From an uncultured Candidatus Binatia bacterium (lineage in GTDB: Bacteria > Desulfobacterota > Binatia > Bin18): 64,000 bases of DNA. Where the stretch lies: assembly GCA_958296235.1 (NCBI GenBank), contig OY282457.1, positions 1,488,501-1,552,500 of the forward strand, read 5' to 3'. Below the pieces are notes generated by a model. It worked only from the letters and a program-made list of their open reading frames with translations, ran no database searches and was not told where the DNA came from. A program made the translations under genes and the position numbers. Below are positions 1 to 64,000 of the stretch, in pieces (position 1 is the first letter of the stretch; the number at the start of each line of letters is the position of its first letter).

Positions 1-4
1 TACC

Positions 5-1213
5 ATGGCAGTACAGGGAACGTGCGATCAAAAGTTTCAGGAAGTACGGCAGGAGTTCGAGCGTAATTTTGCGGAGCGGGATGAAGTTGGCGCCTCGGTG
101 TGTGTGACCGTCGGCGGGCAAACGGTCGTCGATCTGTGGGGCGGGACGGCTGACACCGAGACCGGCGCGCCGTGGACCGATGAGACAGTCAGCATTGTCT
201 TTTCCTCGACAAAAGGAGCGACGGCCATTTGCGCCCACGTCCTGGCCTCGCGCGGCGAACTCGACCTTGATGCGCCAGTCGCCAAGTATTGGCCCGAGTT
301 TGCCCAGGCCGGCAAGGAAAACATCCAGGTTAAGATGCTGCTCAATCATCAGGCCGGTCTGCCCGCAGTGCGCGAAAATCTGCCGCAGGGTGCCTATGCG
401 GATTGGGACCTGATGGTCGATGCTCTGGCTAAAGAAGAGCCGTTTTGGGAGCCTGGCACGCGGAACGGCTACCATGCCCTCACCTATGGCTGGCTGATAG
501 GCGAGGTGGTCCGACGTGTCTCCGGTAAGTCGCTCGGCACCTTCTTTCGGGACGAGATCGCCCAGCCCCTTGGTCTGGACTTCTGGATCGGTTTACCCGA
601 AGACAAAGAGTCACGGGTTGCCCCCATGATTGCCGCCGAGCCCGACCCGAACAGCGTGCTCTTTCAGGAAATGGCTACACCGGGCACACTGGCGGCATTG
701 GCCATACTCAATCTGGGCGGCTATATGGGCGCCATTCCCGAGTATGACACCCAGGCTGCGCACGCCGCAGAAATCGGCGGAGCGGGCGGGATCACCAACG
801 CCCGCGGGCTGGCCGGCATGTATGAACCCCTCGCCCTGGGCGGCAAAAAAGGCGACGTCGAGCTGGTCAACGCCGGTACCCTGGCCCGCATGGGCCGTGT
901 ATCGTCTGCAACCGGCAGAGACGCCGTGCTGGTCATGCCGACCCGGTTTGCTCTGGGTTTCATGAAAACCATGGACAACCGCAAGGAGCCGGCTGGTGTG
1001 CAGGACAGCGTCCTTTTCTCTGAGGAGGCGTTCGGTCATGTTGGCGCGGGTGGCTCGTTTGGTTTTGCCGACCCCAAAGCCGGCATGTCCTTCGGCTATA
1101 CCATGAACCGGATGGGCTCAGGCGCATCGCTCAACGAGCGGGGACAGAGCCTGGTCGATGCCGTCTACCGGGCGCTGGGTTATCAATCGAGTGAATCGGG
1201 TGCTTGGAGGTAA
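5..1213 (+). CDS. Serine hydrolase, beta-lactamase/EstB-like family
   Basis: A 402-residue protein of the class C beta-lactamase-related esterase/transpeptidase-like family. An SxxK nucleophile motif (SSTK, residues 67-70) sits after a typical N-terminal stretch ending VDLWGG. Further on are a Tyr-containing YHALTYGW segment and a late GHVGAGGS segment, which fits the HxG-type third motif. No signal peptide is seen, so it is probably cytoplasmic. It is the first gene of a same-strand run that continues with hydrolases 23 bp downstream. The ATG used lies 4 bp from the window edge, so a slightly longer N-terminus cannot be excluded. The family covers esterases as well as beta-lactamases. The catabolic neighbours favour an ester or lactone hydrolase, but the substrate is unknown. 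Confidence 0.85.
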   Translation: MAVQGTCDQKFQEVRQEFERNFAERDEVGASVCVTVGGQTVVDLWGGTADTETGAPWTDETVSIVFSSTKGATAICAHVLASRGELDLDAPVAKYWPEFAQAGKENIQVKMLLNHQAGLPAVRENLPQGAYADWDLMVDALAKEEPFWEPGTRNGYHALTYGWLIGEVVRRVSGKSLGTFFRDEIAQPLGLDFWIGLPEDKESRVAPMIAAEPDPNSVLFQEMATPGTLAALAILNLGGYMGAIPEYDTQAAHAAEIGGAGGITNARGLAGMYEPLALGGKKGDVELVNAGTLARMGRVSSATGRDAVLVMPTRFALGFMKTMDNRKEPAGVQDSVLFSEEAFGHVGAGGSFGFADPKAGMSFGYTMNRMGSGASLNERGQSLVDAVYRALGYQSSESGAWR

Positions 1214-1236
1214 GCGCAGCATTACAGGAGGATTGA

Positions 1237-2418
1237 ATGCCACGCATCATCGAAGAACAAATTGATAAACTTAACTTCCAGGGAGCAGTAGACGCAGACG
1301 GCCACATCCTTGAAGCCGCAGACTTGTGGGAAACATATTGTGATCCCAAATATCGCTCAACGGCGATACGCTTAAAGGTGGACGATCAGGGCATGGATTA
1401 CTTGGAAATTTGCGGGAAGCCTTCGCGAGTCAGCCGTGGCGGAGCATTCTCGAGTGTGGGGTCGATGGGCCAGGTGACGCGAGAAAAAGGCGAGGTTGAT
1501 CGGCGTCAACATTATGGTGATGAGTTTTTACTCGGAGCAATGGACGCCAAGCAGCGGCTGCGACGCCTCGATTTAGAGGGACTCGAGGCCGCGATTATTT
1601 ATCCCAGCCTCGATCTGGTGTGGGAAACGGAATGTGAAGATGCGGACTATGCCCAGGCTATGTGCCGGGCGTATAACCGCTGGATCGTGGACTGGTGCTC
1701 TGACAGTGGTGGCCGCTTGATTCCAGTTGCCCATCTTTCGCTGGGAGATCCACACGCCGCAGCACAAGAATTAGAACGGGCAGTCAAAGCCGGCTGTAAA
1801 GGCGGCTGGGTCGTCCAGTTTGTCATGACCCGAAAACCGCATGCCCATCCAGATCATGATGTCTTGTTCGCCAAAGCCCAGGAGCTTGACGTCCCATTAG
1901 GCGTCCATCCCTCCCTCGAACCCCAGTGGGCCCTGCCGGGTCGCTACGATCTGGAGTATGTCCGTAAGCAAAGCTTCTTTCTGAATGTCACAGCCTCGGA
2001 CGCTGCCCGGCACGCGCTCGCAAGTTTTATGCAGTACGGGACGTTTGAAAAATTTCCAAAACTCAAACTTGTCATTCTCGAAGTCGGCGCAGGTTGGGCC
2101 AGTTATTGGCTCGACCGTATGGACGCCGTGTATGACAGCATCATTGGCCGGTCGTTGCCGATCAAAGAGCGCCCCAGTGAATATTTCAAACGCAACGTAT
2201 GGATCTCCGCCGATCCGGACGAAAAAGCGTTGCCGGCCATGGTTGACCTGCTCGGAGCGGATCGTTTCTTCTGGGCATCCGATTTTCCGCATCCCGACCA
2301 TACGGGGGACTATATTAAAGAGTTGGACAACCTCACGACAGAGATGCCGGAACAGGCACGGCTCCAGGTCTTGGGAGAAAATGTCCGGCGCGTCTACAAT
2401 TTTCCGGCTGGGAGTTAG
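1237..2418 (+). CDS. Amidohydrolase family 2 (ACMSD-like metal-dependent hydrolase)
   Basis: A 393-residue TIM-barrel metal hydrolase of the Amidohydro_2 group, which includes ACMSD and related decarboxylases/hydrolases. The N-terminal VDADGHILE resembles the family's first metal-binding region, although the usual D-x-H is spaced here as DADGH. Later segments GVHPSLEP and WASDFPHPDH fit the metal/catalytic His and Asp regions. A strong ribosome site (ACAGGAGG) precedes the ATG. It lies 23 bp after the serine hydrolase and 18 bp before the epoxide hydrolase, so the genes are probably one operon. The reaction could be hydrolysis or decarboxylation of an aromatic or ring-opened acid. The family is clear but the substrate is not. 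Confidence 0.88.
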   Translation: MPRIIEEQIDKLNFQGAVDADGHILEAADLWETYCDPKYRSTAIRLKVDDQGMDYLEICGKPSRVSRGGAFSSVGSMGQVTREKGEVDRRQHYGDEFLLGAMDAKQRLRRLDLEGLEAAIIYPSLDLVWETECEDADYAQAMCRAYNRWIVDWCSDSGGRLIPVAHLSLGDPHAAAQELERAVKAGCKGGWVVQFVMTRKPHAHPDHDVLFAKAQELDVPLGVHPSLEPQWALPGRYDLEYVRKQSFFLNVTASDAARHALASFMQYGTFEKFPKLKLVILEVGAGWASYWLDRMDAVYDSIIGRSLPIKERPSEYFKRNVWISADPDEKALPAMVDLLGADRFFWASDFPHPDHTGDYIKELDNLTTEMPEQARLQVLGENVRRVYNFPAGS

Positions 2419-2436
2419 CGGAGAAAGGCAGAGGTC

Positions 2437-3606
2437 ATGCCCACAAAAGAACCGTTTACTATCCAGATCTCGGACGAGGTCCTCACTGATCTGCGTAAGC
2501 GTTTGACTCATACCCGTTGGGCCAATGATTTTGCCAATGATGAATGGACGTATGGCACGAATGGCGCATATCTCAAAGAGTTAGTCACGTATTGGATTGA
2601 AGAGTACGACTGGCGCACCCACGAAGCCGAGATGAATGCGTTCACCAATTACAAGACGACGATCGAGGGTATTCCCATTCATTTTGTCCACGAACCGGGC
2701 AAAGGCCCGAAGCCTATTCCATTGATTCTGAGTCATGGCTGGCCATGGACCTTTTGGGACTTCCATAAAGTCATCCGACCGCTCAGCGACCCCGCCGCGT
2801 TTGGTGGTGATCCAGCCGATGCCTTTGACGTGATCGTGCCGTCCCTGCCCGGTTTTGGCTTTTCCACCCCGCTCACCACGACTGGTATCAATTACTGGCG
2901 GACGGCCGACTTATGGGTCAGGCTGATGCAAGACGTGCTGGGCTACGACAAGTTTGGTGCGCAAGGCGGAGACTGGGGGGCGCTGATTACCGCCCAGCTC
3001 GGCCATAAATACGCCAACAAGTTAATTGGAACCCATGTGAATGTCATGGCTCCGCTGGACATTTTTGGTGGAAGCATGCCGGCGGAGTCAGAATATGGGC
3101 CGGGCGAGGAAGGCTTATACGAAAAAAACACCCATTTTTTCACCGCGGAGAGTGGCTACTCTGCCCTACAGTCAACGAAGCCTCAAACGCTGGCGTTTGC
3201 GCTGAACGACTCTCCGGTCGGACTGTGTTCCTGGATTGTGGAAAAACGGCGGACGTGGAGTGATTGTAGTGGCGATGTCGAAAAACGCTTCACCAAAGAC
3301 GAATTGCTAACAACGATGATGATCTACTGGATCACTCAAAGTTTTGGCACGTCCGCCCGCTACTATTACGAAGCAACCCACCATCCCTGGCAGCCCTCGC
3401 ATAATCGAACACCCGTGGTCGAAAGCCCAATGGGGGTCGCCGTCTTCTCTGAAGACGTTATCGTCATGCCGAGGAAGTGGGCGGACAATTATTACAACCT
3501 GAAACACTGGACGCCGATGCCGTCGGGCGGACACTTTGCATCCATGGAAGAGCCGCAACTACTGATTGATGATGTCCGGGCATTCTTTCGTCCGCTACGG
3601 AGCTAA
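2437..3606 (+). CDS. Epoxide hydrolase, alpha/beta-hydrolase with EHN domain
   Basis: A 389-residue protein with the N-terminal EHN domain of microsomal-type epoxide hydrolases (about residues 1-110), followed by an alpha/beta-hydrolase fold. The oxyanion motif HGWP is at residues 100-103, the probable nucleophile Asp179 lies in GGDWG, and the catalytic His366 lies in SGGHFAS. The length is normal for the family. Such enzymes open epoxides to diols through a covalent ester intermediate. Its place between an amidohydrolase and a short-chain dehydrogenase suggests a pathway of epoxidation, hydrolysis and diol oxidation. This is inference, since no epoxidase lies in the same operon. Confidence 0.92.
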   Translation: MPTKEPFTIQISDEVLTDLRKRLTHTRWANDFANDEWTYGTNGAYLKELVTYWIEEYDWRTHEAEMNAFTNYKTTIEGIPIHFVHEPGKGPKPIPLILSHGWPWTFWDFHKVIRPLSDPAAFGGDPADAFDVIVPSLPGFGFSTPLTTTGINYWRTADLWVRLMQDVLGYDKFGAQGGDWGALITAQLGHKYANKLIGTHVNVMAPLDIFGGSMPAESEYGPGEEGLYEKNTHFFTAESGYSALQSTKPQTLAFALNDSPVGLCSWIVEKRRTWSDCSGDVEKRFTKDELLTTMMIYWITQSFGTSARYYYEATHHPWQPSHNRTPVVESPMGVAVFSEDVIVMPRKWADNYYNLKHWTPMPSGGHFASMEEPQLLIDDVRAFFRPLRS

Positions 3607-3645
3607 TCGAGTACAACTATCTCTGACAGAACAAGGAGGTCATAT

Positions 3646-4407
3646 ATGGCAGGACTCTTAGACGGAAAGGTCGCTCTGATCACGGGTGCAAGCACCGGCA
3701 TTGGCCGGGCGACGGCCCAGGTGTTTGCTCGCGAGGGAGCAAAAGTCGCGGTGGCTGATGTGAATGTCGAAGGCGCTGAGGAAACCGTGCGCCTGATCAA
3801 AGACGCTGGTGGCGACGCGATCTTTATCCAGACCGACGTTTCCCAAGCGGCTGATACGGAGGCGATGGTCAAGACCGTGGTTGAGACCTATGGTCGGCTG
3901 GACTGTGCCTTTAATAATGCCGGCATCGAAGGCGACTTCGTGCCAACCCCGGACTATCCTGAGGCGACCTGGGATAGAGTGATCGGCATTAATCTCAAAG
4001 GTGTATGGTTGAGTATGAAAGCAGAAATCCAGCAGATGCTCAGCCAGGGTGGCGGCGCGATTGTGAATACGGCCTCTGTGGCAGGTTTGCAAGGCATAGC
4101 GGCTGGGTCTGCCTATGTCGCGGCCAAACACGGAGTGGTCGGACTCACTAAAACCGCAGCGCTTGAGTATGCCAAGGCTGGCATTCGGGTGAATGCGGTC
4201 TGTCCAGGCGCTGTGGATACCCCAATGCTCAAACGCGCCTTTGAAAAAGTGCCCGAAATGGCCGAAGGCATTGGCGCCGCGGAACCCGTTGGTCGTCTGG
4301 CGCAACCGAGTGAGATCGGCGAAGCCGTGGCCTGGCTGTGTTCTGAAGCAGCCTCGTTTGTGACCGGCCATCCCATGGCGGTGGATGGCGGTTATGTGGC
4401 GCAGTAA
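3646..4407 (+). CDS. Short-chain dehydrogenase/reductase (classical SDR)
   Basis: A 253-residue classical SDR. The cofactor motif TGASTGIG is at residues 13-20, NNAG stabilises the central sheet, the catalytic pair is in YVAAK, and CPGAVDTPM is the usual post-catalytic segment. An Asp shortly after strand 2 (VADVN) suggests NAD(H) preference. A textbook ribosome site (AAGGAGG) precedes the ATG. It follows the epoxide hydrolase by 39 bp and probably oxidises an alcohol product of that operon. SDR substrates cannot be read from sequence. Confidence 0.92.
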   Translation: MAGLLDGKVALITGASTGIGRATAQVFAREGAKVAVADVNVEGAEETVRLIKDAGGDAIFIQTDVSQAADTEAMVKTVVETYGRLDCAFNNAGIEGDFVPTPDYPEATWDRVIGINLKGVWLSMKAEIQQMLSQGGGAIVNTASVAGLQGIAAGSAYVAAKHGVVGLTKTAALEYAKAGIRVNAVCPGAVDTPMLKRAFEKVPEMAEGIGAAEPVGRLAQPSEIGEAVAWLCSEAASFVTGHPMAVDGGYVAQ

Positions 4408-4458
4408 AATAGCAATGGCAAAACAGGATAGTCTGGAGTGAAACAAAGGAGGATTGCA

Positions 4459-6204
4459 ATGGCAACATTCGATACGATTATCAGAGGCGGAACCATTGTC
4501 GATGGGACGCGGGTCCCGCGCTACAAGGCCGACATTGGGATTACGGACGGCAAGATCGCCAAAATCGGACGGCTTGCGAGTCATGAGGCGACAAAGGTCA
4601 TTGATGCGGGTGGCCTGATCGTTGCGCCGGGCTTTATTGATTTACACACGCATTACGATGCCCAGATTCACTGGGACCCCTACTGCTCCATCGGCGGCTG
4701 GCACGGTGTAACGTCTGTGACCATCGGCAACTGTGGCTTTGGTTTTGCCCCGGTCCATGGCAAGGATTTTGAGCGTGCCCTGCTGTCATTATCGCGTAAC
4801 GAGGCCATTCCGCTCGAACCCATGAAAGTCTCGATGAAGCCGGATTGGGAGACCTTCCCGGAGTGGATGGATCATCTGGATCGATTGCCGTTGGGTATTA
4901 ATCTCTCACAGTTGGTTCCCATCACCCCGCTGGTAGCTTATGCCATGGGGGGATTTGCCGAGGCCAAGAAGCGGCTACCCAATGAAAAGGAAGTCCAGAC
5001 TGCGGTGCAATTATTTCATGAAGCCATGCGCGCCGGCGCCGTTGGCTGGGGGGCGCAACGCCTGTTTCCGGAAAGTAGCGCTTCGGTCCAGCGCGACTAT
5101 GATGGCACGCCGATGATTTCGGACGTTCTGTCGGATGAGTTCTATCTGACGATGGCCGATGCGCTACGCGAATATGAGATTGGCTTTATTGAGTTGACTC
5201 AGTCGAGCGCGACCGCCAACGACGAAGGCATCGGCATGATGCGCGACATGAATTTCAACACCCACCTGGCCGAACAGAGCGGGCACTCGGTAATCTATAA
5301 CGCCCTCGTCGCGCACGAACAGACGGTCGAACCGCTCCGCGCCCAGCTCAAATGGCTGGACGATATGGTTGAAAAAGGGATTCCGGTGTACGGTCAGGCG
5401 GCGACGGTTCGTGCTCCATTTACGATTAATTTTAAGGACTGGAATCTATTTGATGATAATGAGACCTGGCGTGATGCCACGCTGGGAACCATTGAAGAGA
5501 AGCGGATCAAGCTGGCCGATCCAGACCGGCGTAAAGCCATGCGGGCAGAATACGACGCCGGGACACCGACACGTGACTTTGTTTTTGGTGAGCTGCATAA
5601 ATTCGTGGCGACCAAGATCAAAGACCCTGAGCTGCGAGAGAAATATCTGAATCTGTCTGTCGAAGAGATCGCCAAACGGGACAATAAGCATGTGATCGAT
5701 GCGATCTTGGACATCAGTGTGGCGGACAACCTGGAGACAGAGTGGTTAGGGCCAGTCGTCAACGGGAATGCTCAGATTCACAAAGAGATGATGAACTCGC
5801 CGGTCGCCATTCCGGGTTTGTCCGATGGCGGTGCGCATATCAAATTCCTCACGCTGGGGGTGTATCCGACCGATATGCTGACCTGGCTGGTGCGAGATAG
5901 TCATGCGCTCTCTTTAGAAGAAGCCCACTTCCGCCTGAGTACCCTCCCAGCCTGGGCCGCCCAGTTCAAAGACCGCGGCACGCTCCGCGAGGGTTTGGCG
6001 GCAGATATCGTGGTCTATGATCTGCCGAACCTCAAGCTGCTACCCATCGAGGTGGCCTACGACCTACCGGCCGGCGAATGGCGCCGGATACAAAAGGCCG
6101 AAGGCTATCGCCATATTTTGGTGAATGGAGTTGAGACCTTCCAAGATGGGAAATGCATGGGGGCAACGCCGGGCGGCTTGCTGCGCCACGGGCGGGCTGT
6201 CTAG
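4459..6204 (+). CDS. Amidohydrolase 3 / N-acyl-D-amino-acid deacylase family
   Basis: A 581-residue metal-dependent amidohydrolase. The N-terminal beta-sandwich segment IIRGGTIVDGT is followed by the metal-binding FIDLHTHYD and a late GAHIKF region; a second barrel half ends in LREGLAADIVVYD. I chose ATG 4459 because AAAGGAGG lies just upstream; an in-frame GTG at 4438 lacks such a site. Relatives are annotated as D-aminoacylases or dihydroorotase-like enzymes, but large families in catabolic clusters have no known substrate. It ends the hydrolase operon, about 50 bp after the SDR. A paralogue is encoded on the other strand at 18.7-20.4 kb. Confidence 0.88.
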   Translation: MATFDTIIRGGTIVDGTRVPRYKADIGITDGKIAKIGRLASHEATKVIDAGGLIVAPGFIDLHTHYDAQIHWDPYCSIGGWHGVTSVTIGNCGFGFAPVHGKDFERALLSLSRNEAIPLEPMKVSMKPDWETFPEWMDHLDRLPLGINLSQLVPITPLVAYAMGGFAEAKKRLPNEKEVQTAVQLFHEAMRAGAVGWGAQRLFPESSASVQRDYDGTPMISDVLSDEFYLTMADALREYEIGFIELTQSSATANDEGIGMMRDMNFNTHLAEQSGHSVIYNALVAHEQTVEPLRAQLKWLDDMVEKGIPVYGQAATVRAPFTINFKDWNLFDDNETWRDATLGTIEEKRIKLADPDRRKAMRAEYDAGTPTRDFVFGELHKFVATKIKDPELREKYLNLSVEEIAKRDNKHVIDAILDISVADNLETEWLGPVVNGNAQIHKEMMNSPVAIPGLSDGGAHIKFLTLGVYPTDMLTWLVRDSHALSLEEAHFRLSTLPAWAAQFKDRGTLREGLAADIVVYDLPNLKLLPIEVAYDLPAGEWRRIQKAEGYRHILVNGVETFQDGKCMGATPGGLLRHGRAV

Positions 6205-6229
6205 GGCCGCTTTTCAGGAGAGGTACTCT

Positions 6230-6256
6230 GGAGCGCGGGCGGAGCGTCCGCGCTCC
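6230..6256 (+). terminator. Stem-loop after the hydrolase operon
   Basis: A perfect 9-bp inverted repeat (GGAGCGCGG / CCGCGCTCC) with a 9-nt loop starts 26 bp after the stop of the amidohydrolase. It lacks a T-run, so it may be a Rho-assisted or processing hairpin rather than a strong intrinsic terminator. The rest of the gap to 6484 shows no gene, only a strong ribosome site before the aminotransferase. Confidence 0.45.
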
Positions 6257-6484
6257 GGTCTCCCTAGCAAAAGTTACTTCAACTAAACCACTACACCGCT
6301 CACCCGCCATCGACACATAGGAAGTCCGGCCTATAGTCGCGTCCGATACAGCGGCATGAGTCGGCAAGGAGCACACGAGCCGGTTGTCGTTTACGGCCCG
6401 GCTCGCCGTTTGACTCTGGTCGGTAATGGTCTTACGCTCGGCGTGACATTCCCAACCCGGACTCAAGAATAAGGAGGGTGAGAT

Positions 6485-7903
6485 ATGAGTCAGCAGCAGG
6501 CATACGCACAGCCGCCCGCTCCGCGTCCCTTTGAGCTGGACGTTGAGAAGTTACGAGACCTGGAACGCCATAATAAGCTGCCGGTCTTTACGACCTTTCA
6601 GGATCATGCCGACGGAGATTTCACCGTTATTGTCGCAGGCAAAGGGGTCTATCTCTGGGATGCTGAGGGCAATCAGTATCTCGACGGCTGCTCCGGCATT
6701 GGCAATGTGGGCTTGGGCTATGACCAGACCGAGATCGCCGACGCGGTCCACGCGCAAATGAAGACCCTCCCGTTTCATTTAGGCGGCTGGAATTTCTCCA
6801 CCCCGCCCTCCATTGAGCTGGCAGCAAAATTAACCCAGCATGCACCAGACGGGCTGAACCGGGTGATTTTTGTCTCAGGCGGTTCAGAAGCCAACGAGAC
6901 GGTCATCAAGGTCAGTCGCCTCTATTTCCGGCTGCGCGGTTTTGAGAAGAAAACCACGGCAATTGCGCTGGACCGCAGCTATCATGGGGCAACGTATGGG
7001 GCCGCCAGCCTGACGGGACTCCCCCATATGCACGAACACTTTGAGCCTATGCTGTCAAAGGTTCGGCATATTCCCACCCCGTACCGCTATCGTTGTGAGC
7101 AGTGTGGGACGCAGCCGGCCTGCACCCTCGCCTGTGCAGACATGCTGGAAAAGGTCATTCTCGAAGAAGGGCCGGAAACCGTTGCCTTCTTTATTGCCGA
7201 ACCCGTGCTGGGAGGCGGGGGCGGCATCCCCCTTCCCCCGGAATACTTCCAGCGTATCCGGGCGATCTGTGACAAATATGATGTGCTCATGGTATCCGAT
7301 GAGGTCATTACCGGTTTCGGACGGACGGGCAAGATGTTCGCCATTGAGCATGCGGGCGTCACCCCGGATATGATCAGTACGGCCAAGGGCATCAATAGCG
7401 GTTATCTGCCGCTCGGTGCCGTGCTCCTGCACGAGAAGATTTACGATACCTTTCTGCAGGCTCCCGAAGGCACCGATTTCTCCCACGGCTATACCAACTC
7501 CGGTCATCCGGTGTGCTGCGCGGCCGGGCTGAAGACGCTTGAGATTATGGAACGGGACCAGCTCGTCGACCATGCGGCCCGGATGGGGGCGCTCTTTCAC
7601 GAGGGGCTGGCCGAATTGCACTCCTCGCCCATCGTCGGCGATGTGCGGGGTCTGGGCTTAACCGCGGGCCTGGAGTTCGTCCAGAATAAAGAGATGCGCG
7701 AGCCTTTTCCGCCCGAGACCAATGTCGCGGACTACGTCCGTCGGGCGGCCATGAAACGCGGACTCCTGGTGCGGGAACTCGGGCCTGATATTATTTTTAT
7801 GGCACCGCCGCTGATTATTACCCAGCAGGAGGTCGGCCTGCTCCTGCAACGTCTGAAAGACACGCTAACCGAGACCGAAGCATGGCTCGCCGCCAAGGCG
7901 TAA
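6485..7903 (+). CDS. Class III aminotransferase, PLP-dependent
   Basis: A 472-residue fold-type I aminotransferase of the omega-amino acid/class III group. The PLP-binding Asp region reads SDEVITGFGRTGKMF and the Schiff-base lysine is Lys301 in STAKGINSGYLPLG. A Cys-rich stretch near residues 203-217 (CEQCGTQPACTLAC) precedes the large-domain core and is typical of a subset of this family. AAGGAGG lies upstream of the ATG. It probably transfers an amino group between an amine or omega-amino acid and pyruvate or 2-oxoglutarate. It is same-strand with the hydrolase operon but separated by 280 bp and a hairpin, so it may have its own promoter. Confidence 0.92.
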   Translation: MSQQQAYAQPPAPRPFELDVEKLRDLERHNKLPVFTTFQDHADGDFTVIVAGKGVYLWDAEGNQYLDGCSGIGNVGLGYDQTEIADAVHAQMKTLPFHLGGWNFSTPPSIELAAKLTQHAPDGLNRVIFVSGGSEANETVIKVSRLYFRLRGFEKKTTAIALDRSYHGATYGAASLTGLPHMHEHFEPMLSKVRHIPTPYRYRCEQCGTQPACTLACADMLEKVILEEGPETVAFFIAEPVLGGGGGIPLPPEYFQRIRAICDKYDVLMVSDEVITGFGRTGKMFAIEHAGVTPDMISTAKGINSGYLPLGAVLLHEKIYDTFLQAPEGTDFSHGYTNSGHPVCCAAGLKTLEIMERDQLVDHAARMGALFHEGLAELHSSPIVGDVRGLGLTAGLEFVQNKEMREPFPPETNVADYVRRAAMKRGLLVRELGPDIIFMAPPLIITQQEVGLLLQRLKDTLTETEAWLAAKA

Positions 7904-7915
7904 AACGGTAACGGG

Positions 7916-7937
7916 CTGGGGGCTGCGCGGCCCCCAG
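7916..7937. terminator. Hairpin between convergent genes
   Basis: A perfect 8-bp stem (CTGGGGGC / GCCCCCAG) with a 6-nt loop fills the 38-bp gap between the plus-strand aminotransferase and the minus-strand monooxygenase. The position and symmetry fit a bidirectional terminator. There is no T-run on either side. Confidence 0.55.
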
Positions 7938-7941
7938 TGAC

Positions 7942-9771
7942 CTAGCGAACGATCAGTCCTTCGAAATCGCCCTGCGCGCGCCAGGCGGCGAGCATATCGT
8001 AAAAGGGCACCGCGCCGTCGGGATACTGCGTCTCGATAAAGCCCTGCCCTTCGTTTTTCCCCTCTCCGTTGTAGTAGCCGGGCGTACAGGTGTTCTGGTA
8101 CTCGGTCATGAAGGTCGGTCCGGTCACCAGCTTCACCCACTCGTCCTCGGCTTCGGGGGTGGGCTCGATGGACTGCGCGTCGCGCGCGCCTACCTGGGTA
8201 ATGAGATGGGCGATATGAACGGCCTGCCCGTTCAGCATATAGGTGAAGTTGGGCGCGAGGCCGGTCTGGGTGAGCCCCATGTGAAAGCAGTTCGGAAAGC
8301 CGGAGCTCAGAAAGCCGTGGTAGGTCTTCATGCCGTCCGCCCAGTAGTCGCTCAGCGACCGCCCGTCACGACCGTACACCTCGAACTCGGCGCGGCGCGT
8401 ATACGCCGTCCCGACCTCAAAGCCGGTCGCGTAGATCAGACAATCCACTTCATACTCGACGCCATCCACGACCACCGCGGTCTCGGTGACACGCTCGACG
8501 CCCTTGCCCTTGGTGTCTACCAGCTTGACGTTGGGACGGTTGAAGGTCGGCAGATACTCGTCGTTGAAGGTCGGGCGCTTGCACCACTGTCCGTACCAGG
8601 GTTTGAGCGCTTCCGCGGTTTCCGAGTCGGTCACGGTCGAGGACACGCGCGCCCGAATCTCGTTCATCTTCTGATAGTCGGCGATCTCCGACATGAGCGC
8701 CATGCCTTCGTCGGAGAGGTCGGAATCCTCCTTGCCGGTGAGCAGTTCGGAGAGTTTCTTGAACAGGCTGGTCCACTTGTCACCGACGAGGTCTTCCTCA
8801 ACCGGAAGACCGGCCAGGATGGAGCAGAAGTTGTTGTTGCGATAGTCCTGCCAGCCGGGCTTCAGCGTCCTGACCCATTCCGGGTCGGTCGGCTTGTTGC
8901 CGCGCTCGTCCACCGAGGACGGTGTGCGCTGGAACACGTAGAGCTGTTGGGCGTGCTCGCCCAGATGCGGCACGGACTGGATCGCGGTCGCCCCGGTGCC
9001 AATGATACCTACCCGTTTATCTTTGAGCTTGTGCAAGTCGCCGGTCGTATCACCACCGGTGTAGTCGTAGTCCCACCGGCTGGTGTGGAAGGTATGCCCT
9101 TTGAATTTTTCGATACCCGGAATCGCCGGCAGCTTGGGACGATTCAGGGGCCCGCTCGACATGATCACAAAGCGTGCCTGGAAGACATCGCCGCGATCAG
9201 TAGTAATCGTCCAGCGCCCGTCCTCGTCGTTCCAGCGCGCCTCCCTGACCTGGGTCTGGAAGCAGGCCCGCTCATAGAGATTGAAGTGTTTCCCGATCCG
9301 CTGGGCGTGCTCAAAGATCTCCGGCGCAAAGGAGTATTTTTCCTTGGGCATATAACCGGTCTCTTCGAGCAGCGGCAGATAGACATAGGACTCGATGTCA
9401 CACTGCGCGCCGGGGTAGCGGTTCCAGTACCAGGTACCGCCAAAATCTCCAGCCTTCTCGATGATGCGAATATTGGAGAGCCCTTCCTTCTGCAGCCGCG
9501 CCGCCGCAAGCAGGCCACCAAAGCCGCCACCGATAATCACCGCGTCGAGCGCTTCGTGCAGCGCGGGGCGGGTGAAGCCCGGCTCGACATAGGGGTCTGT
9601 GTTGTAGTGTTCGTACTGGCCGGTGATTTCCCGATACTGGTTGTTTCCGTCTCCGCGGAGACGCTTGGTACGCTCCTCGGCGTACTTCTCACGCAGGTCA
9701 GCCGGATCGAAGCCTAGCTCTGCGGGAGTGGGAATTCCGTTCGGTTGGGATGACGCTACCGCTTCATTCAT
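7942..9771 (-). CDS. Flavin monooxygenase, Baeyer-Villiger type (copy 1)
   Basis: A 609-residue FAD/NADPH class B monooxygenase. After an N-terminal extension of about 75 residues comes the FAD motif GGGFGG (81-86), then [15 protein letters not shown], which is typical of cyclohexanone-monooxygenase relatives. The BVMO fingerprint FxGxxxHxxxW appears as [11 protein letters not shown], followed by the NADPH motif GTGATA. The extended N-terminus resembles phenylacetone/cyclododecanone-type enzymes. GGAGGG lies 8 nt before the ATG. It is divergent from copy 2. The expected reaction is oxygen insertion beside a ketone to give an ester or lactone. The ketone is unknown. Confidence 0.92.
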
Positions 9772-9881
9772 CTATCAGCCCTCCTTCTCGATGCGGATAT
9801 CTGCGGGCAGGATATTGTCTCCACCCGCGCGAAGTTTTGCATATCGATAAAATTTTTACAACGCGCGCTTGGGGGAGATTC

Positions 9882-9912
9882 GACAAAGCGACAATTATCT
9901 TTTAGATTTGTC
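9882..9912. promoter_or_regulatory. Spaced inverted repeat in the divergent FMO promoter region
   Basis: The 197-bp gap between the two divergent monooxygenase genes contains GACAAA and its inverted copy TTTGTC separated by 19 bp, in an AT-richer stretch. It could be a regulator site serving both genes. Short arms make chance occurrence quite possible. Confidence 0.25.
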
Positions 9913-9968
9913 AGACGCTGCACAGCGCAATGAGTGAAACATAAGGACCACCACGGAGGACTGGAGAC

Positions 9969-11732
9969 ATGTCTGAAGCCCAGGAAAAACCCCTGATTGG
10001 CACCATGAACGGGCTCTTGAAGCCGAAAAAACCGCAGTCGTACTACGAGGCCATCAAACAGAAGTTTGCCGAGGAGCGTGACCTCAGGCTGGACTACCGA
10101 CCGGAAGGGACGCAGCAGTATACGTCTGACCTTACCGGCTCTTTCGCCCGATACGAGACCGACCCCTACGGCGGAGAGATCGTCCCCCGCGAGCCCATCA
10201 ACGATACGGTCGAGTGCTTATTCATCGGCGGCGGGTTTTCCGCACTGCTCACCTCAGCGCGGCTGCGGGAGTATGGTGTTGAGAGTATCCGCATCGTCGA
10301 GCGGGGAGCGGATGTGGGCGGCACCTGGTACTGGAACCGGTATCCTGGGGTCGCCTGCGACGTGATCTCGTATGACTACCTGCCGCTGCTCGACGAGATG
10401 GACTACGTACCCAAGAACCATTACGCCAAGGGCCCGGAAATCCTGGCCCACTGCCAGGCTATTGCGAGGAAATACAATCTGTACGAGCTGGCGGTTTTCC
10501 AGACGACCGTCACCTCCACCATATGGGACGAAGAAGAAGAGATGTGGCAGCTCACCACAGACCGGGGCGACCAGATGAAAGCCCGCTTCGTCATCTGCGC
10601 CAACGGCACGCTGTCCAAGCCCAAACTGTCCAGAATTAAAGGGATGGAGTCCTTCAAAGGCCATTCCTTTCATACCTCGCGCTGGGACTATGATTACACC
10701 CAGGAAGACTTATCCGGCCTGGAGGATAAGGTCGTCGGCATTATCGGCACAGGGGCAACCGCGGTGCAGGCTATTCCCGGTCTCGGCGCTTCATCGAAAG
10801 AGCTATATGTGTTCCAGCGTACACCGTCCTCAATTGACATCCGGGACGACTGGCCAACCGATCCCAACTGGGCGCGTAAATTGAAGCCGGGCTGGCAGGC
10901 CAAGCGGCGCGAACGCGCCATGCGCGGGCCGCGACTGACCGAGGAACAGCAGGCCGAACGAGCGGCCATGTCTCGCGAGGAGAAAATCCGGCGGCAGGAA
11001 AACGCCAACATCGACTATATGATGCGCATTCACAAGCGCATCGATGAGGTCGTAAAAGACGCAGCCACCGCGGATGCGCTCAAGCCCTGGTATATGTTCA
11101 TGTGTAAGCGGCCCTGCTTTCACAACGACTATCTGCCGACCTTCAACCGGCCCAATGTACGCTTGGTCGATACCCACGGCAAAGGCATCACCGAAATCAC
11201 CGCGAAGGGGCCGGTGTTTGACGGGACGCAGTACGAGCTCGATGTCCTGATTTATGCGACCGGCTTCGAGGTGCAGAAAACGGGCATTTACAATCAGATC
11301 AGAGGAGAAAACGGTCTCGACCTGAGCGACAAATACAGCAGCGGCATCCGCACCCTGCTGGGCATTCACTCGCAGGGCTATCCCAACCTGTTTATTATGG
11401 GTGGCTACCAGGCCTCGTTTCAGTTCAACCTGACGGACATGCTACAATCCCAGGGCGATCATATTGCGGCGTGTATCGCCTATGTCCGCCGGCATGACTA
11501 TCAGTCCATCGACGTGACTCCCGAGGCCGAGGAGTGGTGGGTACAGGAAGTGATCCATCATCGCGGCAAAACCACCCGCAACCAGGACTGTACGCCGGGC
11601 TATTATAATTTCGAGGGCGAATTTCAGCGTCGTCAGGACGGCAATTATAACGGCGGCTTTCCCAAATATGTGACGCACCTTACAGAAGTGCGCGCTCAGA
11701 TGGCAGAGAATTTTGTCTTTACGAAAAGATAG
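9969..11732 (+). CDS. Flavin monooxygenase, Baeyer-Villiger type (copy 2)
   Basis: A 587-residue paralogue of the divergent FMO. It has the same layout: an N-terminal extension, an FAD motif at residues 87-92, [15 protein letters not shown], the fingerprint FKGHSFHTSRW and the NADPH motif GTGATA. The FAD motif reads GGGFSA, so the third Gly is replaced by Ala. A charged helical insert (about residues 320-345) is not present in copy 1. GGAGG precedes the ATG. The stop is followed 25 bp later by a crotonase, so the pair is probably co-transcribed. The two copies probably act on different ketones. Confidence 0.9.
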   Translation: MSEAQEKPLIGTMNGLLKPKKPQSYYEAIKQKFAEERDLRLDYRPEGTQQYTSDLTGSFARYETDPYGGEIVPREPINDTVECLFIGGGFSALLTSARLREYGVESIRIVERGADVGGTWYWNRYPGVACDVISYDYLPLLDEMDYVPKNHYAKGPEILAHCQAIARKYNLYELAVFQTTVTSTIWDEEEEMWQLTTDRGDQMKARFVICANGTLSKPKLSRIKGMESFKGHSFHTSRWDYDYTQEDLSGLEDKVVGIIGTGATAVQAIPGLGASSKELYVFQRTPSSIDIRDDWPTDPNWARKLKPGWQAKRRERAMRGPRLTEEQQAERAAMSREEKIRRQENANIDYMMRIHKRIDEVVKDAATADALKPWYMFMCKRPCFHNDYLPTFNRPNVRLVDTHGKGITEITAKGPVFDGTQYELDVLIYATGFEVQKTGIYNQIRGENGLDLSDKYSSGIRTLLGIHSQGYPNLFIMGGYQASFQFNLTDMLQSQGDHIAACIAYVRRHDYQSIDVTPEAEEWWVQEVIHHRGKTTRNQDCTPGYYNFEGEFQRRQDGNYNGGFPKYVTHLTEVRAQMAENFVFTKR

Positions 11733-11757
11733 CTCCGGCTCAAAGGAGAAGGGCAGT

Positions 11758-12564
11758 ATGACATACGAAACATTTACCCTCGAACGCTCCGGTCCGATTG
11801 TCACCGTCTCTTTCAATCGACCGGCAAAACTCAATCCCCTCAACGAGCAGGTGCTGCGTGAGTTCCTGGCCCTTACCTACGAGCTCCAGGAGGACGAGGA
11901 CTCACGAGTTGTGATTCTGACCGGCAAAGGCCGTTCGTTCAGCGTTGGCGCAGATATGAACGCTCTGTCCAACAGCGCCAAACCGGAAACCCAGGCCACC
12001 CTCACCGATAGCGCCCGGCTGCGGATGGCGAAACTCGGCTGGCGGGTGATGGATGAGTGGGAACGCCTGGACCAGATCAGCATTGCCGCGGTTAATGGTT
12101 TTGCGGTGGGCGGTGGCGTGTCCCTGGCTATGGCGTGTGATTTTCGCATTGCCGCCAGTGGCGCTCGCCTGTGGTTGCCCGAGGTGCGGCTGGGCGTGCC
12201 GTATATGTGGGGCTCGATTACCCGCATGATTAACCTGATCGGCATGGCCAAAGCCAAAGAACTGGTGATGACCTGTGATGAGCTGACCGCAGAAGAAGCC
12301 GGTGAGGTCGGCCTGGTCAACCAGGTCGTGCCGTTGGAGGAGTTACACGACGCGGTCCACGCCTTTGCCCAGAAGCTGCTCAACAAGCCGCCTATGGCGC
12401 TGCGTCGAACAAAAGAATTTTTCAAAGCGCTGAGCACCAACAAGGCTGGCGATATTACCTATGCCGACGCCCATCTGGGGCTGGCCTGCACGCTGGGGGA
12501 CGATATGCGCGAGGCCGTGGCCGCGTTCCGCGAGAAACGCGACCCGGTGTTTGCCAACCGGTAA
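11758..12564 (+). CDS. Enoyl-CoA hydratase/isomerase (crotonase)
   Basis: A 268-residue crotonase-fold protein. The oxyanion-hole segment AVNGFAVGGGVSLAMACDFRI and the second active-site segment LPEVRLGVPY are both present. The ATG at 11758 is chosen because AAAGGAGAAGG lies just upstream; an in-frame start at 11713 would overlap the FMO. It probably hydrates or isomerises an enoyl-CoA. Its position after a BVMO suggests a ring-opened acyl-CoA is processed further, but no CoA ligase lies nearby. Confidence 0.9.
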   Translation: MTYETFTLERSGPIVTVSFNRPAKLNPLNEQVLREFLALTYELQEDEDSRVVILTGKGRSFSVGADMNALSNSAKPETQATLTDSARLRMAKLGWRVMDEWERLDQISIAAVNGFAVGGGVSLAMACDFRIAASGARLWLPEVRLGVPYMWGSITRMINLIGMAKAKELVMTCDELTAEEAGEVGLVNQVVPLEELHDAVHAFAQKLLNKPPMALRRTKEFFKALSTNKAGDITYADAHLGLACTLGDDMREAVAAFREKRDPVFANR

Positions 12565-12934
12565 GTGTACCGACTCCTGCGGCGATATCAGCAAGACTGG
12601 GCCTTCGACCGGATTCTTTTAGCTCACCTGCCGCGCTATTCCCTGGAACGTGTGATGCAAATTAAGTTGTTCAGCGGCCCGGGGCGCTGTTTCGCCCCGC
12701 TCCCAGCGGGAGCGGGCCTCTTGTCTTGCCCTCTCCCCTGGAGGGAGAGGGTGGCCCTGAGCCTGTCGAAGGGCCGGGTGAGGGGGCCGACGGGCCGCTT
12801 GGGGGGCCGGCGACACAATGGGCAGCACACGTCTGGAGGGAGAGGGCTGGGATGAGGGGAATTGCAAAGTGAGAGCCGCCCGTTCACTTACCAAGCGATA
12901 AAACAGGTGCTAGTCTGACCCAGGGGGACATTCC
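12565..12934. repeat. Gene-free stretch with G/C palindromes (REP-like)
   Basis: No gene is supported here. The stretch holds a series of palindromes: GGGGCG/CGCCCC, then CCGCTCCC-AGC-GGGAGCGG (12697-12715), then CCCTCTCCC paired with GGGAGAGGG around 12729-12750, and a CCTGAGCCTGTCGAAGGGCC-type segment. A second GGAGGGAGAGGG follows near 12836-12847. Degenerate relatives occur at about 17640-17662, 23876-23907 and 60736-60780. The layout resembles dispersed REP/BIME-type repeats. The hairpin at 12697-12715 may also end transcription of the crotonase. Confidence 0.6.
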
Positions 12935-14206
12935 ATGCAGCAGACTGCCATTGATCCGATCCAGTACGATACCCTTGTCCAAAACGAGCGGGTCCACAGA
13001 TCGCTGTACACCGACCCGAATATTTTTACTGATGAGTTGGAAAAAATTTTCTACCACGGCTGGGTGTTTATGGGTCACGCCAGTGAAATCCCCCAGCCGG
13101 GGGACTTTATTACGCGCCAGGTCGGCACCCAGTCGGTCATCCTGGTACGCGGCACAGACCACACCGTCTCGGCCCTCCTCAACCGCTGCGCGCATCGTGG
13201 CACGACCGTCTGCCCGGCGGAACGCGGCCATGCCCGCACGTTTACCTGTCCCTATCATGGCTGGAGTTATGACCTGACTGGCGCCTTGCAGGGCGTCCCC
13301 TACCCGGCCGGATACGGGGAATCTTTTGATAAAAAAGAGTACGGGCTGACGCGCGTGCCGCGGCTGGAGAGCTATCGGGGGTTTGTGTTCGTCAGTTTGA
13401 GTCCGAGCGGTGTCTCACTCGCCGACCACCTTGGCGCGGCGGCGCAATTGATCGACCGGGCGTGCGCCCTCTCGCCGGAGGGCGAGATCGCACTTGGCGC
13501 CGGCTGGATCAAGCATCGCTATCCGTCCAACTGGAAAATGCTGCCCGAAAACGACACGGACGGCTATCATCTCGGCTTTGTGCATCGTTCCATATTGAAA
13601 GCGGTCGGCTCGCAGTATCGGCGTTTTGTGGGTGAGGAAAAAAGTATCAAATCCGTCCTGCGCGACTGGGGGCAGGGACACACGGAAATCGATTTTGTCC
13701 CCGCCTACCAGCAGCCGTTCGAGTGGTTCGGCGGCGTCTCGGAGGGTCTGGCCGCCTCCTATCTGGCCGCGATGGAGCGCAGCTATGGCAAAGAGGAAAC
13801 CCAGCGCCGGGTTTTCGACGGCCCGCCGCACGCCTTTATTTTTCCCAATCTCTTTTTGGCCGAGATGAATATCGCCATCATGCAACCCGTCAGCGTTGAC
13901 GAATGCGTCCAGTGGCACACGCCCCTGTTCCTCAAGGGTGTACCCGAATTCAACAAGCGCCTGTTGCGGCAGAGCGAAGCGGCAATGGGGCCGGGGTCGT
14001 TTCTGCTACCCGAAGATGTGACGATTGCGAGTCGCAACCAGCTCGGATTAGGGACGCGGAACGCCGAGTGGCTGGAACTGAGTCGCGGCCTGAACCGTGA
14101 ATATATTGATAGCCAACAGCAGCGCGTCGGGCATATGACCGACGAGACCACAAACCGGGCGTTCTGGTTGCACTATCGCAGCGTGATGCAAAACGGCCAG
14201 GTCTAG
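12935..14206 (+). CDS. Rieske aromatic-ring-hydroxylating dioxygenase, alpha subunit
   Basis: A 423-residue large subunit. The [2Fe-2S] Rieske ligands are Cys85/His87 (CAHRG) and Cys105/His108 (CPYHGW). The mononuclear iron site shows the canonical NDTDGYHLGFVH, with a bridging Asp three residues before the first His. A beta-subunit gene follows after 5 bp, so this is a two-subunit alpha/beta oxygenase. No ferredoxin or reductase gene is next to it, so electrons must come from elsewhere. The closest families hydroxylate benzoate-, phthalate- or phenylpropionate-like rings. Specificity is not readable. Confidence 0.93.
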   Translation: MQQTAIDPIQYDTLVQNERVHRSLYTDPNIFTDELEKIFYHGWVFMGHASEIPQPGDFITRQVGTQSVILVRGTDHTVSALLNRCAHRGTTVCPAERGHARTFTCPYHGWSYDLTGALQGVPYPAGYGESFDKKEYGLTRVPRLESYRGFVFVSLSPSGVSLADHLGAAAQLIDRACALSPEGEIALGAGWIKHRYPSNWKMLPENDTDGYHLGFVHRSILKAVGSQYRRFVGEEKSIKSVLRDWGQGHTEIDFVPAYQQPFEWFGGVSEGLAASYLAAMERSYGKEETQRRVFDGPPHAFIFPNLFLAEMNIAIMQPVSVDECVQWHTPLFLKGVPEFNKRLLRQSEAAMGPGSFLLPEDVTIASRNQLGLGTRNAEWLELSRGLNREYIDSQQQRVGHMTDETTNRAFWLHYRSVMQNGQV

Positions 14207-14211
14207 CAGCT

Positions 14212-14703
14212 ATGGTGTCCGACACCGAGTATCGAGCGGTTGAGGCATTCCTGTACAAAGAAGCGCGTTTCGCGGATGAAGCGCGCTATGCGGACTGGGA
14301 AGCCTTGTGGACGGACGATGCCGTGTACTGGGTCCCGGCGACAACCGACCCCGAGATTGATCCCAACACCCATATTTCGCACATCTACGACAACCGGCAG
14401 CGGATTGCCACGCGCGTAAAACTCCTGCAAAGCGGCCATCGCTACAGCCAGGAGCCGGCCTCGTCCATGCGCCGGCTGATTTCCAATATCGAAGTCGAGA
14501 AAAACGAAGATGATACGTTCGTTGTCGGCTCGAATTTTCTTCTGGTCGAGCTCTCGATTCAGGCCAAGCATGAGACCCATGTGTGGGCCGGACGCACGAC
14601 GCATACCCTGCGGTGGGTTGACTCCGCGCTCAAGATGAGCCGCAAAAAAGTCGTCCTGGTCAACGCCGCCGAACCGCTGCCGAATATGTCGTTTTTGATA
14701 TAG
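14212..14703 (+). CDS. Rieske dioxygenase, beta subunit
   Basis: A 163-residue small subunit of the SnoaL/NTF2-like cone fold. Typical features are the N-terminal EAFLYKEARFADE helix, WEALWTDDAVYWVPA, and the mid-protein SNIEVEKNED. The length is normal. It begins 5 bp after the alpha subunit, so the two are translationally close and should be made in equal amounts. A GTG one codon downstream of the ATG is an alternative start. It has a structural role in the oxygenase hexamer. Confidence 0.92.
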   Translation: MVSDTEYRAVEAFLYKEARFADEARYADWEALWTDDAVYWVPATTDPEIDPNTHISHIYDNRQRIATRVKLLQSGHRYSQEPASSMRRLISNIEVEKNEDDTFVVGSNFLLVELSIQAKHETHVWAGRTTHTLRWVDSALKMSRKKVVLVNAAEPLPNMSFLI

Positions 14704-14723
14704 TAGCCCGAGCGGAACGACGT

Positions 14724-15212
14724 ATGGCTGACCAAACAACTCGCGATAACATGCCGCCCATCCGGCTCAGAGACATCTGGCCGATTGATAATGTCAGAGA
14801 CTACAAGGTCCACTTCGGTCGTTGGAATAGACACACCCAGCCTCTGGATGAGTGGGTGCGTAGCCCGTTGAATTGGGTTGGATGGCAGGAGTACCGGCCT
14901 AAGAAGAACGATTTTAGTCGGCCTTATATTTTCTCGCTTATGAATTTCTATCCCGATGGCCAACGGACTTGGTTATTCGGCGGGGTCTTCAAGATTCTGA
15001 CAAGGTATGAGGACCGATACGAAGTGGAACTCACGGACCAAGGGAAACCGTTTATTGGCCGCCTGAAGCTGCGGTCGGATTATACGGGACGGACAGTACG
15101 AGTTAATTTTGAGCATCACTATGATGGGAGCTATCCTCTGGATGTAATGGAGATTCTGCGCGAACCTTATTCGGGTCGGGTGTTTCCAGGCTACGAGAAA
15201 ATCAATCTTTAG
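14724..15212 (+). pseudogene. N-terminal domain of a GIY-YIG nuclease-type protein, nuclease part absent
   Basis: A 162-residue protein with segments (RLRDIWPID, WQEYRPKKNDF, SLMNFYPDGQRTWLFGG, REPYSGRVFPGYEKI) that I recognise from the N-terminal region of larger GIY-YIG nuclease family proteins. In those proteins a GIY-YIG catalytic domain of roughly 150-170 residues follows the FPGYE segment. Here the frame stops right after it and no GIY-YIG motif is seen downstream. It is therefore either a truncated relic or a stand-alone version of that domain. Base use is more AT-rich than in the neighbouring dioxygenase genes, so transfer is possible. The family link rests on recall of related sequences. 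Confidence 0.5.
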
Positions 15213-15321
15213 ATGGCCTGATCCAGTGGCTTCTATGCTAGGCGAAACTTCAGCGGCATCTCTTCATCAAACAACTTGATACCCCCACCAGTCCGATCAA
15301 GACTATTCGGCAGTCGAAAGG

Positions 15322-16173
15322 CTAGGCCTCAGCCCCCACCCCCGCCAGGGTATGACCCCGCAAACGCTGAAAGCCACTGTAGAGGCTCAAGATAACGCCG
15401 GGCAATCCCGGCGTCGTAATCTCTTGGGCAAAAGACGGCCGTTTCAGGAGGCTTTCATAGTGTACCTTGAGGCGTGGGTGACGCTTGATGGGGTAGCCGG
15501 CGCACACCAGCCGATGGAGAGAAATAAACCAGGCGATTTCGAGGACAGAGATACGTTGCCCGATCAGCCAGGTATTCGCCCGTAACCACTGCTCAAGCGT
15601 ATCAAAAGCCGCGGCAAAGGCCTGGAGAGAGGCCCGAGCCTGGTCCGGTGGCACTCCGTCCTTGGCAAAGGCGCGCCACCAGGCAACTTCTTTATCGCGC
15701 CTGGCGTCTGGCGCACCGCTTTTTTCATAGGCTTCCAGCGCCTTGGGGGACTTTCTTGCCAGAACGTACGGCACCAAAAATCTCATGGTAATCGTCCGCA
15801 GGTCCATATGCAGCGAGTCTTCAAGCGCCAGGGATTCCCGGACTCGCGCGCGCTCGGATGTATTCTGAGGGAAAAACGATGGCATCGGTGAGGGCAGTTC
15901 ATCAAGGTATTCCATGATGTCATTACTCTCGACATGGACAACACCATCATGGACCAACACCGGGACAACACCTCTGGGATTGATACCAAGAAACCACGGT
16001 GTGGTATGCGCCTGGCGGAGCAGATCGACTGGGTGGGATACCCACGCAATCCCCTTTTCCGCCAAGAAAATCCGAACTTTCTGCGAACACGCAGAACCCT
16101 GAAAGTGTAACAGGTGGAGGCCCTGCCAGCTCTTGACCTCTTGCGTGGTGACGGCTGCATCAGGAAGCTGCAT
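15322..16173 (-). CDS. Glutathione S-transferase-like protein
   Basis: A protein of about 283 residues with an N-terminal thioredoxin-like domain (FQGSACSQKVRIFLAEKG, then NPRGVVPVLVHDG and the ESNDIMEYLDE segment that contacts the gamma-glutamyl group) and an all-helical C-terminal domain. The ATG at 16173 has an AGGAG site at good distance; a GTG at 16188 is possible. The Cys in SACSQK sits where Cys-type GSTs keep their catalytic residue. A role in conjugation or dehalogenation of electrophiles would suit the catabolic surroundings. The start lies 20 bp from the end of the next minus-strand gene. Confidence 0.85.
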   Translation of the reverse strand: MQLPDAAVTTQEVKSWQGLHLLHFQGSACSQKVRIFLAEKGIAWVSHPVDLLRQAHTTPWFLGINPRGVVPVLVHDGVVHVESNDIMEYLDELPSPMPSFFPQNTSERARVRESLALEDSLHMDLRTITMRFLVPYVLARKSPKALEAYEKSGAPDARRDKEVAWWRAFAKDGVPPDQARASLQAFAAAFDTLEQWLRANTWLIGQRISVLEIAWFISLHRLVCAGYPIKRHPRLKVHYESLLKRPSFAQEITTPGLPGVILSLYSGFQRLRGHTLAGVGAEA

Positions 16174-16193
16174 CAGCCTGCTCCTCACCCCGC

Positions 16194-17606
16194 CTAACGC
16201 TGTGACTCGAACAGATACACCCGCCCGACATTGACCTCACCCATGATATGCTGGCCAGGGGTACTCATAGCGAACTCTGGAATGCCGTCCTGATTCAGGT
16301 CGCCCGGCGAGAGTACGGTGTAGCCGAATTTTGAGCCCTGGTGGCCCCACGGGTTATCGAGCGTCATGAGGTGCCGGCCGTCGCGCCCATTATAGACAAA
16401 CACCTCGCCCTGAATATCGAACGCATCCACGGCCTGAAATGGCGCGCCAACTAAAATCTCAGGTACCTCGTCCGCGTTCACGTCCATGCTGGTGGCCAGC
16501 GCCCAGCCAAAGCCGGCGTGTTTGCGGGGGAAAGGGTCTTTGAGGGTATAGATTACGGAGCCGTCTTTCCCGCTGATAGCGTAGGCAACGCCCTGACCCT
16601 GATAGGCCCCAACATCATGGTAGGGCGCGCCGACCAGCAGGTCGGGCGTCCCGTCTTTGTTCAGATCCCCTGCGCTGACCACCCGCCAGCCAAAGGTTGA
16701 GCCTTCTTTTGGCTCTGGGTTGTCGATCGTGAGCAATAAGTGACCGTCCGCGCCGTTATAGATATACGCGCGCCCTTGGACACTCAGATTGCCGACGGTT
16801 GTGTAGGGAGCGCCCACCGCAATCTCCTGGACGCCATCCTGATTGAAATCCCCGGCTGGGTTGACAAACCATCCAAACGCAGAGCCACCCCGGTCGGTGG
16901 GCGGCGCAAGTGTGTAGACGAGGGAGCCGTCCTGACCGCTATAGACAAACGCCCTGCCCTCTCCGTCCTGGTTATAGGCGCCCACGACCAACTCGGGGAT
17001 AGTATCGCCGGTGACATCCCCAATGCTGGCGACCGACCAGCCGAATCCCGCGCCGGGCTGGGACTGAGGCGGTTTGAGCGTAAACAAATACGCCCCGTTC
17101 GTACCGCTGAAGACATAGGCCTGGCCGCCTTTATTCTGGCCAAAGGCGCCGATCAACAAATCCGGTGTCCCGTCCTGGTCCACATCGCCAGCCGCGGCCA
17201 CCGAGCAGGCAAACGCCGCGGCCTTTTGCGGAAACGGATGATCGAGGGTGTAGAACAGCTTGGCCGTCTGCCCGTCAAAGACAAAGGCTCGGCCTTGATG
17301 GTCTACGTTTTCCCCGCCCTTTTCGGCGCCGCCGAAGCCAACCTCTTTCCCGGTCATGCCCTTCCTGGAATAGGGTTGGTCATACGCGCCAACGAGATAA
17401 TCCGGGATGCCGTCGCCCGTCACATCGTCCAGCATGGCCAGTGAGGTCGAAAAGCTGGAAAACTGCATCCGAATAGGATTATCCAGGATTTTAATATTCG
17501 GGCCGGCCCACGCAGCAGAACTCGCCAGCAGGAGAGCGATGAGAGCAAGACTCGCCATCAGGGGAAGATAGGGAAGATGTACTGAGAAACGCCAAGACCC
17601 GAACAT
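16194..17606 (-). CDS. Secreted FG-GAP (integrin-alpha-type) repeat protein
   Basis: A 470-residue exported protein. The first 35 or so residues form a signal peptide (hydrophobic core LMASLALIALLLASSAAWAG). The remainder is seven FG-GAP/VCBS-type repeats, each with a calcium-binding DxNxDGxxD loop (for example DVDQDGTPDLLIGAF and DLNKDGTPDLLVGAP), predicted to close as a seven-bladed propeller. AAGGAG precedes the ATG. It is probably periplasmic or extracellular and binds calcium. Its partner is unknown and it has no obvious link with the flanking metabolic enzymes. Confidence 0.88.
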   Translation of the reverse strand: MFGSWRFSVHLPYLPLMASLALIALLLASSAAWAGPNIKILDNPIRMQFSSFSTSLAMLDDVTGDGIPDYLVGAYDQPYSRKGMTGKEVGFGGAEKGGENVDHQGRAFVFDGQTAKLFYTLDHPFPQKAAAFACSVAAAGDVDQDGTPDLLIGAFGQNKGGQAYVFSGTNGAYLFTLKPPQSQPGAGFGWSVASIGDVTGDTIPELVVGAYNQDGEGRAFVYSGQDGSLVYTLAPPTDRGGSAFGWFVNPAGDFNQDGVQEIAVGAPYTTVGNLSVQGRAYIYNGADGHLLLTIDNPEPKEGSTFGWRVVSAGDLNKDGTPDLLVGAPYHDVGAYQGQGVAYAISGKDGSVIYTLKDPFPRKHAGFGWALATSMDVNADEVPEILVGAPFQAVDAFDIQGEVFVYNGRDGRHLMTLDNPWGHQGSKFGYTVLSPGDLNQDGIPEFAMSTPGQHIMGEVNVGRVYLFESQR

Positions 17607-17672
17607 GCTGAAACTCCTTACGTTCTTGAGAAGAGTAATACCCTCTCCCGCCAGCGGGAGAGGAAACCGGGC

Positions 17673-18548
17673 CTACACCCCCTGAGCCGCCTCCACAACG
17701 GGCGCGACGCTGTCTATGCAGGCCATAGCTTGGCCGGTCGCGATCGCTTGAGCAAAAGGCTGGGAGAAGAGCACGATCCGGCTTGCCCCGGCATCGCGAT
17801 AGGCTTTCATCTCATCGGCCGAGAGCGTCCCGTCTTTGGGATCAATAAAGGCCGACATCTGCAACGCGTCCGGGTCACGCCCAAACTCTCTGGCCATAGC
17901 GCGGATCGATTCGACCTTGGTTTTATAGTCCTCAGGGTCAAACGCGAGCGGACACCAGCCATCATAGGACCGGGCGACCCGCTCCAGCGCCTTGGGCACG
18001 TGGCCGCCCAGGAAGATGGGTGGACCGGCCTTTTGGACGGGCTTGGGATCGCAGAACACAGGCGGGAACTGGACCATTTCGCCTTGATAGCTGGGCTCTT
18101 TCTCGGTCCAGCAAATGCGCAAGGCTTCGGTTGTTTCGCGCAAGCGCCGCCAGCGCAGCCGGAAGTTGGCACCCATGACTTCGGTTTCTTCGCGCAGCCA
18201 GCCGGCCCCGACGCCAATGATAGTCCGGCCGCCGGAATAGAGATCGAGGGTGGCGATCACCTTTGCGGTGATGAGCGGTTCTCGCTCCGGGAATAAACAA
18301 ATGCCGGTGGCCAGCTTGAGCGTGGTGGTGGCAGCGGCGGCCATCGTCAGCGCAATAAACGGGTCGGCCCAGCGGTTATAGTGCTCGGGGAGGCTCCCGC
18401 CCCCAGGCACCTCGGTTTTGAATCCGACGGGAATCACGGGATGTTCGGGGACCCAGAGGGATTCGAAGCCCAAGCCTTCGACCCGTTGCGCGATTCCAGT
18501 TATATCCTGCGTCTCTACCGTTGCCGGCACCAGGATACCAATATCCAT
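17673..18548 (-). CDS. Luciferase-like (LLM class) flavin/F420-dependent oxidoreductase
   Basis: A 291-residue TIM-barrel enzyme of the bacterial-luciferase superfamily. Typical segments are GFESLWVPEH near the start, LATGICLFPEREPL, and GRTIIGVGAGWLREE in the middle. Relatives in this subgroup are often predicted to use F420. A good AAGGAGGG site precedes the ATG. It lies between an FG-GAP protein and a D-aminoacylase-like gene, all on the minus strand. Its substrate is unknown. A second, diverged LLM protein is at 57.6-58.5 kb. Confidence 0.88.
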   Translation of the reverse strand: MDIGILVPATVETQDITGIAQRVEGLGFESLWVPEHPVIPVGFKTEVPGGGSLPEHYNRWADPFIALTMAAAATTTLKLATGICLFPEREPLITAKVIATLDLYSGGRTIIGVGAGWLREETEVMGANFRLRWRRLRETTEALRICWTEKEPSYQGEMVQFPPVFCDPKPVQKAGPPIFLGGHVPKALERVARSYDGWCPLAFDPEDYKTKVESIRAMAREFGRDPDALQMSAFIDPKDGTLSADEMKAYRDAGASRIVLFSQPFAQAIATGQAMACIDSVAPVVEAAQGV

Positions 18549-18657
18549 AGCTTGCCCTCCTTACGATTCATACGACCACGATGGGGGTGCTCGACTCTGG
18601 GGAAGGGAAGTGGGAGCCGGCAACCTGCCCACTCCCATCATCAGCAGACAAAGCGCT

Positions 18658-20382
18658 TTACGCACTGCGGACAATACGGCCTGGCCGCGCGCCCGTGTCT
18701 TTTCCGTTTTCTTGAACGACTTCCCCGCTCACATAGGTTTTCTCATAGCCTTGAGCGGTCTGCATCAGGCGTGGCATCCCGGCCGGCAGATCGTAGATCA
18801 TCTCGGGATGACTGACGCTCAGATTGTTGTAATCGATCAGGTTCACATCCGCTTTGGCCCCTGGCTCAAGCGTGCCACGGTCTTGCATGCCAAAGAGACG
18901 CGCGCCATCGTGGGTGAGTTTCTTCACCACGAACTCAAGCGGCAAGCGCTTGGGATCGTCCTCGGCTTTGTCCCGCGCCCAGTGAGTCAAGGCATAGGTC
19001 GGGACACCGGCGTCAATAATCTGCCGTACGTGGGCGCCCGCATCGCTGCCGCCCATGACCGTAATGGGATCACAGATCAGCTCGTGGAGCGGGTCGGCGT
19101 TACCATCCGCATAGCCGGCCGCGGCATACATCAAAAAGGCCCGGCCGTTCTGTTCGAGCATCAGGTCATAGACAACCTCGCGCGGGCTGCGGCCTTCGCC
19201 GGCGGCAAGGGCGGCAATGCTCTTGTCGGCGCTCGGCTCATAGCTCAGCTCCTCACCCATGGGATAGGTCCGCTCCCAGACCCGCTCGTTCTGATACAGC
19301 AGGGACATGCCGGTGGTGTTGGGGTCCTGTTCCGTCACCAGCTTGTGGCGCAGCTCAGGCTGACGCAGCGCAGCCATCTTTTCGTCATGCGACAGTTTTT
19401 TCAGGGGTTGAAAACTCGGCAGATATTCAAATGGATTATCCCCCTGAAAGCTGAACAGCACACACACCGGACGGGCAAACACCATCGGCGTGATCGGGAC
19501 GCCGCCTTCAACCGCGGCGGTGCATTTGGCCATCACCTCACGCCATTGGGCGGGATAGGTATTATTCTGGGCCAGGAGGAAAGTCAGCGGACAGCCCGTC
19601 GCCCGGGAGATCCGAATCATCATATCCACTTCTGGCAGCAGGTCCGGGTCTTCGCCGGCAATACCGCGCGGCACCATTTCGAGAATGCCACGGCCGGTTG
19701 AGCGCACAGCCTGGGCAATTCCGATCAACTCGTTTTCATGGGCGAACGTGCCCGGTACAGGTTCGCCATCATTGGCCGTATGCACCAGAGTTCGTGAACT
19801 CGAAAAGCCCAAGGCGCCGGCGAGAACGGCGTCTTTGACAATGGCACCCATTTTGGCAATGTCCTCTTCGGTCGCGGGTTCATTCTTTGCGCCGCGTTCA
19901 CCCATGACAAAGGCCCGCACCGCGCCGTGCGTAATCATGCCGCCCGCGTCCAGGGTGCGGGGCATCTTATCCAGCACATCGAGGTATTCGGCAAAGCTCT
20001 GCCAGCCCCACGGCAGCCCGGCCGACAACGACGGAGCGGGAATGTCTTCCACACCCTCCATGAGACCAATCAGCCACTCGTGGCGGTCTGGCGTGGCCGG
20101 CGCAAAGCCCACCCCGCAGTTCCCCATGACCACGGTCGAAACACCGTGCCAGAGCGACGGGGTCATTTGTTCGTCCCAGGCCACCTGACCGTCATAATGG
20201 GTATGCGCATCGACCCAGGCCGGCGTGACCAACAGACCCTCGGCATTCACCGTCTGCTTAGCGCCTCCCAGGTCTTTACCGACGGCGGCAATGCGCCCAT
20301 CGGCAATGGCCACGTCGCCGATAAAAGCCGGCTGCCCCGTTCCGTCAACAATTTTTCCACCACGAATGACTAGCTCATGCAT
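18658..20382 (-). CDS. Amidohydrolase 3 / N-acyl-D-amino-acid deacylase family (paralogue)
   Basis: A 574-residue enzyme related to the one at 4.5-6.2 kb. It starts MHELVIRGGKIVDGTGQ, carries the metal-site segment WVDAHTHYDGQ, a GGSDAGAHV segment late in the barrel, and GTLEPGAKADVNLIDY near the end. The start at 20382 is preceded by AAGGAGG; an in-frame start at 20433 is not. Family members hydrolyse amide or cyclic amide bonds. This subgroup is common beside luciferase-like and acyl-CoA genes, without an established substrate. Confidence 0.88.
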   Translation of the reverse strand: MHELVIRGGKIVDGTGQPAFIGDVAIADGRIAAVGKDLGGAKQTVNAEGLLVTPAWVDAHTHYDGQVAWDEQMTPSLWHGVSTVVMGNCGVGFAPATPDRHEWLIGLMEGVEDIPAPSLSAGLPWGWQSFAEYLDVLDKMPRTLDAGGMITHGAVRAFVMGERGAKNEPATEEDIAKMGAIVKDAVLAGALGFSSSRTLVHTANDGEPVPGTFAHENELIGIAQAVRSTGRGILEMVPRGIAGEDPDLLPEVDMMIRISRATGCPLTFLLAQNNTYPAQWREVMAKCTAAVEGGVPITPMVFARPVCVLFSFQGDNPFEYLPSFQPLKKLSHDEKMAALRQPELRHKLVTEQDPNTTGMSLLYQNERVWERTYPMGEELSYEPSADKSIAALAAGEGRSPREVVYDLMLEQNGRAFLMYAAAGYADGNADPLHELICDPITVMGGSDAGAHVRQIIDAGVPTYALTHWARDKAEDDPKRLPLEFVVKKLTHDGARLFGMQDRGTLEPGAKADVNLIDYNNLSVSHPEMIYDLPAGMPRLMQTAQGYEKTYVSGEVVQENGKDTGARPGRIVRSA

Positions 20383-20567
20383 GCAGAAACCTCCTTCGAT
20401 TTGTCTGAGACTGATATTTGCCGGGAGCACCATATAGGGTTCACCGCCGGTATGGCAACCGGCTTGAGCGCAGTGTAGAGCCTGCGCGCTTCCCAGGTCA
20501 TTACTCCTGAGGATTGATTTCGCATGGAGGATTGCTAGGCTGGAGGCCCTGGAGATGGTCTACTCTG

Positions 20568-20804
20568 ATGGCAGAATTGCCCAATGCCGAATACGCAATC
20601 ATCCCAATGGAGAAGTTGACTGACTACTGCCTCAACGCCGACCATCCTCGCGGCAAGGATAAAGCCCACGTTTTCGCAACGGTTCTTGGCTTGACTCGGA
20701 ATGACGCGAAGCGGCTTGCCACTCTGGTACAACAGGCTGCACGACAAGGGGAGGTCACAAAAGAAGAGAGGGCTCCTTTTGGTTACTATCAAAAATCTGG
20801 ATAG
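20568..20804 (+). CDS. DUF6883-like small protein, short C-terminus
   Basis: A 78-residue protein (ATG 20568) whose LPNAEYAIIPMEKLTDYCLN and HPRGKDKAHVFATVLGL segments match what I recall of DUF6883 proteins. Those usually run to about 105-110 residues, ending in a strand-rich segment that is absent here. An in-frame start at 20514 is less likely because homology begins at MAELPN. The next gene overlaps its end by 26 bp in another frame. DUF6883 and DUF4926 genes are often neighbours. Their function is unknown, with toxin/immunity-like contexts suspected. Confidence 0.55.
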   Translation: MAELPNAEYAIIPMEKLTDYCLNADHPRGKDKAHVFATVLGLTRNDAKRLATLVQQAARQGEVTKEERAPFGYYQKSG

Positions 20805-21060
20805 CGTAGCATTATTACAGCCCCTTCCAGCAGAAAGCCTCCATCTTGTTGATGAGCGCTATGATTTGTCTGGCGGCCTTGCCGCCGGAACAGTCGGTAC
20901 TATCGTTGAAATCCATCCTCCCTCTTCTTCAGGGCCACTACACTATGTCGTTGAGTTTGCCGATGGGCAGGGATGTGGCTACGCGCTCGCCACTATCCCG
21001 GCTGAAGTATTCCTTATTTTGTACTATAGGCCGCAAGAACCCCTTGAAGTATATGCCTGA
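20779..21060 (+). CDS. DUF4926-like small protein
   Basis: About 93 residues. The body (LVDERYDLSGGLAAGTVGTIVEI, then YVVEFADGQG and YALATIPAEVF) fits the small beta-barrel DUF4926 family, an SH3-like fold. The best start is TTG 20779 (an AGAGAGGG stretch lies upstream), giving MVTIKNLDSVALLQPL, the typical family N-terminus. A longer frame back to 20701 would run through the upstream gene. Overlap of 26 bp with the DUF6883-like gene suggests coupled translation. Role unknown. Confidence 0.6.
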   Translation: MVTIKNLDSVALLQPLPAESLHLVDERYDLSGGLAAGTVGTIVEIHPPSSSGPLHYVVEFADGQGCGYALATIPAEVFLILYYRPQEPLEVYA

Positions 21061-21131
21061 CACGCTATGGAAGAGCGATTGAATTCGGGAGAAACCAGAA
21101 ACCAAACCGCAAACCAACAGGAGGAGTAAGG

Positions 21132-21563
21132 ATGAGTGAGAACACCTATAACGGGAGTTGTTTTTGTGGAGATGTGCAGTTGACCGTCAGCGGCGCCCCC
21201 GCGGCTATGGGCTACTGCCACTGTGAGTCGTGCCGCCACTGGTCGGCGGGGCCGGTCAACGCCTTTACCTTATGGCCGCCCGATGCAGTCCAGGTCACCC
21301 AAGGGGCGGACAAGCTCGGCAGTTATGCCAAGACCGATAACAGTCATCGCAAATGGTGCACGGCCTGTGGCGGCCACGTGTTTACCGAGCATCCCGGCAT
21401 GGGCCTGACCGATGTCTATGCAGCCGTGATCCCGGACTTTCCTTTTCAGCCCGGCGTGCACGTCTTCTACGGAGAAACCGTACTGCGTATCCACGACGGC
21501 GTTGTCAAACAGAAAGATGTCCCGGCCGAGATGGGCGGCTCCGGTGAGGTGCTGCCGGAATAA
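21132..21563 (+). CDS. GFA-family (CENP-V/GFA) zinc protein
   Basis: A 143-residue protein of the glutathione-dependent formaldehyde-activating enzyme (GFA) family. Zinc ligands are visible as CFCGD near the N-terminus, CHCESC (about residues 34-39) and CTACGG in the middle. The length is normal. GGAGGAG precedes the ATG. Most family members have no proven activity on formaldehyde. A role in S-thiolated or small electrophile metabolism is possible. It appears to be a single-gene unit. Confidence 0.88.
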   Translation: MSENTYNGSCFCGDVQLTVSGAPAAMGYCHCESCRHWSAGPVNAFTLWPPDAVQVTQGADKLGSYAKTDNSHRKWCTACGGHVFTEHPGMGLTDVYAAVIPDFPFQPGVHVFYGETVLRIHDGVVKQKDVPAEMGGSGEVLPE

Positions 21564-21730
21564 CCCACCCCCAGCAGCCTCCTCCTAAGAACGTGTGATG
21601 CACAAGAGGCCAGGGGCGGGCGCACGGGCAGTCATTCCGACTTTCTCCAGAATAACTGCCCCCGTAGTTGTAAGCGGCAGAGGCAAGCGACCGGTCGCTC
21701 GCCATTGCCCCCCCGGCCTCTTGAAGCACA

Positions 21731-22231
21731 ATGAATCGTATGACCACTCTGGCATTCGACACCCTCAGGGCCGCCAAGCTGCTTCAACAAGCCGGCTTCG
21801 ACGAGTCGCAAGCTGAAGCCGTGGTGACGACCGTGGGCGACGCCCTGACGGAAAATGTCGCCACCAAGGCCGACCTCACTCAGGTGGAGGCCGCTCTCAA
21901 AACCGACCTCACTCAGGTGGAAGCCGCTCTCAAAACCGAGATCACCGAAGTTAAAGCCGACCTCACCCAGGTAGAGACCGCACTCAAAGCCGAGATTACC
22001 GAAGTTAAAGCCGACCTCACCCAGGTAGAGACCGCACTCAAAGCCGAGATCACTCAGGTGGAGGCCGCATTGAGGGCCGATATCGCCGAGGTGAAGGCGG
22101 AATTGAAAACCGATATCGCCGAGGTCAGGGCCGACCTGGGCGATTTGGAAGCCCGCCTGTATCGTCAACTATGGGTGATGGCCGCCGGCATCGTCGGCCT
22201 GACGGTCGCGTTGGTAAAGCTGATTCCGTGA
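21731..22231 (+). CDS. Repeat-rich coiled-coil protein with C-terminal membrane anchor (DUF1640-like)
   Basis: A 166-residue protein: an N-terminal helix-rich segment (FDTLRAAKLLQQAGFDESQAEAVV) as in DUF1640/CCDC90-type proteins, then about eight 11-residue coiled-coil repeats of the DLTQVEAALKT type, then one hydrophobic segment (WVMAAGIVGLTVALVKLIP) that anchors the C-terminus in the inner membrane. ATG 21740 is an alternative start. No strong ribosome site is seen. The repeats are nearly identical at DNA level, which shows recent expansion. The family's bacterial role is unknown. Confidence 0.75.
   Translation: MNRMTTLAFDTLRAAKLLQQAGFDESQAEAVVTTVGDALTENVATKADLTQVEAALKTDLTQVEAALKTEITEVKADLTQVETALKAEITEVKADLTQVETALKAEITQVEAALRADIAEVKAELKTDIAEVRADLGDLEARLYRQLWVMAAGIVGLTVALVKLIP
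21944..22050 (+). repeat. 54-bp in-frame tandem repeat
   Basis: The stretch 21944-21996 is repeated exactly at 21998-22050 (53 identical bases, period 54, i.e. 18 codons). It adds coiled-coil length to the DUF1640-like protein without breaking the frame. Flanking 33-bp units are more diverged copies of the same 11-residue motif. Confidence 0.9.
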
Positions 22232-22362
22232 ACGAGTCCGACTCTATCAGGGCGTCGAACTTTTGCAGAAGGTTTTCTCCAGACGAACTCCAGGCATTGT
22301 TCGCCTATGGGTCTCTTTGCCCTCTTCACCCTCCTCTGTAGCTGTCGAATCACTGCTCGCAT

Positions 22363-23559
22363 TCAGGCGGCTGCCTTGGCCCTCACTCTGAGCGGCAGGC
22401 GGGTCAGGCCGACCAGGCGGTTATTATTCGTCCATTCGAGATCGCCGACAATCTCGAAGTCCGCATAGCGGGCCAGTAGTTCCTCGAACACCACCCGGAT
22501 TTCCAGCCGCGCAAGGTTGGCCCCCAAACAGAAGTGGGTGCCGAGGCCAAAGCCAATATGAAAATTCGGGTTTCGACCGATATCGAACCGGAACGGGTCC
22601 ATGAACTCGTCCTCGTCCCGGTTGGCTGACATCTCCCAGATGGTGACCTTCTGTCCTTGGCGTATAAGCTGCCCGCGCAGCTCGACATCTCGCGTCGTCG
22701 TCCGGCGCTTGTACACGGACGGCGAGGTCCAGCGCACGATTTCTTCGACCGCGCTCTTCATCAGCGCCGGGTCGGACCGCAGGCGTTGCAGTTCGTGCGG
22801 GTTTTCAATCAGCGCAACCAGGCCGCCGGCAACGGAGCTGCGCGTGGTCTCAGCCCCCGCGGGAAAGAGCAGGGCAAAGAAGGCGCGCAGTTCGCGGTTA
22901 TCGAGTTGGGGGGAGCCGTCCTCTAACTGAGCATGAACAATCACGGACAGAATGTCATCCGCGGGCTCGCGGCGTTTCTGCTCCACGATCCTGTCCGCGT
23001 ACGCGCCCAGACGTTTGATATGCTCCAGAGCCAGGGCTTCGCCCGTCCCTGCGCCGATGGCAAGGTCAACAATCTGCCCCAACTCTTCTCGATCCTCCTG
23101 CGGAATCCCGAGAATAATGCAAATAGCCTGAAGCGGCAGTTCGCGCGCCACGGTCGGTACGAAATCAAATGGCTCGCCAGGCGAGATGCCGTCAAGGATA
23201 TGGCGGGTCCGTTCCCTGAGCTGGGCTTCCAGCCGGCCGATCATGCGCGGCAGGAAACCGGTATTAACCAAGTCGCGCAGGCGGCGATGCTTGGGGTCAT
23301 CCGTCTGGTTCAGTTGATAGCCGGCCCCCTTGCCATCGAAAATCTGGGTCCCCCCCAGCTCGGAAGAAAATGTCTCGGCATCCTTAAAAACGTTCACTAC
23401 GTCGTTGTAGCAACTCACCACCCAGAACCCCTCGCCGCCCGGCGTGTGCGCGGTCGGCGCATGCCACCAGACTGGGGCCTCACGCCGCAGGTAACAAAAA
23501 AATTCGTGTGGAAAGCCGTTGGCAAACGAACGGCCATACGACAGATCAACAGACTTCAT
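22363..23559 (-). CDS. Cytochrome P450
   Basis: A 398-residue soluble bacterial P450. The I-helix reads AGAETTRSS, the K-helix ExxR is EIVR, and the heme loop is FGLGTHFCLG with the proximal Cys344. The N-terminal GGEGFWVVSCYNDVVNVFKD and DDPKHRRLRDLVN segments are typical of CYP125/CYP124-like bacterial enzymes that act on steroid side chains or other lipids; this similarity is my impression only. No ferredoxin or reductase gene is adjacent. A weak GAGAGAG site precedes the ATG. Confidence 0.93.
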   Translation of the reverse strand: MKSVDLSYGRSFANGFPHEFFCYLRREAPVWWHAPTAHTPGGEGFWVVSCYNDVVNVFKDAETFSSELGGTQIFDGKGAGYQLNQTDDPKHRRLRDLVNTGFLPRMIGRLEAQLRERTRHILDGISPGEPFDFVPTVARELPLQAICIILGIPQEDREELGQIVDLAIGAGTGEALALEHIKRLGAYADRIVEQKRREPADDILSVIVHAQLEDGSPQLDNRELRAFFALLFPAGAETTRSSVAGGLVALIENPHELQRLRSDPALMKSAVEEIVRWTSPSVYKRRTTTRDVELRGQLIRQGQKVTIWEMSANRDEDEFMDPFRFDIGRNPNFHIGFGLGTHFCLGANLARLEIRVVFEELLARYADFEIVGDLEWTNNNRLVGLTRLPLRVRAKAAA

Positions 23560-23934
23560 ACATCTCTCTCGTCAGTGGGCGTGTTTGTATATAGCTGCGG
23601 GTATCGAGCCGGCCGACTTCAAGGCGGGGCGCGTGGCCGATGGCCGTCCCCGTGAGCGCCCCGTTTACGGCGGTCTGGTTCTTCATCGACGCTCCCTCCC
23701 GTTTTTTCGCTCGTCCTTCTCCACTCGGACAGACGGACAGGCTACAGTGTTCAAGCGAGCCTCCTTGTTTCTGCACGGCTCAGACTTACGCTGGCACTGA
23801 ACTATTGATAGTAACAGAAGACCAGGAAGACAAGCGGTATATAATAAAAATGGATAGGGTCTCAGTTTGTATTTTCCCCCTCTCCCCTCTGAGGGGGAGG
23901 GGGGGGCGCTGAACCGGCAGCGAGGGAGGGAAGT
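23560..23934. other. Gene-free stretch with G/C palindrome
   Basis: No supported gene. It should hold the P450 promoter on the left and that of the secreted protein on the right. A perfect TATAAT at 23840-23845 lies about 90 bp before the next plus-strand gene, without a convincing -35 box. A palindrome (CCCCTC-T-GAGGGG, 23884-23896) inside a C/G-run resembles the dispersed repeat described at 12.6-12.9 kb. Confidence 0.5.
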
Positions 23935-24489
23935 ATGAAACTGAGACACTACCTAAAAATGAGAACCTTTCTTATATGCGCGGCTTTATCCTGCTTTGTT
24001 TTTTCAGCCTATGAGGGGTCGGCTACAGATTCCTCTCTCTCCGCTCTTTCTTCCGTGCCCTCTTTGCAAGAGCAGTTAAAGGACTACTGCCAAACGTACT
24101 TGGAGGCCTTAGCCACATTGTACGAAAAAAAATCCTCTTCCCACGCCACGGCGCGCGTGAGTGCACTAGACCGCGGCAGCCGCATGATGACTTTTATGAC
24201 AAATATTTTTCAACCCTTCGATTCCAGATTCCACTCCAGTTATATCTGTCGTTTTCAAATCGATCTCCATGAAAAAAAGCGCGCCGGCTCCATGACTCTC
24301 CTTCTCATCGAAAACAAAGCTTTTGCTGAATACACGCAGTGGAAAGACATCCAGATTATAGATATAGGCGAGGTCTCCCACCCCCAGGATGAAACGTTGT
24401 ATGTGGTCGTGAAGTACCTGGAAGTCGATGAGAAATACCTGCACTTATACGAAAACCGGAAAGAAAGCCCTTTTTATCCGTCTGGTTAA
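23935..24489 (+). CDS. Secreted protein of unknown function
   Basis: A 184-residue protein not recognised as any family. The N-terminus is a signal peptide (basic KLRHYLKMR, hydrophobic FLICAALSCFVFSAY), so it is exported, possibly periplasmic. The rest is mixed alpha/beta with charged surface segments. Two Cys (CQTY and ICRF) could form a disulfide. GAGGGAGG precedes the ATG. It has no same-strand partner. Confidence 0.7.
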   Translation: MKLRHYLKMRTFLICAALSCFVFSAYEGSATDSSLSALSSVPSLQEQLKDYCQTYLEALATLYEKKSSSHATARVSALDRGSRMMTFMTNIFQPFDSRFHSSYICRFQIDLHEKKRAGSMTLLLIENKAFAEYTQWKDIQIIDIGEVSHPQDETLYVVVKYLEVDEKYLHLYENRKESPFYPSG

Positions 24490-24492
24490 CGA

Positions 24493-24543
24493 TCTCACCC
24501 CAGGACGACATCATAGGCTTCGAGTTTGGGCGCGGCCATTTCC
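24493..24543 (+). repeat. 51-bp direct repeat, left copy
   Basis: These 51 bases match 26209-26259 at 49 positions (differences in GACGAC/GACAAC and CGAGTT/CGGGTT). The right copy is the 3' end of the intact FMO gene at 26.2-27.7 kb; this copy is the 3' end of the chimeric relic. Both have the same orientation and bracket a 1.7-kb strip with small genes and a tRNA. Confidence 0.9.
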
Positions 24544-24668
24544 AGATCGAAGATGCGCGGGTCCCGGAACACGTCTCGGTCCACCGTAAACACGCCCTGC
24601 TCGGGCCGGTCATTGGAAGTCGGAATTGTCAATATGGGTTCTGAGGAACAAACCGAGGAAGATGACAT
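24495..24668 (-). pseudogene. Chimeric relic: Rieske oxygenase head joined to FMO tail
   Basis: A 57-codon frame from ATG 24668. Its first part (PEQGVFTVDRDVFRDPRIFD) looks like the extreme N-terminus of benzoate-type Rieske oxygenase alpha subunits, which normally continue into FEGNWV. After the residues LEM it switches to AAPKLEAYDVVLG plus stop. That is the C-terminal end of the intact FMO at 26.2-27.7 kb (AAPKPEAYDVVLG). The junction lies in a shared E-M codon pair, which fits a microhomology-mediated fusion. No good ribosome site is seen. It is probably a deletion scar, though it could be translated. Confidence 0.6.
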
Positions 24669-24725
24669 CTACAAAATCCAGCAAGCGGCAAAAGGGTAAT
24701 TTGGCAGACCTGAATTGATGTATGA

Positions 24726-24953
24726 TTAGTCTGCGGGTGAGGGAAACGAATTATAGAAATCTTTTTTGAACTGTTCAAAAGCTTTCCTGCATTCGTCTTT
24801 GTTTGCATATTTTTCATTTGAATAAGCAATGACTTTCCCATCTTTTCTTATGACCCAAAAAGGTCCGTGGCCGCCTCCTAGTGGGGAGTTAAGCTCTAGT
24901 GCTCCGGTTAATGGGATATCGACAGTCAACTTGTGGTCAGATTCTTGGGGCAT
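24726..24953 (-). CDS. Small protein of unknown function
   Basis: A 75-residue protein with a good AAGGAG site 6-7 nt before its ATG, which supports it as real. The middle (GPFWVIRKDGKVIAYSNEKYAN) followed by a helix (KDECRKAFEQFKKDF) faintly resembles the DUF1508/YegP-type fold, where a beta-hairpin precedes a helix, but I would not assign it. It lies in the AT-richer strip between the 51-bp direct repeats. Confidence 0.6.
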   Translation of the reverse strand: MPQESDHKLTVDIPLTGALELNSPLGGGHGPFWVIRKDGKVIAYSNEKYANKDECRKAFEQFKKDFYNSFPSPAD

Positions 24954-25084
24954 AATGGCTCCTTTTCTGCGGTAGATGCTCCATTACTTCGGTTATGGGG
25001 CATCTATCTACCGGACACTTTCCCCTCCTGTCAACAAAATAGCTGATGAACAGAAAAAATCTAATAAAATTAGGGTCTTATGTG

Positions 25085-25158
25085 TAGCCCTAGTAGGGCT
25101 TGAACCTACATTTGCCTCTTCGTAAAAGAGGTGCTCTATCCAATTGAGTTATAGGGCT
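25085..25158 (-). tRNA. tRNA with anticodon UAC (Val by anticodon), divergent
   Basis: A 74-nt cloverleaf. The acceptor stem AGCCCTA pairs perfectly with TAGGGCT. The anticodon arm is CCTCT-TTTACGA-AGAGG, giving anticodon UAC. The T arm is GTAGG-TTCAAGC-CCTAC. The D arm is weaker, with an A-C mismatch at its first pair. CCA is not encoded. The acceptor stem is unlike usual bacterial tRNA-Val, so the amino-acid identity is uncertain and it may be a pseudo-tRNA or element-borne tRNA. It sits between the 51-bp direct repeats. Confidence 0.75.
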
Positions 25159-25478
25159 GCATTCTGAAGGGGGTTCCTGTGAAAGCAGGAGCCCCTATCT
25201 ACATATAGAAAGATTTCAGCCCTTTTATCCCCCTTAGCTCAGCTAAATTGGCGATATTTTTCCTTCCTCTTGACATTCTTCCTTGTGATTTTGTAGGGCC
25301 TGGGGTTGCGATCATTATCCGAAGGTCCGTGTGTCGGGCCTTCCGTTGAATACAAGAGCCCGATTCTGGTGAAGGGTAGCTCCCTGAGCTTGGGTGAATA
25401 GGCGGAACCATCCATACCTTCGGTGTAATGGTCGCAAAGGTCCGGCAATCCGTGCCGTGATCTGAGGAGGGCAATTGT
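25159..25478. other. Gene-free stretch with stem-loop
   Basis: No supported gene. A stem-loop at 25170-25195 (GGGGTTCCTG / CAGGAGCCCC, one G-T pair, 6-nt loop) lies just upstream of the minus-strand tRNA. The remainder is low-complexity-free DNA leading to an AGGAGG ribosome site for the next small gene. Confidence 0.5.
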
Positions 25479-25739
25479 ATGGCTATGGAAAAGAATAAGT
25501 GGGTAGCAAGTGGTCTTCTTTTGGGAGGTTGGTTTGTTTGGGCACTTTTGGCGGAGAGTGTTGTATCTGAAGTGGAGCCCTTTGGTCTTCTCTTTATGAT
25601 AATTGTGGGGGCTCAGGGAAATCAGTGGCGTGAGAAGAATTTGCTCACTCGTGGGTATGAATGCGAGGAGACAGTTCAGGCGCAAACTCCCGAAGCGGCG
25701 TTGGCCTTGTGGGTAAAGGAAGCGAGCGGAGAAAAATAG
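25479..25739 (+). CDS. Small protein with two hydrophobic segments
   Basis: An 86-residue protein of unknown family with a clear AGGAGG site before the ATG. Hydrophobic segments at about residues 9-24 (ASGLLLGGWFVWALLA) and 33-45 (EPFGLLFMIIVGA) suggest a short membrane hairpin, followed by a soluble tail (NQWREKNLLTRGYECEETVQ). It lies in the strip between the direct repeats. No function can be given. Confidence 0.6.
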   Translation: MAMEKNKWVASGLLLGGWFVWALLAESVVSEVEPFGLLFMIIVGAQGNQWREKNLLTRGYECEETVQAQTPEAALALWVKEASGEK

Positions 25740-26003
25740 GGAGTTTGCTTATAGATTATATATAAGTATGGGGGGGAGGTTCCTTACTGCCTACATATAT
25801 AATGGATATGGAGAGTATGAGAACATGCTTATCGTCGTGTGGCGCGTGGGTAAATAGGGATATAATTCCCGAAATTAAGGCTTTGTCTGGAGAGGAGGCT
25901 TTGGTCAGCGTACCTGAGGTCTAGCGTCAGTAGAGGTAGAGCTTACACAGGATGGATTTCTTTTCTGGTGGAACAATGCTTAACCGCCCTAAAGGAGGTG
26001 ATT
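25740..26003. other. AT-rich stretch without a recognised gene
   Basis: This stretch is clearly more AT-rich than the surrounding catabolic genes (runs such as TATATATAAG and TATATAATGG) and has a G-run at about 25770. I see no gene with both a start and a ribosome site until 26004. Confidence 0.5.
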
Positions 26004-26114
26004 ATGGACCTAATTTCTGAACTTGATTTCTGCGACGATATACAGATTCTAATTCGCCTCTCGACGACGCTGGCCAAAGCCTCCTATCACCAAGTACCCC
26101 GACACGGATTTTGA
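26004..26114 (+). CDS. Possible micro-protein with a near-perfect Shine-Dalgarno
   Basis: A 36-codon frame (MDLISELDFCDDIQIL...) starts 3-4 nt after AAAGGAGGTGA, almost the full complement of the 16S rRNA 3' end. The site is among the strongest in the window. The peptide is acidic at first, then basic, and matches nothing I know. From 26053 an overlapping frame (+1) stays open to 26199 and reads like protein (KYPDTDFDRQTGALLGPEHP), so this may instead be a frameshifted relic of a longer gene. Confidence 0.35.
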   Translation: MDLISELDFCDDIQILIRLSTTLAKASYHQVPRHGF

Positions 26115-26208
26115 TCGACAGACAGGAGCGTTGCTCGGACCAGAGCACCCCAAGGCTGCCGTCAGAAAAACGGGCGGCTCCGGTATTGAGTCGCTATAAC
26201 GCTCTCAC

Positions 26209-26259
26209 TCTCACCCCAGGACAACATCATAGGCTTCGGGTTTGGGCGCGGCCATTTCC
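26209..26259 (+). repeat. 51-bp direct repeat, right copy
   Basis: This is the right partner of 24493-24543 (49 of 51 identical). It covers the last 16 codons and stop of the minus-strand FMO gene. Confidence 0.9.
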
Positions 26260-27704
26260 GCGTCGAAATGGGCTTGGGACCAGGGCCAGCTTGCCGGCAC
26301 GCCATGCTTGTCCAGATACCAGCTATTACAGCCCGTCGCCCAGATCGATTTCTTGGCGGCCTGCGCACGGGATCGCTCATAGTCGTCCGTAGCTGAGCGA
26401 CTGGCGCTGATTTCCCGGCACTCGCCCGTTCGTATTTTCTCCATGAGGTGCAGGATATAGCCCAGTTGCAGTTCGGCAATGCGAATCAAGGAAAAGTTGC
26501 CGACCGGACCGTTGGGGCCGTTCAGCATAAAAAAGTTCGGAAACTCAGGAATGGAAATCGAGAGATAGGCAACCGGATGGTCCGCCCATACGTCGTCAAG
26601 ATCAACACCGCCCCGGCCGCGCACCAGGGTCGGGCGGATAAAACGGTCGGCCCGAAAGCCGGTCGCCAATACAAGAACATCCAGCTCGTGCAGTTCTCCG
26701 TCCTGGGTCCGAACACCCTTGGGTTCGACGGCTTCAATGCCGGAGACCACGAGTTCGGCGTTCGGATGCTGAATGGACTCATAGAAATTGGGCGACAGAA
26801 TGAGACGCTTACACGCCGCCCGATAATTTGGCCGGAGTTTCTCACGTAATGCCGGGTCTTTCACCGTTTCTTCAAGGTTGGTCAGGCAGACGGCTTCAAT
26901 CTCCTTCATCTCGGGGGAGTCAGAATCAATGACCGCCTTACTGAAATTTTCAAAAAACTCCTTCTGCTCTTCGCGCAGCGCGTAGATTTTCTGGAGGTCG
27001 TTGGCAAACGCGGCGCGCTCGACAGCCGCGTAGGCGTCGTTCTCCATTTTGAAGACCCACTGCGCGGTGCGCTGGAATAATGTGTAGCGGGCCACCCGCT
27101 CGACCAGGGCGGTGGTAATCTGGATCGCGGTCGAGCCGGTGCCGATCACGCCAACCCGCGCGCCGTCGAGCGGGACTCTGTGGTCCCACTCGGCGCTGTG
27201 GAAATGCGCGCCCTCAAAGGTGTCAAGACCGGGGATGGCCGCCCGGTTGGGATGGTGCAGCACCCCGGTAGCGGCAATGATGATATCCGCCTGGTCTTCA
27301 CGCCCTTTACTGGTCCGAATCTGCCAGCGGCCGTCAATGAATTCGCAGGCCGTAATCTCTTCCTCAAAGCGGACACGGTCTACAACTGCATACTTCTGAG
27401 CAACATTCTCGAAATAGGTCCGAATCTCAGGGCCCGGAGCAAACACCTGACTCCAGTCCGGGTTAGGCTCAAAGGAATAGGTATACGAATGCGCCGGCAC
27501 GTCGCAGGCCAGGCCCGGATAGGTGTTCGCCCGCCAGGTACCGCCCAGGGCGTCTGACTTCTCATAGATGACACAGTTGTCATAGCCGGCCTCACGAAAC
27601 TTAATGGCGGACAGGATGCCGGCCATACCCGCGCCAATGATGACGATGCGTGGGTATGGCGAGCCGTGTTTGAGCTCTTGGGGGTTCAGATTGGGTTCGG
27701 CCAT
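26211..27704 (-). CDS. Flavin monooxygenase, Baeyer-Villiger type (copy 3)
   Basis: A 497-residue class B monooxygenase without the long N-terminal extension of copies 1 and 2. It has the FAD motif GAGMAG (residues 24-29), GGTWRANTYPGLACDVP, the BVMO-type fingerprint FEGAHFHSAEW, and the NADPH motif GTGSTA. The gene begins 14 bp after the acyl-CoA dehydrogenase gene, so the two form an operon. The reaction is probably ketone oxidation or hydroxylation. The 3' end is duplicated at 24.5 kb. Confidence 0.92.
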   Translation of the reverse strand: MAEPNLNPQELKHGSPYPRIVIIGAGMAGILSAIKFREAGYDNCVIYEKSDALGGTWRANTYPGLACDVPAHSYTYSFEPNPDWSQVFAPGPEIRTYFENVAQKYAVVDRVRFEEEITACEFIDGRWQIRTSKGREDQADIIIAATGVLHHPNRAAIPGLDTFEGAHFHSAEWDHRVPLDGARVGVIGTGSTAIQITTALVERVARYTLFQRTAQWVFKMENDAYAAVERAAFANDLQKIYALREEQKEFFENFSKAVIDSDSPEMKEIEAVCLTNLEETVKDPALREKLRPNYRAACKRLILSPNFYESIQHPNAELVVSGIEAVEPKGVRTQDGELHELDVLVLATGFRADRFIRPTLVRGRGGVDLDDVWADHPVAYLSISIPEFPNFFMLNGPNGPVGNFSLIRIAELQLGYILHLMEKIRTGECREISASRSATDDYERSRAQAAKKSIWATGCNSWYLDKHGVPASWPWSQAHFDAEMAAPKPEAYDVVLG

Positions 27705-27718
27705 ATATCTTTCCTTCC

Positions 27719-28948
27719 TTATACAAAACGCGGGCTGGTATACACCGGCAGGCCGAAGGTCCGCCGCCCAAGCAGGGCTTTGCCTTCCATGCCGGCAAAA
27801 GGCTGATGGATGACCGCGGCCCGTACGTCGCGGTACATCTGTTCCATGGGATTTTTCTTGAACAGGGCCGCGCCACCGACCATGCGCATGGCTTTATCAA
27901 CCACCTGCACGCAGGATTCCATCACAAACTGAAAACACGAGATCAGATTGACGAGGTCTTCCTGGGTGCGCACGTTGACGTCAGCGTGCGCAGCAACGGC
28001 CTGATGCAGCATGGCCCGCGCCGAACGCAGGCCGATTTCCATGTCCGCGGCCAGGAGTTGATTGCTCGGATAGTGGGTCATGGGCTGATCGAACGGCTGC
28101 TGGGTGCGTCCGGGCACCCACTGCATTGCATAATCGCGCGCCGCCTGGGCCAGGCCGATATAACACGCCGGACCGGAGGCCACCCACCACGAGGCGGTGA
28201 TGTCGGAGATGGCGTCCCAGCTTTGGGCCGGTCGTAACACCGCGGCATCGTCGGGGACAAACACATTGTTCCAGACCACATCATTGCTCTGCGAAGAACG
28301 GATGCTCATCGTATCCCAGTTGGTCTGAACTTCGACGCCCTCAGCCGTGGTTGGAAAGAAGCACAGCAGGCATTGCGGGCCATTCTCCGGGTCTTCATAG
28401 CGCGCGGTCGTCAGCAGATAGTCGGCCCCCGCGGACATGGTGCCGAAGCCGCTTTTACCGTTCAGCCGGTAGCCGCCGTCCACCTTGGTCGCCTGACGGG
28501 TCGTATCGTTAATACCGGCAAAGCCGACCGAGCTATTCATTTTTGGATCACTGACCGGTCCTCCGAAAATCAGGCCGTCGGTCACTGTCGCCTTGAGCAT
28601 GGGCTCGATCGCGGCCAGGTAGGGCCCCTGCCCGCGTTGCTTAAGCCGCCACAGGTCGGCCAGAATGGAGACCACGATGTGGTGCATATTGACGGCAATG
28701 GCCATGGGCAGGTCGCCGTAGGCCAGACGTTCCTGGGCCATGGCGATATCCAGCGGTGTCGCGCCGGCGCCGCCCAGCTCTTCCGGTACGATGAGCGCGG
28801 TATAGCCCGACGCCTTCATGGCTGCCACATTTTCATGCGGAAAGCTGCTGTCCGCATCGTGCTGAGCCACCCGTGATTTGAAATCATCGGCATGCGCAGC
28901 CGCCATATCAATAAGGCGTTGTCGACGTTCGATCGGATTCGTTGCCAT
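27719..28948 (-). CDS. Acyl-CoA dehydrogenase family flavoprotein
   Basis: A 409-residue protein of the acyl-CoA dehydrogenase fold: an N-terminal helical domain, LIVPEELGGAGATPLDIA, a beta-domain (LNGKSGFGTMSAGADYLLTTAR) and a C-terminal helical domain ending near KKNPMEQMYRDVRA. The last part resembles the flavin-dependent monooxygenase branch (DszC/HpaA-like) as much as true dehydrogenases, since an obvious catalytic Glu is not seen. AAGGAGG precedes the ATG. It is co-transcribed with the FMO and divergent from a TetR gene. Twin palindromes lie 45-95 bp upstream of its start. Confidence 0.88.
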   Translation of the reverse strand: MATNPIERRQRLIDMAAAHADDFKSRVAQHDADSSFPHENVAAMKASGYTALIVPEELGGAGATPLDIAMAQERLAYGDLPMAIAVNMHHIVVSILADLWRLKQRGQGPYLAAIEPMLKATVTDGLIFGGPVSDPKMNSSVGFAGINDTTRQATKVDGGYRLNGKSGFGTMSAGADYLLTTARYEDPENGPQCLLCFFPTTAEGVEVQTNWDTMSIRSSQSNDVVWNNVFVPDDAAVLRPAQSWDAISDITASWWVASGPACYIGLAQAARDYAMQWVPGRTQQPFDQPMTHYPSNQLLAADMEIGLRSARAMLHQAVAAHADVNVRTQEDLVNLISCFQFVMESCVQVVDKAMRMVGGAALFKKNPMEQMYRDVRAAVIHQPFAGMEGKALLGRRTFGLPVYTSPRFV

Positions 28949-28992
28949 GTTGGGGACCTCCTTCAGCCTTATCTGGCTTATCTGGAAATTTT

Positions 28993-29012
28993 AACTGGAC
29001 AAATGTCAAGTT
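28993..29012. promoter_or_regulatory. TetR-type operator, copy 1
   Basis: A 20-bp near-perfect palindrome, AACTGGACA-AA-TGTCAAGTT (one mismatch pair between arms), lies in the divergent gap between the acyl-CoA dehydrogenase and the TetR gene. On the minus strand it contains TTGACA, a consensus -35 box directed at the dehydrogenase. A bound repressor would block that promoter. Confidence 0.75.
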
Positions 29013-29022
29013 ACTACAAACA

Positions 29023-29042
29023 AACTGGACAAATGTCAAGTT
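29023..29042. promoter_or_regulatory. TetR-type operator, copy 2
   Basis: This is identical to the first operator over all 20 bases. The two centres are 30 bp apart, close to three helical turns, which allows two dimers to bind on the same face. It also holds a minus-strand TTGACA; 17 bp on is a weak -10-like TAGTAA. The site lies 43 bp before the TetR start, so autoregulation is likely. Confidence 0.75.
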
Positions 29043-29084
29043 TAATCTCATAATAGGCCCGCTCCGCGAAAGAAGATAAACATT

Positions 29085-29753
29085 ATGGCGGTGACGACAC
29101 GTATCGGACGACCCCCTGGGGCAGATGGCGAGGCCACGCGGGAGACTATTCTGAAGGCCGCACTCGAAGCCTTTGCCGAGGCCGGCTTTGAAGCCATGTC
29201 CGTCCGCGCGGTAGCCCGGCGGCTGGGCGTCAGTCACAACCTGATCCACCATCATTTCGCGTCCAAGCGCCAGCTGTGGTATGACGCCATCGATTATGGG
29301 CTGGGCCGCCAGGCGAGTGAAATCCGCCAGTTTCTGGAGATTCCCGAGTCCAGTCCGCAGGCTGCGATTGCCGGATTTCGGGAAGCCGCCCGCCGCTTCA
29401 TTCTGCTTGGGGCCCATCTGCCGGCCATCCCTCGGATTTTGCTGCACGAATTCGCCGAAGGGGGCGAACGGCTCGACTATATCTACGACCAACATATGCA
29501 GCCCCTGGTCGAAGGGGCGATTCGCTTCCTCGAGCGGCTGGGCGAGGCCAAGGCGGGCGAGATTGACGCCCGCAGCTTTGTCCTGCTGATTACCACCAGT
29601 ACCCTCTCGCTCTTCAATCAGTCGGCGTATGCCGAGAAGATTGGCGGGCCCGACCCCTTCTCCGAAGAAGCGGTCGAACGGCATATCCAGACGGTCACGC
29701 GTATTATCCTGACTGGTGTGTTAGCGGAGCCCATGCTCGGCTATCAACGCTAG
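29085..29753 (+). CDS. TetR family transcriptional regulator
   Basis: A 222-residue repressor. The N-terminal helix-turn-helix spans about residues 17-63 (ILKAALEAFAEAGFEAMSVR, then GVSHNLIHHHFASKRQLW). The C-terminal domain is helical with the ligand pocket. It is divergent from the acyl-CoA dehydrogenase/FMO operon, and the two palindromes in between are its probable operators. It may also influence the Rieske operons that follow on the same strand. The ligand is unknown, perhaps a CoA ester or the pathway substrate. Confidence 0.92.
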   Translation: MAVTTRIGRPPGADGEATRETILKAALEAFAEAGFEAMSVRAVARRLGVSHNLIHHHFASKRQLWYDAIDYGLGRQASEIRQFLEIPESSPQAAIAGFREAARRFILLGAHLPAIPRILLHEFAEGGERLDYIYDQHMQPLVEGAIRFLERLGEAKAGEIDARSFVLLITTSTLSLFNQSAYAEKIGGPDPFSEEAVERHIQTVTRIILTGVLAEPMLGYQR

Positions 29754-29809
29754 TGTCCTGACCGTGAGATTTCTGAGATCATATCCATATGCTTGGGAGG
29801 AAGTGAGCT

Positions 29810-29863
29810 ATGGGCAAGCCTGCGATGGAGATCGAGTTGTCGGCGGTGGAACGCCGCGGGTGA
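29810..29863 (+). pseudogene. Possible IS630-type transposase start, truncated
   Basis: After a GGGAGG site, 17 codons (MGKPAMEIELSAVERRG) resemble the opening of IS630-family transposases, which often begin with a basic stretch and a LSxxER segment. The frame stops at once and nothing similar follows. It is short, so the match may be chance. Confidence 0.25.
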
Positions 29864-29940
29864 GTGCGGCTGCCAGGGAATGAGAGCGAACCGCGAGGAG
29901 AAACGGTTTCCCCAAGTGAGAAAACGGAAAGGAGGCCATA

Positions 29941-30309
29941 ATGGAAAGCAAGAGCGAAGAAAAACTGTCAGGCCCAGCAGCGCGACTCCTGCCCGAGCAA
30001 TTCCAGGACCTTGCCCCATTCCTTGAATGGGCCTTGGCAACGGAGCCTGAGCGGAGTGCGAAGCGCCAGGCCAGCCCGATGGAAGAAATCAACGCGTTTT
30101 ATCAAGCGATATTCCCGCGGATGAAGGACATTCTACCGTTTTTGGAGCGGTTTACACCTGAAAATGCCCCGGATGATGTGCAGCGCTTATTCCATCTCAC
30201 CCTCTCCTTGGCTGAAATCGCCCCGGCGGTTGAAAATTACGGGCAGCCAAGTGTTGTTGATGGGTATGATGTCACCCGCTTTGTCGAAAATCACGAACAA
30301 CTGAAATAA
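29941..30309 (+). CDS. Rieske-associated small helical protein, copy A
   Basis: A 122-residue protein of unknown family, mostly helical, with no membrane or signal segment. Recognisable blocks are FQDLAPFLEWALATEPERS, then MEEINAFYQAIFPRMKDIL and RLFHLTLSLAEIAPAVENYG. All recur in the paralogue at 31.6 kb. AAAGGAGG precedes the ATG. A Rieske oxygenase starts 29 bp downstream, and the same pairing recurs in the second copy. The conserved pairing suggests an accessory or regulatory partner of the oxygenase, or of its electron supply. This is inference. Confidence 0.75.
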   Translation: MESKSEEKLSGPAARLLPEQFQDLAPFLEWALATEPERSAKRQASPMEEINAFYQAIFPRMKDILPFLERFTPENAPDDVQRLFHLTLSLAEIAPAVENYGQPSVVDGYDVTRFVENHEQLK

Positions 30310-30338
30310 GGAAGGTCATCGCCAGAGGAGGGAAACTC

Positions 30339-31541
30339 ATGGCATTGGGGAAAAACAAATGGCACGACCGTTATCCAGAGCTCGGGACTGGCCCCATCCC
30401 GGTCGAGCCGTATGTCTCACCAGAATATTTTGAGCAAGAACGCGACCGGATCTTTCGCAAAACGTGGCTCAATATCGGCCGGGTCGAGCAGATTCCTCAG
30501 CCTGGGGATTATTTTGTCAAAGACCTCACCGTCTGTAACACCTCGATTCTGGTTGTTCGTGGCAAGGATGGTGAGGTCCGCGCGTTCCATAACATGTGCT
30601 CGCACCGCGGCAATCAACTGGTGTGGGACACCAAGGGCAGGTGTCAGACTTTTTCATGCAAGTTCCACGGCTGGACGTACGCCCTGGACGGCTCACTCCG
30701 CCACATTACGGATGAACACAACTTCTTTGGTCTCAAGAAAGAAACACTCGGTATGACGCCGCTTGCGGTTGACACCTGGGAGGGCTTCATCTTTATCAAT
30801 GTGGACCCTGACCCTCAGCAGGCCTTATCGGAGTACTTGGGGAAAGGGCTGCGCACAAGCATCACAGGCTATCCCTTTGAGGACTTATCGACCAACTGTT
30901 TTTCCTGGCACACGGACGTGCAGGCCAACTGGAAAGTCGCTAAAGACGCCTTCCAGGAGGTGTATCATATCTCCACCCTGCACCGGCGCATCATTGGGGA
31001 TGTATATGCGAGCAAAGCCAATCCGTATGCGAATGCACTCGACTTTACCCTGTATCCTCCGCATGGCCGGGTCTCGCTGTCCGCAAATCCAGGCCGGAAA
31101 CTCACCGGTGTTGAGTCCATAGTGCAGGGGTTTGGTTCGACGGTGCTGCAACAGAATAACAGTGCTTCGGAGGAGCTGCCCGCAGGTGTGAATCCTACCG
31201 GGTATCCGCACTGGTCCTTCGATGGCCTGGCTCTTTTCCCGAACTGCCTCATCTACGTGTCAAAGGGAACGTATCTGACACATATTTTTTGGCCCATAAC
31301 GGAAAACCTGACACGCTGGGAAATTCGGACCTATTCACCCCAAGCGGAAACGCTCTCGGGCCGATTCAGCCAGGAATACGGGAAGGTTTCCTTCCGTGAC
31401 ACCTTGTTAGAAGATGCCAGTACGCTGGAGCGGACCCAAACGATGCTGAGGTCAGGCGCGAAGAAGGAAATCGTCCTGCAAGACGAAGAGCTGCTCATCC
31501 GCCAGCATTATAAAGTGACGGAAAGTTTTTTGAACGCGTAG
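30339..31541 (+). CDS. Rieske non-heme iron oxygenase, copy A
   Basis: A 400-residue oxygenase component. Rieske ligands are Cys87/His89 (MCSHRG) and Cys107/His110 (CKFHGW). The mononuclear site reads KDAFQEVYHISTLH, with Glu rather than Asp three residues before the first His, as in carnitine/glycine-betaine-type Rieske monooxygenases. No beta subunit lies nearby, so it is probably an alpha-only trimer. It is about 55-60% identical by eye to the oxygenase at 31.9-33.1 kb. The small protein upstream is presumably co-expressed. The substrate is unknown. Confidence 0.92.
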   Translation: MALGKNKWHDRYPELGTGPIPVEPYVSPEYFEQERDRIFRKTWLNIGRVEQIPQPGDYFVKDLTVCNTSILVVRGKDGEVRAFHNMCSHRGNQLVWDTKGRCQTFSCKFHGWTYALDGSLRHITDEHNFFGLKKETLGMTPLAVDTWEGFIFINVDPDPQQALSEYLGKGLRTSITGYPFEDLSTNCFSWHTDVQANWKVAKDAFQEVYHISTLHRRIIGDVYASKANPYANALDFTLYPPHGRVSLSANPGRKLTGVESIVQGFGSTVLQQNNSASEELPAGVNPTGYPHWSFDGLALFPNCLIYVSKGTYLTHIFWPITENLTRWEIRTYSPQAETLSGRFSQEYGKVSFRDTLLEDASTLERTQTMLRSGAKKEIVLQDEELLIRQHYKVTESFLNA

Positions 31542-31558
31542 GTAAGGGAGCCATCCGA

Positions 31559-31897
31559 ATGTCCAAGCGTCAACTGCCGGAGGGGTTTCAGGATCTTGAG
31601 CCATATCTTGAATGGTCTTTGGCCACGGACCGTGAGCGCAGCATCAAACGCCAGACGAGTCCGATGACCAAGATTACCGCCTTCTATCAAGCCGTTGTGC
31701 CACGTATGGATGAAATCCTGGCCTATTTAGAGCAGTATCCGTTGGAGCAAGTCCCGGCCGACGCGCAAAGACTGTTCTATCTCACCCTCTCGTTAGCCAA
31801 GATTGCTCCTGCCGTTGAAATGTATGGTGAACCTGTGCCCGAGGGGCTGGATACGTTACGACTTGAGAACATTGATATCTATCCGACCCGAAGCTGA
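31559..31897 (+). CDS. Rieske-associated small helical protein, copy B
   Basis: A 112-residue paralogue of the protein at 29.9 kb. It shares FQDLEPYLEWSLATDRERS, SPMTKITAFYQAVVPRMDEIL and RLFYLTLSLAKIAPAVEMYG. The N-terminus is shorter, lacking about 12 residues of copy A. It starts 17 bp after Rieske A and ends 29 bp before Rieske B, so all four genes are probably one transcript. Function unknown. Confidence 0.75.
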   Translation: MSKRQLPEGFQDLEPYLEWSLATDRERSIKRQTSPMTKITAFYQAVVPRMDEILAYLEQYPLEQVPADAQRLFYLTLSLAKIAPAVEMYGEPVPEGLDTLRLENIDIYPTRS

Positions 31898-31926
31898 GCA
31901 CGGGCGAAGAAAAGGAGGGCGAGGAC

Positions 31927-33144
31927 ATGACCCTGCAGACCAACGGAGCCACAGGCGGGAAATGGCACGCGCGGTATCCTGAGTTGGGAACTGGACCGGT
32001 CCCCATCGAACCCTACATCTCACTCGAATATTTCGAGAAAGAGCGTGAGCATATTTTTCGGAAAGTCTGGCTCAACGTGGGCCGAGTGGAACAAATTCCC
32101 GAGCCCGGCGACTATTTTGTGAAAGACTTGGCCGTGTGTCGGACCTCGGTCATCATTGTCCGCGGTCACGATGGCCAAGTGCACGCCTTTCACAATATGT
32201 GCTCGCACCGCGGCAATCCGGTCGTGTGGAACGCGAAGGGGACGTGCAAGATGTTCACCTGCCGCTACCACAGTTGGACGTATGGGCTGGATGGTACTTT
32301 GCGGCATATCCCGGACGAAAAGAATTTCTATGGCATCAAGAAGGACGCGCATGGACTGACGCCGGTTGCCGTTGATACCTGGGAAGGCTTTATTTTTATA
32401 AATGTCGATCCACGCCCAAAAGAGACGCTACGCGAATACCTCGGAGCAGCGGGGGAAAGTTTTGAGGGCTATCCGTTTGCGGAGATGGCAACCGGCTGCT
32501 CGACCTGGGAGGTCGATGTGAATGCCAATTGGAAGGTGTGTAAAGACGCCTTCCAAGAGGTCTACCATATCTTCAGTCTACATAACAAAAGTACGGGAGC
32601 GGCGTTTGCCAGCACGTCCAATCCGTATTTGAATGTGCATGAACTGGCGCTGTTTGGCCCGCACGCGCGCATATCGGTCCCGGCGAATCTCGACTGGAAA
32701 CCCACCCCGGTTGAAGCCCTGGCAAGACGATATGGCATGCTGGCCCTGCAAAAACAGGGCAGCTCTTCACAGGGAATGCCCTCTGGTGTGAATCCAACCG
32801 CTTCCCCGGACTGGTCGTTCTCGGGATTGATCTATTTCCCCAATATGTGTCTCTTTGTTGCGGATGGCGGTATTATTATGCACACCATGTGGCCACTGTC
32901 GGAAAACCGCACCCACTGGGAAGCCCGGACCTATTTCCCGAAAGCAAAAACGCTGGCGCACCGATTCAGCCAGGAGTACAGCCGGGCCACGTTCGTCGAC
33001 GGAGTACTGGTCGAGGATGGTGGGACGTTTGAGAAAACCCAGTCCATGCTGGCCTCAGGAGCAAAGAAACAAGTCATCTTGGGAGATGAAGAGCTCCTCA
33101 TCCGTCACCATCACAAGGTGACAGAACAGTTCTTTAACGCGTAG
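31927..33144 (+). CDS. Rieske non-heme iron oxygenase, copy B
   Basis: A 405-residue paralogue of copy A. Ligands are Cys92/His94 (MCSHRG) and Cys112/His115. The second loop reads CRYHSW, with Ser in place of the nearly invariant Gly after the His ligand. The mononuclear site is KDAFQEVYHIFSLH, again with a bridging Glu. The ends of A and B (RHHHKVTEQFFNA here, RQHYKVTESFLNA in A) remain alike, so the duplication covered the whole gene. AAAGGAGGG precedes the start. Possibly A and B form a hetero-oligomer or act on successive substrates. Confidence 0.92.
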   Translation: MTLQTNGATGGKWHARYPELGTGPVPIEPYISLEYFEKEREHIFRKVWLNVGRVEQIPEPGDYFVKDLAVCRTSVIIVRGHDGQVHAFHNMCSHRGNPVVWNAKGTCKMFTCRYHSWTYGLDGTLRHIPDEKNFYGIKKDAHGLTPVAVDTWEGFIFINVDPRPKETLREYLGAAGESFEGYPFAEMATGCSTWEVDVNANWKVCKDAFQEVYHIFSLHNKSTGAAFASTSNPYLNVHELALFGPHARISVPANLDWKPTPVEALARRYGMLALQKQGSSSQGMPSGVNPTASPDWSFSGLIYFPNMCLFVADGGIIMHTMWPLSENRTHWEARTYFPKAKTLAHRFSQEYSRATFVDGVLVEDGGTFEKTQSMLASGAKKQVILGDEELLIRHHHKVTEQFFNA

Positions 33145-33174
33145 CTTAGCCATCGCAGCAAAAAGGAGGTCCGC

Positions 33175-33287
33175 CTCCTGATGGATTCTTTCCTGGTGCC
33201 CCGGCTATGATTGCGGAGAAACTACCTGAGAAAATCAGGCGGCAGGTTCTGGCCGAAAGCGTCATTCAGTTCTATAAACTGGTTTGA
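33175..33287 (+). pseudogene. Relic: C-terminal tail of an amidohydrolase 2 gene
   Basis: An open stretch reads DGFFPGAPAMIAEKLPEKI and then RRQVLAESVIQFYKLV before a TGA. This matches the ending of Amidohydro_2 proteins, where a GLFPGAP-like segment precedes the helix that closes the barrel. The intact amidohydrolase at 1.2 kb ends with the related MPEQARLQVLGENVRRVYNF. Only about 37 codons remain; the rest of the gene is gone. A GGAGG-TCCG-CCTCC hairpin abuts its left end. Confidence 0.55.
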
Positions 33288-33331
33288 GACTGCCGATGCC
33301 CCTCTCTGAGCGCCGTCCCTGCCTCCCTTAA

Positions 33332-33484
33332 TGTTGTGCGCCGTTCTGTCCGGTAGCCCCCAGTGAGATCGGGTCCGGCTATCACATTTTTAATCGTTAC
33401 CAGGAGGTGCGACGCTACGCGATAGACTGGCGTACCTTCGGCAGCACGAACGGCTGGCTGTTGAATCCCCCCGAGTTGTCTTGA
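33332..33484 (+). pseudogene. Relic: N-terminal part of a cytochrome P450 gene
   Basis: About 50 codons, open between two stops, include SGYHIFNRYQEVRRYAIDWR and TFGSTNGWLLNPPEL. In P450s a GxxxxTRYxDVRxxxxDWxTFSS pattern occupies residues about 50-90, ahead of the C-helix. The frame then stops and no later P450 motif follows. It has no start codon or ribosome site and is a fragment. Confidence 0.5.
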
Positions 33485-33517
33485 GATACTGTGGGCATTT
33501 GTCAAGTTTAGTTCGTA

Positions 33518-35092
33518 TTACTTCAGCCGGTTCACATCGTCCGGGTTGATCAGGTCCGGGACGGTCCAGCCGTCGATATCGTATTCCGCCATACACTGAT
33601 CAACAAATGATTTGAGTTGGTCGGCGCGGCCCATGGCCACGGCTGCCGGCAGGTTTTCGAGTTTGATGTTTTCATAGTTGCCGGCGTAGTTGCGCTCGTA
33701 CAGTTCATGCCGCCCGCCAAATTCGGTCCCGACGGCATCCCACAGAATCTTGAGCAGCTTGACGCGCTCCAGCGCATCGTAATCGTTGGAGCCGCGTAAA
33801 TATTTCTCAAGATAGGGCCGCAGCTCCGGCGTTTTGAAGTCTTTCACATGCGAGTTGAGATAGATCAGGCCGCTTGAAATAGTTTGCTCGATAATCTCTT
33901 TGATACGGGGATAGGCGACCGGAGCCAGGACGCGGTAGGCCAGACCGTATTCCGTGTTGGGCTGGAGAGCGCCGTTGACCCATTGCTCGGGGGTCTTGGT
34001 CATGGCCTCGGTCAGGCCCCAGAACATATGCCGCCAGGCCAGCACCTCACCGACCTGCACCTGGGCGCTGCGCTGGTCCTGGATGCCAAGCGCGTCGAGC
34101 GCTTTCAGCAGGACTCCGGCCAGAAAGTCCAGCTTGACCGCAAACCGGGTGCAGCCGTGCAGGGTAAAACGCGGGATAAAACCTGAGCCGGGGAAAAAGG
34201 CGTTGGCCTTATCCAGGTCGCGGTAGACAAACAGATTCTCCCAGGGGATAAGGACCTTGTCCAACACCAGAATGGCATCGTTCTCATCCAGGCGGGAAGA
34301 CAGCGGATAGTCGAACGGGCTGCCCAGGCTGGCGGCGTGCAATTCATACGACGGGCGACAGAGCAGCTTTACACCCGCACTCTGCATGGGAATCATGGCA
34401 AACAGCGCCATCTCGGGTTTGCCCAAAGGCGTCGGCCCGTAAAAGCCGATGAAATTGTGGTGCGTCAGGGCAGAGCCGGTCGCAACTACCTTGGCGCCGC
34501 TGACGATGACCCCCGCATCGGTTTCTTTTTCTACCCGCACATAGACATCTGTGACGTCGTCCGGGGATTTGGTCTTATCGACCGGTGGGTTCACCAGGGC
34601 ATGATTGAGAAACAGGCAGCGCTCCTGGGTGTGACGATACCAGCGTAACGCATTGTCCTGATACGGCGCATAGAACTCGGCGTTGGCACCCAGGGTGCCG
34701 GTCAGGCTGGCCTTGTAGTCTGGCGAGCGCCCCATCCAGCCGTAGGAGATGCGCGCCCACTCGGCAATGGCGTCCCGACTGCCGATCAGATCCTCCGTAC
34801 TCTTCGGGACCTTGTAGAACTTATGCGTGAACCCGCCGTTGCCCGTATCGGTCGGCGTGCTGAGCGTCGGCGCTTTCTGCGGGTCGTGCAGGGCATCATA
34901 CATGCGCGCCAGCATACGGGCGGAATTCCGAAAAGCCGGGTGCCTGGTGACGTCGGTGACGCGCTCACCATAGATCCAGACCTCTCGGGCGTCCCGCAGG
35001 CTGTCAAGGAATTCCTGGCCGGTCAGGGGTCTGTGTCCGGGCTCGCTGTCGGTGTGCGCCCTCGGGTCGGCGGCCGGTGTCTGTTGGCTCAT
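33518..35092 (-). CDS. 4-hydroxyphenylacetate 3-hydroxylase-family flavin oxygenase (HpaB-like)
   Basis: A 524-residue reduced-flavin-dependent hydroxylase of the HpaB/PvcC group. The N-terminal domain starts near [22 protein letters not shown], a mid-segment [18 protein letters not shown] fits the flavin region, and the C-terminal helical domain ends with [13 protein letters not shown]. The ATG at 35092 has GGAGG upstream; an in-frame ATG at 35170 lacks it. Such enzymes need a flavin reductase (HpaC), which is not in the window. The substrate is probably a phenol or related ring compound. Confidence 0.9.
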
Positions 35093-35185
35093 CGTCTGTC
35101 CTCCACGCTCACCTGCTGTGGTCTGCTTTTGTCTATAGGGCGCGTCGGATTTCGACAAGTTCGAGCGCACAGCTGCCCCAATCGC

Positions 35186-38100
35186 CTACGGTCGAAACTG
35201 CAACGCCCTGGGCACAAGACGCGTCGGCTGAGCCACCACCTGATAGGCGGTTTCCACCCACTCACAAATATAGCGTCGGGTGTCCCTGGGATCGATCATT
35301 TCTTCGATCTGGAATTTGTTTAACGGGCCGAGCGGCCCCCGGACGCTCTCGATCCGGGCGTTGAGTTCCGCACGGAAGGCGACGGGGTCGTCCGCTTCTG
35401 CCAACTGGCGTTTATAGGCCGCTTCGATACCGCCTTCGGGTGGAATCCCGCCGACATCCGCAGCCGGCCAGGTGACACGCATTGAGGGTTCCGAGCGCGG
35501 GGTGGCATAATTATTCCCGGCAACGCCAAAGCTGCGGCGCATCAGAACGGTAAAGATGGGAACCCGAACCTGGGCGAAGGCAATCATCCATTCCGCCCCT
35601 TTGCGAATCGTGCCCGTTTTCTCGTGCTCCAGGCCGACCGCGAAGCCGGGGTTATCGACCAGGTTCAAGAGCGGCAGATGAAACAGGTCGCACAAATCCA
35701 GGTGGCGCGTCAGCTTGTCGCAGCCGTCGGCGGTGAGCGCGCCACCGTTGGCATGCTGGCTGTCAGAAGCAATCACCCCCAGGGGATAGCCGTTGAATCT
35801 CACAAACCCGGTTATCTGGTCGGTCCCCCACAAGGGACCGATCTCAAAAAAAGAGTCCCGGTCGGCCATTAACCTGATGGCCTGCCGAATGTCAAATGTC
35901 GTAGTCCGTTTTCTGGCGATGAGGGTCGCCAGTTCCTCTTCACGCCGGTCAATCGGATCATTCGTGCTGGCCGCGTGTACGGGCGGAACCTCGTAGACGC
36001 TGGAGGGCAGATAGGACAGAAACGTCCGGGTCATCTCCAGGGCTTCTTCTTCGGATTCTGCCAGATTGTCTACCGCGCCATTCGTACAGTGAATATGCCA
36101 GCCGCCGAGTTCCTCCTTGGTGATCTCGTAGCCCATGGCATGCGAGACAACCGGCGGTCCGGCGACAAAGAGCTGGGCGATATCGCGCACCATGACCGAG
36201 AAGTGGCCCAGGACGGCCTTGGCCGCGCCAATGCCGACCACGCTGCCGAGCAACAGATTGACCACCGGTGTGGTCGCCAGCTGCTCGGCGTACATGCTGC
36301 TGCCCAGGTGCCCGGGTAGATATGATCCACCCCCACCTGCCACCCGCGGCCTGCCGGCTTTGATTGCGCCCGCGCTTTCCTGGGCGCTGCTCTCCCCCTC
36401 TTTTTTCTGGGCCGGGACCATAGCCGCGACACTGCCCCCACCGGACGAGCCGTCCAGCAGCCGTATCGAGGGCAGACGCATTTCCGTTGCCAGGCGGTCC
36501 AGATAGCCGCTCTTTGCAGCGATCGCCCCATCTGCGTGACCTCCCCGAGACGTGAAATCATCGGCGCATACCACAACCCTCCGCCGGTCTATTTTCCCCC
36601 AGCCACCAACACTGTTTGCAGGGGTAAACCCCACGATGGCCCCATCTTCATCATAGGACGCAAAGCCCGCGACACTGCCGACCTCACGAAAGGAGCCAGC
36701 GTCCAGCAGACGCTCGATACGCTCCCGGCAGGTCAGCTTGCCGCGAGAGCGTTGGCGCACCACGCCGGGGTCGTCGGAGCCGGGCTCCAAGCGCTGTTTG
36801 GCAAATTTTCGGAGGAGCGCGACCTCTTCCAGCACCGCCTTCCAGGGCGGTGTACTCTCTTTCGCCTGAGGAGTGACGGCGTGTGACGGAGACACGACCG
36901 CCACCACCTGTCCTGCGGCGACGCTATCCCCAGCCTGGAGCGGTTGCAGCGCCGCTATGACACCGGCACATCCTGCCGTGACCAGGGTTTCCATCTTCAT
37001 AGCGCTCACGACCAGCAGCGTGTCACCAGGCGACACGCTGTCGCCCACACCCACACGGACCGCCACCACAGAACTCTCCAGGGGGCACTGCACGGCTTCC
37101 TGGCCCTCGGCCACCTCCAGGGCCGGCAGGCGTGCAGTCTGGGCGGCAACCGGTCCCGAAGCCGTCACGCCCAGCCTGGCAGCCTGCTGCTCCAGCAAGG
37201 CAAGCGCACTGCCTTCCGCCGCGGAGAAAGACGCGGCGCTCAACTCTGGGGTCTCTGCCAATAACGATGTTCTGGCATCGCCGGCCCGAACGGCCGGATG
37301 GGCGAGGATGGCGCGCAGTTGGTGTAAGTTGGTGTGCAGACCACTCAGATGGAACTCATCCAGCGCCTGCCGCGCGCGTGTCATTGCGGCTGCGTAAGAG
37401 CCGGCCGTACAAATGAGTTTCGCCAGCAAGGGGTCGAACTGCGGCGGTGGCGCATACCCCAGATAGCCACACGCATCCACCCGAACACCCGCGCCCGAGG
37501 GTTCCTTATAGGCCGTAATACTCCCCGTACTCGCAGCAACGACCCGGGCCTGTACGGCAAAACTACGCGGCCGGCCGACTGCCTGCTGGTCGCCCAGACC
37601 GAGCGCGGCAAGGGTTTCACCCGCAGCGATGCGAAACTGGGCCTCGACAAGATCAATACCGGTGACTTGTTCGGTGACTGTATGCTCAACCTGAATGCGC
37701 GGATTACATTCAATAAAAAAATACGCGCCGGTCTCGGGCGAGACCAGGAACTCGACTGTGCCGGCATTCACATACGAGGCGGCTTTCACAAGAGTGATCG
37801 CATCGCTGAGCAGCTGCTCTCGCAGGGTAGGGTCCAGCCCCGGAGCGGGGGCCACCTCAACGACCTTCTGGTGGCGCAATTGGACCGAACAGTCGCGTTC
37901 GTGCAGATGGACCACATTGCCAGATGAATCCGCCAGAATCTGGACTTCGATATGTCTTGGTCGAGCGATCAGCTTTTCGAGAAAGACGGCTCCGTCACCG
38001 AATGCGGACTGGGCTTCGCTGCAACAGCGCTCAAATGCCTCGGCCATCTGCTCGGCTCTCTCGACGACCCGCATACCGCGCCCTCCGCCCCCGGCTGCGG

Positions 38101-38584
38101 CCTTGAGCATCACGGGATACCCTAGCTCGCGGGCCAGCCTTTCTGCTTCCCGCGCTGACTCGATGGGTTTGGCGCTACCGGGCACAACGGGGATGTCCAG
38201 CGACTCGGCAAGCGCCCGCGCTCTGACTTTATCGCCGAATAAGGCCAGCGTCTCCGGCGACGGACCGATAAAGGTGATTCCCTCGGCGGCGCACAACGCA
38301 GCAAAAGCTGCGTTCTCGGACAAGAAACCATAGCCAGGGTGCAGACAGTCGCAGCCGCGTGCTGTGGCGGTCTGCACGAGCGCGTCTGCGTTCAAATATC
38401 CCGCAACAGCATCCGCCGCCGTGCCGATCTCATGACTTTCTGTCATACAGCGGGTATGCAGCGAAAGCGCATCAATGGCCGGATACACCCCGATCGATTC
38501 CAGGCCCAGGGCGGTTGCCGATCTGGCAATGCGAATGGCGATTTCGCCACGGTTAGCGATCAAGACACGTGTATGCACTATCAA
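35186..38584 (-). CDS. Single-chain biotin-dependent acyl-CoA carboxylase
   Basis: A 1132-residue fusion. Residues 1-450 are biotin carboxylase (VLIANRGEIAIRI start, GGGGRGMR ATP loop, FLEKLIARPRHIEVQ). Residues about 490-570 are the biotinyl domain with Lys530 in the canonical AMKM. From about 600 to the end is a carboxyltransferase of the propionyl-/methylcrotonyl-CoA type (RERIERLLDAGSFREVGS, then the second half with GNNYATPRSEPSM). All three activities lie on one chain, so it can work alone as an oligomer. The start is TTG 38584 or GTG 38578 after GGAGAGGGGG. It probably carboxylates a short or branched acyl-CoA. Confidence 0.93.
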   Translation of the reverse strand: MIVHTRVLIANRGEIAIRIARSATALGLESIGVYPAIDALSLHTRCMTESHEIGTAADAVAGYLNADALVQTATARGCDCLHPGYGFLSENAAFAALCAAEGITFIGPSPETLALFGDKVRARALAESLDIPVVPGSAKPIESAREAERLARELGYPVMLKAAAGGGGRGMRVVERAEQMAEAFERCCSEAQSAFGDGAVFLEKLIARPRHIEVQILADSSGNVVHLHERDCSVQLRHQKVVEVAPAPGLDPTLREQLLSDAITLVKAASYVNAGTVEFLVSPETGAYFFIECNPRIQVEHTVTEQVTGIDLVEAQFRIAAGETLAALGLGDQQAVGRPRSFAVQARVVAASTGSITAYKEPSGAGVRVDACGYLGYAPPPQFDPLLAKLICTAGSYAAAMTRARQALDEFHLSGLHTNLHQLRAILAHPAVRAGDARTSLLAETPELSAASFSAAEGSALALLEQQAARLGVTASGPVAAQTARLPALEVAEGQEAVQCPLESSVVAVRVGVGDSVSPGDTLLVVSAMKMETLVTAGCAGVIAALQPLQAGDSVAAGQVVAVVSPSHAVTPQAKESTPPWKAVLEEVALLRKFAKQRLEPGSDDPGVVRQRSRGKLTCRERIERLLDAGSFREVGSVAGFASYDEDGAIVGFTPANSVGGWGKIDRRRVVVCADDFTSRGGHADGAIAAKSGYLDRLATEMRLPSIRLLDGSSGGGSVAAMVPAQKKEGESSAQESAGAIKAGRPRVAGGGGSYLPGHLGSSMYAEQLATTPVVNLLLGSVVGIGAAKAVLGHFSVMVRDIAQLFVAGPPVVSHAMGYEITKEELGGWHIHCTNGAVDNLAESEEEALEMTRTFLSYLPSSVYEVPPVHAASTNDPIDRREEELATLIARKRTTTFDIRQAIRLMADRDSFFEIGPLWGTDQITGFVRFNGYPLGVIASDSQHANGGALTADGCDKLTRHLDLCDLFHLPLLNLVDNPGFAVGLEHEKTGTIRKGAEWMIAFAQVRVPIFTVLMRRSFGVAGNNYATPRSEPSMRVTWPAADVGGIPPEGGIEAAYKRQLAEADDPVAFRAELNARIESVRGPLGPLNKFQIEEMIDPRDTRRYICEWVETAYQVVAQPTRLVPRALQFRP

Positions 38585-38785
38585 TCATCCCCCTCTCCGA
38601 CTCCTTTTGTCTCCCATTCATTGCACGAGAACGTATCATAGGTGAAGGAGGGTAACGGCAACGTAGGCATCTGTCATCCGATTCTTACGGGGGAAGAGCA
38701 GCCGAACGGGACACTATCATCCGCTCCGAAGCGAGACGCACGGTCCTGAACTGGCTTGGTGTGCTGCGAGGGGAAAAGGGAAAAG

Positions 38786-38858
<73 letters not shown>

Positions 38859-38946
38859 ACAATGGTAAACGAATGGAGGTTGGGTCAAGGCGTTAGTGCA
38901 GAAATATTGCCATGTTCTCCGACGGGCGTCAACTCGTAGACAGCCC

Positions 38947-41454
38947 CTATTGCGGGCCAATGGCAATGGCAAAGGGCTTCTTCCCGACCTCAACTGTGTC
39001 GACGACTTGTTGAGCAAGCGTACTGAAGACCTGGATGACCTCGCCCTCGTCCTTCCGGGAGCCGTACAGCGTCACATAGCCCCGCAGGCCGTTTGGCGTA
39101 ATCGCGATGGCGTACGGTTCGTTATCCACCGCATTGAAGCGCGGATTAAAAGCCACATTAAAAGACGGGGTGCTGAGTTCCGGATTAATGTCCTCCTCCG
39201 TTATCACCGATACGGTTGCGTCAAGGAAGTTTGCGACAAAAGCATCCACCCTCAGTTCCCTTTTCACCAACTCCATTGCCGTTCCAGGTATGACGGCTAC
39301 CCCGGCAGGCTGCACTCCGACTTGCAGATAAGGCTGTACCCCGTCTTCCTCATCGTTCGTATCCTTGACGGTGTTCGTTGCGGTATCAATCAAGGAAACT
39401 GTGTCGCCATTGTCATCACCCTTATCGGTATCAATCGCCCCGAAATTCGTCACATAGACGCGCGTCCCATCTACGGTGGCCGCCACCCCGAGCGGCCCCT
39501 CTCCCACCACGATCGGGTCAGGCAGTGGGGTAAGCGTCGTCAGGTTGACCACGGTTACGGTGTCATCGTCAAAGTTCGGCACATAGGCTCGTGGCCCATT
39601 CGGGGTGACGGCAACGGCAATGGACTGCGGGCTCCGGCCCACCGCAATGGTAGTTGTCTGTGCCCGTGTGGCGGTATCGATGACGGAAACAGTATTGTCC
39701 TTGATATTCGTCACATAGGCGGTGGCTCCATCCGGGGCAAAAGCAACCCCCTGCGGCTCACGACCAACCGGGATCGTCGCAACCACTGTCTTTGTGTCAG
39801 TGTTTATGACGGAAACATTACCGTCTCCAGCATTCGCGACATACGCCTCATTCCCGTCCGGGCTGATCGCGATGCCGCGTGGACGGTCGCCAACCCGGAT
39901 ATGCTGCACCCCGTCCGCCTCGGGGTCGGTGTCAATCAGGGTGTTCGTGCTCGTACTGACGACAGCCACGGCGTTATCATTCACCAGGGTCACATAGGCC
40001 TTGGCTCCAGCCCCCTCTTCACATCCACTTGTGTCGAGCAGACAGAAGTCCCTGTTATTCTCCTCGTCCCTGAAACAACTCAGGTCGCCCTCACCAAAGC
40101 CGAGAGCCTGACAGCTCAGTTCGCCAAGCGCCTCTCTATCACACTCCTCTCTAACATCTCGCCCACCGTTGCCACACAGGGGCCAGGGCAGAAAACACTG
40201 GCAGCTCTCGTTCCAGACAAACCCGGCGTCCACCGTCATTGTTTTATCCTCGCCCTTGGCCCTGATATCGACATCTTGAAGGGTCAATAACGAGCCGGTC
40301 ACTGTTACGCTGCTCTCTTCGGTCAGCTTGAATTCGTCGATAAACTCGGCATCTCCCAGCCGGACCACGGTGACATCGTGATCGAAAATACGTGATTCAG
40401 CCGGGTCCGCTGTGTCCTGGATTTCGACGCCAATAGTCCGCACGCCACTGGGAATCCGATTAAAATTGATGAGGCCGCCAAAACCGGGGTTCGGTGGCAC
40501 TTCGGGAACTTTGTCCTGAAAGTGCTGCTCGACATCAGGCCGGTCCGAGCAGCACGGAATTTCCTCCCCAACCTCGGTCGGGGTAGCGCCGTCTATCCGC
40601 AGCGAAACACGATCGATCTCGGCGTCAGGATTTTCTGAAAACGCCCAACCGGAAATCATCCCAATACCCCCGGCTGTAACCTGGGCATGAACAGTCTGGC
40701 CCGGTGGGTTTTCAAGGGCTGCGGTAAGCATAGTATCGGCGTCACGCGGGTCTGGTGTGGCCAGAGGGTCTGGAGGCGTATCGTTTTCATCAGTTGATAA
40801 TATCCGCGAGCCGACAACGCCTAGTTGCTGGATATTGCGCTGCCAGGCTAACCAGAGTTCGCCTAATTTCTTCTCGTTACTATTTTTCTTACGAAAAGCG
40901 ACATTTTGGAACATGATTTCCTGAGCGTCAGTGTCAATCTGGGGATTTGTAGCTCCGCGCAAACTCGGACGCTCAAGGAAGTTATAGCCACCCGGTCTGA
41001 CAACGGTTACGGTGTGTTCAACACTCTTGCTCGCAACGCCCTCCGCGGCTACCTCAAGGCGAACCGTATGCTGTCCCTGATCCTGCTCTGCTCTCTCCTC
41101 CTCTCCTTCTCCGATGCCGCTGAGTTCACCGAAGTTAAATACCTGCCCAAAGCCGCTCTTGAGCGCGAGCGCGCCATGCTCTTCTTCAACGTCTCCTCGG
41201 TCAACACAACAGGGAATCTCACCGTAGTCCTGGCCGTCAATGGAGAGTTGAATGGTAACGGGCAGCGCAACCGGATTGTCGGGATCGTCGGAGACCGCGA
41301 ACGCCCAGCCGGAAATGAGCCGAACACCGCTCACAAACTGGCCGGCGCCCGGACTCTCTAATACCACCTGAATCCCGGCGCGGGCTGTGCTTGCGAGCCC
41401 CGCAAAAAGCGCCAGAGAAAAAACAAGAGACACTATTCCGCATCGTTTATTCAT
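38947..41454 (-). CDS. Secreted YVTN beta-propeller protein with GWAF/CC modules
   Basis: An 835-residue exported protein. Residues 1-26 are a signal peptide (LVFSLALFAGLASTARA). Two related Ig-like modules follow (about 27-140 and 250-370), each with a SGWAF strand and a GEIPCC-xDRxDVE segment carrying a double Cys. A Cys-rich linker follows (CQCFLPWPLCGNGGRDVREEC). The C-terminal half has at least six YVTN propeller blades, for example VSVINTDTKTVVATIPVG. It is probably periplasmic or surface-exposed. The ligand is unknown. No link to the adjacent lpx genes is evident. Confidence 0.85.
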   Translation of the reverse strand: MNKRCGIVSLVFSLALFAGLASTARAGIQVVLESPGAGQFVSGVRLISGWAFAVSDDPDNPVALPVTIQLSIDGQDYGEIPCCVDRGDVEEEHGALALKSGFGQVFNFGELSGIGEGEEERAEQDQGQHTVRLEVAAEGVASKSVEHTVTVVRPGGYNFLERPSLRGATNPQIDTDAQEIMFQNVAFRKKNSNEKKLGELWLAWQRNIQQLGVVGSRILSTDENDTPPDPLATPDPRDADTMLTAALENPPGQTVHAQVTAGGIGMISGWAFSENPDAEIDRVSLRIDGATPTEVGEEIPCCSDRPDVEQHFQDKVPEVPPNPGFGGLINFNRIPSGVRTIGVEIQDTADPAESRIFDHDVTVVRLGDAEFIDEFKLTEESSVTVTGSLLTLQDVDIRAKGEDKTMTVDAGFVWNESCQCFLPWPLCGNGGRDVREECDREALGELSCQALGFGEGDLSCFRDEENNRDFCLLDTSGCEEGAGAKAYVTLVNDNAVAVVSTSTNTLIDTDPEADGVQHIRVGDRPRGIAISPDGNEAYVANAGDGNVSVINTDTKTVVATIPVGREPQGVAFAPDGATAYVTNIKDNTVSVIDTATRAQTTTIAVGRSPQSIAVAVTPNGPRAYVPNFDDDTVTVVNLTTLTPLPDPIVVGEGPLGVAATVDGTRVYVTNFGAIDTDKGDDNGDTVSLIDTATNTVKDTNDEEDGVQPYLQVGVQPAGVAVIPGTAMELVKRELRVDAFVANFLDATVSVITEEDINPELSTPSFNVAFNPRFNAVDNEPYAIAITPNGLRGYVTLYGSRKDEGEVIQVFSTLAQQVVDTVEVGKKPFAIAIGPQ

Positions 41455-41470
41455 ATGTGTTCAGTCGCCT

Positions 41471-42301
41471 TTATTCGGTCGCCTCTTGGATCGTTTGCGC
41501 TCCTACCGCAACCACCCGGACCCCCGTGTCCTGGGCGCGCTCCAGCAGCGTCGGGCGCTCCAGCATGAGCGTCTTGCCAGCCTCAATGGCTAAAACGGCA
41601 GCCTTGACCTCGTGCATGACCGCGATGGTATCGGGTCCAACGGCTGGAACGTCAAAGCGCAAATCCTGTTGGGGCTTGCTGACTTTCACCACAATGCTGC
41701 CCTCCCCGCCCAAGGTGCCACCGCGCCGAATCGCGGCGTTTGTGCCCTCAACGCCTTCGACCGCCAGAATCGCGCCGCGCTTAACGACGACACTCTGGCC
41801 GATATCCCAGCGACCAATCTCTTTTGCCACCGCAACCCCGAGCCGGATATCCTGCCACTGCTGCGCATCCGGCTCAGCGCGAGTCAATACTCCTTCCTGG
41901 GGCACAAGAGATGAGAGGAAGCGGGTAGATTCGACAATCGTAATCCCCTCGTCTTCAAGTTCCTGCGCCACCCCGCGCAGGATCACATCATCCTTCAGAT
42001 TGGGCAGTTTGCCGATGAACGCCAGCCCGCGCGCGTCGGGCTGTATCTGAGTCATGGCGCCCGTTTTATAGATGCCCCCGGCCATAACGGCCTGGGTCAC
42101 CTCTGCCTCGTGGAAGGTGGTAATGATTTTCCCGAGTTCCCCGACCCGCACCCAGGTGACGTGGGACGCGTGGTCGTGAATGGCCTGAGGCGTTTCCCCC
42201 TGGTGAGCCACGGCAATGACCTCAACCCCCTCGGCGCGGGCCGCCACGCAGAAGAGAAGCGGGAATTGTCCATTGCCGGCAATGAGACCAAGACGCGTCA
42301 T
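41471..42301 (-). CDS. lpxI: UDP-2,3-diacylglucosamine pyrophosphatase LpxI
   Basis: A 276-residue LpxI (formerly DUF1009). The start TRLGLIAGNGQFPLL is the family signature, and VGPDTIAVMHEVKAAVLAIEAGKT is the C-terminal catalytic-domain region. LpxI hydrolyses UDP-2,3-diacylglucosamine to lipid X in lipid A synthesis and replaces LpxH in many lineages outside gammaproteobacteria. It is the last gene of the envelope block, directly after lpxA. No clear ribosome site is seen, so coupling to lpxA is likely. Confidence 0.93.
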   Translation of the reverse strand: MTRLGLIAGNGQFPLLFCVAARAEGVEVIAVAHQGETPQAIHDHASHVTWVRVGELGKIITTFHEAEVTQAVMAGGIYKTGAMTQIQPDARGLAFIGKLPNLKDDVILRGVAQELEDEGITIVESTRFLSSLVPQEGVLTRAEPDAQQWQDIRLGVAVAKEIGRWDIGQSVVVKRGAILAVEGVEGTNAAIRRGGTLGGEGSIVVKVSKPQQDLRFDVPAVGPDTIAVMHEVKAAVLAIEAGKTLMLERPTLLERAQDTGVRVVAVGAQTIQEATE

Positions 42302-42335
42302 GGACTCGGACGCTCGCTAGAGGGGCACAACGCGA

Positions 42336-43163
42336 TTAGCCAAGATCATCTTCGCCCTCTTGGCCGGCATTCCGTCGCGGACGACAAATGCCTCGTTGTG
42401 AGCTGGCTATGAACTCCGTCAAATGGACGACCTCAGGGGATGACACCTGTTCCTGACGGGTACGGTCGGCCGCCTCTTTCAGCGTCAACCCCTCGGCGAA
42501 AAGCGTCCGATAGGCTTTTTTGAGCGCGTTCAGTTGTTCCTCGCCGAACCCACGCCGTTTGAGTCCGATGAGATTCAGCCCAAACAAACGCGCCCGGTCG
42601 CCCTGGGCAACGCAGTACGGCGGCACATCGAGAGAGACCATCGCCCCCCCACCGAGGTAGGCCGACTCCCCAACCCGCGTAAACTGATGGATGGCAGCCA
42701 GCCCACCCACGCCAACATAATCTTCGAGTAGCACGTGGCCGGCCAGGGTCGCGCAGTTGGCCAGAATCACATTGTTTCCGATCTGACAGTCGTGGCCGAC
42801 ATGAGAGTACACCATGAAGAGATTATCATTCCCAATCCGCGTAACCAGCCCGCCACCGGTCGTCCCGGTATTTAACGTGGCGAATTCACGGATGGTATTG
42901 CGATCACCAATGGTGAGACGACTGTCCTCCCCCTGATATTTCTTATCCTGGGGGATCGCGCCAACGCTCGCGAATTGAAAAATCTGATTCTCGCAGCCAA
43001 GCGTCGTGCGCCCCTCAATCACGCTATGCGGTCCGATGCTGGAATCTCGGCCAATCCGAACCTGCCGGCCAATGACCGCATAGGGTCCGACCCGCACCCC
43101 ATGATCCAGCTCTGCGCCGGGGGCGATCACTGCCGACGGATGGACCGCGGTCTCGGTACTCAC
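42336..43163 (-). CDS. lpxA: Acyl-ACP--UDP-GlcNAc O-acyltransferase LpxA
   Basis: A 275-residue left-handed beta-helix enzyme made of hexapeptide repeats (IAPGAELDHGVRVGPYAVIG and on). The catalytic His lies in YSHVGHDC. The C-terminal helical domain contains GLNLIGLKRRGF, typical of LpxA. It catalyses the first acylation of UDP-GlcNAc in lipid A synthesis. The GTG start overlaps the fabZ stop (GTGA), so translation is coupled. lpxD, often between bamA/ompH and fabZ in other bacteria, is absent here. Confidence 0.96.
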   Translation of the reverse strand: MSTETAVHPSAVIAPGAELDHGVRVGPYAVIGRQVRIGRDSSIGPHSVIEGRTTLGCENQIFQFASVGAIPQDKKYQGEDSRLTIGDRNTIREFATLNTGTTGGGLVTRIGNDNLFMVYSHVGHDCQIGNNVILANCATLAGHVLLEDYVGVGGLAAIHQFTRVGESAYLGGGAMVSLDVPPYCVAQGDRARLFGLNLIGLKRRGFGEEQLNALKKAYRTLFAEGLTLKEAADRTRQEQVSSPEVVHLTEFIASSQRGICRPRRNAGQEGEDDLG

Positions 43164-43645
43164 GCCGGCGGCTCGCTTTCCGGGTCCACATCAACAACCG
43201 TGAATTCGAGTTCCGCCGCGACCTGCCCCTCAACCCGAGCGGCGCCCTGCATTTTCCAGAACGTGCCGCGGCGGCGCAGGATTTCCACTTCCATCAACAA
43301 CTGATCGCCAGGGACGACCTGGCGTCGAAAGCGAACACGGTCGAGCCCGGTCAACATCGCGAGCCGGGGTGGCGACGAGACGGACAACTGGGGAGAAACA
43401 GCGGTCTCCACGGACGGGTCAACAGACGACCGCGCCAGAATGCCGCCGGCCTGCACGACGGCCTCACAGATGAGCACACCGGGCATAAGCGGGCGAGCGG
43501 GGAAGTGGCCGACAAAGAACGGCTCGTTGATCGTCACATTTTTGAGCGCGACAATACGTTGACCGGCGGAGAGTTCCACCACCCGGTCAACGAGGAGGAA
43601 CGGATAACGATGGGGGAGAACAGAGGCGACAGTGGGATGGTCCAT
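43160..43645 (-). CDS. fabZ: 3-hydroxyacyl-ACP dehydratase FabZ
   Basis: A 161-residue hot-dog-fold dehydratase. It starts [20 protein letters not shown], has the catalytic His in [11 protein letters not shown] and the Glu in [14 protein letters not shown] 43645 places the start the usual 8-10 residues before PHRYPF. An in-frame ATG at 43717 would overlap ompH and adds an unusual leader. It provides unsaturated acyl-ACP for fatty acid synthesis and sets the 3-hydroxyacyl pool shared with LpxA. It overlaps lpxA by 4 bp. Confidence 0.95.
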
Positions 43646-43670
43646 GGGCGGTGAACACGCAACCGTCTCA

Positions 43671-44225
43671 TTAGTTTCTAAAAGAGATCTTGGTGCCTTT
43701 TTTATTATAGGCTTCAATGACCGACTCGGTCAGATCAATACTTTTTGAGCCGTACAGCACAACCGTGTTATTGCCTTCGAGAATCACTGAATAACTGCCC
43801 TGTTCGCCAAGATCGTTGACGACCTGGCGGAGTTCGACCAGGATGCGCGCGGTCAGTTCGCGGTCTCTGATCTTGAGTTCCTCTTGGGAGTCTTTATACA
43901 GGCGCTCAAAGTCGCGCAGCTCCTGGCGGTAGTCTCGCTGCAACGCAATCCGTTCGTCGTCGCGCAGCAAGAGGGCCTTTTTCTCGATCTCTTCCTTGAG
44001 CTTTTCAACCTTTTCCCGACGCTTTTCGAGCTTTCGTTCCATCCGGCCCACTTCCGCCTTAAAACTGTCTTTGGCCTTTTTTCCGGCGCTCGACGTATTC
44101 AGCGCGACCTGGAGGTCCACATAGCCGACCCTGATGTCAGCCCCTTCACCACTATAGGGGAAGAGGAGAAAACCAAGACTCACCGCGACACAAACGATGC
44201 TTTTCCAATACATATTGCTCTCCAT
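43671..44225 (-). CDS. skp: Periplasmic chaperone OmpH/Skp
   Basis: A 184-residue exported protein. The signal peptide is SIVCVAVSLGFLLFPYSGEGA. The mature part starts DIRVGYVDLQVALN, as in Skp, and continues into a long charged coiled coil (KAEVGRMERKLEKRREKVEK and on), the tentacle region. The C-terminal strand segment (YSVILEGNNTVVLYGSKSIDLT) closes the trimer core. ATG at residue 5 is an alternative start. Skp holds unfolded outer-membrane proteins for BamA, encoded just upstream. Confidence 0.93.
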   Translation of the reverse strand: MESNMYWKSIVCVAVSLGFLLFPYSGEGADIRVGYVDLQVALNTSSAGKKAKDSFKAEVGRMERKLEKRREKVEKLKEEIEKKALLLRDDERIALQRDYRQELRDFERLYKDSQEELKIRDRELTARILVELRQVVNDLGEQGSYSVILEGNNTVVLYGSKSIDLTESVIEAYNKKGTKISFRN

Positions 44226-44298
44226 TGTTAGCCTGCTTGTCCACCCGTCTCCCTGGGTCTGGAGACGGACAGACGGACCTGCGATTCATTCATCCGGC

Positions 44299-46935
44299 CT
44301 AGAAGCCGCCATACCGGCCTCGTCCGCCACCAATACCGCCACTCGCCCCCCCGAATGAAAAGTGGATATTGCTGGTGCGCTCATTTTTTTTCGCATTGAG
44401 CGCTTTGGCAAGATCAATCCTGATGGGTCCGAACGGCGACTTCCAGCGGATGCCGGCCCCAACCGAGTAGCGCAGATCCCCAATGTCAACGCCTTGTTCA
44501 GCCGTAAAGGCATTGCCGATATCGCTAAAGACCGCGCCCCTCAGATTCAGTTGTTTGACAATCGGAAAACGAAGCTCATTCTGGAACGTCAACTGTTGGC
44601 TGCCGCCGATCGGGCGGTGATACGTTTCCGCGCGTATCCCGTTGGGTGCCTCTTGATCATTAATTAAAACAGTAACGGGCTGGCGCGGCCCCAAACTCCG
44701 CTCGCCAAACCCCCGGATAGAGTGCAGTCCACCAGGGAAGTAGCGGTCAAACAGCGGGAGGTCATCCTCCAGGATTTTCTCAGCCTCTCCGCCGATAACG
44801 GGTTCGTCCGTAAAATCAATATCCCCCACCCCATACCCAAAGAAGGTATTCGACATCCAGGTCAACTGCCCGAAACGTGGGTTGCGATAGACCGGGAAGA
44901 AAAACTGGGCCTGAAATTCCGCCTTGCTATACGTTGAGTCTCCCCCAAGGCCGGCCTGACCAAAAAGGATTTGTTGATAGGAACCGGCGGTCGGGTCCAT
45001 GGGGTGATTGAGGGTATTGCGCCGAATGGTTGGGGTAATTTTACTCGTGGTTTGGGTGCCCTTTTCGGCCCGAACCGCATCGGGCGCAATCGGTTCAAAA
45101 TTGCTGATCTTGGATTTTTCCCACTGGTACTGCATACCAATAGATACATCTTCCAGGGGAAATCCCCACAGGGTTTTGAGCCCCAGCTCGTCAAGAGGGT
45201 AGAAGAGCCGGGCCCCGCCGCCCGTCCCGGCCCGGTCAAAATCCTCAAACGCAAAGCGCCAGTCGAAGACCTCCGTCCCCAGGGTCAGATGGGTATCCAG
45301 AAAATAGGGGTCCGTCCAACTGACGGTGGAGTTCCGGTACCGACTGCCCATATTGCCACTGATCACAAACTGATGGCCATAGCCAAAGAGATTCGTTTCC
45401 TGAATACGGGCAGAACCAATGAGACTCGTCGCCGTGTTAAATCCGGCCCCAACACTGAAGGCTCCGGTTTGGGCCTCTTTGACATCAACCAATACATTGA
45501 GCAGATCGCTCCGCGCCCCCCGGCGTGTGGCGATGTTCACATCCTGGAAAAACCCGAGTCGCTGCACCCGCGCGCGGCTATGCTCTATGCTGGTGGCGTT
45601 GAACTTGCTCTGCTCGGCAATACGCAATTCTCGCCGGATCACCTTGTCGCGCGTCTTGGTATTGCCTGCAATATCAATCCGGTCGACATAGACTTCCGGC
45701 CCCTTATCGACCCGGTAGGAGATATTGACAACGCTGTCGTCCTGCTCGACTTGGGTTTCCGGCTCGACGTTCACAAAAGCAAAACCGTGGTTGCTGAAAT
45801 AGCCGGTTAAACGAAAGACATCCTCTCGCAGGTGGCTGGCCTTGAACACCTCGCCTTCCGCCATGGCAACCGCCCGCAGGGCCTGGTCTTCACTCCCGGG
45901 GAATTCGCCCACAATATGCACCTCGCCAATGGTGTATTGCTCTCCCTCATCGATCCGAATCGTCACATGCATCCCGTCATCGTGCCGTTCGATTTTCGGC
46001 TCATCGACTTTGACGTTGATATAGCCATTATCGTAGTAATAGGCGGTAATCCGCTCGGTGTCCGTCTTGAGCGCTTCTCGGTTAAGCGTCCCGATGCTCA
46101 TGAAGCGAGACAAGAAATTCTTCTTGCGGGTCGCCATAATGGATTGCAGCCGGGCATCCTCAAACGTCTCATTGCCCTCAAAATTTACTTGGGCAATGCC
46201 GGTCGGCTTCTGCTCCTCGATCGTAAAGGTCACCGCGGTTTCTCCCGGACCGACCTGCTCGGCGCGATACGAGATATCGGTGTCTAAATAGCCTTTTTCT
46301 TCATAGGCTTTTTTGGCGTCTTCTATGCCACGCCTGATACGGACCGGGTTGAGGATGGTCCGCGGATGGATTTTGAGCGCCACCTCAAGCGCTTCTTTGT
46401 CGAGCTTCTTGTTCCCCTCGAAGCGCACCTCGCGGATGAGCGGCCGCTCGCTGACCCAATAGGTCAAGACGTTACGGCCATTTTCTCGCTCAAACCGGGC
46501 TTCCACATTATGGAAGAAGCCCATGTCATAAATGGACCGAATATCGGCATCGACCGTATCCCGATTCAACGCAGCGCCAGGCAGAGCGGAGGTCCGAATG
46601 CGGATCGCCTCTTCCTCAACACGGTCGTTGCCGCCAATCACAATCGTATCGACCATGTCGGCTGGCGCGTCGGGCTGAGCCGACTCGAATAGGTCGCCTT
46701 CCGGTTCATCCGCTTCGACCCCTGCGGCGTCATATTCGGCTTCGATTTCCTCTTCTTCGAGAAGCAAGGCCTCGGCTTCGGATTCATCCAGGTCAAAAAC
46801 ATCGTCAGGGAGGGCGTCGGGAATATGCTCTTCCGAGAGCTCGGCATCGTCAGCCTGGGCAGGGGACACAATCCCCAGGAGCCCAGAGCAGATGAACAGA
46901 CATATGCCAGTAATGAAGAGAAATGTGCGAGCCAT
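44299..46935 (-). CDS. bamA: Outer membrane assembly factor BamA
   Basis: An 878-residue protein. ATG 46935 opens a clear signal peptide (TFLFITGICLFICSGLLGIVSPAQA); an in-frame start at 47046 would add a leader of no known kind. Next is an unusual acidic, low-complexity stretch of about 75 residues (rich in D/E), then five POTRA-like domains, then the 16-stranded barrel with VRGF-type loop (SIRGFGERSLGPR). The final strand (SNIHFSFGG) is followed by a Gly-rich tail (GGIGGGRGRYGGF), which is atypical since BamA usually ends at the last strand. It inserts outer-membrane proteins. Confidence 0.95.
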   Translation of the reverse strand: MARTFLFITGICLFICSGLLGIVSPAQADDAELSEEHIPDALPDDVFDLDESEAEALLLEEEEIEAEYDAAGVEADEPEGDLFESAQPDAPADMVDTIVIGGNDRVEEEAIRIRTSALPGAALNRDTVDADIRSIYDMGFFHNVEARFERENGRNVLTYWVSERPLIREVRFEGNKKLDKEALEVALKIHPRTILNPVRIRRGIEDAKKAYEEKGYLDTDISYRAEQVGPGETAVTFTIEEQKPTGIAQVNFEGNETFEDARLQSIMATRKKNFLSRFMSIGTLNREALKTDTERITAYYYDNGYINVKVDEPKIERHDDGMHVTIRIDEGEQYTIGEVHIVGEFPGSEDQALRAVAMAEGEVFKASHLREDVFRLTGYFSNHGFAFVNVEPETQVEQDDSVVNISYRVDKGPEVYVDRIDIAGNTKTRDKVIRRELRIAEQSKFNATSIEHSRARVQRLGFFQDVNIATRRGARSDLLNVLVDVKEAQTGAFSVGAGFNTATSLIGSARIQETNLFGYGHQFVISGNMGSRYRNSTVSWTDPYFLDTHLTLGTEVFDWRFAFEDFDRAGTGGGARLFYPLDELGLKTLWGFPLEDVSIGMQYQWEKSKISNFEPIAPDAVRAEKGTQTTSKITPTIRRNTLNHPMDPTAGSYQQILFGQAGLGGDSTYSKAEFQAQFFFPVYRNPRFGQLTWMSNTFFGYGVGDIDFTDEPVIGGEAEKILEDDLPLFDRYFPGGLHSIRGFGERSLGPRQPVTVLINDQEAPNGIRAETYHRPIGGSQQLTFQNELRFPIVKQLNLRGAVFSDIGNAFTAEQGVDIGDLRYSVGAGIRWKSPFGPIRIDLAKALNAKKNERTSNIHFSFGGASGGIGGGRGRYGGF

Positions 46936-47130
46936 GCGTGTTGCGTCTGCCTTTGAGACCGCCCTCCCACCTACCAAAATCACCTCGTATTGTAAAGACA
47001 GCAATCCCTTGCCTGTCCTCCCTGAAAGAAGTCGGGGAAGTGACAAACACTATAGTTTTCGTACAAGAAGCGCCCTGACCACAGTCCCTGCGCCTCCCCC
47101 CTCACAAACACCGCCCTCCCAGAGCTCGGG

Positions 47131-47832
47131 TCAGGATATCCCGTCTCCTCGGCCTACCTCGGTGAGTGTACCATGTTTGAGGCGCAGGGTCCGGTCCATC
47201 GCCGCGGCAAGGTTTTCGCTATGCGTGACAACGACCATAGCCACACTCATGGCCTGGTTCAGCGCGAGCAGCAAGCGCAGCACTCCCTCGCCGGTCTCGG
47301 GGTCAAGATTGCCGGTCGGCTCATCTGCCAGCACCAGCCGGGGCTCCAGGACCAAGGCCCGCGCAACCGCTACCCGTTGCTGTTCTCCCCCGGACAATTC
47401 TCCCGGTCGGTGGCTCAGACGGGCAGACAGGCCAACCCGCTCCAATATCTCAGCGGCACGGGTTCGGGCTGCCTCCTGGCTGTGCCCGGCAATCAGTCCC
47501 GGCAGCATCACATTCTCCAGGGCGCTAAAATCCGGCAGGAGATGATGGAGTTGAAAGATAAATCCAATCTCTTGGTTGCGGAGGGCGGCCAGCTCTCCTT
47601 CGGGCAGGCCAAACAGGTCCTGGCCGTCAAGCGTGATATGTCCTGAGGTGGGGCGGTCGAGCGTGCCCAGAATATGCAGCAGCGTACTCTTCCCCACCCC
47701 GGACTCGCCAATGATGGCCGTCCGCTCAGCCGGCCGAAGAGCGAGGTCCAGGTTTTCAAGCACGCGCACCGCGTGCTCACCCTCTCCGTACTGTTTGCTG
47801 AGCTGCTTTGCCTGGAGGAGGAAATGTGTCAT
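47131..47832 (-). CDS. lolD: Lipoprotein-releasing ABC transporter ATPase LolD
   Basis: A 233-residue ABC ATPase of the LolD/MacB class. Walker A is GESGVGKST, the signature is LSGGEQQR, and Walker B with D-loop is LVLADEPTGNLD. It ends shortly after the switch His (VVTHSENLA). It directly follows lolC (20 bp apart) and energises release of lipoproteins from the inner membrane. Short MacB-type macrolide exporters share the fold, but the lolC partner supports LolD. Confidence 0.93.
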   Translation of the reverse strand: MTHFLLQAKQLSKQYGEGEHAVRVLENLDLALRPAERTAIIGESGVGKSTLLHILGTLDRPTSGHITLDGQDLFGLPEGELAALRNQEIGFIFQLHHLLPDFSALENVMLPGLIAGHSQEAARTRAAEILERVGLSARLSHRPGELSGGEQQRVAVARALVLEPRLVLADEPTGNLDPETGEGVLRLLLALNQAMSVAMVVVTHSENLAAAMDRTLRLKHGTLTEVGRGDGIS

Positions 47833-47851
47833 CTCTCAGGGGTTCCATCCC

Positions 47852-49117
47852 TTACTCGTAGCGAATGACCTCAACTGGGGCCAATCGCGCCGCCTGACGC
47901 GCAGGGTAAATGGTGGCGAGCAAACAGATAATCACAGACGCCACCCCAACAATGAAAAAGTTCTCCGCATACATTTTCACCGGCAGGGTCGAAACGTAGA
48001 AGACGTCTTTCGGGAGCTCAACGAACTCATAACGGTCCAGCAGCCAGCAGCCGACCCAACCCAGCAGCGTGCCCATAAGCGTCCCCACAACGCCGATGAT
48101 GAGTCCTTTGTAAATAAAAATTCGACTAATGGCGCGGCCCGTTGCCCCCATGGATTTCAGCACAGCAATATCCTTGCGCTTTTCCATCACCACCATAATC
48201 AGCGTGGCAATAATATTGAACGCGGCCACCAGGACAATGAGCAGGAGCACGATAAAATACACAACTTTTTCGAGTTTCAGCGCAGCAAAAATATTGCTAT
48301 TCACCTCGGTCCAGTCCCGGGTTGTATAGGGGAATCCCAGTATGCTTTCCAACTCGCGGGCGACCGTTTGGGCCTGATAGACATCGCGAATTTTTACCTC
48401 CACGCCAGTCACCTGTTCGCCCAGGGTAAAAAACTGTTGGGCATCGGCGAGCGACATATAAATCAGGGCGCTATCGTATTCAAACATACCCGAGTCAAAC
48501 ACACCGACAATCACAAAGCGCTTGACTCTGGGAACAACGCCAAGGGGACCGGGGGTAGCGCTCAGCGGAGAAATGATATTGATCGGGTCGCCGACAAAGA
48601 CGCCCAGTTGACGCGCGAGTTCGTGCCCGACGAGCACGCCGGAGAGCTGCACCGTCTGGACGGTTTCCTCGGTTTGAAACGTCAGCTCCTGTTTTTGGCC
48701 GAGTTGGCCGACCTCGCCAAAAGACAGATGGGAACCGATATCGACCACCGCGCTGGCTAACGAGGGGTCCACTCCACGCACGAGCGAACCAGACACGCTC
48801 TGACCGGCGCTGACCATTACCTGACCGTAGACAAACGGCGCCACAGCCACCACATCAGGCCCCTGTCTCACGGCATCAACCACCTCCGCATATCCGTCCA
48901 CAAAACCCTGTAAACTGGAAATTACGACGTGCGGATTAAAGCCCAGAATGCGGTCGCGTAAATCTTCTTCAAAGCCGGTCATCACCGCCAAGACGATATT
49001 CAGCGTCATCACGCCAATCATGACCCCAATCATGGAAATCATGGTGATTAACGAGATAAAGACCTCACGCCGTCTGGCTCGCAGATAACGCAGGCTCAGA
49101 AAAAGTTCGTATCGCAC
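47852..49117 (-). CDS. lolC: Lipoprotein-releasing ABC transporter permease LolC/LolE
   Basis: A 421-residue permease: N-terminal TM helix (FISLITMISMIGVMIGVMTL), a large periplasmic domain, then three TM helices in the C-terminal FtsX-like domain (VYFIVLLLIVLVAAFNIIAT onward). The start RYELFLSLRYLRARR is typical of LolC/E. Only one permease gene is present, so it probably forms a homodimer (LolF-like arrangement). It is the first gene of the block lolC-lolD-bamA-skp-fabZ-lpxA-lpxI. Confidence 0.93.
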   Translation of the reverse strand: MRYELFLSLRYLRARRREVFISLITMISMIGVMIGVMTLNIVLAVMTGFEEDLRDRILGFNPHVVISSLQGFVDGYAEVVDAVRQGPDVVAVAPFVYGQVMVSAGQSVSGSLVRGVDPSLASAVVDIGSHLSFGEVGQLGQKQELTFQTEETVQTVQLSGVLVGHELARQLGVFVGDPINIISPLSATPGPLGVVPRVKRFVIVGVFDSGMFEYDSALIYMSLADAQQFFTLGEQVTGVEVKIRDVYQAQTVARELESILGFPYTTRDWTEVNSNIFAALKLEKVVYFIVLLLIVLVAAFNIIATLIMVVMEKRKDIAVLKSMGATGRAISRIFIYKGLIIGVVGTLMGTLLGWVGCWLLDRYEFVELPKDVFYVSTLPVKMYAENFFIVGVASVIICLLATIYPARQAARLAPVEVIRYE

Positions 49118-49308
49118 AAATTACGGCCAGGAGAGGGCGACAGCCGTGCCCCTGTTGCTTTGCTTCTCATCGCAGGTCTTACCCGACATAAAGGACTCCC
49201 CTGTTTTTCTTTCAGCAAATCATTGCCACCCGGTGGGGGCGCAACGCTTGCGTGCGGTTTTGTCGCTGGGGGGGAGTGGACGACGGGAGGCTCAGGCGAC
49301 GTTTCTCG

Positions 49309-50163
49309 TCAGAAGGGAAATGACGCTACAGGGCCGAGCACCATTTTTTGCCCGGTGTTTCTGCCGGCAATAGTCCACGCAGCAATGACTCCAAAATATT
49401 GTCCTCTTGAATTCAAATACCCCAACTCAGCTTGGATATTATCAGAAATTTCTCTGACTTCTGGAAAACGACTCGGAGTAAAACCTGGGCCGCCAATATC
49501 CAGCCCGGATAAGCCCTGCGTGTGTCTGTAGTGGAAGCCGGTCAAGATTCGGTCAAAGAAAGTTCTATCCAGTCCGACCGAAACGAAAAAATCGTCGGGC
49601 ACTTTGCTGCCCCGATGACGGTAGCCAATATCGCCAAACAAGCCAATACTGGTATACCCGAGGATTTTCCCGAACAGCAGCGATGTTTCGACGCCAGAAG
49701 CGCCGTCGCCGGGAGAGTTGCGCGCTCCCGTCGCAACGGTGTCGTAGCTGCCTTCAATGATGCCCCCGAGGCGCAGGGTGAGGGTTGGGACGTAGGGCGA
49801 GTCAGACCTGAATTCATCAAAGACCCTCCAGCGAACTCCCAGGGTAGTGTCGTTCAAACCGTCAAGGTCCTTAACTCGCGCAAAAGAACTGCGTGTATAG
49901 CCCAGGGTCAGGTCGAAGGCCACATCATCAAGCAGACCGTATTCGAGACCAACGGAAACGGTGTGTTGATGGATATCGTCGGGGAGGTCCGTTTTCTTCC
50001 TGCCCCGCCAATATTCGTCAAAGGTCTCAAATGTATACGACCCGTTCAGAAAAAAACGCCCCTCAGCAGGTAAATAGGCGGTCGTGCTGTTGGCCGGCAC
50101 GCTCGCCAACAGCACGACCGCTGCCAGCAGAAATTGAAAGAACCCGAGTTTGGTTCTTGTCAT
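49309..50163 (-). CDS. Outer-membrane beta-barrel-like protein
   Basis: A 284-residue exported protein. The signal peptide is FFQFLLAAVVLLASVPANS. The mature part is a series of amphipathic strands (GRFFLNGSYTFETF, TVSVGLEYGLLDDVAFDLTLGY, YVPTLTLRLGGII) ending near LGYLNSRGQYFGVIAAW. That fits a 10-14-stranded barrel of the transporter/MetA-like type. Its first codon overlaps the stop of a small exported protein by 4 bp (ATGA). The pair forms its own unit next to the envelope operon. Function unknown. Confidence 0.75.
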   Translation of the reverse strand: MTRTKLGFFQFLLAAVVLLASVPANSTTAYLPAEGRFFLNGSYTFETFDEYWRGRKKTDLPDDIHQHTVSVGLEYGLLDDVAFDLTLGYTRSSFARVKDLDGLNDTTLGVRWRVFDEFRSDSPYVPTLTLRLGGIIEGSYDTVATGARNSPGDGASGVETSLLFGKILGYTSIGLFGDIGYRHRGSKVPDDFFVSVGLDRTFFDRILTGFHYRHTQGLSGLDIGGPGFTPSRFPEVREISDNIQAELGYLNSRGQYFGVIAAWTIAGRNTGQKMVLGPVASFPF

Positions 50164-50513
50164 GGATTCACCTGTATTCGGTAGCGAATACTGAGGTAGT
50201 ACTCTAAAGCTTCGAGATGGTCTGAACTCATCTTGCCAGCGAGTTGGGAAAGATTGGCTAAGCCTTGGGCATTTTGGGGAAGTAAAGCCTGGAGTTCCTT
50301 GAGACGTTCTTCTTGCTGGGAGGCGGAAGTGGACAACTCATTGTCGAGTCTGGCCTGGCCTGTGAAAATTTGCTTTCCACGATGGTATTTGGCCGTATTG
50401 ATCGCGCTCAGCGCTTTCGACGCCCGGTATGAATAACTTCCTGACCCCAGCGCGGCAAGCGGCCAGGCAAGTATTAAGCACAACGCAACCGTACCTAATG
50501 TTCTGCTCATCAC
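50160..50513 (-). CDS. Small exported helical protein
   Basis: A 117-residue protein with a signal peptide (TLGTVALCLILAWPLAALGSG). The mature part is helical and contains AKYHRGKQIFTGQARL, a pattern also seen in small cytochrome-like exported proteins. No CxxCH is present, so it binds no c-type heme. The stop overlaps the start of the barrel protein gene, so the two are co-translated and probably work together. Function unknown. ATG at codon 2 is an alternative start. Confidence 0.7.
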   Translation of the reverse strand: MMSRTLGTVALCLILAWPLAALGSGSYSYRASKALSAINTAKYHRGKQIFTGQARLDNELSTSASQQEERLKELQALLPQNAQGLANLSQLAGKMSSDHLEALEYYLSIRYRIQVNP

Positions 50514-50758
50514 TTCGCTCCTTTATTCATAATGCTTTGCGAGGCCAGTGTTCCCGCCACTAGCGCAATACTCGTCAATCGTCAACCGCGCCCGGCGGGA
50601 GGAGGCGACGGCATATGCGTGCCTAAGCGCCCAGGCCTCAGTCGTATCCCGCTATCATGGGACCGTGGGTAATTTTGCTTGTATCCAGCCCGTTAGAGCG
50701 TCCGTTCATATTGGACCTGGCGACTGTCACACAAGTAGTTATCCTTCTCCCTTTTCTC

Positions 50759-52666
50759 CTATGTTTTGCGCAGCTTGCGCACATCACCGACCCGAACGGT
50801 GAGGCCCCTTCGGTCGAAGTATTCCAACAGGGGAATGGCGGTTTTCCGACTAATTCCCAGCAGATCGCGAAATATGGCCGCGGTAATTTCTCCGTGAGCC
50901 GTCACGTGGTCAGTCAATGCCACCTGCGCGTGATCCAACACTTTTTCGCTGATGTAGAAATCCGGTGTAATTTTGATAATCGCTCCCCGTAACTCAAGCA
51001 CGGCTAAGAAGTCGTTCAGCCGCTTGCGAGGAATTTGCAGTACTTCCTCCAGCCCCTTCGCGTCTGGCGGGGTGAATTGTCCGTCCTGTACGATACGTTC
51101 GAGGCGAGCGGCGATTGCTTGCTCCTCTTGGCTCAGCGATACAGTGTGAGACGGCAGACGCAGCAGGCTCTCGTGACGAGCGACAACCCCTTCCGCAAGA
51201 AGCCGCTCAGCCACAACCCGAAAAATCTTGGGGGTCAGGTTAAACGGCAGTTGACTCCGCACCGACTCCATTTCCATCCCCTGAGCCAGCGGGGTCTGGG
51301 CGTGGAAGGTGGCGAGCATCTTTTCGACGGCAGCGACCAGCCGCCGCCATTTTGTTGCACTGGAATACGCTTCGGGATGCTGCGCATCGGGAAAAGGCAG
51401 GATCGCTTCATCGTTTGCCAGCAGCGCAATAATTTCCTCTTCTTGCGCGTTCACCCCATGATAGATTTCGTCCAGCCGGACGGCAAACTGCGGACACACT
51501 TCCAGATAAGCATGACAGGCCTGACGGAGGTCTGTTGTTTGCAGTGCCTCCAAGCGTTCCGTGACCAGGGTTTCCGCTTTGCGGTGGCGTTGGGCAAAAG
51601 GATGCACCACCACCCCGCCGCCCAATGTTCCTTGCGCGGTTTGATTGCGCAGCACGAAGTGGTCCCCGCGCAGGGCAACCAGCGGCTCCTGGGTGACAAT
51701 CTGACACAGGGCCGTCGATTTGGGCGACAGGACCTCATGTCCGCCAAGGAAGATGATTTTCCCAATGACTTCTGCTGTCCCCAGATGAATGCGCACCCGC
51801 TCGTGGTTCACAACCTCGCGGCCCGCGCTCGGCCGAATTTCGACACTGGCATCAAAACGGGTGGTCGTCATGCGGACTTGGGGATGACACACGACATGGC
51901 CGCGGGCCATATCCGCCTTATCCAGTCCGACCAGATTCAGCGCGACCCGTTGTCCCCAATGCGCTTCGGACATAGCCTCCCCGTGGACCTGGAGCGAACG
52001 CACCCGCGCTTCTTTCTGGGTTGGGAGGACGCGGACGGTCTCACCTGCGCGGACGGTTCCAGCCAGCGCGGTCCCCGTCACAACAACCCCGTGCCCTTTG
52101 AGCGTAAAGACCCGATCAACCGGCAACCGGAAGTATCCGGGCCGAGCGGGCCGGGTATAGGCTTCAAGCTGCTGCGCAATTTCTCGTTGCAAGCCGTCCA
52201 AGCCTTGGCCGGTAATAGAAGAGACTGGCAGGATGGGCGCGCCTTCAAAAACGGTATCAATCGTCAGAATCTCTATTTCTTCCCGGACCTCTTCAATCCG
52301 CTCGGGGCCGACCATATCGGCTTTGGTAATAACGAAGAGGCCCTGCTGCACGCCCAGCAGGTGGAGAAAATCAAAATGCTCCTCGGTTTGGGGCATCACC
52401 CCATCGTCCGCGGCAACGGTAAACAACACCAGGTCTATCCCTTGAGCGCCGGCCAGCATATTGCGGATAAAACGCTCGTGACCGGGCACATCAACGATCC
52501 CGGCCCGCTCACCGTTGGGCAAATCCAAATAGGCAAAGCCGAGATCGATGGAGATGCCCCGTTCCTTTTCCTCTTTGAGCCGGTCGGTGTCGTGCCCGGT
52601 CAGGGCCTTGAGTAATGACGTCTTGCCGTGGTCAATATGCCCGGCAGTGCCAATAATATGTGGCAT
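50759..52666 (-). CDS. selB: Selenocysteine-specific elongation factor SelB
   Basis: A 635-residue GTPase. G1 is [14 protein letters not shown]3 is DVPGHE, and G4 is TKAD. EF-Tu-like domains 2-3 follow, then four winged-helix repeats that bind the SECIS RNA. ATG 52666 starts the conserved [10 protein letters not shown]; an upstream in-frame start adds an unlikely leader. It delivers Sec-tRNA to UGA codons. selA, selD and selC are not in the window. Its presence means the genome probably reads some UGA codons as selenocysteine. Confidence 0.95.
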
Positions 52667-52806
52667 AGCGTGTCCCTGAGTCGGAGCGCATTGTGTCAAA
52701 AAGGCGGGCGGAAGGAAATCCCTGAACGGCCTCGCTGCGCAAGCAGGAGTCCAGACTGCGGAGACAAGACGCCCAGACCTGTGCTATCAGGAATGTTTGA
52801 CCCACT

Positions 52807-53460
52807 ATGAAGCAATTCAAACTCCTGACCCAGCGCAGTCCCGAAGAAGTCAGGCAGACCGCTCGCACGACCCTCGCTTTTTACGAGCGGTTTGCGGAAG
52901 CGTTCTGGCGCGGGACGCAAGACCATGATGTCAGCCAGAACCGAGCCGCCCTGCTTGGCCATGTAGCGGGAGACGGTCCGTATTCCATCCTCGACTTTGG
53001 CTGCGGCCCAGGCCGTGACCTTGCGGCCTTTCGTGACCTGGGCCACGAGGCCGTTGGACTGGACGGCGCGGAACGCTTTGTTGAAATGGCCAGACACCAG
53101 ACGGGCTGCGAGGTCTGGCATCAGGATTTTCTCGATCTGAGATTGCCACCGGAACGCTTTGACGGCATTTTTGCCAACGCCGCACTCTTTCATATTCCGA
53201 GCCAGGAGTTGCCGCGAGTCCTGGGGCAGCTCTGGGACACGCTCAAACCGAACGGTATCCTGTTCAGCTCCAATCCGCGCGGTCAGGACCAGGAGGGCTG
53301 GCAAGACCAGCGCTACGGCAGCTTCTACACGTTTGAGACGTGGCAACGGTTGCTCGCGGATGCAAATTTTCAAGAAGTCACGCATTACTATCGTCCACCC
53401 GGAAAACCGCGCCAGCAACAACCCTGGCTGGCAACCGTGTGGCGCAAGGCCAGCGCCTAG
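52807..53460 (+). CDS. Class I SAM-dependent methyltransferase
   Basis: A 217-residue protein with motif I LDFGCGPGRDL (about residues 61-71), the acidic end of strand 2 (GLDGAERF) and motif IV region DGIFANAALFHIP. It fits methyltransferase family 11/25. There is no target-recognition extension, so the substrate is small or unknown. The gene is divergent from selB with a 140-bp gap. No strong ribosome site is seen. Confidence 0.85.
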   Translation: MKQFKLLTQRSPEEVRQTARTTLAFYERFAEAFWRGTQDHDVSQNRAALLGHVAGDGPYSILDFGCGPGRDLAAFRDLGHEAVGLDGAERFVEMARHQTGCEVWHQDFLDLRLPPERFDGIFANAALFHIPSQELPRVLGQLWDTLKPNGILFSSNPRGQDQEGWQDQRYGSFYTFETWQRLLADANFQEVTHYYRPPGKPRQQQPWLATVWRKASA

Positions 53461-53550
53461 GCAAGTGTTCTGCCGCGCGGCGTGGAACTACTCTTGGCGT
53501 CTGTTCTCTGCTATGTGTCGCCTCGACACTCTTGCACGAAGGGAGCACGG

Positions 53551-54030
53551 ATGCGGAACAGTGCGTACAGGACCATTGTATGGGGAGCCGTTCTCACCCT
53601 CAGCCTGACCGGCGCGGTGTGGGCCGAGGAGGACAAGCGGACGGTTGAGAGCTTTCTGGCCGAAAGTCGGAATGCCGTCATGGCCACGATTCGCGCCAAT
53701 GGCACGCCCCAGCTGACTCCAGTCTGGTTTGTGTGGGACGGCGAGCAATTTATCATCTCCATTACCACCGAGCGCGCCAAATATAAAAACCTGGTCCGCG
53801 ACGCCCGCATGAGCCTGTGTATCGATGATGTCACCGGATTCGGCTATGTCACGGCTGAGGGCAAAGTCGAAATCCGAGAGCAGGATATCTGGGAGGATAC
53901 CCGGAAAATCCTGGTAAAATATCAGGGCGAGGAAGGCGGGGCGCAATATCTTGAACGCATGAAAACGGAGCCCCGAGTGCTGGTTGTCATGAAGCCCACC
54001 CGGATGGAGACTCTGGGGCTGGCAAAATAA
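53551..54030 (+). CDS. Exported pyridoxamine-phosphate-oxidase-like (PNPOx/F420) protein
   Basis: A 159-residue split-barrel flavin-binding protein. The family core is present: ESFLAESRNAVMATIRANGTP, LTPVWFVWDG, KYKNLVRDARMSLCID and the C-terminal strand. ATG 53551, preceded by GGGAG, gives an N-terminal signal-like segment (SAYRTIVWGAVLTLSLTGAVWAE) unusual for this normally cytoplasmic family. If it is cleaved, the mature protein works in the periplasm. Without it the protein is a typical F420 or FMN PNPOx. No twin Arg is present. Confidence 0.8.
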   Translation: MRNSAYRTIVWGAVLTLSLTGAVWAEEDKRTVESFLAESRNAVMATIRANGTPQLTPVWFVWDGEQFIISITTERAKYKNLVRDARMSLCIDDVTGFGYVTAEGKVEIREQDIWEDTRKILVKYQGEEGGAQYLERMKTEPRVLVVMKPTRMETLGLAK

Positions 54031-54048
54031 CCGTCGCCGGCCTCTGCT

Positions 54049-54378
54049 CTACGCCAGGGGTCGAATCGCGCCACATTTCCAGCACGCGGTAAACTGGCCT
54101 TCCAGCTCCTCCCCGCACTGTGGACAGTGCCAGTGTGGGGCGGGCGTCTGGCTGGCGCGAGCGCCGCGATCATAGGCTTGGGCAATCGTGCGGCCCTGGT
54201 CAAAGTCCATATCGTTCACCACCCATACGGAGGGATTGGTGTCAGCGGTGACTGGCAGGCTGCCGCGCAGCGGGAAGAGATGCTCGCCCTGGACAATGGC
54301 TTCGATACCGTCGGCTTCGATCAGACCTTTGACCAGATGCGCTTCAGTCGGGTCGTGGGCAGTGTAGATACGCTTCAT
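54049..54378 (-). CDS. DUF2007 protein with zinc ribbon
   Basis: A 109-residue protein. The N-terminal DUF2007 domain (KRIYTAHDPTEAHLVKGLIE, then EAIVQGEHLF) resembles the PII-like/GlnB-type fold proposed for this family. A C-terminal zinc ribbon follows with CPQC and CWKC. The fusion is found in other bacteria. The role is unknown and is often called a putative signal transducer. It lies downstream of, and on the same strand as, the glutamate dehydrogenase, about 75 bp away across a tandem repeat. Confidence 0.85.
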   Translation of the reverse strand: MKRIYTAHDPTEAHLVKGLIEADGIEAIVQGEHLFPLRGSLPVTADTNPSVWVVNDMDFDQGRTIAQAYDRGARASQTPAPHWHCPQCGEELEGQFTACWKCGAIRPLA

Positions 54379-54398
54379 GGCTGTTGACAGGGACTATT

Positions 54399-54470
54399 CA
54401 GGGGAAGAGGCCGAGTCAGGGGAAGAGGCCGAGTCAGGGGAAGAGGCCGAGTCAGGGGAAGATGCCGAGT
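54399..54470 (-). repeat. Four 18-bp tandem repeats over the 3' end of the dehydrogenase gene
   Basis: The unit (plus strand CAGGGGAAGAGGCCGAGT) occurs four times in a row; the copy inside the gene has one change. On the minus strand each unit reads CTCGGC-CTCTTCCCCTGA and so carries a stop codon. As 18 is divisible by 3, all the UGA codons are in the gene's reading frame. Confidence 0.92.
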
Positions 54471-55882
54471 TCTATGTACGAGACGGCAATTTTTTTAATC
54501 GCGCTGATAAATGCGGCCGTTCGCAAGTCGGGCACCTGGGTATCCGCTCTCCATTCTTCGTAAATCTGACGATAGGCCGTAATCATGGTTTCTTCCAGCC
54601 CCGAATTCACTAGATCGATTTCATCCGCGCCGCGCGCGACCTCCCGCCGCTCTCCCTCTGAGAGCCCCTTATCCGTCAGGCGTTCAACCGTGTGTAATAT
54701 CTTGTCAAAGGCGGATTGATCAAATCGCTTTCCCATACGGCCCAGCTGGACGTGTGACAGGTTTTTGAGCCACTCAAAATACGACACCGTGACCCCGCCG
54801 GCATTCAAGTAGACATCGGGAATAATCAACACCCCCTTGGCGGCTAATATGTCTTCAGCCTGGGCGGTTATAGGCCCGTTTGCGGCCTCTGCAACGATCT
54901 TGGCCTGAATGCGCGGCGCATTGGTCGCAGTGATTTGGTTTTCGAGCGCGGCTGGGATCAGGATATCGCACGCCCGCTCTAAAACAGCGGGCGATTGCGG
55001 GACGTTCTCCGCCCCAGGGAAATCGAGGATGGATTGCGTCTGGGCGCGGTGGGCGCGGACCGCGTCAACATCTAATCCCCGGGCGTTCACAATCCCGCCT
55101 TCATATTCTGCGATGCCGACAATACGGCAGCCTGCCTCTTGGCAGAATTTCGCAGCATGATAGCCGACATTGCCGAGTCCCTGCACAATGACCGTCTTGT
55201 CTGCCAGACCGGGGCTCAGGCCGACCGGTTTCATATCCTCAGCGTTCTCACACGCTTCGCGCAGCCCAAAATACACCCCGCGGCCGGTTGCCTCGACCCG
55301 GCCCTGGACCCCGCCCTGGGAGATGGGTTTGCCAGTCACACAGGCCGCGGCATCAATTTGGCCCGGATGAAACGAGGCATAGGTATCAAAAATCCACGCC
55401 ATCTCACGACCGCTAGTGCCATAGTCCGGGGCCGGGACATCAATACCGGGGCCAATGAAATTCTTCTTGATCAGTTCGGCCGTATAGCGCCGTGTGATGC
55501 GTTCCAATTCATCAACCGAATAGCGCTTTGGATCAATTTGGACGCCGCCCTTTGCTCCTCCGAAGGGGACGTCCACCAGGGCGCACTTATAGGTCATCAA
55601 TGCCGCCAGCGCTTGAACTTCCTGTTCACTCACCACTGGCGCATATCGAATGCCGCCCTTACACGGCGCTTTGTGATGGCTGTGTTGCACCCGCCAGCCG
55701 GCAATCACTTCATACCCGTGCCGCGTCCTTATAGGGAATTGAACGGCGTACACACTGTTACACGTGCGAATCTGCGTGAGCAGCCCCTCTGGATAGGTCA
55801 GGAATCGGGCCGCCCGATCGAAACTCCGGTTCACGTTCTCAAAAAAACTGAGTGGTCCGTTTGTTCCATCTGCTTGTGACAT
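54452..55882 (-). CDS. Glu/Leu/Phe/Val dehydrogenase (glutamate dehydrogenase type)
   Basis: A 476-residue NAD(P)-dependent amino acid dehydrogenase. The substrate-binding segment [15 protein letters not shown] and the catalytic Lys99 near [15 protein letters not shown] are present, followed by [14 protein letters not shown] and the Rossmann motif QGLGNVG. ATG 55882 follows GAGGGAAG; an upstream in-frame start at 55909 is less likely. It reversibly deaminates glutamate to 2-oxoglutarate. It ends ELGIFP, then UGA, at the repeat described above. It appears to be a single gene with its own promoter. Confidence 0.94.
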
Positions 55883-56080
55883 ATGACTTCCCTCTCGCGT
55901 CTGTCTCATTGGTTTGTTTCATTATATATGATCCAGTCAGTCAGATTGAGGCAGCGCTCAGGATTGTTCAAGAGCGCTGGAAAAAGACCGCGCGTACACA
56001 GCGACCGCTTGTTGCCGAGGGCGCATAACGGGCCGTCTCTGTTTCCCTTTTGTCGCCCGATAGGATAGGGATGTGGAGGC

Positions 56081-57560
56081 ATGGGGAGGCACCATATTTC
56101 CTCTATCAGGACAAGTATCGGGAGTCTGTTCAGCATTGACCTCCGCTCACTGGCCGTTTTTCGGATTGCCCTGGGCCTGCTCCTGCTCGCCGACCTGTCC
56201 ACGCGCGTCCAGGACCTGAGCGCGCATTATACGGATTGGGGCGTGCTGCCGCGCGAGGTCCTCGTTCCGCAGTTTGCGCCCATCTTTCCCTTTTCGCTGC
56301 ATCTTGTCAGCGGTTCCTCTCTGGGCCAGGCGAGTATTTTTTTCATAGCCGGCGTCTTTGCTCTCGGGCTGCTGCTCGGCTTCCGCACCCCGATGGTGAC
56401 GATTGCCTCGTGGCTGTTGCTGCTCTCGGTGCAGGCCCGAAATCCCAGAGTGCTCCATGGAAGCGACACTCTGCTGCGGCTGCTCCTGTTCTGGGGAATG
56501 TTTCTCCCGTTGGGGGCGCGCTATTCACTCGACAGCCTTATCAGACGGTCGGGGCCGGACGGGTCTCGGTTGCCGCTCCCCACCAGTGTGCGTTCGGTGG
56601 GAACGGCAGCCGTATTGCTCCAGGTCTGTCTGGTCTACTGGTGTACGGCAGCCCTGAAATCGCTAGACGTGTACTGGCATGAGGCCCAGCGCTGTGTACT
56701 ATACGCTCAGTATCGATCAGATCGTCACCCCCTTCGGTTTGTGGCTGCTCGGGTTTCCTGACCTGCTCGCCGGGTTGAGTCGGGGCATCATTGCGCTGGA
56801 GTTCCTTGGCCCCTGCCTGGCCTTCATTCCCTGGGGGACCCCCTGGCTACGGCTTGTGGCGGTCGGCGCGTTTTTCGGCTTCCACCTCAGCTTGATACTG
56901 TGTGTGAGTATTGGCCTTTTTCCGTATATCAGCATGGCCAGTTGGCTCGTCTTCGTGCCCAGTCTGGTGTGGCAGCGTGGTCGGCCACACACAGCAACGC
57001 AGCCGCTTCGGGCCGCTGGCCGGTCTCAGGCCGTGGCCGCGTTTTTCCTGGTTTACATTGTGTTGTGGAACCTGAGTGGGTTCGGGGCCACGTCGCCCTA
57101 TGTGCGTCATGTTTTTCCACCGGTCGCCACCCTGGTCGGCCACCTTCTGCGCCTTGACCAGCATTGGAATATGTTTTCTCCGTATCCGCTCAGGGAGGAC
57201 GGTTGGTTTGTCATGCCGGGAACCTTGCAGGACGGCAGCGCGGTCGAGTTGTGGACGAGCCAGCGCGAAGTCAGTTGGGAGAAACCCGCAGATATCGCCG
57301 CTCAATATCCCAACGACCGGTGGTGGAAGTTCATGGAAAATCTCTATCGGGAAAGGAAGGGGAGAGAGGTTCTTCTTGACGCCTATGCCAGCTATGTATG
57401 TCGGGATTGGAACAGCCGTCACAGCGGCCAGGAACGGCTTGAGACTCTCCAGATTTTCTTCATGCAGGAAACAACCCCGCCCGACTATCAGGACATACAG
57501 CCCGAGAAGAAGCTGCTGGGGACATACTCGTGCGCGGAGCAATCACCACGGCCGTCTTAA
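56081..57560 (+). pseudogene. HTTM-domain (vitamin K-dependent carboxylase-like) gene with a frameshift
   Basis: Two overlapping frames give one HTTM protein. The first (56081-56761) holds LRSLAVFRIALGLLLLADLS, the DWGVLPR segment and several TM helices up to YWCTAALKSLDVYWHE. Family members continue with an AVYYALSIDQ-like stretch, which here is in the other frame (56679-57560: AVYYTLSIDQIVTPFG and more TM helices). The switch lies between about 56680 and 56700. No stop codon intervenes at the break, so a single-base indel, an assembly error or recoding would explain it. The protein is a multi-pass inner-membrane enzyme of unknown substrate. Confidence 0.75.
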
Positions 57561-57611
57561 GGGGAAGCCTCTGGACCGCGTCAGGAGAACGGCTGCGCCT
57601 GCTCTGGCCCC

Positions 57612-58520
57612 CTACCGAAACGCCGCCATCACCTCCTGCAAGGCGACCATCTGGTTGCCATTGGCTGACGAGGGCACCAGAATGGGCGTTTTGAGGCCGG
57701 TGGCATACCAGGCTTCGACGCCTTCTCTTACTTCGGCCACACTGCCGTACAGGGTGACTTGGCTCAGCCAGCGGTCGGACATCAGGGATGGAATCTTCTC
57801 GTCTTCCTTATTGGCGATGGCCTGCTGGATGGCCTGCATTTCCTCTTCATAGCCGGCTTCGATCCAATACTGCTGATAGTTGGGCAAGCGGACATAGGTG
57901 CTGAGGGTCCGGCGATGGACTTTCGCGGCCGCCTCTTTGTCGTCCGAAATAATGGTCGGGATCATATTCCCAACAAAAAACCCGTCAGCCTGCATTTTCT
58001 CCTGTGGCAGGAAGCTCAGCGACGTGGCCATATGCGACCGGGCCGCATTCGCCCAGACCGCGCCCTGAGAAATCTCAGCCGACAATTTCACCATCGCCTT
58101 GCGCAGGGTGGCCAGAACAATAGGCGGCAGCGCGTCTTTGCGGCCAACGCTGGCGTGCAGGTCGGAGACAAACTGACGCATATCAGCCAAGGGCTTGCCG
58201 GCCTGCACCTTGAGGCGGTTCAGCATCGGGCCATGACTCACACCCACGCCAAACCGGAAGCGTCCGCCCGAGACCTCATGAATAAAGGCTGCGGTTTGGG
58301 CAAAATCATACGGATGGCGGGTATACATATTGGCAATACTGGTGCCGAACGGAATCTCATTGGTGGCAAAGGCCAGTGACTCGCACAGGCCAATACAATC
58401 CCCGACACTCTGACAATAAATGCCGCTGAAGCCTTCTTTTTCAATTTGAGTTGCCACGTCCAGGGTTTGTTTTCTTCGCCCGGCAACGGCAACTAAAGCG
58501 ATGGCCGGTTTCTGCGTCAT
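57612..58520 (-). CDS. Luciferase-like (LLM class) F420-dependent oxidoreductase
   Basis: A 302-residue TIM-barrel flavoprotein. Family segments are the N-terminal AIALVAVAGRRKQTLDVATQ, FATNEIPFGTSIANMYTRHP and GGRFRFGVGVSHGPM. ATG 58520 has AAGGAGG just upstream; a longer frame back to 58694 has an unlikely leader. It differs clearly from the LLM protein at 17.7 kb. Substrate unknown. It is a single gene convergent with the HTTM gene. Confidence 0.88.
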   Translation of the reverse strand: MTQKPAIALVAVAGRRKQTLDVATQIEKEGFSGIYCQSVGDCIGLCESLAFATNEIPFGTSIANMYTRHPYDFAQTAAFIHEVSGGRFRFGVGVSHGPMLNRLKVQAGKPLADMRQFVSDLHASVGRKDALPPIVLATLRKAMVKLSAEISQGAVWANAARSHMATSLSFLPQEKMQADGFFVGNMIPTIISDDKEAAAKVHRRTLSTYVRLPNYQQYWIEAGYEEEMQAIQQAIANKEDEKIPSLMSDRWLSQVTLYGSVAEVREGVEAWYATGLKTPILVPSSANGNQMVALQEVMAAFR

Positions 58521-58746
58521 AGAGCCTCCTTGGTGTATTGCTCGATACCCGTTCTCGTTGCAGGCAAGCAACAGGAGCGTGCCAAATCGTCGTGTCTCCT
58601 CTTCCGTTCGGTTACGTATCTGAGGTAGACAGCGACTGTCTAGGGAGGCTGAGAATCTCCGGTCCCTTGGCCTTCCACGCCTTCCCCTTGGCACGATAAA
58701 GGAATCAGTTTATTCTGGCCAAAACATAACACGGATAGAGACCGGA

Positions 58747-59034
58747 ATGCAGACCACGACCATATCCAAACTCAAAGCGTCACTCAGTGCGTATTTGCGT
58801 CAAGTCAAAGCCGGTGAAGAAGTAGTCATCACTCAGTATGGCCGCCCTGTCGCACGTTTGCTCCCCCCGAGCCCAGTATCCCTCCCCGAGCACCTGCAAG
58901 ACATGGAGAAAGCCGCTCTTGTGAGGTGTGGGAAACAGCCTTTACCGGACGATTTTTGGGCTCTCAAGCGCCCTTCCGACCCACAGGCAGCCGTCCGTTC
59001 GACGGTCGCGCGTGAGCGAGAAGAAGGCCGGTGA
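58747..59034 (+). CDS. Phd/YefM-type antitoxin
   Basis: A 95-residue antitoxin. The N-terminal domain (TTTISKLKASLSAYLRQVKAGE, then VVITQYGRPVARLLP) is the DNA-binding Phd fold, which binds its own promoter. The C-terminal tail (DFWALKRPSDPQAAV) would wrap the partner toxin. Its stop overlaps a GTG (GTGA) that opens with MIFWDT, a VapC-like start, but the toxin is not continued. It appears to be an orphan antitoxin. Confidence 0.85.
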   Translation: MQTTTISKLKASLSAYLRQVKAGEEVVITQYGRPVARLLPPSPVSLPEHLQDMEKAALVRCGKQPLPDDFWALKRPSDPQAAVRSTVAREREEGR

Positions 59035-59870
59035 TATTCTGGGATACGATCACATTGGCAGATGACCAAGATTTCTCTCCTGATCCAGACACTTACCCAC
59101 ATCGTCCCCCCGACCCAAAGGAACGTGACGCATGAGCACGGCTTAGCGCTTTTTTCGATAAGAACCGAGAGACGGTTTTTTTCTCTCGGCAACTCGAAGT
59201 ACAGAATGAAGGAAGCTATTTCCATTGGATCACGAACCGTGCATTACGAGACCTGGAGGCACAGGGGCTTATAAGACGAGAGAGGAGAAGGATCAAAACA
59301 GGCGGATCGATTATGCTACTGTGGCATCGCTCCTTCCGATATTATCGTCGGAGCGCCTCCCGTCTTGTCACGCTTGTGGAAGAATATGCCGACCCGAATA
59401 TCGGGGCTGCGCTTGGGCTCCACGGCGAAATCATGGTCCTTGAAGGATTCGCGCGATCTCAGTTTGTTATGAAGGGACGTAACGTTAATAGGTTTCGTGA
59501 CAAAGAATGGGAGGAGTCTGGTCACGACCTGGATTTCATTTTCGAGAAGGATGGCGTGGCCTACGGTATCGAAGTTAAGAACACACTGGGTTATATGAAC
59601 CATGACGAACTGACGATCAAAATCAGACTCTGCAAGTATTTAGGTATTCGTCCGGTATTTGTCGTTAGAATGTTTCCAGCCCATTGGATAGAGGAAGTCC
59701 GACAAGAAGGAGGGTTTGTCTTGATTCTCAAGCATCAACTCTACCCTTGGACACATAAGGACTTAGCAAAACGAGTAAAGGAACAACTCGATTTGCCCGT
59801 TGACGCCCCTCGTACGCTCTATGATTCTACTATGAAACGTTTTCTTACTTGGCACGAGAAAAACCTGTGA
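59031..59870 (+). pseudogene. VapC stub fused into a PD-(D/E)XK nuclease-like gene with an in-frame UGA
   Basis: From GTG 59031 the frame reads MIFWDT, as in PIN/VapC toxins, then changes to ITLADDQDFSPDPDTYPHRP and PDPKERDA before a UGA at 59133-59135. The same frame continues ARLSAFFDKNRETVFFSRQL, GSYFHWITNRALRDLEAQG, then RSFRYYRR and the PD-(D/E)XK-like core (SGHDLDFIFEKDGVAYGIEVKN). The intact distal part from ATG 59313 (185 residues) could be made alone. The likely story is a recombination that replaced vapC, plus a nonsense codon. A selenocysteine reading is possible but unsupported. Confidence 0.6.
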
Positions 59871-59971
59871 ATTAAGAAATCGATTCACAACGAGATATAT
59901 ACAAGTCACCGTAATTTAAAGATAAATTTTGCACCCCTATTAATACGTAGTGTCTATTTCTATCTTGATAC

Positions 59972-59994
59972 AAAAAAGGCCGGCAAAGCCGGCC
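59972..59994 (-). terminator. Intrinsic terminator for the ABM-family gene
   Basis: A perfect 7-bp stem (GGCCGGC / GCCGGCC) with a 3-nt loop is followed on the minus strand by six T residues. It sits 32 bp after the stop of the minus-strand monooxygenase at 60.0-60.3 kb. Confidence 0.85.
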
Positions 59995-60025
59995 TGTCTC
60001 AAAATCCAAGTCGAAGCGGAACGCG

Positions 60026-60322
60026 CTACACATCAACTCTGTCGTAATAGCGAATACTCGGCGGGCTGGCCAACTTTGAGCCGAGCTGTTCAAACGCGCC
60101 GGTCTCGGTCCGCCAGTTCAGATATTTCTGATAGTGCTCGCGTGAATCCCAGCGTTCATAGAACACGAGATTGGACGACTCGTCGAGATTGCCGTAGATA
60201 TCAATGCCCTGACAGCCGTCGTAGGCCCGCGTATCCGGTAATGCCTCTTTCAGAAAGGCTTTGACCTCTTCCACACATTCAGGCTTGACTTGCACTTCCA
60301 GCAGAACAACTGTTGTACCCAT
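60026..60322 (-). CDS. Antibiotic-biosynthesis-monooxygenase (ABM) domain protein
   Basis: A 98-residue ferredoxin-like ABM protein: TTVVLLEVQVKPECVEEVKA, then CQGIDIYGNLDESSNLVFYE and WDSREHYQKYLNW, all family features. ATG 60322 follows GGAGG; the longer frame to 60451 is unlikely. It works as a cofactor-free quinol monooxygenase or heme/quinone-handling dimer in known relatives. It ends at a strong terminator. The neighbour on the other strand is a small Cys/His protein 122 bp away. Confidence 0.88.
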   Translation of the reverse strand: MGTTVVLLEVQVKPECVEEVKAFLKEALPDTRAYDGCQGIDIYGNLDESSNLVFYERWDSREHYQKYLNWRTETGAFEQLGSKLASPPSIRYYDRVDV

Positions 60323-60444
60323 TCTGGTCTCCTCCTTTGTGAATACGTCTCTACGTATTGAGTTGCACGGCCTCGCCGGGAGATCAACCCCTGGACCTGA
60401 CAATATCTCTTGCGCTACAAGGGAAAGAAAAACAGGAGGTGAGT

Positions 60445-60648
60445 ATGCCACAAGTGATCGGTGGAGAAATCGGCGATATCAAAGAGGATCAATGGTACTG
60501 CGGCGACTGTCAGGCTGCCGGCGCCGAGCATAAAGACACCCTGGCCAGGGTGCTCATGCACTGCGCCGCCCAGCACGATGCCTGGGAAACTGCTCAGGAC
60601 ACAGAGAAAAAAGTGGTCTCGATCAAGTCCCGCAAGGCAGACCGGTAA
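60445..60648 (+). CDS. Small Cys/His protein, zinc-finger-like
   Basis: A 67-residue protein with a strong AGGAGGTGA site before its ATG. It has WYCGDCQAAG and HCAAQHDAW, i.e. two Cys plus Cys/His that could bind a zinc ion. No family is recognised. It is followed by an intrinsic terminator at 60693-60721, so it is a separate transcript. Confidence 0.7.
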   Translation: MPQVIGGEIGDIKEDQWYCGDCQAAGAEHKDTLARVLMHCAAQHDAWETAQDTEKKVVSIKSRKADR

Positions 60649-60692
60649 CCGCCGGCGCTGACGCACAGACACACGCACTCATGTATCACACG

Positions 60693-60721
60693 AGCCCACC
60701 ATCCCCCGGTGGGCTTTTTTT
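60693..60721 (+). terminator. Strong intrinsic terminator
   Basis: An 8-bp perfect stem (AGCCCACC / GGTGGGCT) with a 7-nt loop runs into seven T residues. It closes the small Cys/His gene on the plus strand. Confidence 0.93.
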
Positions 60722-60826
60722 CTCCTTCCCTATCCCCCCTCCCTGGAGAGGTGGTCCTGAGCTTGTGGAAGGGCCGGGATGGGTTTCTGAGGAGCGAGCT
60801 AAAAGTAAAGAGAAGAGGACACGCAT

Positions 60827-61648
60827 ATGAGCTATTGGCAGACTGAACAGAGCGACGGGGTCGTGATCGCAAAATACCATAACCCGCCGATGAATTATTT
60901 CTGCGCGGAAGGCACCCAGGAATTGTGGCAACTGATTGAGGACTGGCGCGACCCTGCTATCCGGGCCGTCGTGTTGACCGGCGCGATGGAAGGCAAGTTC
61001 ATTACCCATTACAGCGTGGAAGAACTGGTTGATTTAGCCAAAGACCGGGAGGCCATGCGCCAGGCCGGCACCTCGCTGACCGCCGCCTATCATGCCATGC
61101 TGAAGAATTTGAGCGCGCTGCCCAAGGCGATTATCGTTGCCATGAACGGAGACACCATGGGCGGGGGGTTTGAACTCAGCCTGTCGTGCGACCTGCGGAT
61201 CGGCCAGAAGGGTGATTATCGGTATGGATTCCCGGAAGTCAAACTCGGCATTCTTCCCGGCGGCAGCGGCACCCAGCGCCTGTCGCGGCTGATCGGGGTC
61301 GGACGCGCGCTTGAGTTTGTGATTCGCTCTCGTGTCGTCCCGCCCGACGAGGCGCTCCATTTCGGTCTGGTCCACGAAGTGGCCGATGACGCGCTCGCCC
61401 GCGCCACGGCAATCGCCCGCGAGATTGCGAATTTCCCGCCGATTGCCGTGGCTCGCGCCAAGCACGCGGTCTACGCCGGCAACGATACCCACCTCGCCGC
61501 CGGGCTCGACATTGAAAGCTCGGCCTTTCTGGAGACCATGCTGTCCGACGACGGCCTGCTGGCCATGCAGACCTATATTGATCTCCCGTACGAGAAACGC
61601 CGCGACTGGCTGGATAACCCCACCAACCCCGGCTATACCGGCAAGTAA
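60827..61648 (+). CDS. Enoyl-CoA hydratase/isomerase (crotonase)
   Basis: A 273-residue crotonase-fold enzyme. Oxyanion and active-site segments are present: AIIVAMNGDTMGGGFELSLS, CDLRIGQKGDYRYGFPEVKL and GILPGGSGTQRLSRLIG. The last is the catalytic Glu region typical of true hydratases. GAAGAGGA precedes the ATG. It lies close to a VOC protein and an AcuI-type reductase, which might share a propionate/acrylyl-CoA theme. This is inference. Confidence 0.92.
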   Translation: MSYWQTEQSDGVVIAKYHNPPMNYFCAEGTQELWQLIEDWRDPAIRAVVLTGAMEGKFITHYSVEELVDLAKDREAMRQAGTSLTAAYHAMLKNLSALPKAIIVAMNGDTMGGGFELSLSCDLRIGQKGDYRYGFPEVKLGILPGGSGTQRLSRLIGVGRALEFVIRSRVVPPDEALHFGLVHEVADDALARATAIAREIANFPPIAVARAKHAVYAGNDTHLAAGLDIESSAFLETMLSDDGLLAMQTYIDLPYEKRRDWLDNPTNPGYTGK

Positions 61649-61752
61649 ATTCTCTCTGCTCTCGGAAGCCCGACCTGGTTTCCGAGAGCTCTCCTCTTTT
61701 TCAGACAGACCATTGTCCTGGAAAGACGCCCCCTGGAGCGAGGAGAAGCGGT

Positions 61753-62211
61753 ATGCACATCTCGGGAATGATGCACGTCAATGTCAACTGTCGTGATTAT
61801 GAGCGTTCGCGTCAGTTTTACGAGTTGCTCGGGTTCAAGGTCCTGTGGGAAGTGCCAGAGCGGAACACCCCGGAAGTGGCGGCTGCGGTCGGTATGCCAC
61901 CCTATCTTGTACGGGGCGCCTTGCTCCAGTTGGAGGGCTCACCCACCACACCGCTGATTGATCTCTTGGAATGGAAAGAGCCCCGAGACAACGCCCCGCC
62001 GTACCCGCATCTATACCACCTCGGTATCGCTCGGATTGCTCTGCTCAGCGCGAATCTTGATGCCGATGTCCAAACCCTGAAAGAGCACGGAGTCGAATTT
62101 ATCTCCGAGCCCGTCCTGCTCGCTCCCCCTGACGCGCCGAGCGCGCGTTTTGTGTGTTTCAAAGACCCGGACGGGACTGTGCTGGAGCTGGTTGAGATGG
62201 AACAACCCTAG
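61753..62211 (+). CDS. VOC-family (glyoxalase/dioxygenase-like) protein
   Basis: A 152-residue protein with the paired beta-alpha-beta-beta-beta modules of the vicinal-oxygen-chelate fold: MHVNVNCRDYERSRQFYELLG, then LYHLGIARIALLSANLDADV and CFKDPDGTVLELVE. Candidate metal ligands (His near the start, His in the second module, Glu in VLELVE) are present. AGGAGAAG precedes the ATG. The family includes glyoxalase I, dioxygenases and fosfomycin resistance proteins. The reaction is unknown. Confidence 0.88.
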   Translation: MHISGMMHVNVNCRDYERSRQFYELLGFKVLWEVPERNTPEVAAAVGMPPYLVRGALLQLEGSPTTPLIDLLEWKEPRDNAPPYPHLYHLGIARIALLSANLDADVQTLKEHGVEFISEPVLLAPPDAPSARFVCFKDPDGTVLELVEMEQP

Positions 62212-62252
62212 CGCGTTTCACGCTAAGCTCTAGCCTTGCAGGGGCCGCCCCT

Positions 62253-62744
62253 TTACCACGGCCGGCGAAACTCGCACTTGGGCAGCTTGGCCTGAAGCGC
62301 GTCTATGCCACCACGACTGGCCAGCGTGCTGCGCAGATTGAGCACCCGCAGCCCGCTCAGGCTTTGCAGATGGACCAGGCCGGCGTCGCTGATGCGCGTG
62401 TCGTATAGCCACAGCACGCGCAGCCCGGTCAGATGGGCCAGATGGGCCAGGCTGTCATTATTCACCCGCGAGGCCGAGAGTTGCAGGTATTGAATGGCGT
62501 GGGCGGGGATAGCCCGAAACGGCGAAAGATCGGTGGAGGCTTGCGGGTTGACGTTGAGCCGGAGTTCTTTGCCGACGGGAATGGAAAAACTCCCCTGCGC
62601 CCGACCAATCGGCTCCCAGAAGGCATAGTCATCCGCGCGATGCGCGCCATCTCGAATGAACAGCTCCCCCAGGGAGCGGTCGGGGGGGAAGTGAAGGTCT
62701 CGGGCTGGAAGGCTGAGGTACTCCTCAGCGCCGCCGTTGTTCAT
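62253..62744 (-). CDS. Leucine-rich-repeat-like protein
   Basis: A 163-residue protein without a recognised enzyme domain. The C-terminal half has three or so LRR-type repeats (LAHLTGLRVLWLYDTRISDA, then LQSLSGLRVLNLRSTLAS). The N-terminal half (DLHFPPDRSLGELFIRDG) is not recognised. No clear ribosome site is seen; the ATG at 62744 is preferred over an upstream TTG. It overlaps no other gene and lies between the VOC protein and AcuI-like reductase. Interaction role likely, partner unknown. Confidence 0.65.
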   Translation of the reverse strand: MNNGGAEEYLSLPARDLHFPPDRSLGELFIRDGAHRADDYAFWEPIGRAQGSFSIPVGKELRLNVNPQASTDLSPFRAIPAHAIQYLQLSASRVNNDSLAHLAHLTGLRVLWLYDTRISDAGLVHLQSLSGLRVLNLRSTLASRGGIDALQAKLPKCEFRRPW

Positions 62745-62782
62745 ACCAGTCACGGCCAAGTTACTACCTTTTCCCGTCGAAC

Positions 62783-63778
62783 TCAGGCATTCACATCAAT
62801 GACCACGCGGCCACGGACCTGCCCGCGTAAGATCTGCGGAGCCAGTTCCAACACTTTGGACATGGGTTCCACCACGGTCATGGCGTCCAACTTTTCCAGC
62901 GGCAGGTCCTGGGCGAGGCGGTCCCAGGCCGTTTGCCGTTTGGGATTGGGACACATCACCGAGTCCACCCCGATCAGACTGACGTTCCGCAAAATGAACG
63001 GCAGGACCGAGGTCGGCAGATCGGCCCCGCCGGCCAGACCGCAGGCCGCCACCGCCCCGCCATAACACGTCCCCCGCAGCACCGAGGCCAAGGTCTGACC
63101 GCCCACGGAATCGACGCCACCCGCCCAGCGTTCGGCATCCAGGGGACGCCCCGAGGGCTCAGCGAGTGCGGCCCGTTCAACAATGGTCGAGGCGCCCAGG
63201 CCGGTGAGATAGTCACCGAGTTCCGGCCGCCCGGTTGACGCGGCCACTGTATAGCCCAGCTGGGAGAGCGCGGCGACGGCGACGCTGCCGACGCCGCCCG
63301 CGGCGCCGGTCACAATCACTTCTTTCTCTCCGGGCGTTACGCCCATGCGTTCCAGGTCCAGGATGCAGAGCATGGCGGTATAGCCGGCCGTACCCACGGC
63401 CATGGCTTGTTTGAGGCTGAAGGCGTCAGGCACGCGCGTCAGCCATTCGGATTTGACCCGTTGTTTCTGGGCATAGCCGCCGCCGTGGCTCATGCTGAGT
63501 TCCCAGCCGGTGATCAGGACCTTGTCTCCAGGCTGATAGGCGGACGAACTGGAGGACTCGACCGTCCCGGCCAGGTCGATCCCGCCTATCATGGGGTAGG
63601 TACGCGCAATGGGCGCGGTCCCGGTGACGGCCAAACCGTCTTTGTAATTCAGCGTGGAATAGGCAACCTTGACGGTGACATCCCCTTCCGGCAGATCGTC
63701 CAGAGCGATTTCTTTCAGCTCAGACGATATTTTTTTCTCAACCCTGTTGATGACAATCGCGTGTATGGCTTCGCCCAT
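62783..63778 (-). CDS. Acrylyl-CoA reductase-like (AcuI/YhdH) MDR oxidoreductase
   Basis: A 331-residue zinc-free medium-chain oxidoreductase. Characteristic segments are the start HAIVINRVEKKISSELKEIA, YSTLNYKDGLAVTG, YPMIGGIDLAGTV and the NADPH motif VTGAAGGVGSVAV. ATG 63778 has GAGGAG upstream; the longer frame to 63868 is unlikely. AcuI/YhdH enzymes reduce acrylyl-CoA or related enones with NADPH, which removes toxic acrylyl-CoA. The neighbouring crotonase and VOC protein would fit short-chain acyl-CoA metabolism. Confidence 0.9.
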   Translation of the reverse strand: MGEAIHAIVINRVEKKISSELKEIALDDLPEGDVTVKVAYSTLNYKDGLAVTGTAPIARTYPMIGGIDLAGTVESSSSSAYQPGDKVLITGWELSMSHGGGYAQKQRVKSEWLTRVPDAFSLKQAMAVGTAGYTAMLCILDLERMGVTPGEKEVIVTGAAGGVGSVAVAALSQLGYTVAASTGRPELGDYLTGLGASTIVERAALAEPSGRPLDAERWAGGVDSVGGQTLASVLRGTCYGGAVAACGLAGGADLPTSVLPFILRNVSLIGVDSVMCPNPKRQTAWDRLAQDLPLEKLDAMTVVEPMSKVLELAPQILRGQVRGRVVIDVNA

Positions 63779-63891
63779 GCGTTTCAACTCCTCACGATAA
63801 CCCTGTATGGATACAGGGAGGCAGGATATCCAGCCTGCGGAGAAAAGGCTACACCCCGCGCCCGGCAAGAAGCGCCAGGGCAGGCAACAGC

Positions 63892-64000
63892 CTAAAATGA
63901 GGAGTCAGGCTGCTTGAGAAACGCCAACTCCGCCGGCGTTGAAACCCGGCCCAGGACGCTATTGCGGTGGGGAAACCGACCGAAACGGTTAATCACTTCC
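63892..64000 (-). CDS. DUF924 protein, C-terminal part only
   Basis: The last 36 or so codons read EVINRFGRFPHRNSVLGRVS and then TPAELAFLKQPDSSF before the stop. This is the conserved ending of DUF924 (YnbB/UPF0225-unrelated, transmembrane-free) proteins, where RFGRFPHRN is the family hallmark. The rest of the gene lies beyond the window. The function of the family is unknown. Confidence 0.8.
   Translation of the reverse strand, partial: EVINRFGRFPHRNSVLGRVSTPAELAFLKQPDSSF

Follow-up and report, generated by a model that had tools for sequence, protein, structure and literature searches.

A probable rearrangement scar in a Candidatus Binatia genome, holding part of a decayed IS1595-family transposon with a candidate leader RNA for exported proteins

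In the window analysed here, a stretch of 64,000 nucleotides from an uncultured Candidatus Binatia bacterium, two nearly identical sequences bracket a short strip of unusual base composition, which raises the question of what these repeats are and how the strip came to lie between them. The direct repeat is 59 nt long (24493-24551 and 26209-26267; 92% identity, spacing 1716), and a search of the whole genome placed it at two sites only, both in the window. Each copy corresponds to the 3' end of the FMO gene at 26211-27704 on the minus strand. The GC content of the strip is 0.467 vs 0.575 for the window, a value equally low in 3 of 625 sliding windows of 1594 bp. A tRNA-Val(UAC) gene and two small ORFs (75 and 86 aa) lie inside it, and neither an integrase nor a transposase was found among its ORFs and their Pfam matches. 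An earlier sequence-only reading had described the repeats, the AT-richer strip, its gene content and its lack of an integrase correctly. It proposed the remnant of an integrative element targeted to the FMO 3' end or, alternatively, tandem duplication followed by replacement, and it overlooked both a Rieske gene fragment fused to the left repeat and a structured RNA at 25306-25447.

Origin of the direct repeats

The features of the locus, other than those of the RNA and its associated gene, are as follows.

22363-23559, minus strand: cytochrome P450 gene (Pfam p450), adjoining the Rieske genes in relatives (synteny)
23855-23951: 97-bp short element with inverted ends (TAGTGTCTCAGTTT type; inverted repeat), where the lost Rieske genes stood
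23935-24489, plus strand: 184-aa ORF of unknown family (ORF list, Pfam)
24493-24551, minus strand: FMO 3' tail, left copy, with the Rieske fragment fused to it at the right end (from 24537)
24537-24611, minus strand: fragment of a Rieske oxygenase alpha gene, approximately codons 21-46 of 471 (88-93% identity to the Rieske genes of six same-genus genomes)
24726-24953, minus strand: 75-aa ORF of unknown family (ORF list, Pfam)
25084-25158, minus strand: divergent tRNA-Val(UAC)-like gene, related to one at the left end of L065, an intact transposon
25848-25870, minus strand: right terminal inverted repeat of a decayed IS1595-family transposon
26209-26267, minus strand: right repeat copy, the tail of the intact FMO gene (repeat and whole-genome search)
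26211-27704, minus strand: FMO-like flavin monooxygenase gene (Pfam FMO-like / Pyr_redox_3)

Comparison with relatives proved informative. All six same-genus genomes compared have the order P450 - Rieske - FMO, and in five of them a single FMO tail lies approximately 233-242 bp from the Rieske gene, which is the single-repeat, strip-less locus that the earlier reading had suggested looking for. The sixth, G002, carries a different insertion of approximately 3.9 kb between the FMO tail and the Rieske gene, and the gap between these two genes looks like a rearrangement hot spot. Inside that insertion (L036:1660-5300) are ORFs of 751 aa (helicase-like) and 149 aa, together with a piece of the acyl-CoA dehydrogenase gene next door. 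In G005 (L041) the Rieske pair consists of a 471-aa alpha subunit and a 165-aa ORF, taken here for the beta subunit, and the same pair is present in G002 (L036).

In the window the Rieske genes have been lost except for 24537-24611, and this remnant is joined to the second FMO tail through a few bases common to both at the join. The lost genes are replaced by the element at 23855-23951 and the 184-aa ORF. The left repeat passes into Rieske coding sequence and is therefore a fusion scar. By deletion or template switching, a rearrangement would have removed the Rieske alpha and beta genes from between the P450 and FMO genes and left a chimeric scar of FMO tail and Rieske fragment, and with it the direct repeats; the order of events is our inference. 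Judged by such comparison of sequences, the direct repeats are a rearrangement scar (deletion or template switching) and not attachment sites, and the strip is a gene-deletion scar holding a decayed transposon rather than an element integrated at a gene end.

The 59-bp direct repeats at a gene end and the relatives without the strip might also speak for an integrative element that used the FMO 3' end as its attachment site, with attL and attR as its flanks, but we consider this very improbable. The strip has no integrase, nor were flanking att repeats found at the locus; the left repeat continues into Rieske coding sequence; the Rieske genes are gone, and site-specific insertion would not delete genes; and a transposon end lies approximately 340 bp inside the right repeat. 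What survives of the earlier proposal is the remnant of a mobile element, in the form of an IS1595-family right end, but the repeats are not att sites and the FMO gene was not the target. Tandem duplication followed by replacement comes closer to the scar, although there was no simple tandem duplication of two FMO genes: two full-length FMO paralogues are ruled out, as only one such gene ends in the repeat. A relocated housekeeping segment is likewise ruled out, the strip having short chance matches only elsewhere in the genome. A second tRNA-Val(UAC) gene is found at 861604-861675, so that the one in the strip is an extra, divergent copy.

Some further features of the region may be recorded. 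The 184-aa ORF at the place of the lost Rieske genes has a hydrophobic N-terminus and no Pfam family. Part of the element at 23855-23951 has copies of 80-81% identity at three further places in the genome, and its ends resemble the GGTAGTG...CAGTTTGA ends of elements with terminal inverted repeats (TIRs) and target-site duplications (TSDs) at loci L197 and L202. A 22-nt inverted repeat (25890-25911 / 26067-26088; 91% complementary, 155 nt apart) lies beyond the transposon end.

A transposon remnant and its intact relatives

The right TIR at 25848-25870, approximately 340 bp inside the right repeat, has a chance expectation of 0.00, and sequences related to the right part of the strip are found in G002 and G006. 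The relative in G002, L065, is complete: it spans 3118 bp and shows terminal repeats and an exact 8-bp duplication. Besides an IS1595-type transposase (DDE_Tnp_IS1595, E 8e-38) it encodes a DUF2628 protein and proteins related to the 86-aa one of the strip, and it also has a tRNA-like gene. The order of tRNA, small protein and right end is common to L065 and the window, and a short block beside the tRNA lies on opposite sides of it in the two. The tRNA-like gene of L065 (4168-4242), which lies immediately within the left terminus, falls below the Rfam cut-off.

Elements of the IS1595 family generate an 8-bp target-site duplication, and L065 and L043 both combine DDE_Tnp_IS1595 with TIRs and exact 8-bp TSDs. 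Both ends are present in 11 related loci; the window element has its right TIR alone, and the 8 bases beyond it occur once in 24000-26500, the left end being lost. No transposase of the L065 type was matched in the whole genome at E<=1e-30. Because only the right TIR remains and the genome gave no such transposase match at that threshold, the window element is considered a decayed fragment. A transposase with DDE_Tnp_IS1595 was not found in the strip, and we would class the window copy as an IS1595-family remnant, not a complete member, an assignment resting on one end and related cargo. The related loci share with IS1595 (ISXO2-like) transposons the DDE_Tnp_IS1595 and Zn_ribbon_IS1595 domains, the TIRs and the 8-bp duplications. 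They differ in their passenger, which consists of a promoter, a structured leader RNA, an exported-protein gene and sometimes a tRNA-like gene, and the window copy differs further in having lost its transposase and left end.

The association of this RNA with the transposons extends well beyond the genus. Relatives of the L065 transposase are present in 24 of the 134 RNA loci, and in 10 of these 24 both TIRs and exact 8-bp duplications enclose RNA and transposase together. At L179 (Nitrospira) a 945-bp element with perfect ends has the RNA inside and no transposase. The RNA was found inside TIR+TSD elements of the GGGAATTA type at 11 loci in four phyla (Binatota, Alpha- and Gammaproteobacteria, including an OMG-group genome, Gemmatimonadetes and Nitrospira). 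Run on loci that lack this RNA, the search gave 0 of 1500, and on shuffles 0 of 480; a looser control with random positions in the same loci gave 15 of at most 300, and these may fall inside the same elements. Not counted in the 11 are L197 and L202, with perfect TIR+TSD of the other, GGTAGTG type, and L177, with a poor pair.

It could be asked whether the RNA, or its DNA form, belongs to the transposition machinery, as a guide RNA or recombination site, rather than being a gene leader. The 11 loci with the RNA inside IS1595-type elements lend themselves to this, as does the finding in the six same-genus relatives that 9 of 22 transposase matches lie within approximately 2.5 kb of an RNA copy (judged by eye), where well under one was expected. 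However, the flank fetched lacks such a transposase at 110 of the 134 RNA loci, this genome holds eight RNA copies and no such transposase (E<=1e-30), and promoter and ORF keep a fixed orientation and spacing to the RNA, so that we regard a role in transposition as quite unlikely. An integron attC-like site is ruled out, because the promoter and ORF stand at fixed places, on one strand, and the pseudoknot is kept.

The leader RNA and its cargo

The expression module, all of it on the plus strand, comprises the following features.

25270-25299, plus strand: promoter-like sequence with TTGACA at 25270-25275 and, at 25294-25299, a weak TAGGGC; TTGAC lies at the same place relative to the RNA in many copies
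25306-25447, plus strand: structured leader RNA (model R1, 110.6 bits; fold z -2.8; covariation; stem V test)
25306-25326/25416-25437, plus strand: stem V
25333-25340/25439-25446, plus strand: pseudoknot K
25342-25346/25402-25406, plus strand: P2
25358-25361/25392-25395, plus strand: P3
25368-25376/25382-25390, plus strand: P4
25443-25457, plus strand: alternative hairpin H (CGGCA/TGCCG), which would compete with pseudoknot strand K3' (sequence; family-wide test, moderate)
25464-25470, plus strand: Shine-Dalgarno (SD) sequence
25479-25739, plus strand: gene for an 86-aa membrane protein, distantly related to the DUF2628 protein of L065

The segment 25290-25475 folds better than its shuffles (z -2.8). 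Alignment of nine related places gave 38 invariant columns; L071 was omitted from the first alignment since approximately 37 bases only were matched. The covariance model R1 detected eight copies in this genome at E<=0.001. In 70 copies aligned to R1, and thus fitted to the structure, 95.0% of cells are paired and 17 of 25 pairs have changed on both sides, with covariation of 0.385; shuffling gave 0.220, with none of 500 shuffles as high, and sliding gave no more than 0.091. In the unfitted alignment of the nine places (A2), 88.9% of cells pair and covariation is 0.351 vs 0.245; pairs with double changes in A2 were not beyond the shuffles (102 of 500 as high).

In architecture, an outer stem V of variable sequence encloses the strand K5' (GUCGGGYC), followed by P2, an internal loop (GAAUA.AA.A), P3, the hairpin P4 with GUAGCU or similar, and GGYGAAUASGC; the strand K3' (GGCCCGGCA) follows V and pairs with K5' to form the pseudoknot K. 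The most conserved bases are those of the internal loops and pseudoknot strands. In 100 of the 128 copies that could be used, the two arms of stem V pair better with each other than with any of 30 swapped partners, 13 of 141 having been dropped for landmarks that were not parsed or a short flank, and by this measure the predicted stem is real. Together the aligned copies demonstrate structural selection on the predicted leader RNA.

A pattern scan that took a single genome from each of 84,980 species found at least 119 stretches, of which 80 loci were listed; 68 of these were given to R1, leaving out 12 Binatota loci from genomes already covered, and 66 of the 68 match at E<=0.01. The sample analysed comprises 141 unique copies at 134 loci. 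Among the matches listed are loci of Alpha- and Gammaproteobacteria, Binatota, Acidobacteria/Bryobacterales/Terriglobia, Chloroflexi, Gemmatimonadetes, Nitrospira, Latescibacteria, Rhodothermaceae and Limisphaerales, that is at least nine phyla as named in the database records. A search of relatives found copies in 13 of 118 genomes (all seven of the genus, one of another genus in the same family and five of one genus in another family), and among 395 genomes drawn evenly from the phylum this genome alone has a copy. All 16 genomes reached via the listed loci have copies, from 1 to 43 each, the highest number being that of the Limisphaerales genome G509 (L317-L355). The RNA pattern had no match in viral contigs, and a distant blastn search had none in plasmids and phages; these empty searches speak against a phage or plasmid origin. 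Most isolate codes of the RNA-bearing records presumably derive from sponge or coral studies. PMC8163846 names sponge hosts whose initials fit the codes RHO, COS, CAR and IRC, the codes themselves being absent from its main text.

The placement of promoter and start codon around the RNA is constrained. TTGAC occurs within 120 nt upstream in 74 of 140 full-flank copies vs 603 of 5000 control windows, with 63 of 80 occurrences in a single 10-nt bin and a -10-like pattern approximately 17 nt later. Downstream, an SD-led ORF begins at 5-200 nt in 83 of the 134 copies with at least 200 nt of flank (control, 526 of 3000); in the remaining 51 no SD-led start was called by the ORF caller. The ORF start lies at 20-50 nt in 58 of the 83 vs 72 of 526 in the control, and a hydrophobic N-terminus is present in 68 of 83 vs 80 of 526. 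The trend also holds separately, with a start at 20-60 nt in 32 of 33 for the relatives' set and 24 of 29 for the named-genome set. By the hydrophobic N-terminus measure all eight copies in this genome precede a membrane or signal-bearing protein. In G509, 40 of 43 copies were examined; an ORF follows 33 of them, and its N-terminus is hydrophobic in 24 of the 33.

The cargo itself is diverse. Proteins with a start at 20-110 nt numbered 73, and Pfam was applied to 57 of them, the rest being cut, short or near-duplicate. Matrixin peptidase (4), staphylococcal-type nuclease (3), ankyrin repeats (2), CsgG (2) and LDL-receptor class B (2) were among a total of 29 families, few of them shared; what is common is export, not pathway, and this is unusual for a metabolite riboswitch. 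In G509 the RNA and a related N-terminal segment are followed by mature proteins quite unlike one another, which looks like a joint shuffling of RNA and export signal. An N-terminal motif like 'SGIGVISGWKC' recurs behind the RNA at L108, L109, L115, L120, L070, L137, L145 and L147.

Possible function and wider meaning

We read the RNA as a mobile, riboswitch-like candidate expression leader for exported proteins. The reading that we favour for the locus as a whole, and consider likely, is that of a scar with a decayed IS1595 transposon bearing a mobile module of promoter, leader RNA and exported-protein gene, the RNA probably acting in cis. At the level of sequence comparison, the RNA family and its covariation, stem V, the placement of promoter and start codon, the exported cargo and the transposon ends form the established part of this account. 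Within the scar would lie part of a decayed IS1595-family transposon, with an expression module as its cargo: a sigma70-type promoter, a pseudoknotted leader RNA that begins near the point where transcription starts, and a membrane- or exported-protein gene. The same module occurs inside intact IS1595 elements and also alone, in bacteria of at least nine phyla. Most likely the RNA acts in cis on its mRNA. Its aptamer-like core (P2-P4 with the conserved internal-loop bases) may favour the pseudoknot K, and otherwise K3' could pair into hairpin H near the ribosome-binding site, altering translation of the exported protein.

Hairpin H, with a helix of at least 6 bp, is present in 85 of 128 copies vs 213 of 640 shuffles, and 29 of 128 copies beat all 20 shuffles; its own partners were no better than swapped ones, with 3 of 128 copies beating all swaps. 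As H is commoner than chance, yet its own partners are no better than swapped, the K/H switch is put forward as a suggestion with moderate support. A search for an anti-SD in the joining segment gave a weak signal (5 of 70 copies beat all shuffles).

An alternative that deserves attention is that the RNA does not regulate at all, being a passive 5' structure that stabilises the mRNA or a general translation leader that travels as a good expression cassette. Stem V starts near the inferred transcription start and the cargo genes have export but no pathway in common, which would suit such a role; however, the conservation peak at the internal loops and pseudoknot strands exceeds what a passive stem would need, and we regard this alternative as possible but rather less probable than regulation. 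The RNA could also be a distant variant of a known riboswitch class missed by the Rfam models. A pseudoknot close to the ribosome-binding site is a feature of several riboswitch classes, which would fit, but the loci searched gave no Rfam match at the place of the RNA, and we think such a variant unlikely. Searched against Rfam 15, the RNA of the window and those of 28 further loci matched nothing at E<=1, and the same was true at E<=2 for eight additional loci; 6S RNA or another known RNA is likewise unsupported by Rfam.

The favoured reading, of a candidate cis-acting leader, may be set beside known systems. As is looked for in a riboswitch, the RNA is a conserved, aptamer-like 5' leader with covariation. 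With orphan riboswitch candidates and other cis-regulatory leaders it shares the pseudoknot, a promoter of its own, and an SD sequence and start codon just downstream; unlike the orphan candidates it has no Rfam family, its cargo shares export rather than a pathway and its module is mobile across phyla. The c-di-GMP riboswitches often precede genes for extracellular proteins, and both they and this RNA are multi-copy leaders before exported-protein genes, but the two appear to differ in conserved sequence and fold, and the RNA here has no Rfam match. No description of it was found in the open-licence literature, as judged from titles and the openings of abstracts. Leader RNAs and passengers of insertion sequences are known as kinds; this RNA family, its spread and the combination appear to be new.

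A bolder possibility is that of a new riboswitch class that travels as cargo of IS1595-family transposons among the symbiont phyla of a shared animal host, where it would switch on exported, partly eukaryote-like proteins in response to a host or holobiont signal, giving unrelated symbionts one RNA-based host-sensing circuit in common. We hold this to be speculative and rather doubtful. PMC8163846 describes sponge symbionts of unrelated phyla as exchanging host-interaction genes, and eukaryote-like repeat proteins as transferred laterally, potentially by mobile elements.

For the locus itself, the scar and the decayed transposon account for the odd strip with no need of an integrative element. 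As up to 43 copies of the RNA are present per genome, one probing experiment would bear on a large regulon. More generally, the finding offers a vehicle, in IS1595-type elements, and a shared control device, in one structured RNA, for exported proteins.

Follow-up and report, generated by a model that had tools for sequence, protein, structure and literature searches.

Four consecutive plus-strand genes in the window (the whole stretch of 64,000 nucleotides analysed here, from an uncultured Candidatus Binatia bacterium) lie in the order S1-R1-S2-R2, where S is a small helical protein and R a Rieske non-haem iron oxygenase (Table 1). The S-to-R gap is 29 nt in both units and the R1-to-S2 gap 17 nt, and the motif aggagg (29930-29935) occurs shortly 5' of the S1 ATG. 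An earlier, sequence-only reading of this DNA had described two pairs, each with a small protein of 122 or 112 residues placed 29 bp before an alpha-only Rieske oxygenase, and our coordinates and gaps agree with it. The TetR-family gene is, from its position, a possible regulator of both units. The same flank of the window also holds a flavin monooxygenase and an acyl-CoA dehydrogenase, and the opposite flank an HpaB-type hydroxylase and a biotin-dependent carboxylase; among the flanking genes read, no redox partner was found adjacent to the S-R units. A further Rieske-domain gene, which belongs to another clade and has no S, is present at 13013-13594.

Table 1. Genes of the two S-R units and the regulator gene preceding them (positions in the window).
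Feature	Length (aa)	Position	Strand	Basis
TetR-family regulator, immediately 5' of the units		29085..29753	+	position
S1, small helical partner protein, unit 1	122	29941..30309	+	ORF; S1/S2 match
R1, alpha-type Rieske non-haem iron oxygenase, unit 1	400	30339..31541	+	Pfam; ligands
S2, small helical partner protein, unit 2	112	31559..31897	+	S1/S2 match; AlphaFold model
R2, alpha-type Rieske non-haem iron oxygenase, unit 2	405	31927..33144	+	Pfam; ligands; AlphaFold model

Both oxygenases match PF00355 (Rieske) and PF00848 (Ring_hydroxyl_A) well above cut-off, and R carries the CXH and CXXH cluster ligands, the 2-His-1-carboxylate triad and a bridging acid, E211. Residues C92, C112, H214, H219, D364 and E211 were invariant in 31 R sequences, with H94 and H115 conserved in at least 90% of them. 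Given this conservation of the cluster ligands, Glu211, His214, His219 and Asp364, R should be an active oxygenase. The AlphaFold model of R2 (pLDDT 90) returned CntA and Stc2 as its top matches in both Foldseek and VIA-align (for CntA 6zgp, VIA-align Z 36.9, rmsd 2.2 over 339 residues), and by fold R models as a CntA/Stc2-like alpha3-type oxygenase. It shares fold and cofactor sites with the carnitine monooxygenase CntA, the stachydrine demethylase Stc2 and GbcA, its bridging Glu occupying the same, usual position, but it is only 23% identical to CntA and is not a glycine betaine monooxygenase of the GbcA family (NF058607; 119 bits versus a cut-off of 670). To our knowledge, no S-like protein has been described with CntA, Stc2 or GbcA.

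An alignment of 66 members of the S family revealed invariant L6, P7, F10, W19, R27, R31, Y43, L72 and E87; no Cys or His is conserved. The AlphaFold model of S2 (pLDDT 87.6, the C-terminal tail being less certain) is all-helical, with four helices at residues 11-19, 24-33, 36-57 and 67-89. Bar one chance match, none of the 66 members hit a Pfam family; S likewise matched no family in NCBIfam, PHROGs or PADLOC and nothing significant in a sequence search of the PDB, and its model had no Foldseek match among solved structures at E 0.001. The best VIA match of the model (Z 5.1, to GGA1 GAT) is generic for helices. No described family matching S emerged from these searches, in line with the initial impression that no characterised Rieske accessory protein has its segments. 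No description of S was found in the open-access literature, subscription literature being outside the search, and the family appears to be undescribed in databases and open-access literature, while the oxygenase itself is of a known kind.

Operons of the alpha3beta3 dioxygenases, such as naphthalene and biphenyl dioxygenase, also place a small gene after the alpha gene, but S is shorter than their NTF2-fold beta subunit, and it is not a beta subunit as judged by PF00866 (Ring_hydroxyl_B), which it does not match, or by fold, its model being a four-helix one. A role for S in place of the beta subunit was partly rejected, because some S-R operons add a separate SnoaL-fold protein, itself not PF00866. 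Nor is S a Rieske-type ferredoxin, as it lacks the [2Fe-2S] ligands. Clusters that encode IacB serve aromatic degradation and also encode a Rieske oxygenase. S is like IacB, by description only, in being a small protein in such a setting; IacB, a protein of unknown role in the indole-acetate pathway, has been studied with IacE and IacA and not with the Rieske component (PMC7225977).

The two units of the window are paralogous gene by gene, as first proposed, with S1 and S2 showing 63% identity in a local match of 100 aa (58% globally) and R1 and R2 about 60% identity. The R tree places R1 with the R of a lone S-R unit from another genus of the family (G015; supports 100/99), and R2 with that of a lone unit from a same-genus genome (G006; 100/100); a quick tree of S recovers the same grouping with supports of 87 and 99. 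The G015 unit is thus closer to unit 1 than unit 2 is, and the G006 unit closer to unit 2 than unit 1 is. Each window unit can be matched to a different orthologue in other genomes of the family, so the duplication is evidently old and precedes the split of its genera. The tandem duplication of the sequence-only reading therefore holds as to paralogous units in which S stayed paired with R, but both trees argue against a recent event. As the units share partners in both trees, S1-R1 and S2-R2 are the units that were inherited. Distances among S proteins track those among R proteins (r 0.89 for the seven pairs of the window's own genome, with 2 of 5040 relabellings doing as well; r 0.85 for 97 pairs), a correlation that is expected for any linked genes and that linkage alone would yield in part.

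The pairing extends well beyond the window. The window's own genome encodes seven full-length S and ten full-length R-clade genes; every S adjoins one R, and none of the seven Rieske genes of other clades adjoins an S. A sample of 58 related genomes contains 84 S genes, 82 of which adjoin an R on the same strand, the two others both lying at contig ends, and S was found beside none of 34 other Rieske genes among the weaker matches listed. A set of 14 whole genomes from Actinomycetota and Pseudomonadota encodes as many full-length R as S, 49 of each, and all are paired (49/49). Apparent S orphans were checked for contig ends, unscored R candidates, and R genes truncated or broken by IS6100; once missed R candidates and contig ends had been read, S adjoined R in 51 of 51 cases in a sample of Actinomycetes and 24 of 24 in one of Alphaproteobacteria. 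When one S motif was run against a collection of 84,980 species genomes, 55 loci were recovered, each having a same-strand R, which was adjacent in 53; at the metagenome loci L077 and L079, S and R are 2.9 and 1.5 kb apart. That S homologues might sit mostly away from Rieske genes was the outcome named beforehand as counting against a partnership, and the opposite was seen in nearly all complete contexts.

Presence and absence tell the same story. Of 396 sampled whole genomes, 46 carry S together with the R clade, the other 350 lack both, and no genome carries one without the other: S and full-length R occur in the identical 19 of 58 Binatia and class relatives, the identical 17 of 148 Actinomycetes and the identical 10 of 190 Alphaproteobacteria. 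The S family spans Binatota, Actinomycetota and Pseudomonadota beside one Rieske clade. The suggestion that S works with the oxygenase thus gains strong support from adjacency and from a co-occurrence without exception in 396 genomes of three phyla. One small alphaproteobacterial genome (G356, 2.5 Mb) is unusually dense in these genes, with ten S and about as many R, and in another genome (G007, contig C37) a degenerate second S with two in-frame stops (bases 34030-34209) lies beside an intact R-S pair.

The bond is less strict when viewed from R. Two orthologous groups of R in Binatia have no adjacent S, and the same holds for five R genes among the sampled Actinomycetes and for two in a single alphaproteobacterium; every genome holding such an R encodes S elsewhere. 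The two Binatia groups, those of L011 and L014 (2660948 and 3623116 in the window's own genome), have been kept in several Binatia genomes with no S nearby. For part of the R clade, S may thus work in trans or not be needed.

S is also found on plasmids of sphingomonads, Cupriavidus, Acinetobacter, Azospirillum, Rhodococcus and Variovorax, where it is annotated 'hypothetical protein' beside genes annotated 'ring-hydroxylating dioxygenase alpha' or 'SRPBCC'. Plasmid pABRDHK22 of Novosphingobium sp. EMRT-2 carries S-R pairs at 570-2195, 6778-8357 and 12540-14083, all within 16 kb, with a SnoaL-fold neighbour at two of the three. In Cupriavidus necator C39, R is reduced to approximately its last 30 codons, followed by S, and on two lindane-degradation plasmids (L056, L122) a truncated, displaced R lies beside IS6100; these plasmid S genes with broken R look like decayed pairs. 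No R was found within the 10 kb read around S in Sphingobium indicum pSRL1. On three lindane-degradation plasmids of Sphingomonas and Sphingobium (L056, L121, L122), the S gene is accompanied by linC and a gene with an EthD domain. Nov2c349 of Sphingobium, considered as an S-linked oxygenase, was dropped, being a TesA2 homologue.

The order seen in the window, S then R, is the minority order across the family: R precedes S by 76 to 6 in the 58-genome set, by 47 to 2 in the 14 whole genomes and by 91 to 11 in a further set of pairs. S-then-R pairs fall in several separate branches of the tree, and gene order has evidently flipped more than once while adjacency was kept. In 38 of 89 R-S pairs the genes share a four-base overlap (ATGA, GTGA or TTGA), an arrangement that points to translational coupling.

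We suggest that S is probably a small subunit dedicated to a single clade of Rieske oxygenases, of the CntA/Stc2-like alpha3 kind. Each R paralogue would be made with its own S from adjacent, often overlapping genes; S would most likely bind the R trimer stoichiometrically, and would be needed for trimer stability or turnover. The window units would be old duplicates, presumably with differing substrates. The strictness of the S-R bond, the possession of an own S by nearly every R paralogue, the overlap of reading frames and the constancy of S while redox and pathway genes change all speak more for a dedicated subunit of the oxygenase itself than for a shared chaperone, an adaptor for docking or an enzyme of the pathway. 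We judge S more likely to be a structural or catalytic subunit than a protein for assembly, docking or substrate supply.

Small helical proteins frequently act as chaperones, and S could instead assist R from outside the active enzyme, in folding, trimerisation, or loading of iron or the [2Fe-2S] cluster; supply in trans would fit the restriction of S-less R loci to genomes with S elsewhere. Such a chaperone could be shared, whereas separate, diverged copies of S accompany almost all R paralogues, with up to ten in one genome (G356) and seven in the window's own, and S distances track R distances among paralogues. Other-clade Rieske oxygenases of the same genomes do without S, which moreover has no conserved Cys or His for carrying metal, and we consider this role rather unlikely. 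Docking of an electron donor, whether reductase or ferredoxin, would suit the window, where R must use a redox partner encoded elsewhere. But the nearby partner is a VanB-type reductase in Rhodococcus, Cupriavidus and Mycolicibacterium, and a Rieske ferredoxin, accompanied in some cases by a separate reductase, in Novosphingobium, Acinetobacter and Azospirillum, S belonging to the same family throughout, which makes an adaptor of this kind quite improbable.

We give equally little credence to S as an independent pathway protein (a substrate carrier, regulator or small enzyme) that stays beside R through operon selection only. Parallel divergence can arise from operon linkage alone, and the lin plasmids do place S with linC and the EthD gene; the neighbours nevertheless differ between loci (amidase, SnoaL, SDR, TauD, cupin, carboxylase), with only S-R constant, even when inverted, and the two lin plasmids with a truncated, displaced R next to IS6100 seem to show a decayed pair rather than a separate use of S. 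A different kind of subunit is suggested by analogy with MmoB, TmoD and DmpM, the coupling or effector proteins of soluble diiron monooxygenases, which are non-redox proteins of approximately 100 residues encoded one-to-one with their oxygenase. S resembles them in working mode, by analogy only; it does not match their Pfam family, its model is all-helical and its oxygenase is a Rieske enzyme. We know of an effector-type control layer only from diiron monooxygenases (MmoB type), and it is unlikely, if conceivable, that S is an effector-like coupling subunit controlling how oxygen is activated, or how substrate gains access, in a large Rieske clade. If it were, R expressed without S would look inactive or uncoupled.

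Rieske oxygenases serve widely as models in pollutant breakdown and biocatalysis, and accounts of them name an oxygenase and its redox partner. The dedicated-subunit reading points to a probable function for proteins that currently carry the label 'hypothetical protein', and suggests that oxygenases of the R clade possess an additional component that has been overlooked. With a conserved third protein in this clade, which extends over Actinomycetota, Pseudomonadota and Binatota, these oxygenases would be expressed and assayed differently, and a requirement for S may account for inactive Rieske oxygenase preparations.
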